A DNA stretch of 64,000 bases, from positions 310,001 through 374,000 of the forward strand of contig JAOTYL010000002.1 in the NCBI GenBank assembly GCA_029861865.1, written 5' to 3'. Shown here piece after piece: positions 1 through 64,000 of this stretch. The translations under genes were made by a program, and so were the position numbers. This DNA is from Myxococcales bacterium (GTDB lineage: Bacteria; Myxococcota_A; Polyangia; Polyangiales; Houyiibacteriaceae). The notes beneath the pieces were generated by a model that was not told the DNA's origin, did not search any database, and saw only the letters and a program-made list of their open reading frames with translations. How positions within the stretch are numbered: the first letter of the stretch is position 1; each line of letters starts with the position of its first letter.

Positions 1-579
1 CTGACGGGAGGGCCGGGTGGCGGCAAGACAACCGCCGCCGACCTCTTTCGACGGGAGATCGGAGAGCGGGTGGTCATCGTGCCGGAGACAGCAACCATGC
101 TCTTCGCTGGGGGGTTTCCAAGGGTGAACGAGCCAAAGGCCCGTTTGGCCACGCAAGGAGCGATTTTTCACGCCCAGCGTGCCCTCGAGGACATCCAAGG
201 TGCGCTCTACCCCGGGCGCATCCTACTTTGCGATCGCGGCACCATCGATGGCGCGGCCTATTGGCCGGAAAGCGCGCCGGCCGGCTTCTTCGAGAGCGTT
301 GGCACGACACTCGAAGCCGAGCTGATGCGCTACGATGCCGCGCTCTTCTTCGAGTCGGCGGCCGTGGGCGATATTCAGGTCGAAGGCGGCAATCCTACGC
401 GCACCGAAGACAACGCCGAGGCACGCCGGCTCGATGTCCGCCTCCGCCAGCTTTGGTCAAAACACGCGAATTTTTGCTTTGTTCCGCATTCAACTTCGTT
501 TTTCGCCAAGCTTCAGCAAGGGCTCTCGGAGCTTCAGAAGATCGTGACTGCCAACGACCTTCTTCGGTCAGATTCTTAG
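1..579 (+). CDS. P-loop ATPase/kinase-like protein (5' end outside window)
   Basis: The 5' end is cut by the window edge; 192 codons remain, in frame from base 1. The first visible residues, TGGPGGGKTT, are a Walker A motif, so little of the N-terminus is missing. A DRG motif in LCDRGTIDGAAYWP and an arginine-bearing segment NPTRTEDNAEA resemble the switch and lid regions of AAA_28 or nucleoside/NadR-type P-loop kinases. The substrate cannot be told from the sequence. The protein looks cytoplasmic: no signal peptide or membrane segment is visible. It ends 56 bp before cpoB on the same strand; a functional link is not evident. Confidence 0.8.
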   Translation: MTGGPGGGKTTAADLFRREIGERVVIVPETATMLFAGGFPRVNEPKARLATQGAIFHAQRALEDIQGALYPGRILLCDRGTIDGAAYWPESAPAGFFESVGTTLEAELMRYDAALFFESAAVGDIQVEGGNPTRTEDNAEARRLDVRLRQLWSKHANFCFVPHSTSFFAKLQQGLSELQKIVTANDLLRSDS

Positions 580-635
580 TTGGCGACGATAACCCATCTA
601 TACTACCTCTCGAAGTGATGGGGAGACTCGGGTTG

Positions 636-1445
636 ATGAGCCGATCGCGCGCGCGCCTCTATGCTTGGGGGGTGGCGCTTTCAGTACTGATCGCAACCTC
701 GTCGGGTTGTATCAGCCAGATGCAGGCAGACATCAAAGCCAACCAGGAGCGCCTCGACTCGCTCGAAGCCGATCTCGAAGCGAAGCGCAAAGAGCTCGAG
801 GAAGCCCTGGCGGAAGCGAGCCGCGTCCTGCGACGTAACAGCGCCGACCAAGGTTTGCAGATCGAGGAGATCATAGATCGGCTCGCGGTAATGGAGGGGG
901 AGATCGCCGAGCTTCGAATGGAAAGCAGCGGTCTATCGCAGGAACAGCTGGCGAAGGAAGCCGAGCTTCAGAAAAAGCTCAGCGAGGTCGCGCGCGCCGC
1001 GGGCATGGACGTTCCTCTCGAATCGAGTCAGATCCCAGACAACAAGAAGAAACACTGGGAGGCGGCGGTCAAGGCCCATCGAATCAACGACCATTCGTAC
1101 GCGAGAGCACTTCTTCGGGCGTACGTCGAGCGCTACCCCAATGACAGCAAGGCCGACGACGCGCAGTACATGGTTGGCTCGAGCTACTTGAGGCAGGGGC
1201 AGCCTGCGGCCGCTCTCGGCGAGTTTCGAAAAGTGCTCTCGACTTATCGCAAGGGCGACGTCCTCGACCAGACCCTCTACGACATGGCGCAAGCCTTCCT
1301 GCAAGTGCGGTCCTGCAACGACGCCGAGACCGCCCTCAAAGCACTGCTCAAGAACCACAAGAAATCGCCACTCTTTCAGAAGGCCAAGAGGCAACTTCGC
1401 GCAGTCCGCGAAATGGGCCGCGCCGAGTGCGCCGATAGGAGCTAG
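636..1445 (+). CDS. cpoB: CpoB/YbgF-like Tol-Pal accessory lipoprotein
   Basis: 269 residues from the ATG at 636; an in-frame ATG at 618 would add six residues. An N-terminal hydrophobic stretch ends in TSSGC, a plausible lipobox. A long charged coiled coil follows (about residues 35-130), then TPR-like repeats (about 145-265) including YPNDSKADDAQYMVGSSYLRQGQ. This is the layout of CpoB/YbgF, which in E. coli links TolA to peptidoglycan synthesis during division. CpoB usually sits at the end of the tol operon. Here it lies on the opposite strand, converging on that operon across the DUF3604 gene. Lipidation is unlike E. coli CpoB and is inferred. Confidence 0.82.
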   Translation: MSRSRARLYAWGVALSVLIATSSGCISQMQADIKANQERLDSLEADLEAKRKELEEALAEASRVLRRNSADQGLQIEEIIDRLAVMEGEIAELRMESSGLSQEQLAKEAELQKKLSEVARAAGMDVPLESSQIPDNKKKHWEAAVKAHRINDHSYARALLRAYVERYPNDSKADDAQYMVGSSYLRQGQPAAALGEFRKVLSTYRKGDVLDQTLYDMAQAFLQVRSCNDAETALKALLKNHKKSPLFQKAKRQLRAVREMGRAECADRS

Positions 1446-1493
1446 TGCGGGGGCGGTGGGGCGGGACAAACTGAGGCCGTAGGCCAACCGGGA
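1443..1493 (+). repeat. G-rich intergenic repeat with stem-loop, copy A
   Basis: This element fills the 49-bp gap between the convergent cpoB and DUF3604 genes. The 19-base core GGGGGCGGTGGGGCGGGAC (1449-1467) is followed by ACTG and the small dyad GGCC-GTA-GGCC. The same core and dyad recur at 41822 and 51597, also right after a rightward gene and before a convergent one. The four G-runs could fold as a quadruplex. A transcription-end or insulator role is inferred from position only. Confidence 0.75.
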
Positions 1494-1494
1494 G

Positions 1495-3714
1495 CTAGCG
1501 CGCTGCAGCCGAAGGCGGACCTGTCAAGTAGATCGGCGAAGACCACGCGCGCTCCTCGTTCATGGAGAGGCAGTCATCGTCGAGCGCGGTTTGGTAGCCC
1601 CCGAAGCAGGGGTTGCACGCACCGTCTTTGCAACGCAGAAGGCCGGCGTTCACCGCCGGGGTCGGTTCCTGGATCGCGCGCACGTAGTACAGGAGCTCAC
1701 GTCGTGATGTGCCCCGCTGCGGATCTTCGAACTCGACCTCACAAACGTCGCTGCCTAGCGGGCAAGGGATGGTGAGCCACGGGTCCTCAATCAGATCCTC
1801 GACGGCCTCCGTTTCTGCCATCTGGCGCGCAATCCGAATGACCTCGATACGGCTGATCCTTCTGCGTTTGTCTGACGGGTTGTAACATTCGCCCGCGCAA
1901 ATGTGTTCGACACGATCCGTGCCGAGTGATGCTGCGACGCTATCCGGACAGCCCGGAAGCTGCACGAACCCTCCGGCAGCGCGAACTCGGAACTTCGGTG
2001 TTCCCTCGAAGGCGAGCTGACTCCCCATCGGGACTCGCTCGTCCCCGGCATTGATCTCGTCCCCGGCATTGATCAGGTCGAACCACAACAGAATCCGTTC
2101 GCCCGAGGTTCCATATACCTCACGCTTGGAGAACGCCGTCCAGATCGCATCTCGGGTACGCTTGGGCGCGTGGACCGCCACCAAACCGCCGGTCAGGAAA
2201 AACGACGCCTGCCGTTCGAGCCATACTGTTTGAAAAGGGGGCTTTGACGCGATCTCTTGGCTGGTGAGCGCCACGGACTCGACGGTCTTTTCGGGGGCGC
2301 CGAAGACGAGTCGCTCCCATTTCTCGCTCACCGGTCCCCGTACGTCGGCCATCCTGCGCCGCTCCAGCTCTTTATAGCCGGTGCCCGGCCGGGCAGAGTG
2401 GTTGTCGCTCGACGCGATGAAACCAAGGGTCGTGTGCCGCGGTGAGTCCGGGTCGTCGAAATTGCCCCTCGCCAGCATGTATTGGACCGCGCCCCGAGGG
2501 CGGTAGAGGAAGCTCGGATTGAAACAATCGGTGCACTGTCCGCAGTTGCCCCACTCGGCGAGGTCTGTCCCCGGCAACGTCACGTGTCCGGCCGTCCCCG
2601 CGTCGAGGTAATTGCGCCGAGCGGCGGCGACTCGGTCTTCGCACTGCTCAGAAGAGGGCTCTTCGCAACGGCTGCGCACGATCTCACCGGCCCGCCAACA
2701 ACACGCCTCGAAATCCTCTGTCGGTACAGGGCAAACCGGGCCCTCCGTACCCTGCTCGACCGCGCGGAATGAGCGGTACTCTTCGGAGTTGCCGTGCCCG
2801 GAAAAGACCTCGACCAGGCGTTGCCACCTCGGATCATCTTGCGCCGGCGCCAGTTGCTTGTCCCAGAGATAACCGCGGGGCGTATAGAAGCCCCAAGTCG
2901 TGCCGTGTGGAATTACCATGCCCTCGGATCCCCATTCATCGAGCTTCCGAAACAGAACCTCCGGCGTCCCGGCGAATTCGCGACAGTCGGGCGGCAACTC
3001 GGGAGAAGGGACATCTTCGGGACAGTCCGGCACCGAAGCGATCTCGCGAACGTGCACCGTCACGTCGTTGTAGGGTTGCTGGTGCGGGAAGGCGCGAAAG
3101 GGAATGTCCGCGTTGACTAGAAGTGTCTTCCGGTCCTTGAAGGCGCGCGAGGCAAGGCCGGGAGCCGCGATGGGCCGAGTGGGAAGTTGGCCGTCGCTGG
3201 TTTGTTTGAAGATCACATTCTTGTGTCCGTAGTGGTCCTCGGGCGTCAGTCCAATCTGAGTCCACTCGAACCCTGTGAACGCGACTAGGTCGGGTTGCTC
3301 GCTGTCGTCTACCGCATTGCACTGGCGAATCGACTCTTTGCCCATGGCCCACGTTCGCGGGGTGAGCGCCTCCGCGTGGTCGGTGAGCGCGTAAAAGTCG
3401 AGCTGAGAGCAAAAGCGCGCGAAATCACAGGCGTCGGCGGGAGGGTGAACGCCCTCTCCACCCATGAGGGGCAAGCTCCACTGAAACGCATCCACCGACA
3501 ACGTCGTATGCACGTGAAGGTCGCCAAAGAGAATCCGGCCCCCAGAGTCACCAGAGCTTCGGTCACGCGCAGCGACGATGTCGGGATCCAAGGGTGCTGA
3601 CGTGACATTGCCATCGACCTGCGGATGACCACGCCCCAACACAAACCACAACACCAACGCGATCAACCCAAGCACGATGATCACGCCCAACGACACGCGT
3701 TTCAAAACAGCCAC
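1495..3714 (-). CDS. DUF3604 (PHP-like) membrane-anchored protein
   Basis: 739 residues, GTG start. A single N-terminal membrane segment (about 9-26) is followed by LFGDLHVHTTLS (62-73). That is the hallmark opening of DUF3604 proteins, which resemble PHP-family metal-dependent phosphoesterases; LTDHAE and SSDNHSARPGTG supply further likely metal-binding His/Asp residues. It probably sits on the periplasmic side, anchored in the membrane. The enzymatic substrate of the family is unknown to me. The gene lies 71 bp beyond tolB on the same strand and may be cotranscribed with the tol genes. An exact 18-bp in-frame duplication gives the motif INAGDE twice in a row. Confidence 0.88.
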   Translation of the reverse strand: MAVLKRVSLGVIIVLGLIALVLWFVLGRGHPQVDGNVTSAPLDPDIVAARDRSSGDSGGRILFGDLHVHTTLSVDAFQWSLPLMGGEGVHPPADACDFARFCSQLDFYALTDHAEALTPRTWAMGKESIRQCNAVDDSEQPDLVAFTGFEWTQIGLTPEDHYGHKNVIFKQTSDGQLPTRPIAAPGLASRAFKDRKTLLVNADIPFRAFPHQQPYNDVTVHVREIASVPDCPEDVPSPELPPDCREFAGTPEVLFRKLDEWGSEGMVIPHGTTWGFYTPRGYLWDKQLAPAQDDPRWQRLVEVFSGHGNSEEYRSFRAVEQGTEGPVCPVPTEDFEACCWRAGEIVRSRCEEPSSEQCEDRVAAARRNYLDAGTAGHVTLPGTDLAEWGNCGQCTDCFNPSFLYRPRGAVQYMLARGNFDDPDSPRHTTLGFIASSDNHSARPGTGYKELERRRMADVRGPVSEKWERLVFGAPEKTVESVALTSQEIASKPPFQTVWLERQASFFLTGGLVAVHAPKRTRDAIWTAFSKREVYGTSGERILLWFDLINAGDEINAGDERVPMGSQLAFEGTPKFRVRAAGGFVQLPGCPDSVAASLGTDRVEHICAGECYNPSDKRRRISRIEVIRIARQMAETEAVEDLIEDPWLTIPCPLGSDVCEVEFEDPQRGTSRRELLYYVRAIQEPTPAVNAGLLRCKDGACNPCFGGYQTALDDDCLSMNEERAWSSPIYLTGPPSAAAR
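2038..2073 (-). repeat. Exact 18-bp tandem duplication inside the DUF3604 gene
   Basis: The 18-base unit CTCGTCCCCGGCATTGAT occurs twice back to back. It is in frame and encodes INAGDE-INAGDE in the C-terminal part of the DUF3604 protein. Exact identity between the copies suggests a recent slippage or duplication event. Confidence 0.9.
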
Positions 3715-3785
3715 GAAGCCGGCAGCATAAGCCGCGAAGCTTGGCCCGCCAAGAGGCGACTAGCAGCTAGGAGCTAATCCGCACA

Positions 3786-5102
3786 CTAGCGGTGCCAGCG
3801 AACCGTCTCGGCTCCGCCCGTAATCACCTGGTTCTGGTCGAGCCCATCCTGGCCCGACAGGTAAACCCCCGAACCGCCCCGACGGTTGGAGGTGAAAGCG
3901 ATGAGTCGACAATCCGGTGAAAAGGCCGGGTCTTTGTTATCGCCCTGCCCCTGTGTGAGCCGCCGATACTCCTGGGTCTCTACGTTGACCGTGAAGATGT
4001 CGAAGTTTGCATCGCGTCCACTAAACGCGATGAGCGGCTGCTTTGGGTCCATGCACCAGACCGGGGTCTGGTTGTGGCCTCCGCGAAACGTTACCCGCTT
4101 CACGTCGCTGCCATCGCGATTCATCGTGAACACCTGCGGGCTCCCATGGCGGTTCGACACGAACGCCAGCTTGCTCCCCGGGCCGCAGGTTGGGCTTACG
4201 TCGATCCCGCGACTCCTGGTCAGACGTCGCACGGCGCTTCCATCGAGATTCGCGCTGTAGATCTCCGAGTTTCCCTGCCGGGAAGACGTGAAGTAAACCC
4301 GGTCACCACAAATCGCCGGCGCCATGTTGATCCCTCTGCCGCCGATCACGCGCCTTCCCCCGGCGCGTGTGTTGGTGATGAACATCCCTTTGGTCGAGAG
4401 ACGTGTGTACCAAATGGCGCCCGCGCCGAAGGACGGAAGCATCGAGACCCCGCCGCCGCTCGAAACGCGCCGAACACCGTAGCCATCCATTCCGGCAGCG
4501 TAAACGCTCTTCCTCCCGGGCCCGAGCTTCCGCGCAAAGGCGATCTCTGTCCCAAAGGGCCCGCGGACTCCGGTGACGATCGCGATCACCTCGTTGGCAA
4601 AGTCGTGCATCCACTTGCGGATCTCATCAGGGCTGCCTCGGTACGTCTTCCGCAGAGCCGCGGTGCCGGCGCCGGTTGATTGGTAGAAACGCAGCTCGAC
4701 GCTGATGTTCGATCGACTGCTCGAGATCGTCCCTTTGATGACTCCGTTGGCTCCGAGCACCGACCATGAGCCGAGATCGATGCCGATCCCCCTGCTCACG
4801 AAGTCGTGACGGATCGCACCTGGACCGATGACGCGAAAGCCTGGCATCAAACGGAAGTCGTTGCGTAGCACGTCGGCACCGCCGATCGCGTGAATTGCCG
4901 GTTCGCCGATCAGATCCGGAATGCCGATTCGGAAAACCTCTTCATCCGCAGCGTCGATATCGACGACGATCTTGTCTTCTGGAAGCGGCGGCGCGTCGTC
5001 CTCGCTGGCCACAGGCATCGCAGCAAAGACGACGGGCATGAGCACGAAAGCACAGACCAATGCCTGCCAAAAACCTCTATGTGCCGATGCTGTCAAAGCC
5101 AT
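3786..5102 (-). CDS. tolB: Tol-Pal beta-propeller protein TolB
   Basis: 438 residues with an N-terminal signal peptide (hydrophobic about 12-32). The N-terminal TolB domain (EVFRIGIPDLIG onward, with DVLRNDF) precedes a six-bladed propeller. The blades carry repeats such as GNSEIYSANLDGSAVRRLT, GSPQVFTMNRDGSDVKRVT and FDIFTVNVETQEYRRLT. TolB is periplasmic and cycles between Pal and TolA during outer-membrane constriction. The ATG at 5102 has a strong purine-rich ribosome site just upstream. It is the last tol gene of the leftward operon, 12 bp after tolA. Confidence 0.95.
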   Translation of the reverse strand: MALTASAHRGFWQALVCAFVLMPVVFAAMPVASEDDAPPLPEDKIVVDIDAADEEVFRIGIPDLIGEPAIHAIGGADVLRNDFRLMPGFRVIGPGAIRHDFVSRGIGIDLGSWSVLGANGVIKGTISSSRSNISVELRFYQSTGAGTAALRKTYRGSPDEIRKWMHDFANEVIAIVTGVRGPFGTEIAFARKLGPGRKSVYAAGMDGYGVRRVSSGGGVSMLPSFGAGAIWYTRLSTKGMFITNTRAGGRRVIGGRGINMAPAICGDRVYFTSSRQGNSEIYSANLDGSAVRRLTRSRGIDVSPTCGPGSKLAFVSNRHGSPQVFTMNRDGSDVKRVTFRGGHNQTPVWCMDPKQPLIAFSGRDANFDIFTVNVETQEYRRLTQGQGDNKDPAFSPDCRLIAFTSNRRGGSGVYLSGQDGLDQNQVITGGAETVRWHR

Positions 5103-5114
5103 GCTTCCCCCTCA

Positions 5115-5936
5115 TTAAAAATGGCGTCCGAAAAAGCGCAGCGAGATCGTGTTTCCAAGAACCTGTTTCGCGATCGACGCGGGCGGTGTGGGAAGCTCGG
5201 CGCCTTCGGCATCATCCACCCTGCGACGAACGGCGGCATCGAACGATTCATTCCCACTCGGCCGAGTGATTTCGTAGCCTGCGACCCGTCCGTCTTCTGT
5301 GATCGAAAGCTCGAGGACGCAGGTGAGCTTCTGGAGCTCCTCGGTCGGAATGCTGGTGGGGGTTCGGAAGCCCCGGCGGAAGTAAGAGTAGAGCTTACCG
5401 ATGTAGATCTCCCGATCGGTGCCGGTCGCCATCGTCCCTTCGGCAATGCCATCCGGGTCACCTTCGAGCTCCGGGCCCTTCGATAGATCGGAGATCGCAC
5501 CCGCGCGCTGACCAAGTTGAGAGAGAAGATCGTCTTGCGGTTTGTCGCGCTTGTCTTTCGGCTTGGTCATGCCCTTTTCCGCCTTGCCGGTGGGCACCGC
5601 TGCCACTGGATCGGACATTGGCGCTTCGGGAACGGGGGCTTGCTGAGGAGCCTCCGGAATCTCTTTGCTCGGAAGGGCGCGCGGCGGCTTCTTTTTCCCG
5701 AGCCGAACGAACCGCGTCTCCATGACCTCGATCGGTGGAGGGGGTAGCTCAGCCGTGGACGTGCCGAAAACCGATTGCATCGCCCCCAGCAGAAGGGCGC
5801 TCAACAGCGCGAGTAACGGGATCGCTACGAACGCACCAAACGCAAAACCAACCCCGCCCGCGATTTCGATGAAGGTGGGCCGCTCGGTCTCGAAAAGACA
5901 AAGGGTCCGCCAGTCGGTCGCTCCAGCCGTGGCCAT
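5115..5936 (-). CDS. tolA: TolA-like TonB C-terminal protein
   Basis: 273 residues. A membrane segment (about 24-52) follows a short cytoplasmic N-terminus. Next come a Pro/Lys/Glu-rich periplasmic spacer (PPPPIEVMET, KKKPPRALPSKEIPEAPQ) and a C-terminal TonB/TolA-type domain (about 180-273: IYIGKLYSYFRRGFRTPTSIP, CVLELSITEDGRVAGYEITRPSGNESFDAAV). Its place directly after tolQ and tolR and before tolB supports TolA, which transmits proton-motive force across the envelope. The long helical domain II of E. coli TolA is replaced by a much shorter spacer. Confidence 0.88.
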   Translation of the reverse strand: MATAGATDWRTLCLFETERPTFIEIAGGVGFAFGAFVAIPLLALLSALLLGAMQSVFGTSTAELPPPPIEVMETRFVRLGKKKPPRALPSKEIPEAPQQAPVPEAPMSDPVAAVPTGKAEKGMTKPKDKRDKPQDDLLSQLGQRAGAISDLSKGPELEGDPDGIAEGTMATGTDREIYIGKLYSYFRRGFRTPTSIPTEELQKLTCVLELSITEDGRVAGYEITRPSGNESFDAAVRRRVDDAEGAELPTPPASIAKQVLGNTISLRFFGRHF

Positions 5937-5937
5937 C

Positions 5938-6363
5938 CTATCTCGGCCTTCGGGTTACGGGGTCGGTGACGAGACCCATCTTCCCGATCCCCGCCTGACG
6001 CACGAGCGCAAGGACCTGCGCAACTACACCATACGGCACCTGCTCGTCGGCCTGGACGAAAACCTCATCTACGCTTCGAACGCGTTTGTCGGTTGCGAGT
6101 CGTTCCTTCAGGACGTCGAGCGAGACCTCTTCTTCGAATAGGAAGAGCCGCTGATCGCGATGCACCGTGATCACCGGGACCTCTTCGTCGATGTCCATTC
6201 GGGGCGCTTCGGCCTTGGGTAGCTCGACGTCTACACCGGTGGTGAGCATCGGCGCCGCGATCATGAAGATGATCAAAAGGACGAGCATCACGTCGACCAA
6301 CGGCGTCACGTTGATTTCACTGAGCGCACTACCCGCGCCTTTGTCGTTGTTCGAAAAAGACAT
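5938..6363 (-). CDS. tolR: TolR/ExbD proton-channel subunit
   Basis: 141 residues. One membrane helix follows NVTPLVDVMLVLLIIFMI (about 18-36), the ExbD/TolR signature; the Asp in PLVD is the expected proton-translocating residue. The periplasmic domain (about 45-141) includes EVSLDVLKERLATDK and VFVQADEQVPYGVVAQVLALVRQAGIGKMGLVTDP. It forms the inner-membrane motor with TolQ. The gene lies 2 bp beyond the tolQ stop and 1 bp before tolA. Confidence 0.95.
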   Translation of the reverse strand: MSFSNNDKGAGSALSEINVTPLVDVMLVLLIIFMIAAPMLTTGVDVELPKAEAPRMDIDEEVPVITVHRDQRLFLFEEEVSLDVLKERLATDKRVRSVDEVFVQADEQVPYGVVAQVLALVRQAGIGKMGLVTDPVTRRPR

Positions 6364-6365
6364 CC

Positions 6366-7085
6366 CTACTCCACCAGCAGGTGTCTGCGGATGATGTTGA
6401 GATAGTCGCTCGCGAAAGCCGCCGTCTCGCTATCGACGACACGGATGCGTCGAACGAAGTAGTTGTATGCCATCACCGCGGGGATTGCAGCAGCAAGGCC
6501 GAGGGCCGTCGCGATGAGCGCCTCAGCGATGCCGGGCGCAACGACATCGAGACCTGCGCTCTTCTGGCCATGAATCGCGATGAAGGAATTCATGACGCCC
6601 CAAACGGTCCCGAAGAGGCCGATGAAGGGCGCGGTCGACGCCGTCGTCGCGAGGAAAGACACCTTGTTCTCGAGGCGCGTCAACTCGGCGCTCTGGGCTC
6701 GCCGAAGGGCGCGTTCCACGTTGTCGACGTCGGCTTTACCGGGGCGCCCCGTCCGCGCGATGCGCGCCAGCTCGCGGTATCCGGCGCGAAACACGGTCGC
6801 AATGGGCGAACGAGTGTACTGTGCGGAGCGGCCGTGGATCTCGTTCAGCGACTTCGCGTTCCAGTTGCGAGCCTTCTCCTCGGACCAGAATAGCTCGAGA
6901 AAGCTGCGGCTCTGGTCGGTGACCTGCTTCAAACGGATCCACTTCGCGCCGATGATGTAGAGGCACATCACCGCCATGAAAACGAGAATGACCATAACGA
7001 GCTGCACGACCGGCGAAGCGCCGATCACGAGCTGCCATGGATTGAGTGACTCTGGTGCGCTCGCCTGCAGGAACACTGAAAGCAT
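6366..7085 (-). CDS. tolQ: TolQ/ExbB proton-channel subunit
   Basis: 239 residues from the ATG at 7085; a TTG directly before it is in frame but less likely. Three membrane segments are visible: about 24-46, then in FLATTASTAPFIGLFGTVWGVMNSF and IAEALIATALGLAAAIPAVMAYNYF. This is the MotA/TolQ/ExbB fold with its conserved Gly/Pro/Thr pattern. It works with TolR as the proton-driven motor. It lies 34 bp downstream of pal, so pal and tolQ-R-A-B are probably one transcript. Confidence 0.95.
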   Translation of the reverse strand: MLSVFLQASAPESLNPWQLVIGASPVVQLVMVILVFMAVMCLYIIGAKWIRLKQVTDQSRSFLELFWSEEKARNWNAKSLNEIHGRSAQYTRSPIATVFRAGYRELARIARTGRPGKADVDNVERALRRAQSAELTRLENKVSFLATTASTAPFIGLFGTVWGVMNSFIAIHGQKSAGLDVVAPGIAEALIATALGLAAAIPAVMAYNYFVRRIRVVDSETAAFASDYLNIIRRHLLVE

Positions 7086-7119
7086 CAACGGTTATCCCCC
7101 ACGAGCGCCCCTCGGCGAC

Positions 7120-7617
7120 TTAGTTTTCAGAACCGCTAACGTTCCGGTCTCGCGCCCAGCCCGCCTCGTCGGTGCCGGTCGCCATTTCTTCGCCGACCGA
7201 GGTGACCGAGATCCGGCTCCCGTCCAGCCCGAGTGAGACCAGATAGCCACGGACCGCCTGACCACGACGTTCGCCGAGGGCGATGTTGTACTCCTCGGTG
7301 CCACGCGGGTCGGCGGCGCCGGTGAGCAGAAGACTCACATTGGGGTTCTGTCCTCGATAGCATTCGACCGCCTCTTGGATCGAAGTGCGCGAGGCACTGT
7401 CGAGCTCGGCTGAATCGAACTCGAAGTAGACCGTCTCGAAGCCACACGGCTCTTCGATGGGCTCGACCTCGACTTCGGGCTCAGGCTCGGGCATTTCTGC
7501 GCCCGTCGTGTCTTCGACTTCTGGTTCCTCAGCGTCCTTCTTGCAGCCGACTACCAGGACCGCGAAAAGGGTGAGGCACAGTACGGCCATCAGAGGTGAA
7601 TTCAGTTGTCTCTTCAT
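7120..7617 (-). CDS. pal: Peptidoglycan-associated lipoprotein Pal (OmpA family)
   Basis: 165 residues from the ATG at 7617, chosen because it places a signal peptide with lipobox VVGC (Cys25) at the N-terminus. Farther-upstream in-frame codons would add 53 unlike residues. An acidic Glu/Pro linker (about 28-58) leads to an OmpA C-terminal peptidoglycan-binding domain with TGAADPRGTEEYNIALGERRGQAVRGYLVSLG, the Pal signature. The last residues (ARDRNVSGSEN) differ from the usual RRVE ending. Pal is the first gene of the operon here, whereas in E. coli it follows tolB. Confidence 0.93.
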   Translation of the reverse strand: MKRQLNSPLMAVLCLTLFAVLVVGCKKDAEEPEVEDTTGAEMPEPEPEVEVEPIEEPCGFETVYFEFDSAELDSASRTSIQEAVECYRGQNPNVSLLLTGAADPRGTEEYNIALGERRGQAVRGYLVSLGLDGSRISVTSVGEEMATGTDEAGWARDRNVSGSEN

Positions 7618-7734
7618 GGAGTTTCTTCCCCTTCCCCTGCGCACAGAGGTTACGAGCGCCAGTCTAGTCGCCGCGTGAAACCGCGCAATTTTCGAGTGAC
7701 TGCGCGGGGTTAAACGGCTTACTTTTTCTTGCCC

Positions 7735-7764
7735 TAAATACGCGAAGTCATTTGCCGCGGTCAA
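7735..7764 (-). promoter_or_regulatory. Candidate sigma-70-type promoter for pal-tol operon
   Basis: Reading leftward, TTGACC (7764-7759) and TATTTA (7740-7735) are separated by 18 bp. They lie about 118 bp before the pal start, in the 188-bp gap between pal and the divergent methyltransferase gene. The hexamers fit the vegetative consensus reasonably well. No transcription data are available, so this is a prediction. Confidence 0.4.
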
Positions 7765-7805
7765 ACATGTCGCCAATTGTAAGGCTCGCGCCTAGCCTAA
7801 ACCCA

Positions 7806-8474
7806 ATGACTCTTCGAGCTATTCCCGCAATCGTCCTTTTGACGGCTCTCGGCTCCGCCTGCGGGGGATCATCCTCGCAACATCCCACGACCCCGCCTCC
7901 GCCGGGGCTCCCCGATCCCCAGAACTACGCCGCCAGCATGGACGCCAAGGAGCGTTACTGGTGGCAACAACCCGAACGGGTCGTCGAGCTCCTCCGCTGC
8001 GCCCCCGGCATGACGGTCGTCGATCTCGGCGCCGGTACCGGCTATTTCCTCCCTTATTTGTCGAGCGCCGTGGGGCGAGAAGGTCGGGTCCTCGCGCTCG
8101 ATGTCGACCACTCGATGGTCGATATCATGGTTCGACGCGTCCAGCGTCAGCGTCTTCACAACGTGAGCCCTAGCCTGGTGGCCCCCGACGATCCCGCGCT
8201 CACCCCGGGGTCGGTCGATCGCGTGCTGGCGGTCAACACGTGGCACCATCTGACCGACCGGGTGGGCTACGCCGAAAAGCTCCTCGACGCTTTGCGTCCT
8301 GGCGGTCTCGTGCTCATCGTCGACTTCGACGAAAATAGCCCTGAGGGGCCGCCCGTCGAGTTTCGACTGTCGCCGAGCACCGTGGTCGCGGAGCTCGAGT
8401 CGGCAGGGCTCTCTGCAGAGTTGCTCGAAGAGTCTCTCCCCTACCAATACGCGATCACCGCCCAGATCCCCTAG
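7806..8474 (+). CDS. SAM-dependent methyltransferase with lipoprotein signal
   Basis: 222 residues from the ATG at 7806, the start that leaves a clean signal peptide ending in GSAC (Cys19). The body is a class I Rossmann methyltransferase: motif I VVDLGAGTGY (71-80), LALDVDHSMVDIMVRR, VDRVLAVNTWHHL and LRPGGLVLIVDFDENSPEG. The substrate is unknown. The export signal is odd because SAM is cytoplasmic. Either the signal is used and the protein is no longer an active methyltransferase, or the N-terminus stays inside. It diverges from pal. Confidence 0.82.
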   Translation: MTLRAIPAIVLLTALGSACGGSSSQHPTTPPPPGLPDPQNYAASMDAKERYWWQQPERVVELLRCAPGMTVVDLGAGTGYFLPYLSSAVGREGRVLALDVDHSMVDIMVRRVQRQRLHNVSPSLVAPDDPALTPGSVDRVLAVNTWHHLTDRVGYAEKLLDALRPGGLVLIVDFDENSPEGPPVEFRLSPSTVVAELESAGLSAELLEESLPYQYAITAQIP

Positions 8475-8477
8475 GCG

Positions 8478-9560
8478 CTAGCCGTTGGTGGCGCGGCGGA
8501 TTGCATGCCCGAGCTTGAAGCCTGCGGCGGTGGCGGCCACCCCAAGGCGGCTCCGATGAGTCCGCAATCGAGTGGCCAGCGGCCTGCGCGCCGGAAGCGA
8601 GATCCACAGTCGCAGCAAGTGCCGTTTTCGCTCGGGCTCAAGAAAGTCCTCGTAGTCGGTTCGCGCGTGGAGGATGGTGTGATTGGACAGGAGCTGGATG
8701 TCTCCGGGCTCTAGATCCATATCGAGGTAGAGATCGGACGAGCCGGCGATCTCGTTGTAGAGGTCGAGGATGATGCGGTCTTCCAAAGACAACAGGGGCT
8801 GTCCGCGGAAGCCGACCGCGGAACGGAAGTAGTCGGTGTGATAAAAGGTTCGCAAGCGGTCGCCGTCGTAACGGCACGGCCGAACGGGAAGGTAGTGCAC
8901 ACCGCCCTCTCCCTTGGTGTCCATCATGAACGGCTGGTACAGACGATCCACGGCCTTGGGCCGGCGACGAACCAGCTCGTTGTAGACCGATACCGAGCTG
9001 ACGATGCGACTTTGACCTCCTCTCTTGGCCTTTTGGAGGCAAAGGAGTCCAACCACATCGGCGGCATCGCAATGGAAGTTGATGTTGACGCGTGTGCGGT
9101 AGTGGCGCACCAAATCGGGGCTCTCGCCGGTATCGATGACGTGCCCGAGGAGATCGCCTTGCGGGTTTTGGGCGCCAGGGATGCCGAAGTGAAGCCCGAA
9201 GCACCAAAAGAACGTTTCAGATTCGTGCTGTGACCACCGGGTGACCGGCACACCGCTCAAGACTTGAAAGCCCCGCCCGGTCGCGACTTCGCTGCGCCAG
9301 CGATCGATCTTGTGCGTCAGCGTGGGAAGCGGAAAGTCGTCTCGGGAGAGCTCGCGTGTCGCTTTGCCGGTGCGCTTGCTGGTCGCGAGCGCGGCATCCA
9401 GCTCGGCGACGTCGCCTTCGGTGAGCCGTTCTCGCCAGTCGTCACGCCGTGCCATCTCCCTGCCCCTCCATGCCGCGGCGATGTGCAACGGCTCGCGCAG
9501 CACGCCCGCCTGCGGCCTCGCGAAATAATGAATTGTCTGAGCAGTGAGGTTCTTGTACAC
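8478..9560 (-). CDS. TauD/TfdA-family Fe(II)/2-oxoglutarate-like dioxygenase
   Basis: 360 residues from the GTG at 9560. Longer in-frame readings overlap the upstream molybdoenzyme gene and are rejected. The HxD pair of the 2-His-1-carboxylate site is visible in NINFHCDAADVVGLLCLQKAKRGGQS. The distal His is probably in LLSNHTILHARTDYEDF, and a conserved Arg lies in KRHLLRLWIS. The family hydroxylates or cleaves small organic acids, including taurine and sulfonates. The substrate here is unknown. It starts 13 bp after the molybdoenzyme stop, so the two are likely cotranscribed. Confidence 0.85.
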   Translation of the reverse strand: MYKNLTAQTIHYFARPQAGVLREPLHIAAAWRGREMARRDDWRERLTEGDVAELDAALATSKRTGKATRELSRDDFPLPTLTHKIDRWRSEVATGRGFQVLSGVPVTRWSQHESETFFWCFGLHFGIPGAQNPQGDLLGHVIDTGESPDLVRHYRTRVNINFHCDAADVVGLLCLQKAKRGGQSRIVSSVSVYNELVRRRPKAVDRLYQPFMMDTKGEGGVHYLPVRPCRYDGDRLRTFYHTDYFRSAVGFRGQPLLSLEDRIILDLYNEIAGSSDLYLDMDLEPGDIQLLSNHTILHARTDYEDFLEPERKRHLLRLWISLPARRPLATRLRTHRSRLGVAATAAGFKLGHAIRRATNG

Positions 9561-9573
9561 GGCGCGGTGGCGG

Positions 9574-11850
9574 TTATTGTACCGCTTCGATGCGCGCAGG
9601 CACGTGCTTGTGCCAGGGCGTCCCCGCAAGCCAGTCCCGATCCTCACTCGCGGTGAGCTCGTTCGGCGCGATTCCGGTCTGAACCCGCTCTCCCCCATCG
9701 TTGGGGTGGTCGAGGCCAAGCCCGTTCGGAAGCGATACGTGGCCTGGTTGCATCATCTCGGACACTTCGACAGGCACCTCCACCGACGCCCTCTTGGTGG
9801 TGAGCCGAACCCGATCCCCGTCGGTCACACGGAGTTGCGCGGCGTCGTCGGGGCTCATGCGGAGCGAACCTTGGACGTCCTTCTTTCGCCAGGCCGGGTT
9901 CCGCAAAATCGTGTTGGCGGTGAATGAGCGACGCTCGCCCGCGGATAAGACGAACGGAAAAGCGCGATCCCCGGTGCCTACCTCCTCGGTACGAAGCGAG
10001 CCGAGCGCGTCCAGCAACTCGGGAATCGCGGCATGGAACTTACCGCCCGCAGTCTTGATTCGCTTCCAGCTCTCATCGAACTCATCGACGGAGTAAACGA
10101 TGCCGGAAGGGCTCGTGAGGATGGCATCGAAAAGCCGTTCTGGCGCCTCGAACCCTTTTCCTTCGAAGCCGGCACGGCGAAGCGAATCCGGGTATGCCGC
10201 GGCGAACTGATGAACCAGGCCCCAAACGACCGCCCCCGGTGCGAGGCCCGGCGGCAGATGCGGACCGAGTGTTCGATAGAGGATCACCGGCGCATAGGGC
10301 GCGAGCTTGGGGTTGGTGAGCACGGTACCAAAGAACACGGGGATGTAAGCCTCGCGGCTTTGAGCGGCGGCAGCATGCAATGGTGCCAGATCTTCTTCGG
10401 TGTACGCACCGAGAGCCTCACACAGTCGCGCATGAATCTCTGGCTCGGACAGAACCCCATCGGGCGGGTCGAAAAGCGGATGCCTCAACTGAAAGTAGTT
10501 CTCTGGAAACTCGAAGTTGAAGAACGTTGCCTCCGCTTTTTCGTATTGGGTAGGCGTCGGCAAGATGTAGTCCGCCAGCCGGGCAGTTTCGGTCATCGCA
10601 ATGTCGATCACGACGAGGGTATCGAGTGCGCTCAAGGCCTCACGCATGCGGGTGCTGTCGGCGAGTGAATGGGCGGGATTCGCGGTCTCGACGATCATTG
10701 CGCGATATCGTTTGGGATGATCGGTCAAGATCTCGTCGACGATCACGTTGCAGGGGACCAACCCGGAAATCACGCGCGCCCCGACGACCGGTGTGACCTT
10801 GTCCTTCGCTGCAGGGCCGGCGATCTTGTCGAGGCCGCCCGCCAGGTTGACGAGGAGTGCAGGAACGTACTGTGCGCCCTTCTTGCCGAAGTTCCCCGTG
10901 AGGAGCCACAGGAGCTTATTGAGGTAACTGCTCAATGTGGAGTGCCGGTTCATCTGAATGCCGAGGTCCTCGAAGACCGCTACGCTCTCGGCCTTGCCGA
11001 TCCTTCGCGCGGCCTCTCGAACGAGTGTCTCGGGGACACCCGACTTCTCGCAATATTCCGAGATCGGCACCTCGCCGAGGGTAGCCAATACCGGTTCGTA
11101 ATCGTCGACGTGCTCTTCCAACCAGGACGACGCGATGAGATTCTCCTCGACGAGCACCGCCCCCAACGCGGCGAGGAGCCATGCGTCGGTCCCGGGCTTG
11201 ACCTGAAGATGGATGTCGGCGAGCTCCGCCGTTTCGGTGCGACGCGGATCGATCACGATCATCGCGCGCTTGAGGTCCTTGGCGATCGCTTTGAGGGTGA
11301 CGCGCGCGCGCGGGATGCCGTGAGACTGCCAAGGATTCTTCCCGATGAAGAGCGCAACCTCGCAATGCTTGAAGTCGCCGCGAACCGCGGCCCCCATCAG
11401 ACGGCCGTTGACCCAAAACTCGCCCGTCTTTTCCTGGGCTAGCGCGTTCGAGCGATACCGTGAACCCACCGCTCGCCGCGTTGCCGCCGAATAGGCTGCC
11501 GGGAGATGGTTCCCTTGCCCGCCTCCACCATAGTAGAAAATGGTATCGCCACCGAACTCATCACGAACGGCGGACAGCCTTCGTGCCACCTCGCGAATCG
11601 CGCTGTTCCAGTCGATCTCTTCGAACGTTCCATCGGGCTTTCGTCGAAGCGGTGACGTGATGCGGTCTGGCCCGTTTTGGTAGTAGTCGAGTCGGTGCGG
11701 CTTCTCGCACGCGTATCCTCGAGAAGCGGGGTGCGCCTTGTCGCCCCGAATGCGGGTGAAGTGGCGCCCTCCCTCACCTCCCAGTTGAACCTCGAGGCCG
11801 CAGTTGCACTCGCACAAAATGCAGGCCGTTTTCTCCCAGGAGCCGGACAT
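9574..11850 (-). CDS. Molybdopterin-dependent oxidoreductase (DMSO reductase superfamily)
   Basis: 758 residues, ATG with AGGTG just upstream. The N-terminal cysteines CILCECNC and YACEK fit the C-x2-C-x3-C-x(n)-C [4Fe-4S] site of bis-MGD oxidoreductases. Domains typical of the family follow: YYGGGGQGNH, FIGKNPWQSHGIPRARV and VIDPRRTETAELADIHLQVKPGTDAWL. The C-terminus is a molydop-binding barrel (LRMSPDDAAQLRVTDGDRVRLTT). No twin-arginine signal is seen, so it is probably cytoplasmic. Where a Cys/Sec Mo ligand is often found, the segment reads SNALAQEKTGEFW without cysteine. It could be formate-dehydrogenase-like, but the substrate is unproven. Confidence 0.87.
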   Translation of the reverse strand: MSGSWEKTACILCECNCGLEVQLGGEGGRHFTRIRGDKAHPASRGYACEKPHRLDYYQNGPDRITSPLRRKPDGTFEEIDWNSAIREVARRLSAVRDEFGGDTIFYYGGGGQGNHLPAAYSAATRRAVGSRYRSNALAQEKTGEFWVNGRLMGAAVRGDFKHCEVALFIGKNPWQSHGIPRARVTLKAIAKDLKRAMIVIDPRRTETAELADIHLQVKPGTDAWLLAALGAVLVEENLIASSWLEEHVDDYEPVLATLGEVPISEYCEKSGVPETLVREAARRIGKAESVAVFEDLGIQMNRHSTLSSYLNKLLWLLTGNFGKKGAQYVPALLVNLAGGLDKIAGPAAKDKVTPVVGARVISGLVPCNVIVDEILTDHPKRYRAMIVETANPAHSLADSTRMREALSALDTLVVIDIAMTETARLADYILPTPTQYEKAEATFFNFEFPENYFQLRHPLFDPPDGVLSEPEIHARLCEALGAYTEEDLAPLHAAAAQSREAYIPVFFGTVLTNPKLAPYAPVILYRTLGPHLPPGLAPGAVVWGLVHQFAAAYPDSLRRAGFEGKGFEAPERLFDAILTSPSGIVYSVDEFDESWKRIKTAGGKFHAAIPELLDALGSLRTEEVGTGDRAFPFVLSAGERRSFTANTILRNPAWRKKDVQGSLRMSPDDAAQLRVTDGDRVRLTTKRASVEVPVEVSEMMQPGHVSLPNGLGLDHPNDGGERVQTGIAPNELTASEDRDWLAGTPWHKHVPARIEAVQ

Positions 11851-11960
11851 CGCAACACCTTTCTCGTCGATTGCAAACGCGGTGCTGTTACCCTAGTCCG
11901 AGCGCTTCGGAAGCGTAAGGCGCAATCCGCCTGCGATTTGGCCGGGACCACTGCGGGCGC

Positions 11961-13205
11961 TCAGGTGGAAAGCGGAACGTCGAATTCGGCGCAATATTCG
12001 GAGAACCGCTCACGAATCTCACCGAGATCCAGATCGAAGTCCCCGAGCGCATAGCGGTGCACCCCCCGGCTGCCACGGGGGTTTGCCGCTAGAAAGGCGG
12101 CCATCCGGTCACGGGTCTCGTTGGTGAGCTCGAGGCCGAAGCGATCGTATGCGCGTCGAAGGAGATCGACCGGGTCGGCGAGCGTGTCTTCGAAATAAGC
12201 ATCGAAGAACTGGGCGGGCTTGTCCCTGTGCCGCCGCCGCGCTTCGGTAGCGCGCTGCAACGCGAGGGTCCACATGTCGATGACCTGCCGACCGATCCGC
12301 TTTGGGTCGAGCGAGTCCGAGCTCATCGACCGAAACGTGTAGACGAGGCTCGCGAGCGAGGGCACCACTTTGGCGGGGTCGCGGTGCGTATGAATGATCT
12401 GCGCATCTGGATAGGTCTGAAGAATCTCGTCGATCGCTGCAAGGTGAGCTGGGCTCTTCAGAACCCAACGATCCTTCATGTACTTGCTCTGCAAGTGCTG
12501 GAGGAATCGTTTGTGGAACGCGTAAGCGGGTAACAGGTCCTGTTGCTCGAGCCAGGCCTGGTAGCTCGGAACGTTGAAGGTCGACTGAAACTGCACGCTG
12601 AGGAACTCGTGAGCTCGAATCGGCACGCACTCTTGCGGCAAGCATGCGCCGAACTCATGAATCGCGGCAAGGTTTGGAAGCACGCGATCGAGATTGCTGA
12701 AGACCTCGACCGCGTCTTCTATTCGCGGGTCGCTCTCGTACGTGGCAGGTGCCGGCGGGGGCACCGGCCAGTGGACCTCCCAACTCAAGGCGGGCCGATT
12801 GTGCATATCCTCGGAGATCAGGTTGAACAAGATCGTCGTTCCAGTCCGGGGGAGCCCTACGATGAAGATCGGCCGCTCGATGACTTCGCGCTCGAGCTCG
12901 GGGTGCGCCAAACGATACTGTTGCAGGCGGAGCCTGTTCTCGAGATAGCCGACAAGAGTCTGCCGACAGCTCATACGACCGAGAGTCGTGAGCTCGGCTT
13001 CGCGTTCGAACGAGTCCAGCAACACCGACATCCCCTGGCGAAAACCCTCGCCCCCAAAGTCATCGGATCCAGCCCGCCAAATCGCGGTACGAATGAGGTC
13101 GTTCTCGTCGAGCGAGGGCCACTTCATCCCCAAAGCGTGGAGGCCCCCGCCTATGCGATTGAGGGCTCGGATCCCGATTGGACGATGGGGTGGGGGGAGC
13201 GGCAT
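11961..13205 (-). CDS. Sulfotransferase-family protein
   Basis: 414 residues from the ATG at 13205; longer readings run into the divergent PQQ-propeller gene. The PAPS 5'-phosphosulfate loop is visible as FIVGLPRTGTTILFNLI, and IHTHRDPAKVVPSLASL fits the 3'-phosphate loop. The protein matches the Sulfotransfer_3 type common in mycobacteria and myxobacteria. These proteins are thought to sulfate lipids or small molecules; the acceptor is unknown. It is followed, 110 bp later, by the molybdoenzyme gene on the same strand. Confidence 0.87.
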   Translation of the reverse strand: MPLPPPHRPIGIRALNRIGGGLHALGMKWPSLDENDLIRTAIWRAGSDDFGGEGFRQGMSVLLDSFEREAELTTLGRMSCRQTLVGYLENRLRLQQYRLAHPELEREVIERPIFIVGLPRTGTTILFNLISEDMHNRPALSWEVHWPVPPPAPATYESDPRIEDAVEVFSNLDRVLPNLAAIHEFGACLPQECVPIRAHEFLSVQFQSTFNVPSYQAWLEQQDLLPAYAFHKRFLQHLQSKYMKDRWVLKSPAHLAAIDEILQTYPDAQIIHTHRDPAKVVPSLASLVYTFRSMSSDSLDPKRIGRQVIDMWTLALQRATEARRRHRDKPAQFFDAYFEDTLADPVDLLRRAYDRFGLELTNETRDRMAAFLAANPRGSRGVHRYALGDFDLDLGEIRERFSEYCAEFDVPLST

Positions 13206-13252
13206 GACTTCGCGCTTGACTCTGCGGCGCGGCGGCGTGGTAGCACGCGACC

Positions 13253-14872
13253 ATGAGTACGGTAAAGAGACGTTGGTTACGCTGGGCGCTGCCCCTGGCC
13301 TTGGCGATCGTCGCGATCTGGGTGGTGAGCACCCGGCAGGCCAAGAAAGCCCCGGGGCCGCTTCCACCTGCGGTCTTGGCCAAAGGGCCTCCCGCGTTTC
13401 GCCAATCGAAAACCGAGCTGGGCTTGAGCCCTCAGTACATGCAGAGCATGTGGCCGGCTGGGCATCGTGACAGCGCGAATACCGACTTCGTACCGACGAC
13501 TCTGCGAAGCGACTACCAGCTCGACAAGCACCTACTCGAGGGCCACCCGATCTTTTGGCCGCCGACGATTGGGATCGACGGAACCTCGTACGTCGTCACC
13601 GGGGCTCCGCCTGGAAACAGCCATCTTTTCGCGATTTCGCCGGACGGCGAGATTCTGTGGTCGGCTCCCCCTCAGGAGTCCCTGGCGGACTTGGACTCGT
13701 TTGCGATCATGAACGCACCCGCCATCGATGCAGCGGGCGACCTGTACGTCGGAGATCGCAACCAGCTCTGGGCGTTCAAGCCGAACGGCGACGTAAAGTG
13801 GGTCGTGGACCTCGAGCCCTATGGCGTCGACTGGGGCTTCATGACCGTGGTCATCAGTCGGCAGAACTATGTCGGCGGCGTGACGACCAATGGGAAGGTG
13901 TTGTTTTTCTGGTCGCACACCGGCGAGCTCGCAATGCCTGCGCTCGACCTTCCCGGTGGTGCGGGTCCCGAGCCGGAGGATGAGCCCCCAGAAGGCCTGT
14001 GGAAGGATCTGATGGATCCGGACCTGATCCCGTTCCTGTTCAACTTGATTCAGGGTTGGAAGCTCGAAGTCGCCAACACGCCTGCGCTTCACCCGGAAAC
14101 CGGCCGCCTTTACATCACCGCCGCTGGGAAGAGACCGGAGGTCGGGATGCTCTATGGGATCGACATTACCGACGACGCGCTCAGCATCGCGTTCCAAGCG
14201 CCGATGGGTGGCGGAAGCGGAACGAGCCCGGCAATTTCCCACGACGGAAGCTCGGTCTACGCGGTCGATGAGCTCGGGAGAATGGTCTCGATCGACGCCC
14301 ACACCGGGAAGCGGCAATGGCAGAGCGACGAAGGTGGAGGCGGTTCGGCCTCTCCTAGCATCGGCGCGGACGAAACGATCTTCACGCCGTTCCAAGACCG
14401 CATCACGGCGTTTGCACGAGACGGAACGGTTCGCTGGGAAAAGAGCTACAGCGACGTGTGCAAAGAGCGCCTGCCGAAGTTGGGTGGCGTCTGGCGCTTC
14501 GTCTTCTCGGAGCCAGTCGCATTCATCGACAGCATCCTCACGGTTGGACCACGCAGCGGGTGGATGAACGTGGTCTGTGGTCATCACCTGCCAAAGATTC
14601 TGTCGCGAAGCGATCGCACCCGGGTGCCGGTGCCCCAGGAGTCGCTGTTCGTAACTTTCGATCTCGCTGATGGGACGGTCGTCGGAGAGCCGATCGTTTT
14701 GCCCGAAACGAGCGAAGGCTTCATCACACCGCTCACCAACCGAAATGCAGCGGTCACGACATCTGGCGCGATCAGCTCGATCTTCTACCACACGGTCAAT
14801 CGCATCCTGCCCGAAGACCTCAAAGTCGCCGGGCCGCCAAAGGCCGGACTTCTGCTATTGAAGCCAAGATGA
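13253..14872 (+). CDS. PQQ-like beta-propeller protein, membrane-anchored
   Basis: 539 residues. One N-terminal hydrophobic segment (about 10-26) suggests a membrane anchor or uncleaved signal. The rest carries PQQ/quinoprotein-type blades: HLFAISPDGEILWSAPP, DLYVGDRNQLWAFKPNGDVKWVVDLEPYG, SVYAVDELGRMVSIDAHTGKRQW and ITAFARDGTVRWEKSY. No dehydrogenase active-site motif is evident. A structural or binding role in the periplasm is more likely than catalysis. It overlaps the next gene by 4 bp (ATGA), so the two are translationally coupled. Confidence 0.82.
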   Translation: MSTVKRRWLRWALPLALAIVAIWVVSTRQAKKAPGPLPPAVLAKGPPAFRQSKTELGLSPQYMQSMWPAGHRDSANTDFVPTTLRSDYQLDKHLLEGHPIFWPPTIGIDGTSYVVTGAPPGNSHLFAISPDGEILWSAPPQESLADLDSFAIMNAPAIDAAGDLYVGDRNQLWAFKPNGDVKWVVDLEPYGVDWGFMTVVISRQNYVGGVTTNGKVLFFWSHTGELAMPALDLPGGAGPEPEDEPPEGLWKDLMDPDLIPFLFNLIQGWKLEVANTPALHPETGRLYITAAGKRPEVGMLYGIDITDDALSIAFQAPMGGGSGTSPAISHDGSSVYAVDELGRMVSIDAHTGKRQWQSDEGGGGSASPSIGADETIFTPFQDRITAFARDGTVRWEKSYSDVCKERLPKLGGVWRFVFSEPVAFIDSILTVGPRSGWMNVVCGHHLPKILSRSDRTRVPVPQESLFVTFDLADGTVVGEPIVLPETSEGFITPLTNRNAAVTTSGAISSIFYHTVNRILPEDLKVAGPPKAGLLLLKPR

Positions 14873-15276
14873 GTCAGCTTCCGTCGCGTTTGGTCTTCTA
14901 CGATGGCGTCTGTGCAATGTGTAATGGGATCGTGAAGTGGATGCTGCGAATCGACACCGCGGGCATGTTCCGTTTCGCTTCACTTCAAAGCGAGACCGCC
15001 GACCAGGCCAGGAAGGCTCACCCCGGCATCCCGAGCGAGCTCGAAACCATGGTCTACCTCCGGGACGGCGAGGTGTTCTTGCGATCCCGAGGCGCGTTCG
15101 AGGCGATGCGAGAGGTCTCTTACCCTTGGAAGGCCCTTTCTTGGCTGCGTGTGTTCCCGGTGTGGCTGACCGATTTCTTCTACGGGATCCTCGCAAAGTA
15201 CCGCTACCGAGTGTTTGGAAAGTACGACCAATGTCCGCTCCCACCCCCCGAGGACCGAGCCCGCTTTCTGCCCTAG
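14869..15276 (+). CDS. DCC-family thiol-disulfide oxidoreductase (DUF393)
   Basis: 135 residues. The N-terminal motif VFYDGVCAMCNGIVKWML contains the YDGxCxxC signature of the DUF393/DCC family, with a thioredoxin-like CxxC. The expected downstream features are present: FASLQSETADQARK, TMVYLRDGEVFLRSRGAFEAMR, and a C-terminal FGKYDQCPLPPPEDRARFL. Family members are annotated as thiol-disulfide oxidoreductases, but few have been tested. It is coupled to the PQQ-propeller gene. Confidence 0.9.
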   Translation: MSQLPSRLVFYDGVCAMCNGIVKWMLRIDTAGMFRFASLQSETADQARKAHPGIPSELETMVYLRDGEVFLRSRGAFEAMREVSYPWKALSWLRVFPVWLTDFFYGILAKYRYRVFGKYDQCPLPPPEDRARFLP

Positions 15277-15338
15277 GAATGTAAGGATCTATCTCACCCA
15301 TTTGGGCGTGGTGCCACCCGTTGCTACCTTGTTCGTAG

Positions 15339-16013
15339 ATGAGGGCTTGGGTTACTTGGCTTTCCGCGGTCTTGGTGATCGCGATGGGATGTGAAGGCGC
15401 GATCGGGACCAAAGAGCTGACGGGTGAACCGCGCTCGGTCGATGCTGGGGTGCCGCCGATCGAGTTGCCAGACGCCAGCGTCGAGCCACCGTCGGATGCC
15501 GGAACGGATCCAGATGCCGGGATGAACCCGGACGCGGGAATGAACCCGGACGCAGGCCCCTGCGCGAGTGGGCCGTTCGGGACGCCACTCCCGGACTGCC
15601 AGCCGACACCCGTTCCGAATACGGGCGACCCGCACGCGGACTGCGTGGCGCGCATCAATCAGTTCAGATGGGATTGCCAGTGCCTACCGCCCCTCGCGAG
15701 GTGGACGGATGGTGAGGCCTGTGCAGACGGCAATGCTGAATACGACAGCATCAACGGAGCCCATGCGAGCTTCACCGCGCAGCCCTGTGGATCCGGCGGG
15801 CGCGCTCAAAACGAGTGTCCAGGCTGGGGTTCCAACGAGCAGGTCATCGACGGCTGCCTGCAGTTGATGTGGGATGAAGGCCCCGAAGATGGCGACCCGA
15901 ACACGGTCAACGGCCACTACGAGAGCATGTCATCCACCTCGTTCACCCAAGTCGCTTGTGGTTTCTACACCACGCCAGGCGGTCAAGTCTGGGGCGTTCA
16001 GAACTTCGACTGA
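15339..16013 (+). CDS. CAP/SCP-domain secreted lipoprotein, paralogue 1
   Basis: 224 residues with a signal peptide ending in IAMGC (lipobox, Cys18). A low-complexity linker of repeated PDAG units (about 55-75) leads to a Cys-rich domain. The domain reads INQFRWDCQCLPPLARW, GAHASF, QNECPGWGS, GHYESM and VACGFYT. The order His, Glu, GHY and ACG matches the CAP/PR-1/SCP fold, in which the His and Glu residues line the cleft. The function of bacterial CAP proteins is unsettled. It is followed 9 bp later by a close paralogue, so a tandem duplication is likely. Confidence 0.85.
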   Translation: MRAWVTWLSAVLVIAMGCEGAIGTKELTGEPRSVDAGVPPIELPDASVEPPSDAGTDPDAGMNPDAGMNPDAGPCASGPFGTPLPDCQPTPVPNTGDPHADCVARINQFRWDCQCLPPLARWTDGEACADGNAEYDSINGAHASFTAQPCGSGGRAQNECPGWGSNEQVIDGCLQLMWDEGPEDGDPNTVNGHYESMSSTSFTQVACGFYTTPGGQVWGVQNFD

Positions 16014-16022
16014 AGAGCCGGT

Positions 16023-16595
16023 ATGTCTTTCGTGAAAGCCTCGGTGTTTCTGCTCTGTGTCTTAGTTACCGCATGTGGGAGTGACCTGTTCGGAGAGGGA
16101 CCTGGTGGAACCGGGAGCTCGGGTGGAAGTCCGATTTTCGAGGCGGACTGCACCAATGGCCCGCTCTCGGCCCCGATCGCCAACTGCGCACCCGAAACCC
16201 TCGAGAGCACCGGTGACCCGGCACGAGACTGCGTCGATCGCGTCAACCAACTTCGGTGGGAGTGTCAGTGCTTGCCACCTCTTCAGCGCTGGACCGAGGC
16301 GGAGGGCTGCGCGAACCAACATGCCGAGTACGACAGCACGCGAAACGCGCACGCTGGATTCGTCGATCAAATTTGCTCGCCGGGCGGTTGGGCGCAGAAC
16401 GAGTGCCCGGGTTGGGGCTCGGTCACACAGGTCGTGTCCGGATGCTTGCAGGCGATGTGGAACGAGGGGCCTGGCCCATGGGGCCCGGCACACGGGCACT
16501 ACCTCAACATGACCAATCCGGATTACAGCATGGTCGCCTGCGGCTTTTACGAGACCGGCAGCGGCGACATCTGGGCGGTCCAGAACTTCCAATAG
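16023..16595 (+). CDS. CAP/SCP-domain secreted lipoprotein, paralogue 2
   Basis: 190 residues. The signal peptide ends in LVTAC (lipobox), and a Gly/Ser-rich spacer replaces the PDAG linker of paralogue 1. The CAP core is closely similar to the upstream gene: VNQLRWECQCLPPLQRW, ANQHAEYDS, NAHAGF, QNECPGWGS, GHYLNM and VACGFYETG. The paired cysteines (CQC and others) are kept. The same start-to-finish domain order and the 9-bp spacing point to duplication within one operon. Confidence 0.85.
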   Translation: MSFVKASVFLLCVLVTACGSDLFGEGPGGTGSSGGSPIFEADCTNGPLSAPIANCAPETLESTGDPARDCVDRVNQLRWECQCLPPLQRWTEAEGCANQHAEYDSTRNAHAGFVDQICSPGGWAQNECPGWGSVTQVVSGCLQAMWNEGPGPWGPAHGHYLNMTNPDYSMVACGFYETGSGDIWAVQNFQ

Positions 16596-16601
16596 CGACG
16601 G

Positions 16602-16892
16602 CTACTCGGTGGGGGGCGACCACGCGGTAGCGGCTAGGTCTCCCTCCTCGAGACCGAGCCAAATCCGCAGCTGCTTCATCATGAACTCGGTGCCCTCTCG
16701 GGAGGACAGGTCGACACGGTAGGTGTTGATGTAGCGAACGCTCTCTTGGAGCCACTGGTCCCACCCCTCTTTCGAGACCTTCTCGAAGATGAACTGGCCG
16801 AGCTCGTTCGGGAACGGCGGCCGCGCGAGGCCGGGGAGCTCACGGTCGAGCTTAATGCAGTAGACTAGGCGATTGGGATCCGCTTCGGGCAT
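16602..16892 (-). CDS. yggX: YggX-like Fe(II)-trafficking/oxidative-damage protein
   Basis: 96 residues from the ATG at 16892; an upstream in-frame GTG (16922) is less likely. LVYCIKLDRELPGLARPPFPNELGQFIFEKVSKEGWDQWL followed by RYINTYRVDLSSREGTEFMMKQL is the YggX pattern, including the early Cys linked to oxidant resistance in Salmonella. It is small and cytoplasmic. It follows the Nudix gene by 39 bp on the same strand and converges on the CAP genes. Confidence 0.9.
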   Translation of the reverse strand: MPEADPNRLVYCIKLDRELPGLARPPFPNELGQFIFEKVSKEGWDQWLQESVRYINTYRVDLSSREGTEFMMKQLRIWLGLEEGDLAATAWSPPTE

Positions 16893-16931
16893 AGTTTCTT
16901 CGACAGAACTTAGCACCGGCACGCCTGGTGG

Positions 16932-17513
16932 CTACCCCAGAATCCGAAAGAATGAACGCAACATTTGGTAGGTGAGCCCCCAGACGAGGCGCCCGTCTAC
17001 ATCATATGCGGGGAAGTCGATGTGCGTCCCGTGCCACTCGTAAGGCCGCACCGTATCGACTTCGCCTCGATACAACGGGAGCAACGGCGTCCAGAGTGCT
17101 TCCGCAACCTCGCGATCGTCGACACGCAGAGGAAACTCGCGGTGAACCTCGAACACGAATGGGCGGATCACGGTTTCCTGGGGCTTCCCGCGAGCGATGG
17201 CCTGAAGGTCATCGAGTTGACCGATCTGGTTGGCGCCGATGGCGAGGTCGAGCCCGACCTCTTCGTGCGTTTCGCGTATTGCGGTGTCGAGCAACGAAGC
17301 ATCCTCGGATTGCTGCCGGCCTCCCGGGAAAGCCATGTGGCCGGACCAAGGATCACTCGGCTGCTCCGCCCGCCGGATGAATAACAGCTCGGGCCCCGCC
17401 TCGGTGTCGCGCAGGAGCATCGCCACGGCAGCCCACTTGTCGTGCTCCGGCAACTCCTTCGGCGCGCGCTCCCCAAGCACAGTCCGCACATCCGGCAACC
17501 CAAGACCCGTCAC
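16932..17513 (-). CDS. Nudix hydrolase, CoA-pyrophosphatase type
   Basis: 193 residues, GTG start with only a weak ribosome site. The Nudix box reads GGRQQSEDASLLDTAI plus RETHEEVGL; the REThEEvGL part is exact. The preceding HMAFPGG and the DASLLDTAIRE spacing resemble NudL/CoA pyrophosphatases rather than MutT. It probably cleaves CoA or a related nucleotide diphosphate compound in the cytoplasm. It lies downstream of the purine genes, separated by a large palindromic repeat. Confidence 0.88.
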   Translation of the reverse strand: MTGLGLPDVRTVLGERAPKELPEHDKWAAVAMLLRDTEAGPELLFIRRAEQPSDPWSGHMAFPGGRQQSEDASLLDTAIRETHEEVGLDLAIGANQIGQLDDLQAIARGKPQETVIRPFVFEVHREFPLRVDDREVAEALWTPLLPLYRGEVDTVRPYEWHGTHIDFPAYDVDGRLVWGLTYQMLRSFFRILG

Positions 17514-17580
17514 CCTAATTCGCTAGCGTCATGCAATACGGAGGTCAACCACCCCTTCGGCCAGCCTTAGTCCTAGCCCT

Positions 17581-17672
17581 CGTACTCGTATTCGTAGTCG
17601 TCCTCGTAGTCGTGCGCGTCCTCGAGTACGACCACGAGTACGTGCACGAGCACGACTACGAGTACGTGAACG
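17581..17672. repeat. Hexamer-periodic imperfect palindrome
   Basis: In the 176-bp gap between purS and the Nudix gene, units of six bases of the form NTCGTN run up to a central CTCGAG (17621-17626) and then switch to NACGAN. The two 43-base arms (17581-17623 and 17624-17666) match as reverse complements at 34 of 43 positions. Any transcript across it could fold into a long hairpin. The open frames through it code only for dipeptide repeats and are not genes. Confidence 0.85.
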
Positions 17673-17689
17673 CCGGGACAGACAGCCTG

Positions 17690-17932
17690 CTAATCGAGGA
17701 TTTCGTAGTGGAAGTCTTCGATGACGGGGTTGGCGAGGAGCTTTTCGCACATCGACCGAATGTGAGATTCGGCGGACTCTCGGTCGTCACCGTGGAGCTC
17801 GAGCTCGATGAGCTTACCCACGCGAGCGGCCTTCACCTCTTCGAAACCGAGCGAGCGCAGAGAGCGGCGAACTGCATCGCCCTCCGGGTCGAGGACCTCG
17901 CGCTTGAGGGTCACAAAGATGTTCGCCTTCAT
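17690..17932 (-). CDS. purS: PurS subunit of FGAM synthase
   Basis: 80 residues: [45 protein letters not shown] fits PurS, the small subunit that joins PurQ and PurL to make formylglycinamidine ribonucleotide. The start ATG overlaps the purC stop by 4 bp (ATGA). purQ and purL are not next to it in this window, where the run is purB-purC-purS. A long imperfect hairpin follows the stop. Confidence 0.93.
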
Positions 17933-18900
17933 GCTTTCTCCAAACCGAGGTTCTTCGCGATGCGCTCAAGCGGCTCGCTCGTATCGGGCTCGAATGCGAC
18001 ACCGCGGATCTCGTCACAGGCCTGGATGTACCGACGGGACGCCTCGACACGGACTTCATCAGGAATCGTGGGAACCGGGCCGTCGCCTTTGTAGCCCTTC
18101 CCCGCGAGCCAGCGGCGGACGTATTCCTTGTCGAAGCTCTCGGGGTCTTCGCCGGCATCGAAGCGCGTCCGATAGCTATTCGCGTACCAGAAGCGCGACG
18201 AGTCGGGGGTGTGGATCTCGTCGATGACGACGATCTGGCCCTCAGGCGTCTTGCCGAACTCGTATTTCGTATCGACGAGGATCAAGCCACGCTCCGCGCA
18301 GACCTTCTGTCCGTGCGTGAACAAGGCCATCGCGTATCCAGCGGCTTCATCGAAGTCGGCCTCGCTGATCCGACCCATCGCTAGGATTTCCTCGCGCGAC
18401 ACCGATACGTCATGGTCGCCATGTTCGGCTTTGGTGCTTGGTGTGAGAATCGGGTCCGGAAGTTTTTGGTGCTTCTTCAGAGCGTCGGGCAGCTCGTGAC
18501 CACAAAACACCCGTGTCCCCTTGCTGTAATGCGTCCAAATGCTGGTCGAGGTCACGCCGGTGATGTACGCGCGGACCACGTACTCGACCGGGAGCGGTTC
18601 GCATTCGATGCCGACCATCACGTTCGGATCCGGCACATCGATGACGTGATTAGGCACGACGCCAGCTGTCTCGTTGAACCACCAAGCCGCCAACGAGTTG
18701 AGCACCTGACCCTTGTAGGGGAGTGTTCCGAGTACCCGATCGAACGCGCTGATCCGATCGGTGACGACGATGGTCCGCTTACCGTCTTTGGTGTAGTTGT
18801 CGCGCACTTTGCCTTCGTAGCGGTGCCCCAAGCCTTCGAAGTTCGTTCCGTCCAGGGTTCTCGAAAGGCCTTCTCGTAGAGTCTCTATCGATACGGTCAT
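17929..18900 (-). CDS. purC: SAICAR synthase PurC
   Basis: 323 residues, a long form of phosphoribosylaminoimidazole-succinocarboxamide synthase. Visible motifs are [12 protein letters not shown] near the N-terminus, [34 protein letters not shown] and [13 protein letters not shown] plus [14 protein letters not shown]. It condenses CAIR with aspartate, using ATP, in de novo purine synthesis. It starts 1 bp after the purB stop, which indicates an operon. Confidence 0.96.
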
Positions 18901-18901
18901 C

Positions 18902-20203
18902 TCAGGCCCCTCCCAAGGCGCGATCGATGATTGTGTCTACGTGCGCCAACGCACGGTCCAAGTCGAACTCCTGGTCGATGTCTTCTGCAGTGAGGTGCTT
19001 TCTGATCTCGGCATCGCCGTGGAGGAGCTCTCGAAACTCGCCCTGTCCTCCGAAGGCTTTCATCGCGTTGCGCTGGACGAGGACGTAGGCGTCTTGCCGC
19101 CCGAGGCCTTTGTCGACTAGCGCGAGCAGAATACCCTCGCTCGCCCAGAGCCCTCCGGTTTCGTCGAGGTTCTGCTGGAGCCGCTCGGGATACACGACGA
19201 GATCGGCGATCACATTCCGCACCCGATCGAGCATGAAGCCGAGGGTCGAGGTTGCGTCCGGGAGCGTCATCCGTTCGACCGACGAGTGGCTGATGTCGCG
19301 CTCGTGCCAGAGCGCCACATTTTCGAAGCTAGGCACGACGGCAGCCCGGACCACCCGTCCGAGGCCGGATAGATTCTCGCTGAGGACGGGGTTTCGCTTG
19401 TGCGGCATCGCGCTCGACCCCTTTTGTCCCTTCTTGAAGTGCTCCTCGGCCTCGCCCACTTCGGTCCGCTGCCAATGACGAACGTTGGTGGCAAATCGTT
19501 CGATGCCGGCTGCGATGACGCCCAGCGCCGCGACGTACGCGGCGTGACGATCGCGGGCCACCACCTGAGTCGAGGCTGTCTCCGGCCGCAATCCGAGCGC
19601 ACTGAGCGCCTCGGCTTCAATGGCGGGAGTGAGATGTGCGTACGTACCGACCGCGCCGGCGATCTTTCCGACTGCGATCTCTTCGCGTGCAATCGCGAGC
19701 CGAGCTCGTCCTCGTCGAAGCTCGGCGTAGTGCCCTGCCAAGATGAGGCCAAAGGTTACGGGCTCCGCGTGAATGCCGTGCGAGCGTCCGATGGCCGGCG
19801 TCTTTCGGTGCTCCTTGATTCGACCGCGAAGGGCGTCGAGGACGGCTTCAACGCGACCGAGTAGCTTGTCGGTCGCCTCGACGAGCAGCAACGCAAGCGA
19901 CGAATCGAGCACGTCCGACGAGGTCATCCCGCGATGCAACCAACGCGCGGGCTCACCTGCCAAGCCCTCGACATGGGTCAAAAACGCGATGACGTCGTGC
20001 CTGGTGACTTTCTCGATCTCGTCGATCGCCGCGGGGTCGATCTGGTCCCGAAAATCGCTGACCCGGTCCGCTGTTCCGGCGGGCACGATCCCGGCGTTCT
20101 CCATGGCGCGGCAAGCGGCGATCTCGACGTCAAACCACGCCTCGTACTTGCGCCTGGACGACCAGAGATCTCGAAAATCGGCCGGTGTGTAGCGGGGAAT
20201 CAT
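18902..20203 (-). CDS. purB: Adenylosuccinate lyase PurB
   Basis: 433 residues. The fumarase/aspartase superfamily signature [11 protein letters not shown] is present. So are [14 protein letters not shown] near the substrate site and [14 protein letters not shown] with the catalytic-region His. It releases fumarate from SAICAR and from adenylosuccinate. It is first in the purB-purC-purS run. The upstream 82-bp gap contains a perfect A-G/C-T palindrome that may end the preceding transcription unit. Confidence 0.96.
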
Positions 20204-20266
20204 GTCGGCGCGGCGAAGCTAGCAGACCCCAAGCCGCCATGCGACCGGCTTCGGTTAACCCCCACG

Positions 20267-20283
20267 AAAAGGGGTCCCCTTTT
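20267..20283 (-). terminator. Possible intrinsic terminator after the Dabb gene
   Basis: A perfect 17-base palindrome, AAAAGGGG-N-CCCCTTTT, begins one base beyond the Dabb stop codon. Read leftward it folds into a 7-bp stem with a three-base loop and a T-run on the 3' arm. The stem is short, so termination strength is uncertain. It would separate the phosphotransferase-Dabb pair from purB. Confidence 0.4.
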
Positions 20284-20284
20284 T

Positions 20285-20584
20285 CTATGTGCGGAAGTTC
20301 CAGGCTTTGAGGAGCTCGATTCGGTCGCGCATGTAGTTGTCGACGTAGGCGCGGTGTGCGGGGTCGACCACGTAGGCGTCGACGTCTTCGAGATTGTCGA
20401 AGCGGACGACGACGCTCAGGTCCCAGCTCTTTTCGGCGGGTTCATCGGCAGGGACGCCGACGCTGACGCTTCGGACGCCCTTCAGCACACCGAGGTCTCT
20501 TCGCGTGCGCTCTGCGATTTCGGCGCGGGCCGCGTCGTTGCAGTACTCGCTCTTCAACTTGAACAACACGATTCGTTCGATCAT
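20285..20584 (-). CDS. Dabb-family (stress-responsive alpha/beta barrel) protein
   Basis: 99 residues. MIERIVLFKLKSEY at the N-terminus, VSVGVPADEPAEKSWDLSVVVRFDNLEDVDAYVVDPAHRAYVDNYM and a short C-terminus match the Dabb dimeric alpha-beta barrel domain. Members include plant stress proteins and small bacterial enzymes of unclear activity. The gene follows the phosphotransferase gene with a 2-bp gap. It ends next to a palindromic terminator candidate. Confidence 0.88.
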   Translation of the reverse strand: MIERIVLFKLKSEYCNDAARAEIAERTRRDLGVLKGVRSVSVGVPADEPAEKSWDLSVVVRFDNLEDVDAYVVDPAHRAYVDNYMRDRIELLKAWNFRT

Positions 20585-20586
20585 GG

Positions 20587-21639
20587 CTACTCGATCCGTA
20601 CCAAACCACAGGCAATGCCCGCGAGGTGCGGGACTGCAGCGCCAAACATCGATGCAGTCTCCGAGCTGGCGTTCCCTTGCAAGCTGCGCTTGTAGACGCC
20701 TTGCGCGATCGCGGCCAGTCGAAAGAGCGAAAACGCTTTGTAGTAAGCGAGGTCAGGCACACCACTGCGTCCGGTGAGCTCGCAATACCGCGCTACGAAA
20801 GCCTCCTCGCTCGGAATACCGGTCGCCTCGAAGTCCACGCCCAACAGGCCGCCCGTCTTCGGAAGCACGACGTCGTACAGCATGCAGATGTAGGCCAGAT
20901 CCGAAAGCGGATGGCCGAGGGTGGACAACTCCCAGTCGATGACCGCCAGCGCACGCGGCTCAGACGGGTGAAAGATCATGTTATCCAAACGATAGTCACC
21001 GTGGACGAGGGTGGTTGCGTCGTCATCAGGTACGTTTGCCGACAACCATTCGATCAGTCGATCCATGGCTCCGACGTCGGCTGTCTGTGAAGCGACGTAC
21101 TGGTTCGTCCACCGCTTCACCTGTCTTTCGACGTACCCGCCGTGCCGCCCGTACTCGGTAAGCCCAGTCTTTTCCAAGTTGACGTTGTGAATGGCAGCGA
21201 GGACTCGAATCAGCTCTTCATAGATGGCGGCCCGCTCGGCGCGGCCGACCCCTTCCACCTGCGCTTTCCAGAAGATTCGCCCCGGCACGAACTCCATTAC
21301 GAAGAACGAGGTCCCGATCACCGAGTTGTCCTCACAAAGCGCATACATCTTGGCCGTCGGAACGTCGGTCTCGGCGAGCGCGTGCATCACCGTGAACTCC
21401 CGGTCGACGGCGTGCGCCGATTGCAGGAGCTTGCCCGGGGGCTTCTTGCGAAGGGCATATTGTCGCTCGCGATCCGCCAGCCAATAGGTTGGGTTCGATT
21501 GACCGCCCTTGAACTGACGTACCTGCAACGAGCCCGTATACCCGTCCACGTGCTCCCCTAGCCAGGCGTCGAGACGCGCTTCGTCGAAGCGGTGGGCCTC
21601 GCGAACGGGGCCGGAGTTCTCGGGGGGCGTCGGCGCCAT
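20587..21639 (-). CDS. APH-type phosphotransferase-family protein
   Basis: 350 residues from the ATG at 21639. The frame stays open far upstream through the nfeD gene, but that part is only a shadow of nfeD. Kinase-like motifs are HGDYRLDNMIFHP (catalytic loop) and VIDWELSTLGHPLSDLAYI (metal-binding Asp). The N-terminal FKGGQSNPTYWL is typical of the acyl-CoA-dehydrogenase-associated branch of this family (ACAD10-like). A small-molecule or acyl hydroxy substrate is possible, but none can be named. It is paired with the Dabb gene. Confidence 0.87.
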   Translation of the reverse strand: MAPTPPENSGPVREAHRFDEARLDAWLGEHVDGYTGSLQVRQFKGGQSNPTYWLADRERQYALRKKPPGKLLQSAHAVDREFTVMHALAETDVPTAKMYALCEDNSVIGTSFFVMEFVPGRIFWKAQVEGVGRAERAAIYEELIRVLAAIHNVNLEKTGLTEYGRHGGYVERQVKRWTNQYVASQTADVGAMDRLIEWLSANVPDDDATTLVHGDYRLDNMIFHPSEPRALAVIDWELSTLGHPLSDLAYICMLYDVVLPKTGGLLGVDFEATGIPSEEAFVARYCELTGRSGVPDLAYYKAFSLFRLAAIAQGVYKRSLQGNASSETASMFGAAVPHLAGIACGLVRIE

Positions 21640-21726
21640 CAGTGCTCGCTTTCGTGAGGTCGGGAGCCTATCACGCCCAGCCCAACCCGCAGGCTCTCGA
21701 TGCGTTCTTTTGCTACCAGGAACCCG

Positions 21727-23205
21727 ATGGCATTGAGCCGGGGTCCCAACGGAGCTAGGTTCACCTTTGTGAGGTGGGTTCGAATCCCTCGGTTGAGCTT
21801 TCGCGGCTTCATCGTCGCCAGTGTGCTCTTGTGCACGGCGCAGGTGACCCTCGGTCAGAAACCGAGCCAGACGGGGTACCGACCAGCGCCGAGCGCGAAT
21901 GAGCCGAGCGACGTTCAGCCTCTCCCGCTCGAGGCGCCGCCGGGCAGCGAGGTGGTGGTCATCGGGATCGATCGCACGGTCGAGCTCGGGCTCGCGGCGT
22001 TCGTGCGACGCGCGATCGCTACACATCCGGACGCCGTTGCCATCGTGCTCGAAGTCAACACGTTGGGCGGGCGCGTCGACGCAGCGATTCAAATCCGTGA
22101 CGCCCTTTTGGAGGCCGCGCCGCGCACCGTCGCCTTCGTACATCCCCGGGCGATCAGCGCAGGTGCCCTGATCGCACTTGCGTGTGACAACATCCTGATC
22201 AGCGACGGCGGAACGATCGGTGCCGCAACGCCGATTCAAGCGAGTGGCGGACAGGCCGAGGCCGTCGGCGAGAAAATGGTCTCGTACATGCGAGCCGAGA
22301 TGCGTTCGACAGCCGAAGCCAACGGGCGTCGCGGCGATATCGCCGAGGCGATGGTCGACCGCGAGGTCGTCATCAAGGGGATCGTCAAAGAGGGCAAGCT
22401 TTTGACCCTCGACACCGACCGGGCGATCGACCTCGGGATCGCCGACGGCAAGGCGGCCAATCTCGATGCTGTCATGGAGTCGTTGACGCTGAAGGACCCG
22501 GTGATCGCGCAAGTAGAGCTCAACTGGGGTGAAGAAATCGCACGGTGGCTGACCGAACCGACCGTGAGCGGTTTGCTTCTTTCAGTCGGCATGCTGGGGC
22601 TCATGATCGCGTTCTACACGCGGAGCGTCGGGCCGTTCACCGTCGCGGGCTTCCTGGCACTCGCGTTGTTTTTCGGTGGGCACGCGGTCGTCCATCTCGT
22701 CGGGTGGGAAGAGGCACTCCTCTTCATCGCCGGCGTCGTGTTGGTGGTCGTCGAGATCTTCTTCGTGCCCGGTCTCGGTGTTCCCGGCGTGCTCGGTCTC
22801 ATCTTCGTCATTGCGTCATTGGTGCTCGCCCTGATCGGCATCCCAATCGACGTCTCTTTCAAGACCGGGGTACTGGCCGATGCGATGACCCGAGTGATGT
22901 TGTCGCTCTTGGGAGCCTTCGTGCTTGCGCTGGTCACCGGTCGTTTGTTGTCGAAAACCGCGATGGGCCGAGCCCTCGTCCTTGAGGAAGCCGAAACCGG
23001 TTTTCTTTCCGCCCCCACCGCATCGGATCTCGTCGGTCAAATCGGTGAAGCGCTCACCGACCTTCGGCCCGCCGGCAAGGTCACCATCGCTGGGGTGCGT
23101 CACGAGGCGACCAGCGAGCGTAAGTTCATCGCGCGAGGCGCGCGTGTCCGGGTGATCGGGCGGGACGGGCCAGCGCTGATCGTACGACCCGAGGATGAGT
23201 CGTGA
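21727..23205 (+). CDS. nfeD: NfeD-family membrane serine protease (long form)
   Basis: 492 residues from the ATG at 21727, which has AGGAA close upstream; an ATG at 21700 would add nine residues. A signal peptide ends near TAQVTLG. The ClpP/SppA-like domain contains ISAGALIALACDNILI with the likely nucleophile Ser and GGTIGAATPIQ. Several membrane segments follow (about 280-420), then a C-terminal OB-fold NfeD domain (EAETGFLSAPTASDLVGQIGEALTDLRPAGKVTIAG). Long NfeD proteins act with stomatin/flotillin-type partners. It starts an operon with nfeD2 and floA. Confidence 0.92.
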   Translation: MALSRGPNGARFTFVRWVRIPRLSFRGFIVASVLLCTAQVTLGQKPSQTGYRPAPSANEPSDVQPLPLEAPPGSEVVVIGIDRTVELGLAAFVRRAIATHPDAVAIVLEVNTLGGRVDAAIQIRDALLEAAPRTVAFVHPRAISAGALIALACDNILISDGGTIGAATPIQASGGQAEAVGEKMVSYMRAEMRSTAEANGRRGDIAEAMVDREVVIKGIVKEGKLLTLDTDRAIDLGIADGKAANLDAVMESLTLKDPVIAQVELNWGEEIARWLTEPTVSGLLLSVGMLGLMIAFYTRSVGPFTVAGFLALALFFGGHAVVHLVGWEEALLFIAGVVLVVVEIFFVPGLGVPGVLGLIFVIASLVLALIGIPIDVSFKTGVLADAMTRVMLSLLGAFVLALVTGRLLSKTAMGRALVLEEAETGFLSAPTASDLVGQIGEALTDLRPAGKVTIAGVRHEATSERKFIARGARVRVIGRDGPALIVRPEDES

Positions 23206-23672
23206 CCGCGGTTGTTGTCGTCGCCGTACTGGTCTTGGGCCTGCTTCTTCTTCTCGCGGAAGTCGCGATCGTGCCCGGCTTTGGCGTAGCGGGCGTCTTA
23301 GGGATGCTCGCACTCGCCGCGGGAGCGATCGCCGCATGGACGGAGCTCGGTCCGTTTTGGGGCACCGTGACTGGTGGAGTTTCGATCATCGCGGCCGGCG
23401 TGATGCTCTACGTCATCCCCAAGAGCAGAGCCGGACGGCGGATGGTTCTCGAACACAGCCAAGCAGAGGCTGTGTCCCAAGAAGATCGCAGCGATCTCCT
23501 GGGGCGTCGCGGCATCACAGTCACTCCTCTTCGGCCTATCGGTCGTGTTCGCTTCGGGCACGACGAAGTCGATGTCATGACCGAAGGCGAATACATCGAG
23601 TCCAATCAAGAAGTCGAAGTCATGACGGTGGAAGGCCCACGTGTCGTCGTACGCACCCCAGATTCAACGTAG
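23202..23672 (+). CDS. Short NfeD-family membrane protein
   Basis: 156 residues. The GTG start overlaps the preceding stop by 4 bp. Two or three hydrophobic segments are followed by an NfeD OB-fold (LLGRRGITVTPLRPIGRVRFGHDEVDVMTEGEYIESNQEVEVMTVEGPRVVVRT). It lacks the protease domain of the long form. Short NfeD proteins such as YuaF of Bacillus are made with flotillins, which fits floA 12 bp downstream. Confidence 0.92.
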   Translation: MTAVVVVAVLVLGLLLLLAEVAIVPGFGVAGVLGMLALAAGAIAAWTELGPFWGTVTGGVSIIAAGVMLYVIPKSRAGRRMVLEHSQAEAVSQEDRSDLLGRRGITVTPLRPIGRVRFGHDEVDVMTEGEYIESNQEVEVMTVEGPRVVVRTPDST

Positions 23673-23684
23673 GAGCAAAATCCC

Positions 23685-24674
23685 ATGGTCCCATTCTCAG
23701 TAATCGGCCTCGTTTTCGTTGCAGTCCTCATTCTGTTCTTCCTGTTCGTGTGGGTGATCCCCATACGTCTCTTGATCGCGGCATGGTCGAGCGGCGCGTG
23801 GGTTGGCCCTGGGGAGCTGATCGGGATGCGGCTGCGTCGAGTGCCCCCGGGAAAGGTCGTCAACCCTCGCATCGCCGCGGTGAAAGCGGGGATCGACCTG
23901 CCGACCAACACCTTGGAATCTCACTACCTGGCCGGAGGCAACGTAGACCGCGTCGTGACCGCGTTGATCAGCGCTGACAAGGCTGGCATGAAGCTCGGTT
24001 TTCAACAGGCGGCCGCGATCGACCTGGCAGGTCGTGACGTGCTCGACGCGGTACAAACGAGTGTCAATCCGCGCGTGATCACGACGCCGAAGATCACCGC
24101 GGTGGCCAAAGACGGCATTCAGCTGCTGGTGGTGACCCGGATCACGGTGCGCTCCAACATCGATCGACTGGTCGGAGGCGCGACGGAAGAAACCGTCGTC
24201 GCACGCGTCGGCGAGGGGATCGTTTCGACGATCGGTTCTTCGGCGAACTACGCGGAGGTCCTCGAGAACCCCGACACGATCTCGAAGAACGTTCTCGCAC
24301 GCGGTCTCGACAGCGGCACCGCATTCAACATCCTGTCGATCGACATTGCAGACGTCGACGTCGGCACGAACATCGGCGCCAAGCTGATGACCGAGCAGGC
24401 CGAAGCGGACAAGCAAGTCGCTCAGGCGCGCGCCGAGGGTCGAAGGGCTCTCGCCGTTGCAGCAGAGCAAGAGATGCGGGCCAAAGTCGAAGAGATGCGC
24501 GCGCACCTCGTCGAGGCAGAGGCGAAGATTCCCCAGGCGATGGCCGACGCGCTCAAGGAGGGCAACCTCGGAGTCATGGACTACTACAACCTGCGCAACG
24601 TCGCCGCCGACACCGATATGAGGAACGCGATCAGCAAGGCGACCGGAGGTCCGGACGATGAAAATCAGCCCTAG
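23685..24674 (+). CDS. floA: Flotillin-like protein FloA
   Basis: 329 residues. An N-terminal hydrophobic hairpin (about 5-30) is followed by the SPFH-like core [55 protein letters not shown], characteristic of FloA/YqfA. The C-terminal part is an Ala/Glu-rich coiled coil (about 235-290: [28 protein letters not shown]). FloA organises membrane microdomains. AGGAG lies about 10 bases before the ATG. The two nfeD genes upstream complete the usual partnership. Confidence 0.95.
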
Positions 24675-24816
24675 GGCGCCAGTCCCCTTGGAGGCGCTGC
24701 TCGCACAGCCGCGACGTTTCGTTGCGCGACTGGTGCTCGCGGAGCTGCTCGCCAAGCGCGGCGCTGGTCCGCTGGAACGGAAGGCGCTGATCTACGGAAG
24801 GCGCCCCAAGCGCTGA
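24658..24816 (+). CDS. Small basic 52-residue ORF
   Basis: The reading frame starts at an ATG 17 bp before the floA stop and ends 6 bp before the metalloprotease-like gene. The protein begins [21 protein letters not shown] and is rich in Leu, Ala and Arg. It could form an amphipathic helix ([20 protein letters not shown]). Its position, bridging the only gap in a tight operon, is the main reason to call it. I do not recognise a family. Confidence 0.5.
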
Positions 24817-24822
24817 AAGCTG

Positions 24823-26445
24823 ATGGAGGAGCTTTTCAAAGACTGGATCGCTGCGATCGCGGTGTTGGTCTACCTCCTCTATCCGCTGCTGAAGCGCTGG
24901 CTCGATCGACGGAACAAAACCGAACGGCCTTCGACGCGGAAAGAGCCTTCAGAGGCACGCGCACCTCGACGCAAGCCCGCAGCAGCTTCGCGGCCGGAGC
25001 CTAGTTCTCCTACCCCTACTCGCCCTACTCCCCCTCGGCCGGCGACGATGCCTCGCGCACGCGAAGGCGATATCATCGCGACGACCCAAGTACGTGCGAA
25101 GCGGCTTCGGGAACAAGCCACCGCCCTGCTTCGGCGCGCCGAGGCCGACCCTCGTTTGGTTCGCCTGGTCCGAGCGCTCCGCGACGACCTACTCGGCAGG
25201 CTCGCCATCATCGACCGGTCTTTGGCGGGCAAGCCCACGGTGTCGACCGTCATGCAAGAAAATGCCGTCATTCAGGGCCTTCAGCAGCTGCTGAAGTACC
25301 TAGATCGGATGGCGGCGCAGCGACTGCATGGCTCGGCTTCGATATTGGGCGACGCGGACGCCATGGCGGACGCCTGTTACGCCCCCCTCCTCGCGTTTGC
25401 GAACGCGCACGGCCTCGACTTGCGTACCAGCACCCCCGTTGTGGTGAGCGGCGATTGGGCCTTGTCGATCGTGCCGCGCTTTGCGTCGACCCGGGTGGCT
25501 CCGCTGAGGCTCCCGAGGGGCTTTGGTCGTAGCCTCTGGTTATGGCCCGCGATCGCTCACGAGATCGCGCATGACCTCTACTACAGCGTCGACGGTTTCG
25601 AAACCGATCTCCATGAACGTCTGAACCTGCCGCAACGTCTGTCTGCACCCAGCTCGGAGCGCGAGATCGACCCGGCATGGCTTCGTCAGCTCTTCGGAGC
25701 ATGGCTTGCCGAGGTGTTCGCCGACACGGTGGGCACCCTCATGCTCGGCCCCGCGTACGTCGAGACCATGCGACGCGCCTTTCGGGAGCCCGACTCCGCG
25801 CACCGCACCTCCGCGATCTTTACGAGCAACGGCTGGATCGACGAGCATCCTCCCGCACGCCTGCGCCTCTACATGGCGAGCCGTGTGTTACACCACTTGG
25901 GCCGCCACCAGGAGGCCGACTCGCTCTGGGCGCTTTGGGAAGCCGAACATGCCGAGGTAGGGCTCTACTATCTCCCGCTCGCCGGCCAGTGGGTAGGTTT
26001 GTCCGACGAGTCGTTACATGCCCTTGCCGACTCGATCGTCGACACCCTGCTCGGGCAGTCTTGGCCAGAGCTCGCTGACTTCCAACTGATGAACATCCCT
26101 GGGTTCGCGTACTTGCACGCCGAGCACGCCGAGACTCAGCGATTGCGCGCCGAGCTGGCACGCGGAGAGACCGTTCGCGCCGACATTCGTTGGATCATGG
26201 CGGCTGCAGTCCTCGCGGCTTCGGAGCAACCCGTGCTACACAATTCAATCCTCGATGCTGCGCGCCGTTCGATCATCGGGATCGGAACCGAGAAACGACG
26301 CGCAGAAGAGCCAAAGGCCGTCCGCCCTCCAACCGGCGCGATCGGGGACACTCTCGTCGCCTCCCTGCGTCAGCCGCGGGCGATTCGAGAGGCGATCATC
26401 TTGGGCGAGGCAATCCGGCCCTATCATGCACCCAGATGGCGCTGA
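24823..26445 (+). CDS. Membrane-anchored HEIAH protein, putative zinc metalloprotease
   Basis: 540 residues. An N-terminal membrane segment (about 6-23) is followed by a basic Pro/Ser/Thr-rich spacer (about 30-80) and a large soluble domain. HEIAH at 246-250 is a zincin HExxH motif. About 47 residues later AEVFADTVG offers Glu297 and Asp301, the ExxAD arrangement seen in several gluzincins such as M48. The C-terminal 200 residues look helical. I do not recognise the family. Protease activity is inferred from the motif alone. It is the last gene of the nfeD-nfeD2-floA operon, 6 bp after the small ORF. Confidence 0.7.
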   Translation: MEELFKDWIAAIAVLVYLLYPLLKRWLDRRNKTERPSTRKEPSEARAPRRKPAAASRPEPSSPTPTRPTPPRPATMPRAREGDIIATTQVRAKRLREQATALLRRAEADPRLVRLVRALRDDLLGRLAIIDRSLAGKPTVSTVMQENAVIQGLQQLLKYLDRMAAQRLHGSASILGDADAMADACYAPLLAFANAHGLDLRTSTPVVVSGDWALSIVPRFASTRVAPLRLPRGFGRSLWLWPAIAHEIAHDLYYSVDGFETDLHERLNLPQRLSAPSSEREIDPAWLRQLFGAWLAEVFADTVGTLMLGPAYVETMRRAFREPDSAHRTSAIFTSNGWIDEHPPARLRLYMASRVLHHLGRHQEADSLWALWEAEHAEVGLYYLPLAGQWVGLSDESLHALADSIVDTLLGQSWPELADFQLMNIPGFAYLHAEHAETQRLRAELARGETVRADIRWIMAAAVLAASEQPVLHNSILDAARRSIIGIGTEKRRAEEPKAVRPPTGAIGDTLVASLRQPRAIREAIILGEAIRPYHAPRWR

Positions 26446-26487
26446 GCCATTACTACCGTCATCGTCTTGCGGTGCTAGATCGAGCCC

Positions 26488-29400
26488 ATGCCCCTCGCCG
26501 GCTTTCACCCTGCCGTGGCTACCTGGTTCGACCGCACCTTCGGCCAGCCGACGCCACCGCAAGTGGAAGGCTGGCCGGCGATTCGCGAGGGACGCCACAC
26601 ATTGATCGCCTCACCAACAGGGTCAGGCAAGACGCTGGCGGCCTTCCTTTGCGCGATCGACGACCTCGTTCGGCAGGGTCTCGACGAGGGGTTACCCGAA
26701 CGGGTGCAGATCCTCTATGTGTCGCCGCTCAAGGCGCTCAGCAACGACATCGAGCGCAATCTCCAAGCGCCTCTGGAAGGGATTCGCGGCACGCTCGAGG
26801 AGCTGGGGTTCGGCGACGTGGACATTCGAACGGCGGTGCGCACCGGAGACACCCCGTCACATCTCCGGACGAAGATGGTGAAATCGCCACCGCACATCTT
26901 CGTCACGACCCCCGAATCGCTCTACATCTTGCTCACCAGCGAAGGCGGGCGGCGAATGCTGTCGGATGTGAAGACGGTGATCGTCGATGAGATCCATGCA
27001 GTCGTCAGCAACAAGCGGGGCTCTCATCTGTCCCTGTCGCTCGAGCGGCTTCAGGAGCTAGTGGGTCGCGACATCACCCGCATCGGCCTATCCGCGACGC
27101 AAAACCCGATCGAGCAGGTGGCCCACTTCCTGGTGGGTGCAAACGAAACCGATGACGACGAACCCCCCTGCCGAATTGTCGACGTCGGCCATCAGCGCGA
27201 GATGGATTTGGCTGTCGAGATGCCTGGCTCGCCGCTCGAGACGGTCATGTCGCTCGAGGTATGGGATGAAATCTATCAACGGCTGGCCGCGCTCGTCGAA
27301 GCACACAACACAACGTTGATCTTCGTCAACACGCGGCGCCTCGCCGAACGGGTGACGCGACATCTGGGCGAGCTGCTTGGCGAAGACGCGGTGACGTCCC
27401 ACCACGGAAGTCTCGCACGTAAGCACCGACTCGAAGCCGAGCGGCGCCTGAAGTCGGGAGAGCTCCAGGCCGTCGTCGCGACTGCCTCGCTCGAGCTCGG
27501 GATCGACGTGGGCGACGTGGACCTCGTATGCCAACTCGGCTCGCCCCACTCGGTCGCAGCTTTCCTTCAGCGCGTGGGTCGCTCCGGTCACTGGCATGGC
27601 GGAACACCCAAAGGCCGGCTTTTCCCGCTCAGCCGCGACGACCTCGTCGAGTGCGCTGCGCTCATGCGCTGCGTGCAGCGCCGGGAGCTAGACCGCATCG
27701 AGATTCCCGGGGGCCCACTCGACATTCTCGCACAACAGATCGTCGCCAGCGCCGCCGCCAAAGAGGAGTGGAGCGAGGACGCGCTACTCGCGATGATTCG
27801 GCGTGCATGGCCCTATCGGACCCTCGACAAAGAGACTTTTGGCCAAGTGGTTCGGGTGCTGTCTGACGGATTCGCCACCAGCCGCGGGCGTCGCGGGGCA
27901 TTTCTGCATCACGACGAGGTGAACCGTCGGATTCGCCCGCGGAGAAGTGCCCGACTCACGGCGATCACCAATGGAGGCGCGATCCCCGACACATTCGACT
28001 ACGAGGTGCGGCTGGAACCCGAGGGACTTCGGGTGGGCACATTGAACGAAGACTTTGCCATCGAGAGCATGTCGGGCGACATCTTCCAGTTGGGCAACGT
28101 TTCATACGAGATTCTAAGGGTCGAGCCGGGGGTGGTCCGAGTCGCGGACGCTCGCGGCAAACCGCCAAGCCTTCCGTTTTGGTTCGGGGAGGCACCTTCT
28201 CGTGCCGACCTCCTGTCGACTTCGGTGAACGCCATTCGCGAAGGCATCGAAGCCAGTGATCACGACCTCGTCACCGTGATCGACTGGCTCCAGCAAGAAA
28301 CCGCTATCGTCGAATCCGCTGCAAGACAGGTCGCCGAGTACTTGCTCGCCTCGCGCACTGCTCTCGGCGCGATGCCAACCCGCGAGACAGTCGTGCTCGA
28401 ACGTTTCTTCGATGAAACCGGCGCCATGCATCTAGTCGTCCACGCGCCCTTTGGCAGTCGGATCAATCGAGCATGGGGGCTCTCGCTGCGCAAGCGCTTC
28501 TGCCGAAGCTTCAACGTCGAGCTTCAAGCAGCGGCCACCGAGGACGCGATCGTTCTCTCTCTCGGCCCGACGCATAGCTTTCCACTCGAAGACGTTTTTC
28601 GGTTCCTGCGCGCCGACAACGTCCGGGACGTGTTGATCCAAGCGATGCTAGACGCGCCGATGTTCCAAACACGCTGGCGTTGGAACGCGACGCGGGCCTT
28701 GGCAATCCTTCGATTTCGAGGCGGGAAGAAGGTCCCGCCGCCATTCCAACGCATGCAAGCCGACGACCTGTTGGCCCTTTGCTTTCCCGACCAGGTGGCT
28801 TGCCTCGAAAACGTCGCCGGCGATCGAGAAATCCCCGATCATCCGCTGGTCCGCCAAACGATCGAGGACTGTCTGCACGAGGCCATGGACATCGAAGGCC
28901 TCGAGGCACTTCTCCGGCGATTGCAGGCAGGCGAGCTGACCCTGCTGGCCCGCGATCTGACCGAGCCCTCGCCCCTGGCCCAGGAGATTCTCAACGCGAA
29001 GCCGTATGCGTTCCTCGACGATGCCCCCCTCGAAGAGCGTCGTACACAAGCCGTAATGTCGCGGCGCTGGCTCGACCCCTCCCAAGCATCGGATCTCGGA
29101 GCGCTCGACCGGGCAGCGATCGACCGCGTCCGCGGAGAAGCATGGCCCGAGCCTCGCGACGCCGACGAGTTGCACGACGCGCTCTTGATGCACAACTGCT
29201 TCACCGACGAAGAGGTCAGCACCGGCCAATGGCTTGGCTGGCTCCGCGATCTCGAGGCGTCGGGCCGCGCCACCCGTTTCGCCGCGGCCGAGCGTACCTC
29301 GTGGACCGCGGCCGAGCGACTTCCGATGGTGCAGGCTGCCTGGCCCAATGGCAGCACCCCAACCGACGTGGTGGTTCCCGAGCGGCACCGTCGGGAAGCA

Positions 29401-30762
29401 TGGACACGAGACGAAGCGATCCGGGAGGTCGTGCGAGGCCGTCTTCAAGCGTCGGGTCCGGTTACCGCAGCCTCGGTTGCGCGCATCCTTGGGCTCGAGC
29501 CGGACTTGGTTGCCGCGGCCCTTGCGAGTCTCGAAGGCGAGGGCTTCGTCCTTCGAGGCATGTTCTCACCGGAGGCGACCGCGACCGAATGGTGCGAGCG
29601 CGGCCTCTTGGCGCGGATTCACCGGTACACGCTCAACCGGCTTCGGAAGGAGATCGAAGCGGTCACCGCGGCGGATTTCATCCGCTTTCTCTCAACTTGG
29701 CAACACGCCGCCCCCGACAGCCGCATGGATGGGCCCGAGGGGCTGGCCGTTCTCATCGAACAGCTCGAGGGCCTGGAAGCGGGGGCCGCAGCTTGGGAGT
29801 CAGACATCCTGCCGACGCGGATGGAAGGTTACGATCCGAGTTGGCTCGATAGCCTTTGCATCTCGGGGCGCGTGACGTGGAGTCGTCGCACACCGCCTAC
29901 AGGGCGCGCATCGAGCCCAATTCGGACCAGCCCCGTCGCCTTTTCGCGCCGCGAGCGCGCGCGCAGCTGGCGCTTTCGATCGGTGGGCGACGAGCCGACG
30001 TCGAGCAACGCAGCGATCGCGCTCGAGGTCCTGCGTCGCGCCGGCGCGAGCTTTTTCGACGACATCGTGCGCGAAACCGGGCTTCTGCCGACGCAAACCG
30101 AAGAAGCGCTCGGCGAGCTCGTTTCTCTCGGGCTCGTAACTGCCGACGGCTTTACGGGGCTTCGAGCCCTATTGGCACCGGACCCGAAGCGACGACGGCG
30201 CGGCCGGCGCGCGGCAGCCGCGTACAGCATGGAAGCGGCCGGCCGTTGGACGGTCCTACCCGACGCACCCGAAGAGCACGATGTCGAGAGCGTCGCTTGG
30301 ACCCTTTTGCGCCGGTGGGGTGTCGTGTTCCGGCGACTCCTCGATCGCGAGGGGGACCTGCCGCCGTGGTATGCCCTCCTCCGCGTCTATCGCCGTCTCG
30401 AGGCGCAGGGTCGCATTCGAGGCGGCCGGTTCGTCGCCGGTTTCGCAGGTGAGCAGTACGCCCTCCCCGAAGCGGTCACGGCGCTGCGCAAGTCCCGCCG
30501 CAAACAGAAGTCCGGTGAGCTCATGTCGATCAGCGCGGCGGACCCCCTCAATCTGGTCGGCATCCTGACCCCCGGAGCTAGAGTCCCTTCGACGCCCAGA
30601 AACCGGATCCTCTTCCGAGACGGCGTTCCAATCGCTTTTCATGAAGGAAGCGAAACGCACTTCTTGGAGGATCCCGAGGACCAGCGTTGGGCGCTCACCC
30701 AAGCGCTACGCCGTCAGCCCGTTCCACGCGCGGTCCAGGCGTATCTTGGAAGCCGTCCGTAG
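26488..30762 (+). CDS. lhr: Lhr-like ATP-dependent DNA helicase
   Basis: 1424 residues. Walker A SPTGSGKT is at 42-49, DEIH in [18 protein letters not shown], motif III LSATQNP, and motifs IV-VI in [17 protein letters not shown] and [23 protein letters not shown]. The Lhr winged-helix and beta-barrel core follow, with a long C-terminal region (Lhr-CTD, about 900-1424). Lhr is a 3'-5' superfamily 2 helicase linked to DNA repair. The length is near that of E. coli Lhr (about 1538). It begins 42 bp after the HEIAH gene and could be part of the same transcript. Confidence 0.95.
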
Positions 30763-30809
30763 CATTCGATGCGCGCACTTCGAGCCGGTGATACGCTTCC
30801 GAACGACCG

Positions 30810-32015
30810 ATGGCCGATCCGCTAGAGAAATGCTTTTCCGAAGCGAAGATCAACGGCCTTACCTTGCGCAACCGCTTGATCAAGGCAGCGACTTTCGAGG
30901 GCAAGTGCCCAGGTGGCATCCCAAGCAAGGCGTTGACGGCGTTTCACGAACGAATCGGCCGGGGCGGTATCGCGATGACGACCATCGCATACTGCGCGGC
31001 AGAGGCAGACGGGCGCATCCACGAGAACATGATGTACATGCACGAGGGGATTCGCCATGAGCTCGAGCATTTCATCCGCATCCTCCACGGCACCGGAACC
31101 AAGGTTTCCGGCCAACTCGGCCATGCCGGGGGCTTCACGAAGAACCGAGAGTTCGAAGGCAAGCGTCCTCTAGGCCCGTCGAAAGCGATGAACGCTCTCG
31201 GCCTCGCATACGGCCTCCCGCGCATCGACGCGATGACGAAGGAACAGATCACCGAACGAGTCGACGTGTTCGCCCGCGCGGCCACGTTCATGAAGTCGGT
31301 GGGCTTCGACGCCATCGAGATTCACTTCGGGCACGGCTACGGCATCAGCCAGTTCATCAGCCCCAAAACCAACAAGCGCACGGACGAGTATGGGGGCTCG
31401 CTCACGAACCGAATGCGGTTCGCCCTCGAAGTGCTCGCGGCGGTGCGAACAGCCGTCGGTGAGGACTATCCGCTTCTCGGAAAGATCAGCATGACCGACG
31501 GGGTGGCCGGCGGCGTCACGTACGAAGACTCAGTAGAGATCGCGGCCATGCTCGAGGCGGGGGGTTTGGACGTCATCGTTTGCAGCGGTGGCACCAGCAG
31601 CATGAATCCGATGCTGCTCTTCCGTGGTGACAGTCTCGTTCCGGGTCTCGTCAAACACGAAAGAAGCCTCCTGATGAAGATCGGCATCAAGCTATCGGCG
31701 CCCGTGATGTTCAAGAACTACCCCTACGAAGAAACGTACTTCCTCGAGCATGCGCAGCGGATCCGCGATCGGGTGCAATGCGGGGTTTGCTACATCGGCG
31801 GGGTTTGCACGACCGATAGCATTCGCCGTGTGATGAGCGGCGGCTTCGATTTCATCCAACTTGGTCGCGCCCTCATCTTCGATCCAGACTTTCCGAAGCA
31901 GGCCCGGGCGCGCCCCGAGTACAAGAACGGCTGCAGTCATTGCAACCAATGCGCCACGCTGATCGAGGCCCCCGGCGGCATCTATTGCGTCGAGCGCCCC
32001 AACAACTTTGCATGA
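30810..32015 (+). CDS. NADH:flavin oxidoreductase (Old Yellow Enzyme family)
   Basis: 401 residues. TIM-barrel FMN motifs are present: NRLIKAATFEG near the N-terminus, GQLGHAGGFT, FDAIEIHFGHGYGISQFISPKTNKRTDEYGGSLTNRMRF, and CYIGGVCTTDSIRRVMSGGFDFIQLGRALI. The C-terminal CSHCNQCATLIEAPGGIYC holds a cysteine cluster like the iron-sulfur site of the 2,4-dienoyl-CoA reductase branch, but the second flavin domain is absent. The substrate is unknown, probably an enoate or enone. It converges on the enoyl-CoA hydratase gene with only 6 bp between stops. Confidence 0.9.
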   Translation: MADPLEKCFSEAKINGLTLRNRLIKAATFEGKCPGGIPSKALTAFHERIGRGGIAMTTIAYCAAEADGRIHENMMYMHEGIRHELEHFIRILHGTGTKVSGQLGHAGGFTKNREFEGKRPLGPSKAMNALGLAYGLPRIDAMTKEQITERVDVFARAATFMKSVGFDAIEIHFGHGYGISQFISPKTNKRTDEYGGSLTNRMRFALEVLAAVRTAVGEDYPLLGKISMTDGVAGGVTYEDSVEIAAMLEAGGLDVIVCSGGTSSMNPMLLFRGDSLVPGLVKHERSLLMKIGIKLSAPVMFKNYPYEETYFLEHAQRIRDRVQCGVCYIGGVCTTDSIRRVMSGGFDFIQLGRALIFDPDFPKQARARPEYKNGCSHCNQCATLIEAPGGIYCVERPNNFA

Positions 32016-32021
32016 CGAGGC

Positions 32022-32771
32022 CTACTTCTTCTCGTCCATGAACCCGCGAATCGCGGCCTGAGCCGGTGGCTCCTGGAGCATCTTGCAGAAGATCTCCGCT
32101 TCGGCGTCGATCCGGTCGACGATCGCCCCGGCTGGATCCTGTCTCAGAAGCCTCTTGGTTTCTCGGACGGCGGCGACCGGCTTCGATGCGAGCAACGCCG
32201 CTCGCTTTCGGGCAAATGGCAAGAGCTCGTTCCGTGGAACGATGCGACTGACCAAGCCGGCGCGTTCGGCGACTTCCGTATCGAACGCCTCGGCGAAGTA
32301 GAAAAGCTCGCTTGCGAGTCGAAGCCCTGCGCGCTGGGGCAGCAGCAACGTCGACCCCGCCTCCGGCACGAGTGCGAGGTTGACGAAGGGCATCAGGAAC
32401 TTGGCGCTCGCAGTCGCATAGACGATGTCGCAGTGGAGCAACATCGTCGCACCAATGCCAACGGCGAAGCCATCCACGGCCGCCATGAGGGGTTTAGTGA
32501 ACCCGTGGAGCGCGTGCATGAAACGAATGGCGACGCTCTGTGGGCTGGTCGGTGGGTTCTCGAGGAAATCTCTGAGGTCGTTTCCACTCGAGAAATTCTC
32601 ACCTTGCCCATGGACCAACACGACGGAAACAGCATCGTCGGCGTCCACCCGCTCGAGAAGCGACCGGAAATCGGCATACATGGAGGCTAGGAATGAGTTC
32701 TTGGTCTGTGGCCGGGCGATCTGTACCTCACAGACGCCATCGGCGATCGCGACCTTGAGATCCTCACTCAT
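32022..32771 (-). CDS. Enoyl-CoA hydratase/isomerase-family protein
   Basis: 249 residues of crotonase fold. GQGENFSSGNDLRDFLE forms the first oxyanion-hole region. AVDGFAVGIGATMLLHCDIVYATASAKFLMPFVNLALVPEAGSTLLLPQRAG is the core signature. The C-terminal helices are normal for the family. Isomerase and hydratase members cannot be separated from the sequence alone. It diverges from the thioesterase gene, which also suggests acyl-CoA metabolism. Confidence 0.92.
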   Translation of the reverse strand: MSEDLKVAIADGVCEVQIARPQTKNSFLASMYADFRSLLERVDADDAVSVVLVHGQGENFSSGNDLRDFLENPPTSPQSVAIRFMHALHGFTKPLMAAVDGFAVGIGATMLLHCDIVYATASAKFLMPFVNLALVPEAGSTLLLPQRAGLRLASELFYFAEAFDTEVAERAGLVSRIVPRNELLPFARKRAALLASKPVAAVRETKRLLRQDPAGAIVDRIDAEAEIFCKMLQEPPAQAAIRGFMDEKK

Positions 32772-32842
32772 CAGGGCTTGCCTTACCAGCCACGCGGTGC
32801 GCTGTCATCCACCGAGCGCTCCTGCTACGGTCGCCGCCGCCA

Positions 32843-33607
32843 ATGAATGAACCCGTCACAAAGCTTGTGAAGACTGAGCACACTATCCGCGGCATCGAGA
32901 CCGACGCGTCCTCGACGGTTGGGCCCGGTTGGATCGCGCGGATGCTCGAACGCGTCCGTTGGTCCGTTTTCGGCCTAGAGACCTTCGCCCTTCGAAACCA
33001 AGTCGTAGGTGGCGTCGCACGTGCCAGCGCATTCGAATACCGCGAACCCCTCCGGGCCGACGACCAAGTCGAGATCTCGACCTGGCTCGCGCGGGTGGGA
33101 AACACGAGTTACGACTTCGGGCACGCGATCAAGAGGCTGAGCGATCAGGCGGTAGCGGTTAGAACGAGGGTTACCATCGTGCACATCGGACCAGATGGCC
33201 CAGCGCCAATCGGCTCAGACCTGGCGTCCACGATTCTAGACGAACCCGTGCCCGCCGTTGTCATCTGGCAGGAAACCGAGCGTCGGTCCTCGTGGACGCG
33301 ACAGTGGATCGTTCGACCGAGCGACCAGGATAGCTTTCGCCACGTGAACCAGGCGCGCTATGTCGATTACATCGACGACACGCGACAGCTCGCCTCGATG
33401 GCGGGAGAGCCGGCCGGGCTCGAAGGGCCCCTCGAGTCGCTTTCGGTCGAGTACCTTCGGGAGACCCATGCTGGCCAACGGGTCCAAATGGAAACCTGGG
33501 TGACCGGGCACGACACCAGAGCCTTTGAGCTGAGGCAGCCCGAGACGGGCCAAGTCCATTCACGGGGTCAAATCCGCAAACGGCCCGCGTCGCAAGCATC
33601 GATCTAG
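32843..33607 (+). CDS. Tandem hotdog-fold acyl-CoA thioesterase
   Basis: 254 residues holding two hotdog-like halves. The first includes VVGGVARASAFEYREPLRADDQVEISTWLARVGNTSYDFGHAI. The second begins WIVRPSDQDSFRHVNQARYVDYIDDTRQLA, where DxxxHVNxxxYxxY is the 4-hydroxybenzoyl-CoA-thioesterase-like motif. Cytoplasmic hydrolysis of an acyl-CoA or acyl-ACP is likely; chain specificity is unknown. It is separated from the pseudokinase gene by 40 bp on the same strand. Confidence 0.82.
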   Translation: MNEPVTKLVKTEHTIRGIETDASSTVGPGWIARMLERVRWSVFGLETFALRNQVVGGVARASAFEYREPLRADDQVEISTWLARVGNTSYDFGHAIKRLSDQAVAVRTRVTIVHIGPDGPAPIGSDLASTILDEPVPAVVIWQETERRSSWTRQWIVRPSDQDSFRHVNQARYVDYIDDTRQLASMAGEPAGLEGPLESLSVEYLRETHAGQRVQMETWVTGHDTRAFELRQPETGQVHSRGQIRKRPASQASI

Positions 33608-33647
33608 ACCCTCGTCATAGCGGCCGATTGCGACTAAACTCTTGCCG

Positions 33648-34811
33648 ATGTTTCCATCGCCTGGTGGCGCTCATCCTCCGCCGGACGAACTCTTCGCCGG
33701 GCGCTACGCGGTCGACGGCCAGTTGCCGTGGGGCGGGCTCGTCTCTTATTACAGAGGCTCGGCAGAGGGAACGCCTCTGATCATCTGCATCTTTCCGATG
33801 GATGTCAGTCGCTCCCGCCTCGCAGAAGCCGCGTTCTCGCAGCTGACACAAAGCTTGGGGCGGATTCAGTGCCGTTCGATCCCGCGTGTGCTCGACGCAG
33901 GCATCATCGATGGCGTTCCCTACGTAGCATTTCAGGACACGCGAGGGACTCCTCTATCCCACCTGCTGCGTGACCGAAAGCTGCCTTCGGTAGGGGTGCT
34001 TCGGATCGCGAGTGACGTGCTGCAGGCGCTCGAAGCCGCGCACGCGCAGGGCCTCGCACATGGGGACGTGACCCCGGAAAACGTCATCATTACGCGAGAA
34101 AGCGACGGTGCGTTGGCGGCTCGTGTGATCGGGACGGGTGTCGTTCCACTGCTCCGTGCATGTCCCGAAGCGAGCGCCCACGCAGCGCATACCGGGTCAG
34201 GAAAGCACGCTGTGGCGTACATGGCTCCAGAGCTCATCGGCACCGGGGCTTTCCCCCTTTCCGCAGACCTGTACTCGGTCGGCGCTCTGTTGCACCACAT
34301 GGTGCTCGGCTCCCCACCGGTAGGTTGGGAAACCGACGAAGGCTTTGAAGACATTCCAGCGCTTCCTGACGTGATTCGTCGCGCCATGGCCAAACGCCCC
34401 GAGGGCCGCTACCCCGACGCGACGTCCATGTTGGCAGCGCTCGGGTGGGTCGAGGTCGAGTCCGCGAAGCTCAACCCGCAGACCCAGGACATCGCCCCCT
34501 GGATGGAGTCTTCACGAATTGGGTCGATCCCGGTGCCCACCCTGGCCTCCTCGTTGCCCCCGGCACACGTCAGCAGCAACCATCCGGCAGGAACCGTGCT
34601 CAGCGTCTCAGGCCCACGGCCGCGGCCAAAGGCACCAATCATCGTTCAGGACGCGACCTCGGAGAACAAGCGCCACTGGGTGAGAATCGCGCTCTTGCTC
34701 GTGCTGTTGGGCACTCTCGTCTTCTCCGGCTACTGGTGGACGGGTCAAAGGAGCGCTAACCAAGAAGCTCTGTCTCCTGATCTCGCCCCCGCCACGGAAT
34801 ATGTTGAGTAG
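33648..34811 (+). CDS. Serine/threonine-kinase-like protein, probable pseudokinase
   Basis: 387 residues from the ATG at 33648. The protein has the kinase fold order but lacks key residues. The glycine loop is replaced by LPWGGLVSYYRG (26-37), and the strand that should carry the VAIK lysine reads TPLIICIF (42-49). The catalytic loop is HGDVTPEN (138-145) in place of HRDLKPEN, and no DFG is visible (IGTGVVPL instead). YMAPELIG and later helices are kept. One membrane segment lies near 346-366. ATP-dependent catalysis is therefore doubtful. The stop overlaps the sigma factor start by 11 bp. Confidence 0.8.
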   Translation: MFPSPGGAHPPPDELFAGRYAVDGQLPWGGLVSYYRGSAEGTPLIICIFPMDVSRSRLAEAAFSQLTQSLGRIQCRSIPRVLDAGIIDGVPYVAFQDTRGTPLSHLLRDRKLPSVGVLRIASDVLQALEAAHAQGLAHGDVTPENVIITRESDGALAARVIGTGVVPLLRACPEASAHAAHTGSGKHAVAYMAPELIGTGAFPLSADLYSVGALLHHMVLGSPPVGWETDEGFEDIPALPDVIRRAMAKRPEGRYPDATSMLAALGWVEVESAKLNPQTQDIAPWMESSRIGSIPVPTLASSLPPAHVSSNHPAGTVLSVSGPRPRPKAPIIVQDATSENKRHWVRIALLLVLLGTLVFSGYWWTGQRSANQEALSPDLAPATEYVE

Positions 34812-35370
34812 GCCACCAAACCCGCAATCCACCGACGAAGAGCTGATGGATGCCTACATCGATGGGAGCGATCAGGCGTTCCGATTGCTGTTCGAGCGTT
34901 ACGCGCCGATCCTCCTCCGGCTGACTCGCCGGCACCTCCGGTCGGACGAGCTCGCCGAGGAGATCGTGCAGCAGACGTTCTTTCGACTCCACGGAGCCCG
35001 CAACGACTTCCGTCGGGGTTCGAAGCTCAGGCCCTGGGTGATGACGATCGCGATGAATCTCGTCCGAGAGCACTGGCGGCGAAAGAAGCGTCGGAAAATG
35101 ACCTCCCTGGAGGTCGAAACCCAGGCCGCGCCGGAAGCCGAGCTCATGCCCCTCGAGATTCGAGAGCGCGCGAAGCTTCTGCACGCAGCCCTCGAGAAGC
35201 TCCCGAATAGCCAGCGGGAAGTGGTCGAGCTCCATTGGTTCCAGGAGCGCCCCTACGCCGAGGTTGCGACGATTGTGGGCACTTCGGAGGGGGCTGTGCG
35301 CGTTCGCGCACATCGGGCGTACGCAACTTTGAAACAATTACTAGTTTCGGAAATACGTGGTGATGAATGA
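34801..35370 (+). CDS. ECF-type RNA polymerase sigma factor
   Basis: 189 residues. Region 2 runs through AFRLLFERYAPILLRLTRRHLRSDELAEEIVQQTFFRLHGARNDFRRGSKLRPWVMTIAMNLVREHWRR. Region 4 is LPNSQREVVELHWFQERPYAEVATIVGTSEGAVRVRAHRAYATL with a helix-turn-helix. No region 3 is present, as in ECF factors. It overlaps the pseudokinase gene by 11 bp and the NrsF-like gene by 4 bp, so all three are made together. The anti-sigma partner is probably the next gene. Confidence 0.93.
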   Translation: MLSRPPNPQSTDEELMDAYIDGSDQAFRLLFERYAPILLRLTRRHLRSDELAEEIVQQTFFRLHGARNDFRRGSKLRPWVMTIAMNLVREHWRRKKRRKMTSLEVETQAAPEAELMPLEIRERAKLLHAALEKLPNSQREVVELHWFQERPYAEVATIVGTSEGAVRVRAHRAYATLKQLLVSEIRGDE

Positions 35371-36095
35371 CTAGAGGCAGCGACGGGGCAGGTACGGACG
35401 ACGGTCTGGGCAAGCGGCTACGCGAGCTCGACCCGGCGAGCGAGGCCAATGATCGCGAGCTGATCGACCGGATGTTCAGAAATGTCAAAGGTCAGTGCGC
35501 AGACAGCGACAGGCGAATCACAGGCTTTGTCCGAAGCCGGTCGACCATCGTCCGGCGACTCATCGTGTTGGTCGTGTTTGCGGTGTTGGCCGTCATTGGC
35601 TGGTACAACTTCCCCCTCGTCGACGAGTCTGTGCGCACGGGACAGTGGGTCGCAACGCTCGCAGCCTTTTGCATTCTTCTGATCGTCGCCATGCTGATGG
35701 TCACCCGTCCAGTACATCGACCGGAGCTTCCACGTTGGCAGGCCGTATGCCTCGTCTGCGTGGCGGTTGGGGCCACGGTCCTTGCCGCCTTTTGGCCAAC
35801 CGCCGGGGCGCAAGCTATCACGCACGAACACACCAGCCGAATGGTAGCCGGCGCGTGCATGGGTTTTGGGCTGTTGCTCGGGGTTCCCGTCTATGCGTTG
35901 CTCCGCTTAGTCGATCGAGGCAATGCCTTTGGCAGCTTGATCGCTGCATCGGCTGCGGGGCTCGCGGGCAACTTCGTGCTGAAGGCTCACTGCGAGATCG
36001 AAACTACCGGACACGTCCTTCTCGGCCACGCCTCGGTCGCAGTTTTATTCGTCATGGGTTTGGGGTTGGTTCACCGCTGGATTCCGTCGAAATAG
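35367..36095 (+). CDS. NrsF-like (DUF1109) membrane anti-sigma factor
   Basis: 242 residues. A cytoplasmic N-terminus of about 60 residues is followed by about six membrane segments. The last loop carries GNFVLKAHCEIETTGHVLLGH, where the HC...H...H pattern resembles the conserved motif of DUF1109/NrsF proteins, the membrane anti-sigma factors of some ECF groups. The ATGA overlap with the sigma gene supports this pairing. The match to the family is by pattern, not by a search. Confidence 0.75.
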   Translation: MTRGSDGAGTDDGLGKRLRELDPASEANDRELIDRMFRNVKGQCADSDRRITGFVRSRSTIVRRLIVLVVFAVLAVIGWYNFPLVDESVRTGQWVATLAAFCILLIVAMLMVTRPVHRPELPRWQAVCLVCVAVGATVLAAFWPTAGAQAITHEHTSRMVAGACMGFGLLLGVPVYALLRLVDRGNAFGSLIAASAAGLAGNFVLKAHCEIETTGHVLLGHASVAVLFVMGLGLVHRWIPSK

Positions 36096-36167
36096 GCGGT
36101 AATTGATTCGACTCCTCGCCATTCGGCACGCAAAACAGGCTATGCTTCCCGGCCCGAGGAGGGTTCT

Positions 36168-37523
36168 GTGAGCGAACAGCTGCGGCGCGACTTCAACGAC
36201 AAGGGCATCCGGAAGGTCAGGGTTGGCGGCTTCGATATCGACGGAGTCCTGCGCGGCAAGTACATCAGCTTGGAAAAGTTCTGGTCGGCCCTGGACAAGG
36301 GCTTCGGGTTTTGCGACGTGATCTTCGGCTGGGACATCAACGACCAGCTGTACGACAATGCCAAGGTCACCGGCTGGGACACTGGCTATCCTGACGCGCT
36401 TGCCCGCATCGATACAGCGACGATGCGGGTCCTGCCTTACGCCCCAGATACTGCCGATTTCTTGGTCGACTTCTACACACCGGAGGGCCAACCCCATCCA
36501 GCGTGCCCTCGAGGCTTGCTCAAATCGATCAACCAAAGAGCCCTCGACGCCGGCTTTCGCGGCAAGTTTTCGGCCGAGTTCGAGTTTTGGGTGTTCCAGG
36601 AGACTCCAGAAACCCTGCACGAGAAGGGATTTCGCGACCTGCAGCCTTTGAGCCCCGGGATGTTTGGCTACTCTTGGTTGCGTCAGGGACAACACCAACT
36701 CCTGGTCGACGATATCTTGGACACGTGCGAGGCGTACGACATCGCCATCGAGGGCCTCCACCCCGAGACGGGTCCAGGCGTGTGGGAAGTCGCTCTACGA
36801 TACAATGACGTCGTGTCCGCAGCCGACAAAGCAGCGCTCTTCAAGACGACACTCAAACAGATCTGCGATCGCCACGGCTACTCGGTGACATTCATGGCGA
36901 AATGGAATCCCGACCTGCCGGGATCGAGCGGACACCTCCACCAAAGCCTTTGGGATGCGGGCGGTCAGATCAACCTGTTTGCTGCGGCCGGGAGTGACAC
37001 GCTGAGTGCAACGGGTCTTCACTACCTCGGTGGGTTGGTCACGTTGGCGCCTGAGCTCACCGCGCTCTACTCGCCGTTCGTCAACAGTTACAAACGGTAT
37101 GTACCCGGGGTCTGGGCTCCTCTCACCGCGTCTTGGGGGATCGAAAACCGCACTTGCGGGTCGAGGGTAATCCTGGGGCCAAGCGACCACGCCGCTCGCA
37201 TCGAGTTTCGGCAGACCGCGGCGGACATCAATCCATACATCGCCATGGCGACTTGTCTCGGCTCCGGGCTCTATGGTATCGCGCAAGAAACCGCCCCGCC
37301 CCGCATGACCTCGGGCGACGCAACCCAAGACCCAGACCCCTCGCTCGCCCTGCCCCCAACGCTCGAAGCCGCGGTCGGCCGGCTCCGCGAGAGTCAGGCA
37401 GTCCGAGATGTGCTTGGCGAAGATTTCATCGACCACTATATCCGCACCAGAGAATGGGAGTGTCGCGAGTATCGGAAGTCCGTGAGCGAATGGGAGCTCC
37501 AGCGCTACTTCGAGTCCGCATAG
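36168..37523 (+). CDS. Glutamine-synthetase-family protein
   Basis: 451 residues. The GTG start is preceded by the strong ribosome site GAGGAGG. Catalytic-fold motifs are KFSAEFEFWVF (metal-binding Glu), IEGLHPETGPGVWEVAL, NPDLPGSSGHLHQSLWD (ATP and glutamate site), YVPGVWAPLTASWGIENRTCG and ARIEFRQTAADINPYIAMA. The sequence resembles the GlnA-like/gamma-glutamyl-amine ligase branch more than a classical GlnA. The amine substrate is unknown. It leads a run of five closely spaced rightward genes with plsB-like, gpsA, an alcohol dehydrogenase and dciA. Confidence 0.88.
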   Translation: MSEQLRRDFNDKGIRKVRVGGFDIDGVLRGKYISLEKFWSALDKGFGFCDVIFGWDINDQLYDNAKVTGWDTGYPDALARIDTATMRVLPYAPDTADFLVDFYTPEGQPHPACPRGLLKSINQRALDAGFRGKFSAEFEFWVFQETPETLHEKGFRDLQPLSPGMFGYSWLRQGQHQLLVDDILDTCEAYDIAIEGLHPETGPGVWEVALRYNDVVSAADKAALFKTTLKQICDRHGYSVTFMAKWNPDLPGSSGHLHQSLWDAGGQINLFAAAGSDTLSATGLHYLGGLVTLAPELTALYSPFVNSYKRYVPGVWAPLTASWGIENRTCGSRVILGPSDHAARIEFRQTAADINPYIAMATCLGSGLYGIAQETAPPRMTSGDATQDPDPSLALPPTLEAAVGRLRESQAVRDVLGEDFIDHYIRTREWECREYRKSVSEWELQRYFESA

Positions 37524-37531
37524 AGGGGTAG

Positions 37532-39241
37532 ATGATGTTGAAACGCCTTTTTTCAGAACGCCCCCTCCGGTTACCTCACATCAGGCCGTACGTTCCGCGC
37601 CCGAGTGACCCCTCGATCTTCTGGTTCAACAGCGAGCGCGGCGACATCGTGTCGGACGTGGTCAATCGAATCTGCGTCGCGCACGAGACCGACCGTTCAC
37701 GGCTCGAGATGGCCCTCAACGATGCAGCGTTCCACGAGATTCGACGCCTCGAACAGCAACGCGACGAGGAAGCGCGAGACCGGCTCGGGTATTGGCGTTC
37801 GATGATCCGGCGCATCGGCAAGATGGACGACGCCGAACAGCGACAGGCGCTCCACACAATCGTGGCCAACATGGCCCACGACGTGGCTGGCAACTTCGAT
37901 CCCCGTGTTTACCGCTTCGCGCGCCAAGCGATACCGAGAATGGTCGCGGGGGTCATGGAGCCGCGGCGGTTCGCCAGCAGTTTCACGGCACCTCAGTCCG
38001 AGGTGCTCAGCCGAGTATTGCGCGTCCAGGGAGACATCGATCACCTCCAGTATCTTCAGTCCGAAGGGAGCCTCGTTTTCGTTCCCACTCACTCGTCGAA
38101 TCTCGACTCGATCGTGCTGGCGCAAGCGCTCGAGGTATCCGGATTACCCCCCGTCATATACGGAGCCGGCAAGAACCTCTTTACCAATCCGATCATCAGC
38201 TTCTTCATGCACAATCTCGGCGCGTATCGAGTTGACCGGCGTATCCGCGTTCGGCTCTACAAAGAGGTGCTGACGCTCTACTCCCAAGTGATGATCGAGC
38301 GAGGCTATCATTCGCTTTTCTTCCCCGGAGGCACGCGAAGCCGCTCTGGAATGATCGAGCGGCATCTAAAGCTCGGCTTGCTCGGCTCCGCTGTGGAAGC
38401 GTTCACGACCAATCGCGTGCGGCGCGTCCAACGACCGGTCTGGTTCGTCCCCACGACGATCAACTACGCCCTGGTGCTTGAAGCGGAGACGCTCATCCGA
38501 GATTGGCTCACAGAGGAGGGCCAAACCCGTTACATCATCGAAGACGACGAGTTCTCCCAGATCGATCGCTGGGTTGCGTTCTTCCGCAAGGTGGTCGGGA
38601 TGCGGGGCGCCTGCATCATTCGATTTGGTGAGCCAATCGACCCGTTCGGAAACGCGATCGACGAGAAGGGAGGATCGCTCAGCCCGGCAGGTCACAACAT
38701 CGACCCCGGTGGGTACGTAGAGAGACGTGGAACACCTGTCGTCGATCTATCTCGGGACGCCGCCTACACACGAGAGCTCGGAACCGTGCTCGCCGAGCGG
38801 TATGAACAGGACACGGTGTTGATGAGCACGCAGGTAGTCGCCCACGTCCTGTACCGTCATCTCGTACAGGCGACGCCCGGGATGGACCTTTTCGCGCGTA
38901 TGCGGCTCCGGAACGAAGTAAGCATCGATCGTGCGGTCGTCCACAAGGACCTCGGTGATGCCCGGGATAGGCTGCTCGCACTCGAAGCGAAGGGCCAAGT
39001 TCTGATCAGCGACGTCGTCCGCGAGGACTCGCCAGACCAGCTAATCGAAGCAGCCCTTCAGTTTTGGAGCGGTTACCACAACTCCACCGCCGCGAGCCTG
39101 GAGGCCGATCGCGTCCTACTCTGCGACCCGTCGCTGCTTCTCTACTATCAGAACAGATTGGTGCCCTTTGCCGATCGCATCGCCGACACCGAGCAGATGC
39201 AAGCCGCATGCGAGATCGAAGCACTAGGGGTTCACCGATGA
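37532..39241 (+). CDS. PlsB-like glycerol-3-phosphate acyltransferase
   Basis: 569 residues, beginning 8 bp after the preceding stop. The acyltransferase HxxxxD motif appears as PTHSSNLDSIV. Block II is IYGAGKNLFTNPIISFFMHNLGAYRVDRRIR and block III is LFFPGGTRSRSGMIE. A C-terminal region of about 200 residues has no membrane segment. It likely acylates glycerol-3-phosphate, in keeping with the gpsA gene that overlaps its stop by 4 bp and supplies that substrate. PlsB of E. coli is longer (about 807). Confidence 0.87.
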   Translation: MMLKRLFSERPLRLPHIRPYVPRPSDPSIFWFNSERGDIVSDVVNRICVAHETDRSRLEMALNDAAFHEIRRLEQQRDEEARDRLGYWRSMIRRIGKMDDAEQRQALHTIVANMAHDVAGNFDPRVYRFARQAIPRMVAGVMEPRRFASSFTAPQSEVLSRVLRVQGDIDHLQYLQSEGSLVFVPTHSSNLDSIVLAQALEVSGLPPVIYGAGKNLFTNPIISFFMHNLGAYRVDRRIRVRLYKEVLTLYSQVMIERGYHSLFFPGGTRSRSGMIERHLKLGLLGSAVEAFTTNRVRRVQRPVWFVPTTINYALVLEAETLIRDWLTEEGQTRYIIEDDEFSQIDRWVAFFRKVVGMRGACIIRFGEPIDPFGNAIDEKGGSLSPAGHNIDPGGYVERRGTPVVDLSRDAAYTRELGTVLAERYEQDTVLMSTQVVAHVLYRHLVQATPGMDLFARMRLRNEVSIDRAVVHKDLGDARDRLLALEAKGQVLISDVVREDSPDQLIEAALQFWSGYHNSTAASLEADRVLLCDPSLLLYYQNRLVPFADRIADTEQMQAACEIEALGVHR

Positions 39242-40173
39242 GCCTACAGGTCGGCGTGGTCGGCGCGGGCGGCTTTGGACAGGCGATCGCGCGTGCGGCC
39301 GCGCGGCAAGAGCACGACGTCGTGCTCTGGAGCCGACGAGAGCGATCCGTTCCAGAGTCGATCCGCGCGTCGACAAATATCGATGACATGAAAGATCGCG
39401 ACGTGATCTTTCTCGCGGCGCCTGCCCGGCACGCGACGAGTATTGCGGATCAGCTCGGGAAGGTAGTCGATGGTCGGCACTTGATCGTGCACGTGAGTCG
39501 CGGTCTCATCGGCGCGGAGCTCAAGACCATCACGACCGTGCTTCGCGAGCACACGGCGGCGCGGCGCCTTGGCGCCCTAGCCGGCCCTCTGGTCCCCAAT
39601 GCGCTTGCGGAGGGGCGACCGAGCGGTGCCATCCTCGGAACCATGTTTCCGGAGGTCACCGAGATGGTTCGAGAAGCGATCGGCGGCATGGAGCTTCGAA
39701 TCTACGACACGACCGACGTGTTAGGCGTACAACTGGCGAGCGCGACCGTCGGCTTCTTGACCGTGGTACTCGCATACGCGCAAGCGACTGGCGTCGAGCC
39801 AAGCACCCTAGCCGTCTTGGCGACCCGCGGGATGGTCGAGATCTCACGTATCGGTCAGGCGCTCGGTGCATCCGAGGAAACATTCATGGGGCTTGCCGGC
39901 CTCGGAGACTTGATCGCAGCGGTGGCCGGCGACGAGCGAGCCGAATCCCTCGTCGGTCGTGCGCTGGCACGCGGTGCAGAGCTCGCGAGCGCAGTCGCCG
40001 AAGCGGGCGCGTACGTCGAGGGCGTCGAAGTCGCCGAGCACATGATCGAACAGGCGCACCGGCTTGGCTTGCAGACTCCAATCTCCTCGGTCTTCGTCGA
40101 AATCTCCAATCGACGCATGACCCCCGAAGATGCGCTGCACGCTCTGATGGAGAGGCGTGTGGGCCCAGAATGA
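39238..40173 (+). CDS. gpsA: NAD(P)-dependent glycerol-3-phosphate dehydrogenase GpsA
   Basis: 311 residues from the ATG at 39238, which overlaps the plsB-like stop. Nucleotide-binding GVVGAGGFGQAIARAAARQ is at the N-terminus. RRLGALAGPLVPNALAEGRPSGAI and GLAGLGDLIAAVAGDERAESLVGRALARG are family motifs, though in GpsA the usual forms are LSGPSFA and GDLxxTCxSxxSRN. The divergence suggests a distinct branch. It would make glycerol-3-phosphate for phospholipid synthesis. It overlaps the next gene by 4 bp. Confidence 0.85.
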   Translation: MSLQVGVVGAGGFGQAIARAAARQEHDVVLWSRRERSVPESIRASTNIDDMKDRDVIFLAAPARHATSIADQLGKVVDGRHLIVHVSRGLIGAELKTITTVLREHTAARRLGALAGPLVPNALAEGRPSGAILGTMFPEVTEMVREAIGGMELRIYDTTDVLGVQLASATVGFLTVVLAYAQATGVEPSTLAVLATRGMVEISRIGQALGASEETFMGLAGLGDLIAAVAGDERAESLVGRALARGAELASAVAEAGAYVEGVEVAEHMIEQAHRLGLQTPISSVFVEISNRRMTPEDALHALMERRVGPE

Positions 40174-41345
40174 CGGATACTCAAGACCTGGTCTCGTGGA
40201 GCTTTCCGACCCGGATAGTCTTCGGAGAAGGCGCAGCGGAGCAGTGTGGCGTGGAGGCCGTCCGGCTCGGAGGCCAGCGGGCTCTATTAGTTGCCGACAA
40301 AGGCGTCAAAGCCGCAGGGTTGCTCGATCCGATTCGCAAGGCACTCGACGTAGCGGGGGTCGCTCATGAGTCAGTCCTCGACGTCTCGTCGAATCCGCTC
40401 GAATCTCAAGTGCTCGGCGCAGCACGCGAATACGATACCTTCAAGGCAGACATCGTCATCGGCGTCGGTGGCGGAAGCGTTCTCGACGTTGCCAAGCTCG
40501 TCCGGCTCGCCGTGACCCACCCCGAGCCACTAGCGCAATATGACGACGCCATCGGTGGAGGCGAAAACATCGTTGGCCCATTGCCACCAATGATCGCAAT
40601 CCCGACGACCGCTGGCACCGGTAGCGAAGTCGGCCGAAGTGGGGTCGTGACGATCCAAGCAACCAACCGTAAGACCGTCATTTTCTCGCCGCTGCTCATT
40701 CCCGATGCAGCGATTTTGGACGCGGCGATGACTCAGACGATGCCGCCTGCAATGACGGCGGCAACTGGAATGGACGCCCTCACGCACTGTGTGGAAGCCT
40801 ATTGTTCGGTGGGTGACCACCCGATGGCGGATGCGATAGCGCTCGGCGGGGTACGGCTGTGTCATAATTCGCTTCGCGCTGCCGTGGAGGATGGCAGGGA
40901 TCTACGCGCTCGCGGGGACATGCTGAAAGCCGCCATGATGGGCGCAGTCGCCTTTCAAAAAGGCCTCGGCGCTTGCCACTCGCTCGCGCATCCTCTCTCT
41001 GTCGAGTTCGGAATGCATCACGGCCTCGCCAACGCGATCTGTCTGCCCGCCGTGCTAGACTTCAACCGAAGCGCCATCCCCGATCGCATCGCCGAGATCG
41101 CAAGACAGCTCGGCGTGCGAAGCGATGATCCCGACACGCTGTCTTTCGAGTGCGCCGGCGCGGTTCGAGCGTTGCGAGGTGCGATTGGGCTTCCCTCGGA
41201 TCTGAGCTCCCAGGGCATCGAGGAGAGCGACCTACCACGGCTCGCCGCATTGGCGAATGCAGACTCGTGTCACAAGCAAAACCCACGGAGTTGCTCGCAG
41301 GACGACCTGCTCGCGCTCTACAAGGCCTGTTTCGATGATTCGTAA
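40170..41345 (+). CDS. Iron-containing alcohol dehydrogenase
   Basis: 391 residues. NAD-binding GVGGGSVLDVAKL, then TTAGTGSEVGRSGVVT, and metal-site motifs MDALTHCVEAY, GACHSLAHPLSVEFGMHHGLANAICLP with the conserved histidines. This is the group III Fe-ADH family, which covers alcohol, butanol, lactaldehyde and 1,3-propanediol dehydrogenases. The substrate is unknown. The start overlaps gpsA by 4 bp and the stop overlaps dciA by 11 bp. Confidence 0.93.
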   Translation: MTDTQDLVSWSFPTRIVFGEGAAEQCGVEAVRLGGQRALLVADKGVKAAGLLDPIRKALDVAGVAHESVLDVSSNPLESQVLGAAREYDTFKADIVIGVGGGSVLDVAKLVRLAVTHPEPLAQYDDAIGGGENIVGPLPPMIAIPTTAGTGSEVGRSGVVTIQATNRKTVIFSPLLIPDAAILDAAMTQTMPPAMTAATGMDALTHCVEAYCSVGDHPMADAIALGGVRLCHNSLRAAVEDGRDLRARGDMLKAAMMGAVAFQKGLGACHSLAHPLSVEFGMHHGLANAICLPAVLDFNRSAIPDRIAEIARQLGVRSDDPDTLSFECAGAVRALRGAIGLPSDLSSQGIEESDLPRLAALANADSCHKQNPRSCSQDDLLALYKACFDDS

Positions 41346-41811
41346 GCGGCGCAAAGGAAAGCTCGAATCGTTGGGGAAGGTCCTCCAAAGCGTCTACCCA
41401 GCGCCTGACCAACTCGAAGCCGCGAAAGCGTTCGCCTGGTGGAGCCGGTCCGTCCCGCCGCGCGTCCTCGAGCACGCGCGGCCGGTCAAGGTTTTTCATG
41501 GCGTCTTGATCGTACATGTCAGCTCATCGGTCTGGGCCAACGAGCTACACTACCTCGCCGAAGATCTTCTTCAACAGATCCGCGCGCAGGTGCCTGACAG
41601 TGGAGTCAAGAAGCTACGCTTCAAAGTAGGCCCTCTCCCGGACCTTCCAAAGCGCGCGCGACCAACACCGCCAGCTCCCGAGCCCGTCCGACTCGCCGCA
41701 CTTCCCGAGGACTTAGGTCGTGCACTGAGCCGAATCCACGACGACGACCTCCGACAGACCATCACCGAAGCCGCCACCACCAGCCTCGCCCGCAACCGCA
41801 ACAAACCCTAG
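41335..41811 (+). CDS. dciA: DciA-like (DUF721) protein
   Basis: 158 residues from the ATG at 41335. The DUF721 domain spans about 8-95: LESLGKVLQSVYPAPDQLEAAKAFAWWSRSVPPRVLEHARPVKVFHGVLIVHVSSSVWANELHYLAEDLLQQI with its conserved W. DciA recruits the replicative helicase DnaB in bacteria without DnaC. A Pro-rich stretch and a helical tail follow. Its stop codon is the first triplet of intergenic repeat copy B. Confidence 0.87.
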   Translation: MIRKRRKGKLESLGKVLQSVYPAPDQLEAAKAFAWWSRSVPPRVLEHARPVKVFHGVLIVHVSSSVWANELHYLAEDLLQQIRAQVPDSGVKKLRFKVGPLPDLPKRARPTPPAPEPVRLAALPEDLGRALSRIHDDDLRQTITEAATTSLARNRNKP

Positions 41812-41866
41812 GCGATAGCGTGGGGGCGGTGGGGCGGGACAGACTGCCGGGCCGCAGGCCCGACCG
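41809..41866 (+). repeat. G-rich intergenic repeat with stem-loop, copy B
   Basis: The element begins with the dciA stop codon. Its first 32 bases are identical to those of copy C at 51584-51615. It holds the 19-base G-rich core (41822-41840) and the dyad CGGGCC-GCA-GGCCCG, a stem two pairs longer than in the other copies. An A8 run follows at 41872. It lies between convergent genes dciA and the XRE regulator. Confidence 0.8.
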
Positions 41867-41890
41867 GGATCAAAAAAAAGGGCCGTTCGC

Positions 41891-42214
41891 CTACCCGTGG
41901 GCTCTTGCCGAGCGAATCATCGTTTCCAAGATCACTCCGGCATCTTCGGACTCGAGGCGCGCGCAGATGTCTTCCGGCAGCGGCAGCGTGACCGCTCGCA
42001 TGCGCGTTTCGGTCAGGTAGGAGAGGCTAACGCCGAGCTCGCTCGCGATCCGGCGTATCAGGTCGACCCCTGGGTCGGCGACCTCACCGCTTTCGAGCCG
42101 GGCGATCGTCCTCCGAGAAACGCCGACGCGCTCGGCGAGCTCGTGTTGACCGATCCGGTTCCGGAGCTCCCTGAGAATCGGCAGGTTGGCGGAAATGACA
42201 TCAATACTGGCCAT
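41891..42214 (-). CDS. XRE-family helix-turn-helix regulator
   Basis: 107 residues. The HTH spans about 10-65: LPILRELRNRIGQHELAERVGVSRRTIARLESGEVADPGVDLIRRIASELGVSLSYL, a typical Cro/CI fold. A short C-terminal tail (about 70-107) includes LPEDICARLESEDAGVILETMI. It lies 40 bp downstream of trpA on the same strand and may have its own promoter that overlaps a palindrome at its start. A link to tryptophan control is only suggested by the position. Confidence 0.9.
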   Translation of the reverse strand: MASIDVISANLPILRELRNRIGQHELAERVGVSRRTIARLESGEVADPGVDLIRRIASELGVSLSYLTETRMRAVTLPLPEDICARLESEDAGVILETMIRSARAHG

Positions 42215-42219
42215 GAAAA

Positions 42220-42231
42220 GACAATATCGTC
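42220..42231. promoter_or_regulatory. Candidate operator palindrome before the XRE gene
   Basis: GACAATATCGTC is an inverted repeat with 10 of 12 matching positions. It sits 5 bp before the XRE start codon, over the predicted -10 box. XRE regulators often bind such sites to control themselves. The site is predicted, and no other copy was looked for systematically. Confidence 0.35.
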
Positions 42232-42249
42232 ATCTGTATGGCCCTGCAA
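42221..42249 (-). promoter_or_regulatory. Candidate promoter for a leaderless XRE transcript
   Basis: Reading leftward, TTGCAG (42249-42244) and TATTGT (42226-42221) are 17 bp apart. The expected transcription start, 7 bases further, falls on the A of the ATG at 42214. No ribosome site precedes that ATG, which fits a leaderless mRNA. The hexamers are only moderate matches. Confidence 0.35.
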
Positions 42250-42254
42250 GGACA

Positions 42255-43055
42255 TCATTGTCTGACGGTCCCGGACGCTAGCTCGGCGACGAGCGTTCGC
42301 ACGGTGGACAGGGCAGCCGTCGCGCTTTCAGCCTCTTCGACCAAACGAACGACGGCGCTGCCAACGACGACCCCATCGACATGAGGCGCCACGGTCGCGA
42401 TGTCTTCTTTGGTCTTCACCCCGAACCCGATCGCGATCGGCCGGCCGAGCTCTCGCTGCAGAGCCCCTGCGCGCTCGGAGGCGCTTGCGAGATCGGTCGC
42501 CTTGGAGCCCGTGACGCCCGTCATGGACACATAGTAGATGAAGGAAGTGGCCGCGGCAGCTGCCTTTGCCACGCGCTCTCGGTCGCTGGTCGGCGCGATG
42601 AGCGGGACGAAATCGAGACCCTTCGCAATCGCAGGCCGCCGTAAGCCGTCGCTTTCCTCCGGAGGCAAGTCGACCACGAGAAATCCGTCCGCGCCCCGGG
42701 CCGCAGCGTCTTCGACTACCTTCTGCTCTCCATACGACAGAATCGGGTTGTAGTAGCCAAAGAGCAGAATCGGCACGTCCGTACGCCGACGAATCGCGCT
42801 CACGGTGTCTAGTACTTTCGCAAGCGTCGTCCCAGCTGCAAGGGACCGCTCGCTCGCTCGCTGAATCGCGGGCCCGTCCGCCGTCGGGTCACTGAATGGG
42901 ATGCCGAGCTCGATGACGTCGGCTCCGGATTCGGCCGCGGCAACGACGAGATCTTCAGTCGTGCGAAGATCCGGATCCCCGGCACACAGATAGATCACCA
43001 GAGCAGCCCGGTTCTCTTTCTTCGCCTTCGCGAAGGCGTCAGCGATGCGACCCAC
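42255..43055 (-). CDS. trpA: Tryptophan synthase alpha subunit TrpA
   Basis: 266 residues from the GTG at 43055. It lies 9 bases downstream of AGGAG and 5 bp beyond the trpB stop, and gives the usual TrpA length. Motifs: ALVIYLCAGDPDLRTT, VIELGIPFSDPTADGPAIQRAS (catalytic Asp region), GYYNPILSYG and YYVSMTGVTG. TrpA releases indole from indole-3-glycerol phosphate for TrpB. It is directly downstream of trpB. Confidence 0.96.
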   Translation of the reverse strand: MGRIADAFAKAKKENRAALVIYLCAGDPDLRTTEDLVVAAAESGADVIELGIPFSDPTADGPAIQRASERSLAAGTTLAKVLDTVSAIRRRTDVPILLFGYYNPILSYGEQKVVEDAAARGADGFLVVDLPPEESDGLRRPAIAKGLDFVPLIAPTSDRERVAKAAAAATSFIYYVSMTGVTGSKATDLASASERAGALQRELGRPIAIGFGVKTKEDIATVAPHVDGVVVGSAVVRLVEEAESATAALSTVRTLVAELASGTVRQ

Positions 43056-43060
43056 GAAAC

Positions 43061-44251
43061 TCAGCTCCTGCTTTTCAACTGTGCCAACACGGTGTCGAGG
43101 TCTTTGTCGCCTCGCCCTGAGAGACACACCAAAATGTCCGCGTCGTCTCCTAGCTCCTCGACCACTACCGGAAGATAGGCAAACGCATGGCTGGTCTCGA
43201 GCGCAGGGATGATCCCCTCCGTTCGGCAGAGTTGCTGGAACGCATCGAGCGCTTGCGCATCAGTGACAGCGCCGTAAGTCGCGCGCCCGGTGTCTTTGAG
43301 CCACGCGTGCTCAGGGCCCACGCCGGGGTAGTCGAGGCCCGCACTGATCGAGTGCGCCTCTTGGATCTGCCCGTCGGCCGTTTGAAGCACATAGCTCTTG
43401 GAGCCGTGAAGAACTCCGACACCTCCAGCACAAAGCGGTGCCGCATGCCGCCCCGTGGTGACGCCCTCCCCGGCAGCTTCCACACCGATGAGCCGCACCG
43501 ACTCGTCGTCTACGAACCCTGCGAAGATCCCCATCGCGTTCGAGCCGCCACCGACGCAAGCGACCACCGCATCGGGAAGCTTTCCGGCTTGCTCGATCAT
43601 CTGCGCGCGGGCTTCTTTTCCGATCACCGCCTGAAAGTCACGAACGATCAAAGGATACGGATGTGGACCCGCAACCGACCCCACGCAGTAATGGGTCGTC
43701 CGAACGTTGGTTACCCAGTCTCGCAGCGCCTCGTTCATCGCATCCTTGAGGGTCGCTGACCCGGACTTCACCGAGTGAACCTTCGCACCGAGGAGCTCCA
43801 TCCGCCGAACGTTGGGAGCCTGCCGTCGCACGTCCTCGGCCCCCATGTACACTTCGCAGGGGAGCCCCATCAGCGCGCACGACGTGGCGGTCGCGACGCC
43901 GTGCTGGCCAGCGCCGGTCTCCGCGATGATGCGGGTCTTGCCCATGCGTTTTGCCAGGAGGATTTGGCCGATGGTGTTGTTCACCTTGTGCGCCCCCGTG
44001 TGGCACAGGTCCTCGCGCTTCAACCAAATGCGTGACCCCACCTCCTCGCTGAGCCGGGATGCGAAATACGTGGGCGTTGGGCGTCCTGCGTAGTGGTGAA
44101 GCAACGAGTCGAGCTCGGCTTGAAACTCCGGATCGCGCTGCGACTCTTCGTAAGCATGCGTAAGCTCGTCGAGCGCCGGCATGAGCGTCTCCGCCACATA
44201 CCGCCCGCCATAAGGCCCGTAACGCCCAGGAGCTGGTTCAGGGGTTTGCAT
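43061..44251 (-). CDS. trpB: Tryptophan synthase beta subunit TrpB
   Basis: 396 residues from the ATG at 44251, matching the conserved N-terminus [18 protein letters not shown]. The frame stays open about 60 codons upstream without family similarity. PLP lysine motif: [22 protein letters not shown]; also [13 protein letters not shown] and [12 protein letters not shown]. It joins indole to serine. The genes for the earlier steps (trpE, G, D, C) are not adjacent, and trpF is 3.7 kb away. Confidence 0.96.
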
Positions 44252-44465
44252 GAGGCGCAGAACGTAGCGCAGGAGCGGCGCGAGCGCATCTTGGACAGTG
44301 TCAGCCGAGAGCGTTTTGGCCAAACTTCGCCTCCGCTCAAAGCGCAGCACCCGGTTCCAAGTCGTCCCGATCCCCCATCCTGTGGGTGGTCTTCCCGTGC
44401 GCCTTCGCGAAGTGCGCAGCATGTAGCGTAGATGCAAGCCTCCGTGCCCAGAAGCTCGGGGACCA
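44252..44465. other. Gap between the SDR gene and trpB, no gene seen
   Basis: This 214-bp stretch, the longest gene-free gap in the window, precedes trpB in its reading direction. The trpB frame stays open through much of it, with two tryptophan codons, but there is no leader-peptide stop, T-box or clear attenuator hairpin. No confident promoter was seen. Confidence 0.6.
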
Positions 44466-45245
44466 CTACGTTTGGTTCAGCCACTTCGTGAGCTTGCGCA
44501 CCACCGCCCTCGGGCCGAAGCGGACGCTGAAGGCCGAGAGCCGGTTCATGAACCCCTCGATGGCCACGACCTTGCCCTTCATCATCGACCGGTAGGCGTG
44601 GCGCGCCACCTTGTCTGCCGGCGCAGCACCGAGCTTGAACAAGAGGCTTTTCGCATTCCCAGCGGTGTCGGCAAAGTTGGTGGCGGTCGCCCCGGGACAG
44701 TGGACGGTCACGGTCACCCCTGACTCCTTGACTTCTTCGGCAACGCCTTCTGAAAAAAGGATCACGAAGGACTTGGTCGCGTAGTACACAGACATGTCTG
44801 GGCCCGGTTGAAAGCCCGCGGTCGACGAGATGTTGAGAATCCGGCCCTTTTTGCGAGCCAGCATGCCCTCTAGAGCCAAGTGGGTGAGGGCGACGACCGC
44901 ATCGATGTTCACGCGCAGCATTTCCATCTGTCCGGTGAGCGGAAGAGCGGCAAACGCGCCCGTTGCTCCGAAGCCGGCGTTGTTCACGAGGTAGTCGAGC
45001 TGCAAGCCTCTAGTTTCCAGCGATTCGAAGATCTCGACGGGGGCTGACGGCTTCGTGAGGTCAGCTGGAAGGACGTGCGCCGTGATTTGATATTGGGCTT
45101 CCAACTCGCCCGCCAAAGCTCGCAACTTGTCCTCACTCCGGGCCACCAGAACGAGGTCACGACCGTCCGCGGCAAAGATCTTCGCGAGCTCTTTGCCGAT
45201 GCCCATCGACGCACCGGTTACCAAAGCGACCTCTCTATTGCCCAT
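44466..45245 (-). CDS. Short-chain dehydrogenase/reductase
   Basis: 259 residues from the ATG at 45245, with GGAG closely upstream. Rossmann motif [57 protein letters not shown] with catalytic Ser, Tyr and Lys, and [13 protein letters not shown]. It resembles SDRs of the DltE/YqjQ-like class. Substrate and cofactor preference are not evident. It is divergent from the GMC-subunit gene and precedes trpB by 214 bp. Confidence 0.92.
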
Positions 45246-45362
45246 TGGATCTCCTCTCACGATTCGGCCGGCTGCCGAGCCGAATCGCCGGCCATTATCT
45301 CCGAAATGCGACGCAATGGTAGATGTTTCCCGAGACCTTCAAGTGCAAACTAGGCGGTTCCG

Positions 45363-45391
45363 TGGCAACCCCCGAGCTAAGTCGGTATAGT
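45363..45391 (+). promoter_or_regulatory. Candidate promoter for the GMC dehydrogenase operon
   Basis: The -10-like TATAGT (45386-45391) matches the consensus at five of six positions. A weaker -35-like TGGCAA (45363-45368) lies 17 bp upstream. The start codon at 45411 would give a leader of about 13 bases. The site is in the divergent gap with the SDR gene. Confidence 0.35.
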
Positions 45392-45410
45392 CCCGCTCGG
45401 GTAGCGATTC

Positions 45411-45977
45411 GTGAAGCTTCACCGTCGAACGTTTGCGAAGCTGAGTCTTCTTTCTGGAGCGGGGGCCCTGGTGTTGCCGGCGTGCGAGGGCTCGCCGCCA
45501 CCAACTCATAGCGAAGCGGCCCGTCTTTCTCCGAACGAGCGTGTGATTTTCGAACGCTTTGCGGAGGTCTACATCCCAACGGAAGGCACGAACCTAAGGC
45601 CGTTGTCCGAGGTGCCCTACCTCGACAACATCGACCGGATTCTCGCGTTTCTCGATGCCCCGACGCTCGATGAGTTTCACACGGGAATGAAGCTCTTCGA
45701 CTATGGGTCGTTCGTCGTCGGCCTCTACTTGGCGCGGTTCGCCAATCTGAGCCCGGAAGACAGGCTGGATTACATCCGCAGATGGCATGCTGGCGGCGAG
45801 ACGCAACGCGCGATCGTCGGCATCATCGAAAAGCTCGTTGCTCTCGGATACTGGCAAGACGTCGAGGCTGCGCGTCGGGTGGGCTATCAGGGCCCTGTTT
45901 CGGATGAGGCGAGGATCTTGAAGCTCGGAAACGCTCCGATGCCCATTGCAGTGGCCGAAGAGATCGAGACGCCGTGA
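45411..45977 (+). CDS. Gluconate-2-dehydrogenase subunit-3-like protein
   Basis: 188 residues, GTG start. The N-terminus HRRTFAKLSLLSGAGALVLPAC has the look of a twin-arginine signal that ends in a lipobox. The body (LSPNERVIFERFAEVYIPTEGTNLRPLSEVPYLDNIDRILAFLD) resembles the small third subunit of gluconate 2-dehydrogenase and related GMC complexes, which helps export and assembly. It overlaps the GMC gene at TGATG. No cytochrome c subunit gene follows. Confidence 0.75.
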   Translation: MKLHRRTFAKLSLLSGAGALVLPACEGSPPPTHSEAARLSPNERVIFERFAEVYIPTEGTNLRPLSEVPYLDNIDRILAFLDAPTLDEFHTGMKLFDYGSFVVGLYLARFANLSPEDRLDYIRRWHAGGETQRAIVGIIEKLVALGYWQDVEAARRVGYQGPVSDEARILKLGNAPMPIAVAEEIETP

Positions 45978-47530
45978 TGGAGCCGTCGCCCGACACCGCT
46001 TTACCGCTCCCAGTCCTCAGGGTTGAACAACCCGCCGACATGCCGGACCGGGGCCTCAAACTCGAGGCGGACGCTGTGGTGATCGGCTCGGGGGCCGGCG
46101 GCGCCGTCGCGGCCTATGAGCTTTGCCGCGCTGGCGCAAAGGTGATCGTGCTCGAGGCGGGCCCCTATGTGAAGTCGCAACAGTTCACCGAACGCCTGAT
46201 CGAAGCGTTCCATACCCTCTACGAGGAGGGCGGGAACCAGGTCAACAAGAGCGGTGATTTGGTGCTTCTCCAAGGCAAGTGCGTTGGGGGGTCCACCGTC
46301 GTCAATGCCGCCGTGTGCTTTCGCGCGCCCGACAAGGTGCTCGAGGCGTGGGGCGAGGACCACGGCCTCGACAACCTATCCCCTGAAGCGATGGCGCCGT
46401 ACTTCGAACAGGTCGAAAAGAATCTTCGCATCCACCCAAACGGTCCGCACGAGATCAATCTCAACGGCCGCCTGATCATGCAAGGCGCCAAGAGCGTCGG
46501 CATCCCTGCTGCCCCCGTTTCGCGAAACATCGAGCACTGCGCGCTCACCGGTCACTGCCTGTCGGGCTGCAAGACCGATCGGAAGCAATCGATGCTGGTG
46601 ACCTACCTTCCATGGGCAAGCGAGCTCGGCGCCACCATTCTAAGCGGCACCCGCGCCGAAACTTTCGAGGTGACCAATGGCCGCGTCACCCAGGTCAACG
46701 CGGTCGCAACCGACGATGACGGCAACACCAAGGCCGTCGAGGTCAAAGCCGGGTTGGTGGTCGTCGCTGCAGGCGCGGTGCAAACACCCCTGCTGTTTCA
46801 GAAGAACGCGATCGGCAACAGCAGCGGCCTCGTCGGGCACAACTTCGCATGCCATCCCTCGACCGCAATGATCGCCGTGCACAAAGACGAAATCTATGGA
46901 TGGCTCGGCGCCACCATCACGACCTATGCCGGGAACATCGAAGATCCAACAGAGGGAAGCTTTCTGCTCGAGGCGGGTTTCCTCGGGCCGATGTCGCTCA
47001 CCACGGGCACGGGTGGGGGAGTCGGGCCCGAGTACACCGACTTCATCCAACAAAGCAACAGGTTCTTGGCCGCGGTGACCCTTATCCACGACCACAACGT
47101 CGGCCGCGTCTACATGGAGAACGGACGCAAGCGCATCGACTACGACCTCGACGATCGCGACTTTCCGAGCTTGCAGGAGGCTTTTCGTAACGCTGCGAAG
47201 ATCTACTTCGCCGCAGGTGCCGAGCGCGTGTTCCTACCGACGACTCGCCGCACGGTGATCGAGAGCCCTGATCAGATCGACCCCATCGTCAACTCACTCG
47301 AAAACGGGAAGCACCGCTACAAGCTCGCCTCGTACCACCCACAGGGAACGATGCGGATGGGCAAAGACCCAAAGAAGAGCGTCGTCGGCCCTGACGGCCG
47401 CGTGCACGATCTCGACAACGTCTACGTCGTCGACGCGAGCCTGTTCCCAACGACCTTGCTGGTGAACCCGCAGGAAACGATCTATGCGATGGCCAGCTAC
47501 CTGTCCGATCGGATGCTCACAAGGACCTGA
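45977..47530 (+). CDS. GMC-family FAD-dependent oxidoreductase
   Basis: 517 residues from the ATG at 45977; a GTG at 45974 would add one residue. The FAD site is AVVIGSGAGGAVAAYELCRAGAKVIVLEAG near the N-terminus. The GMC pattern GGSTVVNAAVCFRAP follows, then NIEHCALTGHCLSGCKTDRKQS. The C-terminal flavin-site segment YHPQGTMRMG and VVDASLFPTTLLVNPQETIYAMA are present. It lacks its own signal peptide and probably travels with the small subunit through the Tat pathway. It oxidises an alcohol or sugar of unknown identity. Confidence 0.9.
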   Translation: MEPSPDTALPLPVLRVEQPADMPDRGLKLEADAVVIGSGAGGAVAAYELCRAGAKVIVLEAGPYVKSQQFTERLIEAFHTLYEEGGNQVNKSGDLVLLQGKCVGGSTVVNAAVCFRAPDKVLEAWGEDHGLDNLSPEAMAPYFEQVEKNLRIHPNGPHEINLNGRLIMQGAKSVGIPAAPVSRNIEHCALTGHCLSGCKTDRKQSMLVTYLPWASELGATILSGTRAETFEVTNGRVTQVNAVATDDDGNTKAVEVKAGLVVVAAGAVQTPLLFQKNAIGNSSGLVGHNFACHPSTAMIAVHKDEIYGWLGATITTYAGNIEDPTEGSFLLEAGFLGPMSLTTGTGGGVGPEYTDFIQQSNRFLAAVTLIHDHNVGRVYMENGRKRIDYDLDDRDFPSLQEAFRNAAKIYFAAGAERVFLPTTRRTVIESPDQIDPIVNSLENGKHRYKLASYHPQGTMRMGKDPKKSVVGPDGRVHDLDNVYVVDASLFPTTLLVNPQETIYAMASYLSDRMLTRT

Positions 47531-47557
47531 TCGACGCGGGTGTCGGGCCGACGCCGG

Positions 47558-47890
47558 CTACTTTGCGTTCCTGACCCTCTTGAAGCACCAGAAGCCGCCG
47601 TCGGCTTTCGAAAGGTGCCAGCCATTTTCACCGAGCCCGGTGAACTGCGCCGTCATGGCGTCGGCGGCCTTCTTGCTGGTCCGCTCGCTTTGATGAACGC
47701 ATTTGTATTCGTATTTGTGTGCATGGTGCCAGCCGTGACCCTTAGCCGCGCAATGCGGGCACGCCTTGGCCTTGCCGCAGGTCGTGCACTGAGAGGCTCC
47801 GGCCTCGGGTTGCGATTGTACCGGGGCGCTACCGAGCGCAAACCACATGACGCCAGCGGTCAAAACGGAAGCGAGAAGAGCAAGACGCAT
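47558..47890 (-). CDS. Secreted DUF4177-like protein with Cys pairs
   Basis: 110 residues with a strong ribosome site (AGGAGG) before the ATG. A signal peptide (cleavage near 26) is followed by CTTCGKAKACPHCAAKGH, two CxxC pairs like a zinc ribbon. The C-terminal KYEYKCV, LGENGWHLSKADGGFWCFKR follows the DUF4177 pattern of a tyrosine-rich strand and GW motif. The function is unknown. It faces the GMC gene and is followed by no other gene. Confidence 0.75.
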   Translation of the reverse strand: MRLALLASVLTAGVMWFALGSAPVQSQPEAGASQCTTCGKAKACPHCAAKGHGWHHAHKYEYKCVHQSERTSKKAADAMTAQFTGLGENGWHLSKADGGFWCFKRVRNAK

Positions 47891-47930
47891 AATTCCTCCT
47901 TCGGGTGAACGACGAGCCTAACACGGAGAA

Positions 47931-48554
47931 TCAGCGTGCAGAAAAAGCCGTCTTGGCCGCGTCGATAAACGACCGCACCAGGTCCGGGTCTTTTCGCCCC
48001 GGCTCCGACTCGACCCCCGATGCGACATCGACGCGGAACGGATTCACCGTCTCGATCGCTTCGGTGACGTTCTTGGCATCGAGCCCGCCAGCCAGGGTAA
48101 GCTTCCGCTCCCGGGCGACCTCCGCAGCAATGGCCCAGTCGAAGGTCCGCCCGGTGCCGCCTGGAAGCCCCGGGACACTGGCATCGAGCAGTAGGTGCTC
48201 GCCCGAGTAGGTTCGGGCGAGCTCGATCACGGAGCTGCTTTTCGCCCCGATCGCCTTGTAGGCCCGTGGCAAGAGCTCAGCGACTTGTTCGGGGCTCTCC
48301 TCTCCGTGCAACTGTGCCCATTCAATACCCGTTTCCATCAGGATCTCGCGGATCTGCGCGACGCTGAAATCGACGAAAACCCCGACCAGCTGGACGCGAT
48401 CCCCAACGGCCTCCACGATGGTCTTCGCGGTCGCGACATCGATGCTTCTAGGCGACCGAGGCCAGAAATTGAGACCAATGGCGTCGGCCCCCGCCTCGAC
48501 ACAGCGCAGGGTGTCGTCTACTGTAGTCAACCCGCAGATCTTGATCTCGGCCAT
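47931..48554 (-). CDS. trpF: Phosphoribosylanthranilate isomerase TrpF
   Basis: 207 residues. EIKICGLTTVDDTLRCVEAGADAIGLNFWPRSPRSI at the N-terminus contains the catalytic Cys. VQLVGVFVDF, WAQLHGEESPEQV, HLLLDASVPGLPGGTGRTFDW and LAGGLDAKNVTEAI complete the barrel. It converts PRA to CdRP in tryptophan synthesis. It is separated from trpB-trpA by the SDR, GMC and DUF4177-like genes and diverges from korA. Confidence 0.95.
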   Translation of the reverse strand: MAEIKICGLTTVDDTLRCVEAGADAIGLNFWPRSPRSIDVATAKTIVEAVGDRVQLVGVFVDFSVAQIREILMETGIEWAQLHGEESPEQVAELLPRAYKAIGAKSSSVIELARTYSGEHLLLDASVPGLPGGTGRTFDWAIAAEVARERKLTLAGGLDAKNVTEAIETVNPFRVDVASGVESEPGRKDPDLVRSFIDAAKTAFSAR

Positions 48555-48698
48555 GCTCCAACATGGGCCGCGGAAGCGGGGTAGCGCAACGTGCCTGAGG
48601 CCCCTTGCGGATCGGCGCCGGGCGCTTTAGAACCCGGGCACTCGACCTCCAGACCATGGGCGTTTGGTGTGCTGCGGGACTAGACTCGACGATCGAGC

Positions 48699-50576
48699 AT
48701 GGAAACATCTGCCGCCGCGCGCGTGCATCCGAGTCCGCGCGAAATCTTAGACTCCGTCGTGATTCGCTTTGCCGGCGATTCCGGCGACGGGATGCAATTG
48801 ACGGGTAGTCAGTTCACGACCGCAACGGCCGTCGCGGGAAACGATCTCGCGACGTTTCCCGACTTCCCGGCAGAGATTCGTGCGCCTGCGGGGACGACGT
48901 ACGGTGTCTCGGGGTTCCAGATCCACTTCGCTGCGCACGACATCCGCACCCCGGGTGACGCGCCAGACGTGCTGGTCGCAATGAACCCGGCCGCGCTCAA
49001 GGTGAACATCGACGTGCTCGAGCCAGGTGGTCTACTCGTGGTCAACACTGGCGCCTTCAACAAGAACAATTTGGCCAAGGCTGGTTACGAAGAGAACCCA
49101 CTCGACGATGGCTCGCTCGACCCGTTTCGAATCTTGGCGATCGACATCACGAAGATGACTCTCGAATCGGTCAAGGGGATCGGGCTCGGCTCGAAAGACG
49201 CGCAACGTTGCAAGAACATGTGGACGCTGGGCCTGATGTACTGGCTCTTCGGCCGCGAACGAGAGTCCACTGTCAGGTGGCTCGAAAAGAAGTTCGTCAA
49301 GACCCCGAAAGTCCTCGAAGCCAATATCGCCGCCCTCAATGCCGGGCACATCTACGGCGAGAACGCCGATTTGCCGCACGGCATCGGGGCGTATCAGGTG
49401 CCGGCGGCCAAGCTCGAGCCCGGCCAATATCGCAACATCAGCGGCAACGAAGCTACGGCCTGGGGCCTGGTAACAGGCGCCAAGCTCGCAGGTCTAGAGA
49501 TCGTGTACGGGTCGTATCCGATCACACCGGCGTCGAACCTCTTACACAACCTCGCGCGTCTCAAGCAATTCGGTGTGACGACCTTCCAAGCAGAAGACGA
49601 GATCGCCGCCGTGTCGGCAGCAGTGGGTGCGAGCTTCGGCGGCGCGATAGGCGTTACGGGGACATCGGGTCCCGGCGTTGCACTGAAGTCCGAAGCGATC
49701 GGGCTGGCGATTGCAACCGAGCTCCCGTTGGTGATCGTCGACGTTCAGCGCGGCGGTCCCTCGACTGGCCTCCCTACCAAGACCGAGCAGTCCGATCTCT
49801 TCCAGGCGGTCTGGGGACGGAACGGGGATGCCCCGTTGGCAGTGCTTGCGGCTGCAACGCCCGGCGACTGCTTCTACATGGCGGTCGAGGCCGTACGCAT
49901 CGCAGTCAAGTACATGACTCCGGTCATGCTCTTGAGCGACGGGTATCTCGCCAACGGCGCCGAGCCGTGGCACCTCCCAGACATCGATGCGCTCGAGCCC
50001 TTTCCCGTCCAATTCCGAGACGACCCAGAGGGCTTCATGCCCTTCATGCGTGACAAAGACACGCTGGCCCGCGTCTGGGCCATCCCTGGCACTCCAGGCC
50101 TCGAGCATCGGATCGGCGGGCTCGAGAAACAGCAAGACACGGGCCACATTTCATATGATCCTGAGAACCATCACATGATGACCAAGCTACGCGAGGCCAA
50201 GGTGCAGCGGATCGCAAAAGACGTCCCGAAGGCCGCGATCGATCAGGGCGACCCCCGTGGCGACATGCTCGTCGTAGGATGGGGCTCTACATACGGCGCG
50301 ATCAGCCAAGCGGTGAGGATGCTTCGCGAGCGGGGTCGCAAAGTATCGCACCTTCACCTCCGCAACATTTGGCCGTTGCCCGAAGGCGTCGGCGACCTCC
50401 TTCGTTCGTTCGGCAGCGTATTGGTTCCCGAGCTCAACAACGGCCAGCTCGTGAAGCTGCTTCGAGCCGAGTACTTGGTCGACGCCGACAGCCTTACCAA
50501 GATCGCCGGGCAACCTTTTCGAATCAGCGAGCTGGTCGAAGCGGCCGAAGAGCGCTTGAAACGGAGTCTACAATGA
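48699..50576 (+). CDS. korA: 2-oxoacid:ferredoxin oxidoreductase, fused gamma/alpha subunit
   Basis: 625 residues. The N-terminal gamma domain opens SVVIRFAGDSGDGMQLTGSQFTTA and the alpha domain includes GNEATAWGLVTGAKLAGLEIVYGSYPITPASNLLHNLA and SGPGVALKSEAIGLAIATELPLVIVDVQRGGPSTGLPTKTEQSDL. Domain III, about 500-620, is standard. This is the KorA/2-oxoglutarate branch, which makes CoA thioesters and reduces ferredoxin. The stop overlaps korB by 4 bp. Confidence 0.94.
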   Translation: METSAAARVHPSPREILDSVVIRFAGDSGDGMQLTGSQFTTATAVAGNDLATFPDFPAEIRAPAGTTYGVSGFQIHFAAHDIRTPGDAPDVLVAMNPAALKVNIDVLEPGGLLVVNTGAFNKNNLAKAGYEENPLDDGSLDPFRILAIDITKMTLESVKGIGLGSKDAQRCKNMWTLGLMYWLFGRERESTVRWLEKKFVKTPKVLEANIAALNAGHIYGENADLPHGIGAYQVPAAKLEPGQYRNISGNEATAWGLVTGAKLAGLEIVYGSYPITPASNLLHNLARLKQFGVTTFQAEDEIAAVSAAVGASFGGAIGVTGTSGPGVALKSEAIGLAIATELPLVIVDVQRGGPSTGLPTKTEQSDLFQAVWGRNGDAPLAVLAAATPGDCFYMAVEAVRIAVKYMTPVMLLSDGYLANGAEPWHLPDIDALEPFPVQFRDDPEGFMPFMRDKDTLARVWAIPGTPGLEHRIGGLEKQQDTGHISYDPENHHMMTKLREAKVQRIAKDVPKAAIDQGDPRGDMLVVGWGSTYGAISQAVRMLRERGRKVSHLHLRNIWPLPEGVGDLLRSFGSVLVPELNNGQLVKLLRAEYLVDADSLTKIAGQPFRISELVEAAEERLKRSLQ

Positions 50577-51586
50577 GCCCCAACCCCCCAAAGAAGGAGT
50601 ACACACGTAAGGACTTCTCCTCGGACCAAGAGGTACGCTGGTGCCCCGGCTGCGGGGACTATGCGATCCTCGCCGCGGTCCAAAGGGTCTTGCCGGATCT
50701 GGGCTCGACGCCAGAGAACACCGTGTTCATCTCAGGCATCGGCTGCTCGAGCCGCTTTCCCTATTACATGAACACGTACGGGTTCCACACAATCCACGGA
50801 CGTGCGCCCGCGATCGCGACAGGCCTCAAGCTGGCCAATCCAGAGCTCGACGTATGGGTCATCACAGGTGACGGCGACGGATTGAGCATCGGCGGCAATC
50901 ACCTCCTTCACGTCTTGCGTCGAAACGTCGACCTGCAGATCCTGCTCTTCAACAATCAAATCTACGGCTTGACGAAAGGCCAGTACTCACCCACGTCGCA
51001 GGTCGGGAAGGTGACTCCGTCGAGCCCTCTCGGGTCGGTCGATCAACCAATCGTCCCGGCGCGCTTTGCCCTTGGGGCTCGCGCCACGTTCGTGGCCAGG
51101 AGCTACGACACGTCGAAGAGGCTTCCGGAAACACTGACCGACGCACATAAGCACGACGGCGCAGCCTTCATCGAAGTGCTTCAGAACTGCCCGGTATTCA
51201 ACGACGGGGTGTTCGATCTTATCACCGACCGAAAGACCGGCCCGGCATACCAGCTTTGGCTCGAGAACGGACAGCCGATGCGATTCGGCGCCAACGGCGA
51301 AAAAGGCCTTCACATGAATCCCAAAACCCTCACGCTCGAGGTGGTGACGGTCGGAGAAGAGGGAATCACCGAGGCGGATATCGTCGTTCACGACGAGACC
51401 AACCTTTCGCTCGCGTGGATGCTCACCGATCTTCCAGGCGTCGTGGCACTCGGGGTCCTCTACCGACAGCCGGGGCCGGTGTACAACGAAAGCGTGACGA
51501 AGCAGCGTGAGCTCGCAAAAGAGCGCTTCGGCGAGCCCGACCTAAAGGCCCTGCTCCGCACGGGGCACACTTGGACCGTTGTCTAG
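50573..51586 (+). CDS. korB: 2-oxoacid:ferredoxin oxidoreductase beta subunit
   Basis: 337 residues from the ATG at 50573; an earlier in-frame region is the shadow of korA. WCPGCGDYAILAAVQRVL with its CxxC near the N-terminus, SGIGCSSRFPYYMNTYGFHTIHGRAPAIATGLKLA and VITGDGDGLSIGGNHLLHVLRRNVDLQILLFNNQIYGLTKGQ form the TPP and [4Fe-4S] sites. It completes the korAB enzyme. The stop codon is part of intergenic repeat copy C. Confidence 0.95.
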   Translation: MSPNPPKKEYTRKDFSSDQEVRWCPGCGDYAILAAVQRVLPDLGSTPENTVFISGIGCSSRFPYYMNTYGFHTIHGRAPAIATGLKLANPELDVWVITGDGDGLSIGGNHLLHVLRRNVDLQILLFNNQIYGLTKGQYSPTSQVGKVTPSSPLGSVDQPIVPARFALGARATFVARSYDTSKRLPETLTDAHKHDGAAFIEVLQNCPVFNDGVFDLITDRKTGPAYQLWLENGQPMRFGANGEKGLHMNPKTLTLEVVTVGEEGITEADIVVHDETNLSLAWMLTDLPGVVALGVLYRQPGPVYNESVTKQRELAKERFGEPDLKALLRTGHTWTVV

Positions 51587-51640
51587 GCGATAGCGTGGGG
51601 GCGGTGGGGCGGGACCCACTGAGGCCGCAGGCCGTCTAGC
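51584..51640 (+). repeat. G-rich intergenic repeat with stem-loop, copy C
   Basis: This copy starts on the korB stop codon. It shares its first 32 bases exactly with copy B and contains the same 19-base G-rich core (51597-51615), followed by ACTG and GGCC-GCA-GGCC. The convergent histidine-kinase gene ends inside or next to it (stop at 51636-51638). Confidence 0.8.
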
Positions 51641-52340
51641 GTGCCTCGTTCACGATAGGGAGCGTCAGTATGATCCGGAGCCCGTGGGGCTCGCAGGCGG
51701 CGGCGGCAACGTGGCCTCCATGCCGCTCGGCAAGATGTGCAACTTTGGTCAGCTCGAGGCTGATTTTCGGCCGTCGACTGAGCTTGGTGAAGGGAGCGAA
51801 CAAAGTGGTGAGCTCGTCGCTGGTGGGGCTCGGCCCGTCATCCTCGACCGTGAGCATCGCGGCCTGACCGAGGATACGGGTAGCGACCTTCACCGACGTC
51901 GGCGGCAGGGTGGCGCAGAGAAATCTGGCAACGCTCAGAAGCGCGTCCTGCGCGAGCCACAGGTCGAGGCGAACCGCAGGGTCGACGATGCTCAGCTCGA
52001 CATCAACCGGCGTCTTCAAACCAGACACGACTTGATGGGCCAAATCGTTGAGCGAAACCACTCGCGCACGAGACGCCCCGTCAGTGGCAAGCATCGAAAG
52101 CTGCCGCATGATTTCGCGCCCTTCCTCGGCCGCATTTCGTACCTCGACGATGTAGCGCTCGACCGCGTCTGCGCTAGAAAGGTTCTTCTTGGCGAGGTGG
52201 GCATTTCCGATGATGACGCCAAGAACGTTGTTGATCTCGTGAACTACCCCGGTGGCGAGATTACGAACCGCCCGCATTCCTTCTGGATGCAAGATGCCCT
52301 TTCCGGCACGCGCTCGATCGTCGTTGTCTGGCTGGCCCAT
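51636..52340 (-). CDS. Histidine-kinase-like protein with degenerate ATPase domain
   Basis: 234 residues with no membrane segment. An H-box VVHEINNVLGVIIGNAHL (about 31-49) and a dimerisation helix pair are followed by an HATPase-like region. The N-box is not recognisable (LLSVARFLCATLPPTSV, no Asn-x-x-x-N). The G1 box reads VEDDGPSP and GG is seen at ERHGGHVAAA. Autophosphorylation may be lost or altered. It is the last gene of the chemosensory operon, 3 bp after the response regulator. Confidence 0.8.
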   Translation of the reverse strand: MGQPDNDDRARAGKGILHPEGMRAVRNLATGVVHEINNVLGVIIGNAHLAKKNLSSADAVERYIVEVRNAAEEGREIMRQLSMLATDGASRARVVSLNDLAHQVVSGLKTPVDVELSIVDPAVRLDLWLAQDALLSVARFLCATLPPTSVKVATRILGQAAMLTVEDDGPSPTSDELTTLFAPFTKLSRRPKISLELTKVAHLAERHGGHVAAAACEPHGLRIILTLPIVNEAR

Positions 52341-52343
52341 CGA

Positions 52344-52763
52344 TTACAACTCCAGTAATTTCTTGACGGCTCGAATGACGCGGGGAGCTTGAATCGGTTT
52401 CTCGATGTAAGCATTGGCCCCAAGCGCCATGGCACGATCACGGTCATTGGGTGCGTTTTCGGTCGTGATCACGACGACCGGTGTATCGGCGTGACGAGGG
52501 TCTCCTCGCACGTGCCTGACCAACTTCAGCCCGTCCATGACAGGCATGTTCACGTCCGTCAGGACCAAGTCGAATTTCTGCGACGCGAGTGCACGAATTC
52601 CTGAGAGACCGTTTTCGGCCGTGACGACTTCCATGCCAGGAATCCGGAGAAGGGACTCCGCCAGCATGTTGCGCATGGTCTGGGAATCCTCGACTACTAG
52701 GCAGCGATACTGGCGCATGATCAATTCATCGTACGATAGGGATGCGGCCTTCTCAAAGTTCAC
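52344..52763 (-). CDS. CheY-like single-domain response regulator
   Basis: 139 residues from the GTG at 52763. This start overlaps the cheB stop by 4 bp and has GGAGG about 9 bases upstream, so it is preferred over the ATG at 52718, which has no ribosome site. The receiver domain shows CLVVEDSQTMRNML, the phosphoacceptor in LVLTDVNMPVMDG, and VVITTENAP and YIEKPI at the later switch positions. It is in the chemosensory operon between cheB and the degenerate kinase. Confidence 0.93.
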   Translation of the reverse strand: MNFEKAASLSYDELIMRQYRCLVVEDSQTMRNMLAESLLRIPGMEVVTAENGLSGIRALASQKFDLVLTDVNMPVMDGLKLVRHVRGDPRHADTPVVVITTENAPNDRDRAMALGANAYIEKPIQAPRVIRAVKKLLEL

Positions 52764-53842
52764 GCCTCATCCTCCGCGGGTCGGGTGAGATCGGCAAGCG
52801 TGTCTCCTAAACCCCAAATCCCTAGAGCCCGATGGTTCACTCCCGACCGTCGTGCAGCCAAAGGCATGCCCGATACCACAGCGGTCTCAGGAGCCTCGAT
52901 CAACACTTGACCGTTACGCTTTGCGATCTGGCAAACTCCTAGAGCGCCGTCATCGCCCATGCCCGTCAAGACGACTGCAATGGCCTTATCGCCAAGGACC
53001 CGCGCGGCCGACTCAAAGAGCTGATCGACCGACGGCACGTATCGGGCCCTGGGATCAGGAGGAACGACTCGGAGGGCCGGACCACGATCAGAGGGCACGA
53101 TCTCGATACAGCGGCCACCTGGGCAGACATAGGCATGCCCCCTTCCGAGGCGCTCGTATTGCTTGGCCTCCGAAACTTTCATGACCCCGGTCTTGTCCAA
53201 GCGTTGCGCGAACGTGTACGTAAAACGTGGGGGCATGTGTTGTGCAATGACGATTGCGGCATCTAGGTCGTCATGAAGATGACGAAACAGGGTGACTAGC
53301 GCCCTAGGCCCAGCTGTGGAGGCCCCGATCACGATGACCTTGCTCGGAACTCGCCGGATCACCGAGGGCTCTCGGTGGGCCCGCCTCAAACCATTGCGCT
53401 CCAGATTCAAGTCGAGCCCGCCCACCGTCGTGCGGCGAAGAGCCAACGGTGAAAGCTGCTGCACGACCCGCACTTTCTCTTCGAGCTGCTGACGCAGCCG
53501 CTCGAGCGGAGCCTCTTCCCCATGTGGTTTGGGCAGAAAGTCGATGGCGCCGAGCTCCAGCGCTCGAAAAATACTCTCTTTGCCGTAATGCGCTGAGATG
53601 ACCACGACCGGAAGGGGATGTCGGTCCATGAGCAAGTGAAGGAACTCGAATCCATCCAGGCGCGGCATCTCGAGATCGAGAGCGATGAAGTCTGGCGGTT
53701 TCGCTTCAACCAAACGGAGCGCCTCAGCGCCGTCCCGTGCCACGTCGACGTGGGAGATTCCCTCCATGTCGCTCAGAATCGCTGCGATGGTGCGTCGATT
53801 GAGCGCCGAGTCGTCCACCACCAGGGCATGCAGCTTCTTCAT
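52760..53842 (-). CDS. cheB: Chemoreceptor methylesterase CheB
   Basis: 360 residues from the ATG at 53842, the start of the receiver domain. Receiver (about 1-125): ALVVDDSALNRRTIAAIL and the phosphoacceptor in FIALDLEMPRLDG. The methylesterase domain (about 165-355) carries the Ser-His-Asp triad in VIGASTAGPRAL, VIAQHMPPRFTYTFAQRL and LTGMGDDGALG. It removes methyl groups from receptors. The receptor gene is not in the window. Confidence 0.95.
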   Translation of the reverse strand: MKKLHALVVDDSALNRRTIAAILSDMEGISHVDVARDGAEALRLVEAKPPDFIALDLEMPRLDGFEFLHLLMDRHPLPVVVISAHYGKESIFRALELGAIDFLPKPHGEEAPLERLRQQLEEKVRVVQQLSPLALRRTTVGGLDLNLERNGLRRAHREPSVIRRVPSKVIVIGASTAGPRALVTLFRHLHDDLDAAIVIAQHMPPRFTYTFAQRLDKTGVMKVSEAKQYERLGRGHAYVCPGGRCIEIVPSDRGPALRVVPPDPRARYVPSVDQLFESAARVLGDKAIAVVLTGMGDDGALGVCQIAKRNGQVLIEAPETAVVSGMPLAARRSGVNHRALGIWGLGDTLADLTRPAEDEA

Positions 53843-53843
53843 G

Positions 53844-54725
53844 TCAGGTCTTACTCGGCGGAAGGTCGGTGTAGGGAATCGGTCGACGGTAGACGATGTC
53901 GGTCGTGAGCTGCGCGATTTCAAAGGCGGTGCTCGTTTGAAGCAGGGACTCGCTGTGACCCAAGAGCAGATAGCCGCCACGATAAAGCCGCTGGTAGATG
54001 GTATCCAACACCTTGCGGCGCGATGCGTCGTCGAAGTAGATCAACACGTTGCGGCAGAAAGTCACGTCTACGCGTCCTACGATCGCCGCTCGCCTCTCGT
54101 TCATGAGGTTCAGGTGCCCAAAGTGGCACATCGCCCGGATTCTGGGGTGCACTTGCTTCCCTTCATCCGTCGAGATGAAGAAGCGCTCATAGTCAGGGAT
54201 CATGGCCCTGAAACTGGCGGACGTGTAGGTGGCATCGCGAGCCTTGCTCAGCACGCGACGCGAGATGTCATTGCCGAAGATGCGAACGTTCCAACCCTCA
54301 AAGAGCCCCGACGCCTCGATGAGCATGCCGATCGTGTAGACCTCTTCACCACTCGAGCATCCGGCGCTCCAGACGTCGATACGCTTCGAGCCTCGCGCAA
54401 GTGCCCTCGCCCGCACCGTCGGCAGGACCTCGTCGACGAAAGCACGCAGCTGGTAGGCCTCTCGAAAGAAATATGTCTCGTTCGTGGTGAGAACTTCAGC
54501 CGCCCTTTCGAGCTCCGACTCGGCCTTCGGATGATAACGAACGTATCGGTAGTACTCGGTGAAATTTTCGAGGCCGAGCTCCCTCAGTCGTTCGCGCAGG
54601 CGGCGCTCGACGATGTACGACGAATCATCCGCAAAGTAGATGCCGCAGAACTTGTTGACGTAGTCACGGAGGAGGCGAAATTCCCTCAGATCGAGCGTCG
54701 GCCCTACGTCATGAAGCAAGCTCAC
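53844..54725 (-). CDS. cheR: Chemoreceptor methyltransferase CheR
   Basis: 293 residues, GTG start, 1 bp beyond the HEAT-protein stop. N-terminal helices (FRLLRDYVNKFCGIYFADDSSYIVERRL) and the SAM-binding domain IDVWSAGCSSGEEVYTIGMLIEA, with later VDVTFCRNVLIYFDDASRRKVLDTIYQRLYRGGYLLLGHSE, are typical. It methylates receptor glutamates. It lacks an obvious C-terminal pentapeptide-binding TPR extension. Confidence 0.95.
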   Translation of the reverse strand: MSLLHDVGPTLDLREFRLLRDYVNKFCGIYFADDSSYIVERRLRERLRELGLENFTEYYRYVRYHPKAESELERAAEVLTTNETYFFREAYQLRAFVDEVLPTVRARALARGSKRIDVWSAGCSSGEEVYTIGMLIEASGLFEGWNVRIFGNDISRRVLSKARDATYTSASFRAMIPDYERFFISTDEGKQVHPRIRAMCHFGHLNLMNERRAAIVGRVDVTFCRNVLIYFDDASRRKVLDTIYQRLYRGGYLLLGHSESLLQTSTAFEIAQLTTDIVYRRPIPYTDLPPSKT

Positions 54726-54726
54726 G

Positions 54727-56751
54727 TCAACCTCCGAATGGAAGCCCGCTTTCGATCGCGTGCCGCACCATCGCGTCGGTTTCGTTGGCTAGTGCCTCGG
54801 TGAGAAGCTCGCGACTCCGGTCGGTGCCGAGCTCGAGAAGGAGCTTGATCGCCAACATGCGGACGTGCCAACCCGAATGGGAAAGGCCACGACCAATCAG
54901 GGTTTCGGCGTCACGGGTCGGGAGCATGCGAGCAGCGCGGAGCCCGGCCTGGAACACTTCGTCGTCCGGTTGAGCAAGAGCCTCTTGAACAGCGGAGGCA
55001 ACCTCGGAGTCTCCGAGCCAAGACAAGGCATCTAGGGCCGCGGCAACCACAACCGGCTCCTCGTCTTCGAGCAGCGCGCGAATCTGCGGAATCGCATTGC
55101 CAGCATCGCGTCGCCCGAGCGCAAGCGCCGCTTCTGCACGGATGGGCGGAAAAGGAGAATCGAGGGCGGTCTGCAGGGGTGCGTTTGCTTCCGGGGTGCC
55201 CATCTTGCCCAGCGTGCGAACCGCCGCGATTTGAACGTCGATGTCCTCATCCACGACCGCGTATCCGATCAGTTCCGCCACATCCGTTGCATCGGCCATT
55301 GCCAATGCCTGAACTGCGGCCCTACGCGTGCGCGCCTCTCCACTATGCAGGCCGCGTTTTAGTAGCTCGATCGCACCTTCCGAACCGATGCGCGACAAGA
55401 CGAGCGCGATATCGGCGCCGCCCGGGCCTTCGAGATTTGCTCGTTCGAGCGCCGCCTCGACGGCATCGGGAACACGTTTGGCCAACGCCTCGAGTGAGCC
55501 CGTCGCCGCAGCCCGAACCAAATGGGACGGGCTGTTCAAGCACTCCACCAAAGCCTGACAGTCTCGGGGATCGTCCCACCATCGAAGGCTCTCCGCCGCT
55601 GCTGCGCGAACAGGATCGGAGCCTTCGATGAGGTCACGCTCGATGACCGACCGAACCCTGTCCCGGGCCTCGACCGTGACCTCGTCTGCGTGTGAATAGC
55701 TCAGCTCGGAAGCTAGCTCGAGCGCCAGCGCCCAGACTCGGGGCTCCGAACGCCGTTGCAGGAGAAGCGGCTCGACGAGGCTCCCTCCCCATTGTCTCAA
55801 GGCCTCGAGGGTGCCTGTGCAGGCAACGTCATCGGCAACTGCTTGCAGGACGGCTTCGAGCGAAGACTCGTCCTTGCAGAGAACGGATAGGTAAGCAGCG
55901 GCGCTCCGGGTCGCGCTGTCGCCGTGAAGCAAAGCTTCGTAAAGAGCCTGGCGAAACGATTCGTTGGACGCACTCAGTCGATCCACCAACGCGACCCGTT
56001 GCGATTTGGCTTTGTCCACGAGCTGCCCGATCGAGCGAATAGAGGCGGCGGAAGTCTGGGGAGAGGCGTCGGTGGCGAGCTCGAGCAGGAACTCCAGCGC
56101 CTGGGAATCACCCGTACGGCCCAGCAGCTCGGCCGAGATGCGACGCACGATTGCGTCCTCGACCGCAGGGCTCAGCTCCTTCCATGAGACTTGCGTGCCC
56201 AACCGAGTAAGCCCCTCGACGATCGAGATGCGAAGAAAAAGATCGGGCGTCGCTAGCTGCTCTTTGAGAAGCGCTTCCGCACGCGCGCCGCCGATACAAA
56301 CGAGCGCCTCGACCGCTGCCGCGGCCGCGTTGGCGTCCGAGCCACGGAGCACGGTTTGCAAGTGATCGACCATCTGCGGATCGCAGGTCTTGCCCATTGC
56401 CTCGATCAAGAATTTTCGAGCGCCCGTGTCGGCTGCCTCGCTTGCCGTGGCAAACTTGTCGACCGCTCCCTGCCCGATCAATCCAAGCACTTCGATAGAC
56501 GCGTTCCGCAGACCAATGTTGTCGGTGTCGACTAGTCGAGCTAAAAGGGCGTCGATCAGCTCGCTCTTATGGTCGCTCGCCGCAGCTAGCGAAATTGCTT
56601 CTCGACGAACGCGCCAATCGGTATCGGCGAGCGCATTGACGATCTGGGTCAGCGGCGTTCCGGCAGGGCGCAGGCTCAGGGTATGAACGGCGCGCCGCCG
56701 AACGTCCGGGTCAGCCGAGTGAAGCGCTTGCTCGATGTCATCGCGTCTCAC
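54727..56751 (-). CDS. HEAT-repeat protein of the chemosensory operon
   Basis: 674 residues, GTG start overlapping the cheW stop by 4 bp. It is almost wholly made of HEAT/PBS-lyase-like repeats such as DPDVRRRAVHTLSLR, DTDWRVRREAISLAA, SPFPPIRAEAALALGRRDAG and EEPVVVAAALDALSWLGDSE. Such proteins are scaffolds that bind other proteins. A HEAT-repeat protein is also reported in Myxococcus Che7, which I recall as a parallel but have not checked. Its partners are probably the neighbouring Che proteins. Confidence 0.88.
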   Translation of the reverse strand: MRRDDIEQALHSADPDVRRRAVHTLSLRPAGTPLTQIVNALADTDWRVRREAISLAAASDHKSELIDALLARLVDTDNIGLRNASIEVLGLIGQGAVDKFATASEAADTGARKFLIEAMGKTCDPQMVDHLQTVLRGSDANAAAAAVEALVCIGGARAEALLKEQLATPDLFLRISIVEGLTRLGTQVSWKELSPAVEDAIVRRISAELLGRTGDSQALEFLLELATDASPQTSAASIRSIGQLVDKAKSQRVALVDRLSASNESFRQALYEALLHGDSATRSAAAYLSVLCKDESSLEAVLQAVADDVACTGTLEALRQWGGSLVEPLLLQRRSEPRVWALALELASELSYSHADEVTVEARDRVRSVIERDLIEGSDPVRAAAAESLRWWDDPRDCQALVECLNSPSHLVRAAATGSLEALAKRVPDAVEAALERANLEGPGGADIALVLSRIGSEGAIELLKRGLHSGEARTRRAAVQALAMADATDVAELIGYAVVDEDIDVQIAAVRTLGKMGTPEANAPLQTALDSPFPPIRAEAALALGRRDAGNAIPQIRALLEDEEPVVVAAALDALSWLGDSEVASAVQEALAQPDDEVFQAGLRAARMLPTRDAETLIGRGLSHSGWHVRMLAIKLLLELGTDRSRELLTEALANETDAMVRHAIESGLPFGG

Positions 56752-57248
56752 GGGCCCTCCGATGGGAACATGGAGAGCTCCCCAGAGCCAAGCTCCATGG
56801 CAGGCTCCGCGAGTCGGTCGGGGTTCAACAGAAACACGAGTCCGTCGGCATGCCTGTACGCGGATTTGATCCCCCGCTCACGATGACGCTCGTCGAGAAC
56901 AGGAACATTGCGTTCGCCGTGCTCGACCGACGAAAACACGTCGAGGACCGCGTCCACGACGACGGCGACGGGCCGGTTCGAGCTTTGTACGATCACCCAT
57001 TTCGTACTGCGCGTCGGCGCCTGTCTCGGTAGATTGAACAGACTTCGCAGATCGACGACGGCGACCACTTCTTCGCGATACTCGGCGACCCCCAGGACGA
57101 AATCGCGCTCGCGTGGAAGCTCGACGATGGAAAGCGGGTTCACGATCTCCCGGATGCACAAAACTGGGAGCGCGTAGGACACCGAGCCTACCTCGACTCG
57201 AATCAAGTCTTTGGCGAGAGTTCCACTGTAGGCTCGGCTACTGCTCAC
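56748..57248 (-). CDS. CheW-like coupling protein, second copy
   Basis: 166 residues from the GTG at 57248, which has GGAG 6 bases upstream. A TTG at 57260 is less likely. A CheW domain (about 15-150: LIRVEVGSVSYALPVLCIREIVNP, LPRERDFVLGVAEYREEVVAVVDLRSLFNLP) couples receptors to CheA. It follows the first cheW by 1 bp. Two copies in one operon suggest they pair with different partners or form mixed arrays. Confidence 0.9.
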   Translation of the reverse strand: MSSSRAYSGTLAKDLIRVEVGSVSYALPVLCIREIVNPLSIVELPRERDFVLGVAEYREEVVAVVDLRSLFNLPRQAPTRSTKWVIVQSSNRPVAVVVDAVLDVFSSVEHGERNVPVLDERHRERGIKSAYRHADGLVFLLNPDRLAEPAMELGSGELSMFPSEGP

Positions 57249-57249
57249 G

Positions 57250-57738
57250 TCATTCTCCAAGAAGTGACACTGGGTCGATCAAGATCAGCACGTCATCGGC
57301 GCCGCCCGTGGAGTGGTCTTGAACTCGTCCTACGCCCACCACGTAGTCGGAGAGGTCCGCGCTCATGACGCTTGCGTACTCGATCTGACGGGGTTCCAAC
57401 CGGTACACCTGAATCACGCGATGGACCGCCACCCCAATGAGCTCTTGGCCGTTGTCGACCAGCAGCACGCGGCCATGGGGCTCATCGTTAACGACCTCGA
57501 GATTCAGTAACTTTGCGAGGTCGATCACGGTGATGATCTCTCCACGAACCGAGATCACCCCGAGAAAGTGGTTCGCCGCACGAGGAACCTCCGTCATCGG
57601 TGGCGGCACCAGAATCTCGCGAACAGAAGCCAGCGGAACTCCATACGCTTCGTTGCCAACCCGCACCCCGAGGACCGCGACTGCACCGGTATCGCTATCT
57701 GGCTCGGGCGCCAGCGTCGCTTTTTGTGCGGCGCTCAT
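57250..57738 (-). CDS. CheW-like coupling protein, first copy
   Basis: 162 residues; its ATG overlaps the cheA stop by 4 bp. The CheW domain is VLGVRVGNEAYGVPLASVREILVPPPMTEVPRAANHFLGVISVRGEIITVIDLAKLLNL and later ADDVLILIDPVSLL. It links the kinase to chemoreceptors. The sequence differs considerably from the second copy, so this is an old duplication. Confidence 0.92.
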   Translation of the reverse strand: MSAAQKATLAPEPDSDTGAVAVLGVRVGNEAYGVPLASVREILVPPPMTEVPRAANHFLGVISVRGEIITVIDLAKLLNLEVVNDEPHGRVLLVDNGQELIGVAVHRVIQVYRLEPRQIEYASVMSADLSDYVVGVGRVQDHSTGGADDVLILIDPVSLLGE

Positions 57739-59801
57739 GGTCGACTCTCCAAACCACGGAACACATCAGGCCCCTCGAAATACTCCGTAAACAAGGCCGG
57801 CGCATCGAGCATGAGAGCAACTTTCTGGTCACCGAGGTCGGTCGCCCCGGCGAAGCCGCGCACGGAGGACAGGCTCTTACCGAGCGACTTGATGATCACG
57901 TCCTCCTGGCCGATGAGCTCGTCGACGACGAAACCCAACTTGCGGTTGCCCATCGATCCAACTACCACGAACTTGCCCTCCCGATCGCCGGGCTTCCGCA
58001 AGTCAAAGAGCTGCCCCAAGTCACAGATCGCGAGCGTTTCCCCACGAAGCGTGATCACGTTTCGCCCATGGATGGTGTGCACCTCGTTCGGCATGTAGGG
58101 AATCGCCTCCCGCACCGCAGTGATAGGAAACGCGAAGGTCCGAGCCGCAACCGTCACGATGAGCGCCCGGATGATCGCCAAGGTAATCGGAAGCGTGACC
58201 GTGATTTTGGTCCCCGTGCCTTGCTCGCTTGCGATCGAGATCATGCCGCCGAGTCGAAGGATGTTCGTCTTGACGACATCCATCCCGACCCCGCGCCCGG
58301 ACATGTCGGTCACTTCCGACCTGGTGCTAAGCCCCGGAAGGAAGACGAGGTCGAGCATCTCCTGGCGAGACAACTCTTGACTGGCCTCCACAGTCAGAAG
58401 TCCGCGTTCGATGGCCTCGTCACGAAGCAGGTGTGCATTCATCCCGCCTCCGTCGTCTTCGACCTCGATGACGACATTGCTACCTTTGTGGTAGGCATTC
58501 AGCGCAAGCGTGCCCTCTTCTCTCTTGTTCGCCTGTAGACGCGCCTCAGGGGATTCGATGCCGTGGTCGACGGCATTGCGGACTAGGTGCATCAGCGGAT
58601 CGGTGAGCTCTTCCACGATGAGCTTGTCGACCTCGGTATTGGCACCGGTGACCACGAGACGTACCTGCTTGTCGTCTTCCCTGGCGGACTGGCGCACGAT
58701 CCTCGCGAGCTTGTTGAACACCTGCCCGAGGGGAACCATCCGAACATCGAGGATCCCCGTGCGAAGCTCCAAGAGCTGCCGTTCGAGACCACGGCCGATG
58801 CGATCGAGATCCATGGTCGACTGGCGATGGGTCACGTCGTGCTTGAAACGGTCGACGATGCGGTTCACGGCGCTTCGGACCAAGGCGAGCTCGCCAACCA
58901 CGCTCATCAAGTGGTCGAGCTTGCGGATGTCCACGCGAACCGAGTCTGCGACCGAACGTAGGGACGCTTGACCCCCATCGTCCTCGGAGGGCGGTCGCAT
59001 GCTGAGCACGGGGATCGAGGTGCGTCGCGGCGGCAACGTTGGCAGATGAGTCTGCTCGGCGATCGCCTCGATCAAACCGTATCGGCCTTCGAATTCCGCC
59101 TTGAGCTCCTCTTCCGACACTCGAGCGGCCAACAGAACGACCAACTCGATCGTATCTTCATTCCCGCCCTCCATGCTTGGTAGATACGTGATGATCTCAA
59201 CCTCTTCTTGGACCTGTTCCCGCAGAGCCTCGATCGAGTCGTCGATAGTCATGAGGTCGAAAGACGCGCGAAGTCGGTACAGGCGAAGTCCTTCGCGGAT
59301 GCATGCCCGCAATCGATGCTCTTCGTATTCGGTCAGGACCGCGAGCACGGCCTGGTCGATCGCGTACTTATCGATTGGATCGCCCTCTTCGACTTCCTCT
59401 TCGATGCCGACGGACCGGATTGCTGCGATGTACTGCTGGACCCCCGCCTCCTCTTGGGGTGACTGCGGATCCTCGAGGGTGAGAAGGCTCTGAAAACGCT
59501 CGACGGAATCGAAGAGGATGTCGAGTAGATTCTGGCCAACCGCGGTCCTTCCGAGCCTCAAGTCGTCGAGAAGGTCCTCGAGCGCGTGGGCAACTGCACC
59601 GACGTGCTTGTAGCCGAACATACCCGCAATCCCCTTGAGGGTGTGGACGCTTCGAAAGATTTCGTTTACCAAAGCGGGATCGATGCGCTCGCCGCGATGA
59701 TGGGCTTCATCGAGCAACAACAGGTCGCGAGAGAGCGCCTCCACGAGCTCTTGAGCCTCTGCCAAGAACTCCTGTTGCACATTGTCGCGAGGGTCGGTCA
59801 T
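57735..59801 (-). CDS. cheA: Chemosensory histidine kinase CheA
   Basis: 688 residues. An Hpt domain with phosphorylatable His53 (RSVHTLKGIAGMFG) is followed by a linker domain (about 140-260). The dimerisation helices and HATPase follow: N-box LMHLVRNAVDHGIESPEAR, G1 VEDDGGGMN and G2 GLSTRSEVTDMSGRGVGMDVVK. The C-terminal CheW-like P5 domain ends the protein (about 545-680). It passes phosphate to CheY-type regulators and CheB. It overlaps both neighbours by 4 bp. Confidence 0.96.
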   Translation of the reverse strand: MTDPRDNVQQEFLAEAQELVEALSRDLLLLDEAHHRGERIDPALVNEIFRSVHTLKGIAGMFGYKHVGAVAHALEDLLDDLRLGRTAVGQNLLDILFDSVERFQSLLTLEDPQSPQEEAGVQQYIAAIRSVGIEEEVEEGDPIDKYAIDQAVLAVLTEYEEHRLRACIREGLRLYRLRASFDLMTIDDSIEALREQVQEEVEIITYLPSMEGGNEDTIELVVLLAARVSEEELKAEFEGRYGLIEAIAEQTHLPTLPPRRTSIPVLSMRPPSEDDGGQASLRSVADSVRVDIRKLDHLMSVVGELALVRSAVNRIVDRFKHDVTHRQSTMDLDRIGRGLERQLLELRTGILDVRMVPLGQVFNKLARIVRQSAREDDKQVRLVVTGANTEVDKLIVEELTDPLMHLVRNAVDHGIESPEARLQANKREEGTLALNAYHKGSNVVIEVEDDGGGMNAHLLRDEAIERGLLTVEASQELSRQEMLDLVFLPGLSTRSEVTDMSGRGVGMDVVKTNILRLGGMISIASEQGTGTKITVTLPITLAIIRALIVTVAARTFAFPITAVREAIPYMPNEVHTIHGRNVITLRGETLAICDLGQLFDLRKPGDREGKFVVVGSMGNRKLGFVVDELIGQEDVIIKSLGKSLSSVRGFAGATDLGDQKVALMLDAPALFTEYFEGPDVFRGLESRP

Positions 59802-60187
59802 CCCGAAACCCCTTCCACTGGAGTGAGAAGCCGCGACACCAGCTCGCGAAGCTCATCGACGGTGAATGGCTTCTTGAGAAAAGCGTCCGCGCCGAGCTCG
59901 ACGCCACGCTGCGAATCGAGACCGCCAGCCTGTGTGCTGATCAAGATCTTTCGTGCCCCCTGTTGCCGAGGGCTCTTCTTCATGAACGAGAGCAGCTCGA
60001 GCCCGTTGATGTCGGGCATGTTGACGTCGACGATCACCACATCGAATGCATGGGTGGCTAGGATCCGAAGGGCTTCGAATCCGGTTCCGGCCTCCTCGAC
60101 CCGAGCGAAGTCCGCACTCTCTAGGGACGCCCGGACGAACGCGCGCACGGCGCTGCTGTCGTCGACAATTAGAGCATGAAAAATCAC
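59798..60187 (-). CDS. Response regulator, first gene of the chemosensory operon
   Basis: 129 residues, GTG start with a GGGGGGA ribosome site. The receiver domain shows ALIVDDSSAVRAFVRASL, the phosphoacceptor in VVIVDVNMPDINGLELLSF, and FLKKPF at the switch lysine. It has no output domain. Its stop overlaps the cheA start, so it probably receives phosphate from that kinase. Confidence 0.94.
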   Translation of the reverse strand: MIFHALIVDDSSAVRAFVRASLESADFARVEEAGTGFEALRILATHAFDVVIVDVNMPDINGLELLSFMKKSPRQQGARKILISTQAGGLDSQRGVELGADAFLKKPFTVDELRELVSRLLTPVEGVSG

Positions 60188-60236
60188 TGGATCCCCCCAT
60201 GCACATGGTAACAGAGTCCAAGGGGGGCTGGAGGGC

Positions 60237-60590
60237 CTACACCGGCTCTATCGTCGCCAAAAAAGACCGCTTCTTCGGATCTCCCCCGACGCAGGATGAA
60301 CATGCGCACAGCTCTCGCAGGAAGCGATAGCTGTAGATCCCAGTCTGGTGACCGTCGCCCCACACGAGCCGCACCGCGTAGTTCCCGACTTGCTGGATGT
60401 CTTCGAGGTCGAGGTTGCCCCCCTCGACGAACCGGATCGGACCTTCGTGCCCCTGGCAATGGGCGCAGGGGCAATAGCCCCGCAATAGCTCATGCGGATA
60501 GATCCCGGCATGACCGTCCCCCCAGTCAATCTCCATGACGCGCGCTCCCCGTGGCGCCCGAAGCTCCAGGGGTTCCGGGGCATCACTCAC
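60237..60590 (-). CDS. DUF971 protein
   Basis: 117 residues from the GTG at 60590, which overlaps the recO stop by 4 bp; an ATG at 60608 would overlap by 22. LRAPRGARVMEIDWGDGHAGIYPHELLRGYCPCAHCQG and later VRLVWGDGHQTGIYSYRFLRELCACSSC match DUF971 (gamma-butyrobetaine-hydroxylase-like N-terminal domain), including the metal-binding CPCAxC and Cys pairs. It may help iron-sulfur or metal handling. It sits between recO and the Che operon. Confidence 0.85.
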   Translation of the reverse strand: MSDAPEPLELRAPRGARVMEIDWGDGHAGIYPHELLRGYCPCAHCQGHEGPIRFVEGGNLDLEDIQQVGNYAVRLVWGDGHQTGIYSYRFLRELCACSSCVGGDPKKRSFLATIEPV

Positions 60591-61345
60591 GTTGCCCGAC
60601 CCACCCATGCGGCCCGGGCCGTGGAGGTGCGTTCGAGCACGGACGAGGTGGCGTGATTCGCGTCGAGTAGAGCGAGTGCCTCGTGAATCTGCATGCGTTC
60701 CTTGTCGGGCCAGGGCTCATTCGAAAACTCCGAGCTCGCTTGCACTAGAGTCCATCGACGCAACGCCTCGGCGCCAAGAACGAGCCTCCCGCCACCGCAC
60801 GCGCGACATACGATCCCTCCGCGCCCCGCATCAAAGGAAGCCGAGCGCCCCATCGGAGGGCTCTTCCCGCAAATAACGCACCGATCGAGCGTCGGAGCAA
60901 ACCCGAGGAGGGCAAGCACGCGGATGTGGAGGGACACGAGCGCCTCCTCGGCTGCTGCACCCGAGTCAAGCGCCGCCAGGAAACGCACGGCGACGTCGAA
61001 CACCGCGGGCTCGGGCTCATGATCAGGCACCCGCTCGCGAATGACGGCCAATGCGGCCCCGGCCGCTCCAATCGCGGTGAGGTCACGAAGAATGTTGAGA
61101 AACGGTTGATCGACCGTCACGCGCTCCAGATGGGCGAGCTCCCCACGCCCTCGGTGAAAGTACGCCTGCATGACGACGTATGGTTGAAGCGCGCCGCCAA
61201 ACCGGCGCTGGCTCTTTCGCGCACCGCGGGCGATAGCCGCGATCTTTCCGTGGTCCTCGGTCAGGAGTGTGACGATGCGATCGGAGTCACGATAATCGAC
61301 GGAGCGTAGGAGTAAGGCTCGACTCTGTCGGGTTCGACTTGGCAC
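60587..61345 (-). CDS. recO: DNA repair protein RecO
   Basis: 252 residues from a GTG at 61345, the only start that keeps the OB-fold N-terminus RALLLRSVDYRDSDRIVTLLTEDHGKIAAIARGARKSQRRFGG. A zinc-binding pair CVICGK and CRACGG is in the second half. RecO loads RecA with RecF and RecR. There is no ribosome site before the start. It lies 85 bp inside the RodZ-like gene, so translation is probably coupled. Confidence 0.93.
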   Translation of the reverse strand: MPSRTRQSRALLLRSVDYRDSDRIVTLLTEDHGKIAAIARGARKSQRRFGGALQPYVVMQAYFHRGRGELAHLERVTVDQPFLNILRDLTAIGAAGAALAVIRERVPDHEPEPAVFDVAVRFLAALDSGAAAEEALVSLHIRVLALLGFAPTLDRCVICGKSPPMGRSASFDAGRGGIVCRACGGGRLVLGAEALRRWTLVQASSEFSNEPWPDKERMQIHEALALLDANHATSSVLERTSTARAAWVGRAT

Positions 61346-61749
61346 GGCTGAAGGGAGGATAGCTCAATCGGTTCATTCTGTGCAGGCGCGCGCCGTACCA
61401 TCACGAACGTGGCAACGATGATGGCGAACAAAGCTGCCGTCGTGATGGCCAAGAGCCAGACATAGCTTCGGTCGCGGCGAATGCCTGCTAGCGGCGGCGT
61501 CAAGGTGGTTTTCGGCTGCTGTTCGTCGAAACGGGCCAAAACCTCGTGCGCGTCGATGTCGACGGCGGACGCATAGGCCTTGATGAACCCTCTCACGAAC
61601 ACGCCGCTCGGGAGGTCGTCGAAGCGATCATCCTCGAGCGATTCCAGTGTTCGACGAGGAATTCGCGTAGTGCTCGATACCTCTTCGATGGAGAGATCGC
61701 GAGTTTCGCGTTCGCTCTTGAGTAGCGCACCGATCGAGTGACGCGTCAC
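61261..61749 (-). CDS. RodZ-like HTH membrane protein
   Basis: 162 residues from the GTG at 61749, with GGAGG close upstream; it overlaps the preceding stop by 4 bp. An HTH domain (about 5-75: SIGALLKSERETRDLSIEEVSSTTRIPRRTLESLEDDRFDDLPSGVFVRGFIKAYASAVDID) is followed by one membrane segment (about 95-117). This is RodZ architecture, but the periplasmic part is short. RodZ links MreB to the envelope. The C-terminal 27 codons overlap recO. Confidence 0.82.
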   Translation of the reverse strand: MTRHSIGALLKSERETRDLSIEEVSSTTRIPRRTLESLEDDRFDDLPSGVFVRGFIKAYASAVDIDAHEVLARFDEQQPKTTLTPPLAGIRRDRSYVWLLAITTAALFAIIVATFVMVRRAPAQNEPIELSSLQPCQVEPDRVEPYSYAPSIIVTPIASSHS

Positions 61750-62546
61750 TTGGTGGCCTCCAGTAAGCTTTGGCACATTCGCCCATCATTCGTATAAGGC
61801 CCGAGCTCCACGCAACGCTCGAGATCGGCTACAGCGTCCTGGTGATGTCCGAGTTGCGCGCGAACCTCTCCGCGCAGACGCCACGCCCCCTGAAGCTGTG
61901 GGCTGTCCTTGCACGATTCGTCCGCACCGATGGCGCTGACCAGCGCTCGTTCCGCTTCTCGCCACTGCTGCATGCGCGCAAGGGCTTGCCCCATCGTAAA
62001 ATATCCGACGCAAAAGCGTGGTTGGGTTCGAACGGCCTCCATCGTGGACTTCACTGCTTCTTGATATTCGCCCCGCTTGAATTGTGCCAGCCCTAGATTT
62101 CCCCACGCAAGATGTGGAGCTGTGTTCAGCTCATCCGATGCGGACTCGCGCAGTACCACGATAGCTTCGTCGTAGCGCTCGAGCTCAATGAGACAAAGTC
62201 CATAGATGTTGCGGGCTTCAGCAAGTGTCGAACCGCCACCCTTCTGCTTTTCGAGCAGCGCAATGGCGGTGCTCAAATGTTCCTCTGCGTTCGGGTATGC
62301 CTGGCGTTCCATCTGAATGAAGCCGAGGAGCAGGTGCGCCTCGGCATTGTCAGGATCGAGATCGATAGCCTTATGCAAATGTTCAATGGCACTCGCGGTC
62401 TGGCCCTCCTCCCGAAGACTGGCCGCCAGCTGGAACTCCCGAAACGAGCGCTCGGCTTCGGGGGTGCCTGCAGCAGACCCCGTTGCGCACCCCATCGCGA
62501 GGCAAGCCAGCCACACCGTTCCCCACCTTCCGATCACGTAAGGCAT
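61746..62546 (-). CDS. TPR lipoprotein, PilF/Tgl-like
   Basis: 266 residues. The signal ends LAMGC (lipobox, Cys20). TPR units follow: AASLREEGQTASAIEHLHKAIDLDPDNAEAHLLLGFIQMERQAYPNAEEHL, WGNLGLAQFKRGEYQEAVKSTMEAVRTQP and GEVRAQLGHHQDAVADLERCVELGP. The layout fits outer-membrane pilotins such as PilF and Tgl of type IV pili. The rodZ-pilF neighbourhood also matches that of gammaproteobacteria. A pilus role is inferred. Confidence 0.75.
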   Translation of the reverse strand: MPYVIGRWGTVWLACLAMGCATGSAAGTPEAERSFREFQLAASLREEGQTASAIEHLHKAIDLDPDNAEAHLLLGFIQMERQAYPNAEEHLSTAIALLEKQKGGGSTLAEARNIYGLCLIELERYDEAIVVLRESASDELNTAPHLAWGNLGLAQFKRGEYQEAVKSTMEAVRTQPRFCVGYFTMGQALARMQQWREAERALVSAIGADESCKDSPQLQGAWRLRGEVRAQLGHHQDAVADLERCVELGPYTNDGRMCQSLLEATK

Positions 62547-62603
62547 GTACTTAGCAAGGGGTCGCTGGTCAAGGGTGTCGGATTACCGACAGCCCTGGCG
62601 CCT

Positions 62604-63581
62604 CTATTGCGCGAGGTGGCAGGCGGCGTGGTGGCCCTGGGCGAGAGGTCGCAGCTCGGGTATCTCCCGATCGCAAAGGCCCTTTTGGGCGATCGGACAG
62701 CGGGGATGAAACGCGCAGCCCGCCGGCGGGTCGAGCGGACTCGGAACGTCGCCCGTGAGAAGGATACGCTTTTTCCGGTCGGAGGGATCAGGCTCGGGCA
62801 CGGCGCTCAAGAGGGCTTGAGTGTATGGATGACGCGGGCTCTCGTAGATCTGTTCCGACGTCGCGAGCTCGACCACGCGCCCGAGGTACATGACCGCGAC
62901 CCGGTGACTCACGTACTCCACGATCTGAAGGTTGTGTGCAATGAACAAGTAGCTCAATCCGAGCTCCTCTTGGAGGTCCCGGAGTAAGTTCACGATCTGC
63001 GCCTGAATCGATACGTCCAGTGCGCTCACTGGCTCGTCGGCAACGATGAAGCTCGGAGAAACCGCCAGCGCTCGTGCAATGCCGATGCGTTGGCGCTGTC
63101 CACCCGAAAACTCGTGAGGGTACCGGCGCATGTGCTCGGGCCGCAGGCCAACACGCTCGAGCAGTGACGCGACGCGCTGTTGGGTTTCGGTTTTCGAGCT
63201 GACGAGCCTATGCACGCGGAGCGGCTCGGCGATCGCCGCTTCGACAGTCATGCGTGGATTCAGCGAGCTGTAGGGATCTTGGAAGATGATCTGCATGTCG
63301 CGACGAATGGGGCGGAGGGCCGTTTGCGAAAGCTCGGTGATGTCTTGTCCCTCGAAGTAGACATTACCGCTCGTCGGCTTGTAGAGGCGAAGGAGGAGCC
63401 GACCCAACGTACTCTTCCCGCACCCTGATTCGCCTACCAAGCCCAGTGTCTCGCCCTGTATGATACCGAGGGAGACTCCGTCGACGGCACGAAGCTCCGC
63501 GCGCCCTTTCCCCAAGCCGCGCGGTGGCCCTCGAAACGACTTGCGCAGCGATTCCGCGCGGACGATGGGTTCGGCGCTCAC
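62604..63581 (-). CDS. Peptide ABC transporter ATP-binding protein (OppF/DppF-like)
   Basis: 325 residues from the GTG at 63581, overlapping the preceding stop by 4 bp. Walker [20 protein letters not shown]-loop [15 protein letters not shown], signature [15 protein letters not shown] and Walker [27 protein letters not shown]. The C-terminal oligopeptide-transporter domain carries [25 protein letters not shown], with a Cys cluster. With the truncated neighbour it forms the ATPase pair of a di- or oligopeptide importer. Confidence 0.94.
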
Positions 63582-64000
63582 GCTTGCGCCTCTGCGTGAA
63601 AGCAGGCCACGTCGGTCTTGCCATGCAGCTCGAGGGGCGGCTCTTCGACTCTGCACTCCGCAGTGGCTAGCTCGCAGCGGTCTTGAAAGCGGCAGCCCTC
63701 GGGTAGAGTCCGCAGATCGGGCACGATGCCGGGGATCGTGTGCAGGCGTGAGCCGCGGTTGTGCACGCCAGGCAGGCTCCGCAACAAACCGCGTGTGTAA
63801 GGGTGCCGTGGATCACGAAAAAGCGCCTCGGCGTCTGCATGCTCGACGATCTTCCCGGCGTACATGACCGCGATCTCGTCGGCAAACTCGGCCATGACTC
63901 CGAGGTCGTGACTGATGAAGACGATGCTCATCCCAAGCTCCTTTTGAAGGGAACGAAGCAGATCCAAGATCTGGGCTTGAATGGTGACGTCGAGCGCGGT
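63578..64000 (-). CDS. Peptide ABC transporter ATP-binding protein (OppD/DppD-like, partial)
   Basis: Only the last 140 codons are in the window; the gene starts beyond base 64000. The visible part opens [55 protein letters not shown], the end of the nucleotide-binding domain with the H-loop His. The C-terminal extension is [15 protein letters not shown]. This is the OppD/DppD type. It overlaps the OppF-like gene by 4 bp. Confidence 0.93.

Follow-up and report, generated by a model that had tools for sequence, protein, structure and literature searches.

Gene organization of the floA operon

In the window analyzed here (the whole 64,000-nt stretch of DNA from a Myxococcales bacterium), two NfeD genes and the flotillin gene floA are followed by a gene for a membrane-anchored protein with a HEIAH motif, which raises the question of whether a second, zinc-dependent protease serves flotillin microdomains beside the serine protease carried by NfeD. 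As described in the first-pass annotation, translation gave a genuine ORF of 540 aa with an ATG start, in which H246, E247 and H250 lie within HEIAH (246-250) and E297 and D301 within the ExxAD-type motif EVFAD (297-301). The features of the operon are listed in Table 1.

Table 1. Features of the floA operon and of the 540-residue protein in the window
Feature	Positions	Strand	Basis
NfeD1b: extracytoplasmic ClpP-like Ser/Lys protease domain, membrane domain and OB-fold C-terminus	21700..23205	+	PF25145 (5.7e-48), PF24961, PF01957
Short NfeD: membrane and OB-fold domain, without protease	23202..23672	+	PF01957 (6.2e-13)
FloA flotillin	23685..24674	+	PF12127 (1.1e-151); NF010186 (1.2e-155)
Small ORF, 52 aa, motif-bearing	24658..24816	+	Present in all 10 close relatives; pS/pN; equivalents in distant operons
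Putative membrane-anchored M48-like zinc metalloprotease-type protein, 540 aa	24823..26445	+	Motifs, conservation, profile comparison
N-terminal hydrophobic segment, residues 9-27	24847..24903	+	Kyte-Doolittle mean 1.69
HEIAH (H246, E247, H250): putative zinc ligands and general base	25558..25572	+	Sequence conservation
EVFAD: E297, putative third ligand; D301, kept in most degenerate members too	25711..25725	+	
DEHPPARLR, residues 340-348, including H342	25840..25866	+	
C-terminal tail motif PRAIREAIILGEAIRPYHAPRWR, residues 518-540	26374..26442	+	Likeness to small-ORF motif and to post-floA tails in other phyla
Lhr-type helicase	26488-30762	+	Starts 42 nt 3' of the 540-aa gene

The long gene had been described as following the flotillin genes with almost no gap; its ATG lies 148 nt from the floA stop codon, but the interval is filled by a small gene of 52 codons, absent from the ORF list, which shares 17 nt with the end of floA and leaves 6 nt between its own end and the ATG. 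This small ORF evolves as coding sequence (pS 0.49, pN 0.20, both computed without the part that overlaps floA) and is kept in the same frame in 10 relatives; it had zero family matches. The first-pass annotation names neither this small gene nor the C-terminal tail, the HPP motif and the likeness to M48 that are described below. A 148-nt untranslated leader for the 540-aa gene was considered and rejected, because the space between the two genes codes for the small ORF. Most domain-bearing operons of the Myxococcota have an equivalent small ORF at this place, between floA and the long gene.

Scanning of genome contigs identified 10 relatives of the 540-aa protein with 56-88% identity, in records labelled Myxococcales, Polyangiaceae, Deltaproteobacteria or uncultured bacterium. 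Across these 10 relatives, the gene is under purifying selection (mean pS 0.58, pN 0.20), and wherever the contig reaches, floA lies upstream in unchanged order. On the 3' side, the order of the 540-aa gene and the Lhr-type helicase gene is held in several relatives (L001, L002, L004, L005, L006 and L009), and about 3.4 kb of extra DNA separates the two equivalents in the closest relative (L010:9618-13031).

Conservation of the gene beside floA

Of 377 genomes sampled from the phylum, 45 contain FloA (PF12127). An iterated profile of the family was searched against 1095 ORFs (≥150 aa) from 44 floA loci and gave 30 matches, each of which is the ORF directly 3' of floA; none occurred elsewhere among the 1095 ORFs. 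The contig stops just past floA at 8 of the 44 loci, leaving 36 with downstream sequence. Six loci without a profile match were judged by eye with the motif already known, and they are weaker evidence than the profile matches. Locus L063 encodes a shortened degenerate member in which the anchor, FADAVG...G and the tail are still visible, and L083, L090, L091, L094 and L095 encode short post-floA proteins (128-199 aa) that run from a hydrophobic N-terminal segment through a linker to the tail, with no domain. The short proteins of L090, L091, L094 and L095, which belong to the same order and to genomes of 10-13 Mb, measure 128-151 aa and end in DVRRAILL(G/A)xLLG(P/R)PRGAD.

A protein running from anchor to tail is thus encoded 3' of floA, in the same direction, at 36 of 36 Myxococcota loci with downstream sequence; 31 of these contain the domain (counting L076, which is only partial at a contig end) and five encode short forms. 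Retention of the gene beside floA, which the first-pass annotation had set as a check, was accordingly observed at 31 of the 36 loci, with the short form in the other five. This adjacency persists at 17-33% identity across about ten families. A scan of IMG/VR with FloA as the query returned no relatives. A paralogue with HEVGH, E and HP motifs was observed at L025:6599-8032, in a genome where FloA was not found; no tail motif was seen in its translation and no anchor was evident.

Possible relationship of the domain to M48 peptidases

Profile searches with the 540-aa protein gave no match in Pfam, NCBIfam, PHROG, PADLOC or PDB sequence families, and the family profile likewise matched no Pfam, NCBIfam or PDB family, in agreement with the earlier view that the family is unrecognised. 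A lone weak match to M78 (0.07) in one member and matches to GST_C_2 (0.02-0.3) were judged to be chance.

The motif spacing (HExxH, 46 residues, ExxAD, 40 residues, HPPxxLR) recalls M48 peptidases. Comparison by hhalign of residues 200-420 of the intact members with 23 M48 proteins from Myxococcota genomes gave a probability of 75% and a score of 43.3, with HExxH, ExxAD and HPPxxxR in register. Among 100 nulls, in which all columns save those around HExxH were permuted, the mean score was 32.4 (s.d. 1.45, maximum 36.7) and none of the 100 reached 43.3. The HExxH of M48 is present as H246-H250 in 22 of 39 members, and H342-P343...R348 forms an HPxxxR-type motif aligned with the HPP..R of M48. 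These sequence comparisons suggest an M48-like domain. PF01435 (M48) had no match up to E 10 in any of 26 members, and we therefore use the term M48-like rather than claim M48 membership.

AlphaFold2 models, built for the full-length protein and for residues 84-492 with 11 sequences each, were of low confidence (pLDDT 56 and 63). Foldseek and VIA-align searches with these low-confidence models gave no informative structural match; the VIA-align rows mainly cover the helical residues 84-175.

The known M48 proteins HtpX, Ste24 and BepA (PF01435) share with the 540-aa protein the succession of motifs (HExxH first, then ExxAD, then HPPxxxR) and an association with the membrane, and HtpX has a role in quality control. 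The 540-aa protein differs in lacking a PF01435 match, in its apparent single N-terminal anchor where HtpX has membrane helices, and in its C-terminal tail motif.

Putative active site and its repeated loss

Among close homologues (n=11), H246, E247, H250, E297, D301, H342, P343, L347 and R348 are invariant, and the putative active-site residues are also kept in 11 more distant members with 22-33% identity. The layout of HExxH and ExxAD is therefore not a product of chance. When 39 members were compared (identity down to 17%), H246, E247, H250, E297 and H342 were all kept in 22, while the other 17 retain zero to two of the five residues; no member has three or four. E297 and H342 are intact in 22 of 22 members with an intact HExxH, and where HExxH is lost, E297 is lost in 16 of 17 and H342 in 15 of 17. 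D301 and R348 persist in 15 and 14, respectively, of the 17 members without HExxH. Loss of the five residues together, with D301 and R348 retained, would be expected if the five made up a single catalytic site and the other two had a part in the fold. In these alignments, H246, E247, H250, E297 and H342 behave as one site. The earlier suggestion that H246, H250 and E297 form one site was thus upheld by co-variation, which adds H342 as an extra member; the low-confidence models speak neither for it nor against it.

The degenerate and intact sets are true homologues (hhalign probability 100%, E 1.9e-45). Degenerate members align poorly, and the co-loss pattern is strong in count with few independent events: the tree has seven changes of site state, three of them forced by well-supported branches, and the three supported independent pairs of co-loss are below the number needed for a significant sign test. 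One member of the window's own genus (L080:5150-6754) has AEVGR in place of HExxH and Q in place of H342, with E297 kept; its sequence possibly reflects a recent decay that is perhaps still partial.

The positions equivalent to Ser153 and Lys192 of NfeD1b, which we take, by alignment with the known PH1510 protease, to be the catalytic dyad, are occupied by Ser and Lys in each of the 35 homologues from the operons for which these positions align; the row of L090, where the positions are uncovered, was left out of this count. This constancy, set against the eroded metallo site, indicates that the operon retains its serine protease everywhere and the metalloprotease-type site in some lineages. 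Since the gene still adjoins floA where the site is eroded (17 of 39 members), proteolysis cannot be its sole role. The proposal of a second, zinc-type protease as a flotillin partner holds insofar as the domain is present in the operon, but it finds no support as a general rule.

Membrane anchor and C-terminal tail

A hydrophobic segment lies at the start of all members; in the window protein, a linker of low complexity that is basic and rich in Pro comes after it and extends to about residue 80. The net charge of the window protein is -2 before residues 9-27 and +6 within the 25 residues after them, a signal that varies within the family. By the positive-inside rule, the +6 charge would place the domain in the cytosol, and the predicted orientation is N-out/C-in. 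FloA lies on the cytosolic side, and the protease domain of NfeD1b lies outside the membrane according to NfeD topology.

Nearly all members end in a hydrophobic, helix-like LxxA(I/V/L)(I/V/L)LxxxL followed by P/R-rich basic residues, which in the window's protein reads PRAIREAIILGEAIRPYHAPRWR, and the small ORFs bear a related motif (e.g., RRFVLSEVLGPPLG). A PSSM of the tails was trained outside the window's genus, and the tails of 222 unrelated ORFs at these loci served as background. With this matrix, 25 of 28 small ORFs exceeded the 95th percentile of the unrelated tails, and 22 of 22 had the same register; with the direction reversed, the cut-off was exceeded by 16 of 28 tails. The Mann-Whitney values (6e-16 from tails to small ORFs, 6e-11 in reverse) are overstated because the rows are related. 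The window's tail ranked in the top 0.9% against the 222 unrelated tails when the PSSM came from distant members. A genome-wide profile search built without the window's genus gave nothing significant and did not recover the window's tail and small ORF at E 10; when the window's rows were included, these were the top two hits by construction. The motif is therefore too short for finding other clients, and the likeness of the small ORF to the tail is claimed for genes in this position and not as evidence of common descent.

Post-floA proteins with anchor, linker and tail and without the domain were also found in Paenibacillus (161 aa, ending ...LRQAIVWSEVLGPPRAKRPWRSKS), Listeria innocua (150 aa, ending ...LQEAIITKEILDKPVSLRKNHL) and Acetoanaerobium (201 aa, ending ...LKRAVIMKEIIDRPLSMRNLRKF). 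In Bacillus subtilis, the corresponding place is taken by yqfB, which together with yqeZ and yqfA belongs to a sigma-W operon (PMC3498285). In the Bacteroidota examples (Parabacteroides and Bacteroides), floA is followed by a nucleoside phosphorylase rather than by a protein of the 540-aa or tail type.

Proposed role and alternative explanations

With moderate confidence, we propose from these sequence features that the 540-aa protein is a cytosolic, membrane-tethered M48-like protease, or in many lineages a pseudoprotease, of the FloA/NfeD assembly, to which it is perhaps docked by its tail. Its predicted architecture comprises an N-terminal anchor, a low-complexity linker, the M48-like domain (HExxH, ExxAD and HPPxxLR) and the C-terminal tail motif; anchor and tail would hold the domain at the cytosolic face of the FloA/NfeD microdomain. 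In Staphylococcus aureus, FloA and NfeD bind each other and hold unfolded clients without ATP (PMC11222466), and the SPFH complex HflKC binds and works with the membrane metalloprotease FtsH (PMC13086221). Where the site is intact, as in the window, the domain would cut membrane-protein clients, or the cytosolic portions of these, that are held unfolded by FloA/NfeD and that the assembly cannot return to their fold. This cutting would need no ATP and would take place on the face opposite the serine protease of NfeD1b. In lineages with an eroded site, the domain would stay as a non-catalytic subunit that binds clients or partners. For the 540-aa protein, we infer zinc, proteolysis, the cytosolic side, FloA/NfeD binding, the clients and a quality-control role.

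A more tentative extension, which we rate somewhat below this proposal, is that the tail shared by post-floA proteins across phyla constitutes a flotillin-docking code that recruits them to FloA/NfeD. The Myxococcota would then carry, between anchor and tail, an M48-like domain that makes the protein an ATP-independent protease for membrane quality control at the cytosolic face, across from the serine protease of NfeD, and later losses of the site, several times over, would have produced pseudoprotease adaptors.

The ancestral and common role may instead be non-catalytic: a metalloprotease fold would have given rise to a subunit that serves as a flotillin scaffold or binds clients, and the intact site in the window's genus would be an ancestral feature that was retained but matters little. 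This is unlikely, but it is the most probable of the alternatives: the site was lost in 17 of 39 members, on at least three and probably about seven occasions, without the gene leaving floA; members without the site keep the anchor, the fold residues D301 and R348 and, in most cases, the tail; the window's own genus includes one such loss (L080); and short forms that lack the domain fill the same position. Against it, 22 members have all five residues exact and none stands at three or four, a sign of selection for a working site in the members that retain it. We consider it rather improbable that the protein is a maturation enzyme that processes products of its own operon (the C-terminus of FloA, the product of the small ORF or the tail of the protein itself) instead of clients. 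The strict operon linkage and the likeness between the small ORF and the tail of the 540-aa protein would fit such an enzyme, and there is a precedent in the long NfeD PH1510, which cleaves the SPFH protein PH1511 encoded next to it (as cited in PMC13086221); the small ORF, however, persists in operons with a dead protease site, and no cleavage site is identifiable.

Finally, the HExxH could be accidental or part of a non-peptidase metal site, and the gene order could be mere operon inheritance within one phylum with no tie to flotillin. The family has neither a library match nor a structure, and the HEVGH paralogue at L025 occurs in a genome in which FloA was not found. We regard this explanation as very improbable: against it stand the all-or-none pattern of the five residues, the three motifs in register with M48 and the adjacency kept at 17-33% identity in about ten families, and the translation of the paralogue has neither a tail motif nor an evident anchor.

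Comparison with known systems and biological implications

That NfeD and flotillin share an operon with a third gene is already known. FloA-NfeD operons (SPFH5), such as yqeZ-yqfA-yqfB of B. subtilis and floA-nfeD of S. aureus, resemble that of the window in having a long NfeD with a ClpP-like protease followed by FloA, and in Bacillus a gene of unknown function comes after FloA (PMC2636767, PMC3498285, PMC11222466). In the Firmicutes operons examined, the post-FloA protein has 150-201 aa and consists of anchor, linker and tail, whereas that of the window has a protease-like domain, and the window's operon adds a small ORF before the long gene. A limited literature search found no earlier description of the tail motif, of a third gene with a metalloprotease-type domain, or of such a domain decaying repeatedly.

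The HflKC-FtsH system offers a further parallel: there, too, an SPFH scaffold is paired with a zinc metalloprotease at the cytosolic face of the membrane, which in the present case is putative. FtsH is an AAA+ ATP-dependent enzyme, whereas the 540-aa protein gave no match to an ATPase domain and none to the FtsH sequence. In pseudoproteases such as the iRhoms, the catalytic residues are gone while the gene and its context persist. The loss of the site with retention of the gene in the present family is alike, although fold and setting are unrelated.

For the action of flotillin microdomains on their clients, the 540-aa protein, as a proposed dedicated third component that bears a protease-like domain, is a concrete candidate partner. 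It is kept beside floA in the sampled Myxococcota and is paralleled by the short tail-bearing proteins of the Firmicutes, and its tail is a short motif that is a candidate for binding FloA or NfeD. The repeated loss of the site in genes that are retained provides natural variants that may separate a scaffold role from a cutting role.

Follow-up and report, generated by a model that had tools for sequence, protein, structure and literature searches.

ECF sigma factors are controlled by anti-sigma factors or by adjacent active kinases. Bacterial pseudokinases, to our knowledge, have been assigned few functions. CarR is described as a six-span, DUF1109-like and divergent protein (PMC9304148). For ECF43 (EcfK/PknS, EcfP/PknT), two reports describe a membrane protein of the Hanks-type kinase fold encoded beside the ECF sigma factor, an active kinase that phosphorylates this sigma factor, and usually no anti-sigma factor (PMC13147305, PMC8999054); region 2.2 of the sigma factor is given in one of these reports as being without an acidic (DAED) motif (PMC8999054). 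The bacterial pseudokinase families named in a review are ActPs1-3, GLW, CP1, DYD and DLHK (PMC12599244), and the words "sigma" and "myxococc" are absent from the text of that review. In Myxococcus xanthus, 11 of 99 kinases are counted as pseudokinases (PMC6791715).

Locus and gene organization

The window considered here is a stretch of 64,000 nt from a Myxococcales bacterium (contig JAOTYL010000002.1, 310,001-374,000); the genome to which it belongs (G000) has a size of 4.2 Mb, and its closest named relatives are uncultured myxobacteria, e.g., "Myxococcales bacterium SG8_38" (L078). Positions 33648-36095 of the window hold three plus-strand genes, in the order pseudokinase, ECF sigma factor and anti-sigma factor, which are referred to below as the triad. 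Their features are as follows.

33648-34811, + strand: membrane pseudokinase, 387 aa
33690-34448, + strand: kinase-fold domain, residues 15-267, without the VAIK Lys, alpha-C Glu and DFG Asp and with HGD Asp140 and Asn145
34449-34562, + strand: juxtamembrane segment on the cytosolic side, residues 268-305 (DIAPWME...SIPV), better preserved than the other parts in the second triad genus
34668-34736, + strand: single membrane helix at about residues 341-363, then a short unconserved tail (from sequence; model helix 336-372)
34801-34811, + strand: 11 bp shared by the end of the pseudokinase gene and the start of the sigma gene, in 15/15 genus loci
34801-35370, + strand: ECF sigma factor, 189 aa, regions 2 and 4 (profile matches)
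35367-35370, + strand: 4-bp ATGA overlap of sigma and anti-sigma genes, in 13/13 loci
35367-36095, + strand: NrsF-related multi-span membrane protein, 242 aa, presumed anti-sigma factor

The first-pass annotation of this DNA had reported three genes overlapping by 11 and 4 bp, and both overlaps are confirmed at these coordinates. In all 15 genus loci that show the junction (the window counted), the pseudokinase stop has an ATG at exactly -11, and the ATGA overlap was found in all 13 sigma/anti-sigma junctions examined; given this conservation neither overlap is a product of chance, and the coupling of the pseudokinase to the pair that the annotation had claimed is tight and conserved. The 11-bp overlap is absent in L051 (G009), the sole triad outside the genus. 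The start of the pseudokinase at 33648 is supported by the conserved N-terminus of its orthologues.

Fold and catalytic residues of the pseudokinase

The kinase fold assigned earlier to the first gene product is borne out by a PF00069 match of 52.4 bits (cut-off 31.7), by an AlphaFold model in which approximately residues 12-275 form a kinase domain, and by the similarity of this model to known structures, with Z values of about 25 to PknA, PknB and PknS (for PknA 4ow8: Z 26.1, rmsd 2.5, 247 aligned). In the sequence the VAIK Lys is gone, HRD has become HGD, the catalytic-loop Lys is Thr and DFG reads GTG, so that all four losses listed by the first-pass annotation are present; the alpha-C Glu is gone as well, and the annotation had left out that the catalytic Asp140 and the loop Asn145 are retained.

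Two of these four losses are not diagnostic. The window genome has 44 PF00069 matches, the pseudokinase included, and in 12 of the 43 other kinases the loop-Lys position is Ser or Thr with the VAIK Lys and DFG intact, while HGD is found in one of the 43; changes of the HRD Arg and the loop Lys therefore do not indicate inactivity, and the missing catalytic-loop lysine was rejected as an argument for it. Alignment with these 43 kinases does show the VAIK Lys and DFG Asp to be missing in the pseudokinase. WNK-type kinases have a relocated lysine. The pseudokinase has its first Lys at position 111, which leaves neither the N-lobe nor the glycine loop with a Lys to substitute for that of VAIK, and the DFG Asp is replaced by Gly without an acidic replacement. 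Since a pseudokinase is defined by the loss of at least one of the VAIK Lys, HRD Asp and DFG Asp, and the first and last of these are lost here, the name is appropriate; with both residues gone and no alternative N-lobe Lys, the protein is likely to be catalytically inactive. Degenerate kinases are a minority in the window genome and the pseudokinase is not unique among them: four of the 43 other matches (L218, L219, L221 and L222) are without the VAIK Lys or the DFG Asp.

The pseudokinase family

A profile of seven members, searched against 177 genomes of the order (G177 and G178 are not listed in the result), placed the family in 28 of them at E 1e-45. The family motifs are common to rows down to 3e-64, and rows near 1e-47 are other kinases, with the exception of a contig-end fragment in G024. 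The corresponding phylum search found the family in 14 of 377 genomes, all of the same order, and it was not detected outside this order in the 377 sampled; both genome sets were drawn evenly from larger groups and are hence incomplete. No relative was found in 49 candidate viral stretches, and comparison with a defence library gave general kinase matches only, to which no meaning was given.

In a tree of 41 of 47 rows (L184 and five long-branched rows of the window genome were left out), the 19 family rows are set apart from 22 other kinases as a single clade (100/100), and the operon-linked pseudokinases, from two genera, likewise group in a clade of their own (100/99). The family is marked by HGD (or HWD/HLD), by Ile/Leu/Val-[CAS] at the Lys site and by G-x-G in place of DFG. 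None of its 19 rows has the VAIK Lys, the alpha-C Glu or the DFG Asp, the last being Gly in every row.

The same rows keep the HxD Asp (19/19) and the loop Asn (18/19), residues that a pure scaffold would not need, and in the triads Arg36 and further basic residues do not vary. These features give reason to consider that the protein is still an enzyme, with an atypical mode of nucleotide binding and with the anti-sigma or sigma factor as acceptor of phosphate or AMP, as is the case for some kinase-fold proteins that lack the usual residues; kinase-fold DYD proteins are described as retaining ATP binding without the usual Lys (PMC12599244). The uniform change of the DFG Asp to Gly with no acidic substitute, the lysine-free first 110 residues and the family-wide loss of the alpha-C Glu argue against such activity, which we regard as improbable.

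The pseudokinase gene is under purifying selection, with dN/dS of 0.09-0.18 over its whole length, similar to the anti-sigma gene. A decaying kinase gene, retained only because it carries the translation start of the sigma factor, would be consistent with the lost catalytic residues and the conserved translational coupling; given these dN/dS values, the intact reading frames and the motifs conserved throughout the family, decay was rejected as an explanation and is scarcely credible.

A second form of the family is encoded away from the sigma gene, in G002, G004, G010, G031 and G032, and its protein is longer. The stand-alone members (L065, L067, L068, L069 and L072) have a membrane helix, a low-complexity acidic or alanine-rich linker and a shared extracytoplasmic C-terminal region. 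This region comprises about 130 residues that are similar among the five proteins; no Pfam family was found in it in the four that were scanned, one of which gave a sub-threshold TPR match. The pseudokinase gene is cut by a contig end in G001 and G011.

Membrane anchor, tail and juxtamembrane segment

The membrane segment noted earlier in the pseudokinase is upheld by sequence and model as a single helix at about residues 341-363, within a model helix spanning residues 336-372. Beyond it follows an extracytoplasmic tail of no more than about 24 residues, which is less conserved than any other part of the protein, with a mean pairwise identity of 0.40 within the genus and 0.05 to the next genus. 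Operon-linked family members are confined to the window genus and one neighbouring genus, and the extracytoplasmic region is missing there.

The first-pass annotation had proposed the pseudokinase as the signal sensor of the system. A single-span membrane protein in a sigma operon, with relatives elsewhere that carry an extracytoplasmic region, would suit such a role, but since the triad form is without this region and its tail is hardly conserved, a sensor function is disfavoured and appears very unlikely. The extracytoplasmic region may have been lost no later than the move into the operon, or it may have been gained in the stand-alone members; the tree is insufficiently rooted and fits either. 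One tentative history, to which we give clearly less than even odds, starts from a receptor-type pseudokinase whose extracytoplasmic region was lost; having entered an ECF sigma/NrsF operon, this kinase fold would have turned into a third component without catalysis, a co-anti-sigma factor or adaptor that keeps the sigma factor at the membrane or passes it on. This step from receptor to sigma-factor partner is directly testable, because the family exists both in a stand-alone form with the region and in an operon-linked form without it.

Conservation in the cytosolic part is distributed differently. Between the two triad genera the juxtamembrane segment has an identity of 0.60, against 0.32-0.43 for the kinase lobes, and its pattern is confined to triads (15 of 183 order genomes). 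A shorter PLW motif is present in three of seven stand-alone members.

Sigma and anti-sigma factors

Identification of the second gene as a sigma factor, as first annotated, is secured by matches above cut-off to PF04542 (residues 30-98) and PF08281 (residues 126-177) and by a TIGR02937 score of 103 bits (cut-off 42.9). It is of the ECF type, with regions 2 and 4, a short linker and no region 3. Region 2.2, examined by eye, contains in ELAEEIVQQTF the acidic LAEE, with no Ser or Thr at that site; as this acidic region is kept, the sigma factor should, in contrast to ECF43, bind polymerase without phosphorylation.

The third gene product had been called an NrsF-like anti-sigma factor. It gave no Pfam match to PF06532 (NrsF) at E up to 1, so the family name has no direct Pfam support, but a homologue in G178 (L140; 38.6% identity), encoded beside a sigma factor 68% identical to that of the window, scores 37.5 bits against the PF06532 cut-off of 26.8. 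Among eight anti-sigma homologues one was above this cut-off, two were below and five gave no match. The model of the window protein has six long hydrophobic helices at a mean pLDDT of 50 (low confidence). By way of this relative the window protein can be called NrsF-related, and its presumed anti-sigma action follows from family and gene order.

Conservation of the triad and co-occurrence of its parts

A survey at the level of the GTDB family covered 33 genomes, the window genome included, and found the anti-sigma gene in 23. The pseudokinase is present in 15 of the 19 genus genomes (at least 60% identity over the matched part), and in all 15 the sigma gene comes next wherever the contig continues. 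In 12 genus genomes a single contig carries the whole triad; the contig ends in or after the sigma gene in G014 and G029 and within the pseudokinase in G016. Of the genus genomes without the pseudokinase, G017 and G022 have the anti-sigma gene right where a contig begins, and no part of the triad was found in G020 (66% complete) or G028 (79%). G024 (100% complete, 4% contamination) holds two different triad copies (L037 and L041; sigma factors 95% and 87% identical), through duplication or a mixed bin.

Outside the genus the only triad is that of G009. A sigma factor 64-70% identical to that of the window, together with an anti-sigma factor but no adjacent family kinase, was found in G001 (only ~0.4 kb of contig upstream of the pair), G002, G004, G008, G031 and G032. 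The claim that the kinase-like gene is conserved with the pair thus stands in part: the genes are always paired in the window genus and one other, but elsewhere the pair occurs without a family kinase beside it. Of 14 genomes that belong to the GTDB family but not to the genus, and with the sigma factor counted at 60% identity or more (G012, at 50%, was scored as neither), seven have both sigma factor and pseudokinase, one the sigma factor only (G008), one the pseudokinase only (G010, 82% complete) and five neither, a co-occurrence with a Fisher two-sided p of 0.026, kinship ignored. Beyond the GTDB family the two are only loosely linked: both occur in G033, the sigma factor occurs in G057, G058 and G179 with no family member at the cut-off, and G061, like G010, has a pseudokinase and no sigma factor at E 1e-50.

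These distributions bear on the proposal that the pseudokinase is the partner of an active membrane kinase, bringing it to a target, the anti-sigma factor or another, and is merely co-transcribed with the sigma pair. The many kinases of the window genome and the stand-alone members not located beside a sigma gene are compatible with this; the operon linkage by exact overlaps, in two genera, and the co-occurrence with the sigma factor where unlinked speak against it, and we judge it unlikely.

Promoter-like stretch and neighbouring genes

The sequence around the triad has the following features.

33612-33640, + strand: conserved promoter-like stretch with TAAACT at 33635-33640, 7 nt before the first ATG (13 aligned upstream regions)
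36168-37523: glutamine-synthetase-like gene, downstream of the anti-sigma gene
37532-39241: PF01553 acyltransferase gene, downstream
After the acyltransferase gene: glycerol-3-phosphate dehydrogenase gene, completing the neighbour block 36168-40173

The promoter-like stretch stays with the operon even where the upstream gene differs, and from its position it would give a nearly leaderless mRNA. A genus promoter consensus, built from relatives, located the operon site in 10 of 19 genus genomes; the window promoter is not among its matches at three mismatches. Since 10 of the 11 matches are the operon promoter, no regulon was found with this consensus, and no shared motif was seen upstream of the sigma gene in other genera. 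Elements of the TAnnCT type are positioned 7 nt ahead of the pseudokinase ATG (33612-33648), and upstream of the next gene (36140-36168) there is a conserved TATGCT.

The three downstream genes follow the triad across the genus where contigs allow, and none of them was found near the triad in G019 (L040/L076). All three are likewise next to the sigma pair in G002 and G008, as is the glutamine-synthetase-like gene in G011. In other genera (L050 and L057; L134 for the first gene) these neighbours are divergent from the sigma pair. They are candidate members of the regulon, or may point to a link with lipids.

A proposed role for the pseudokinase

The arrangement is real and conserved, and it joins two known kinds of element, an ECF/anti-sigma unit and a bacterial pseudokinase. 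Together the data suggest that the pseudokinase helps to control the sigma switch by binding and not by phosphorylation. The three genes would form one regulatory unit in which the NrsF-related membrane protein holds the sigma factor inactive. The pseudokinase would phosphorylate nothing, and a single helix would tether its kinase fold to the inner side of the membrane. Because the sigma factor should need no phosphorylation and has an anti-sigma partner, binding is the role that would remain for a dead kinase fold, and the pseudokinase may act as a non-catalytic adaptor, or scaffold, of the sigma factor, the anti-sigma factor or both. Contact would probably be made through residues 268-305, the likeliest site because this segment is the best conserved between the triad genera and its pattern is confined to triads, and would change how firmly the sigma factor is held. 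Our guess, with a slight lean, is that the pseudokinase strengthens this hold rather than triggers release. The signal would more likely enter through the multi-span anti-sigma factor or the membrane.

We assign a probability of about one half to this membrane-tethered, non-catalytic adaptor of the sigma/anti-sigma complex, in which both the lack of catalysis and the binding are inferred. It is favoured by the overlaps at 15/15 and 13/13 junctions, the single operon-linked clade, the low dN/dS, the absence of the VAIK Lys and DFG Asp from all 19 rows, and the co-occurrence of sigma factor and pseudokinase even when unlinked (n = 14, p 0.026, kinship ignored). Against it stand the kept catalytic Asp and Asn, the sigma/anti-sigma pairs of at least six other genera with no pseudokinase adjacent, the pseudokinases located away from any sigma gene, and the sigma factors of G057, G058 and G179 in genomes without a family member.

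Comparison with known systems

Within the accessible portion of the open literature, the search found neither a pseudokinase in an ECF/NrsF operon nor a description of such a gene beside NrsF or CarR. The pseudokinases of Myxococcus xanthus show that such proteins are common in the same phylum, and no link to a sigma factor is stated in the part of that source available (PMC6791715). With the described pseudokinase families the window family shares a membrane-linked Ser/Thr-kinase fold that has lost the Lys and the metal motif. GLW proteins have GLW for HRD and DYD proteins an Arg for the Lys together with a DYD motif (PMC12599244); the window family, with HGD (or HWD/HLD), a hydrophobic or small residue at the Lys site and GxG, belongs to neither.

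The NrsF/CarR-type systems (DUF1109, PF06532; Caulobacter sigma-F/NrsF and Myxococcus CarQ/CarR) resemble the locus in pairing an ECF sigma factor with a translationally coupled multi-span membrane protein, for which the low-confidence window model has about six membrane helices and a homologue passes the PF06532 cut-off. They differ in that PF06532 does not match the window protein itself (at E up to 1) and that here an additional pseudokinase gene is placed first. From ECF43 the triad departs on three points, having neither an active adjacent kinase, nor a sigma factor free of an anti-sigma partner, nor a region 2.2 lacking the acidic motif: its kinase fold is without the Lys and DFG Asp, an anti-sigma gene overlaps the sigma gene at 13/13 loci, and region 2.2 is acidic. 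A fixed gene partner of this kind is a rare handle on the function of a pseudokinase. Compared with both known types, a kinase fold without its catalytic residues has here been built into a sigma/anti-sigma unit, and two plans of control are seemingly merged with phosphorylation left out.
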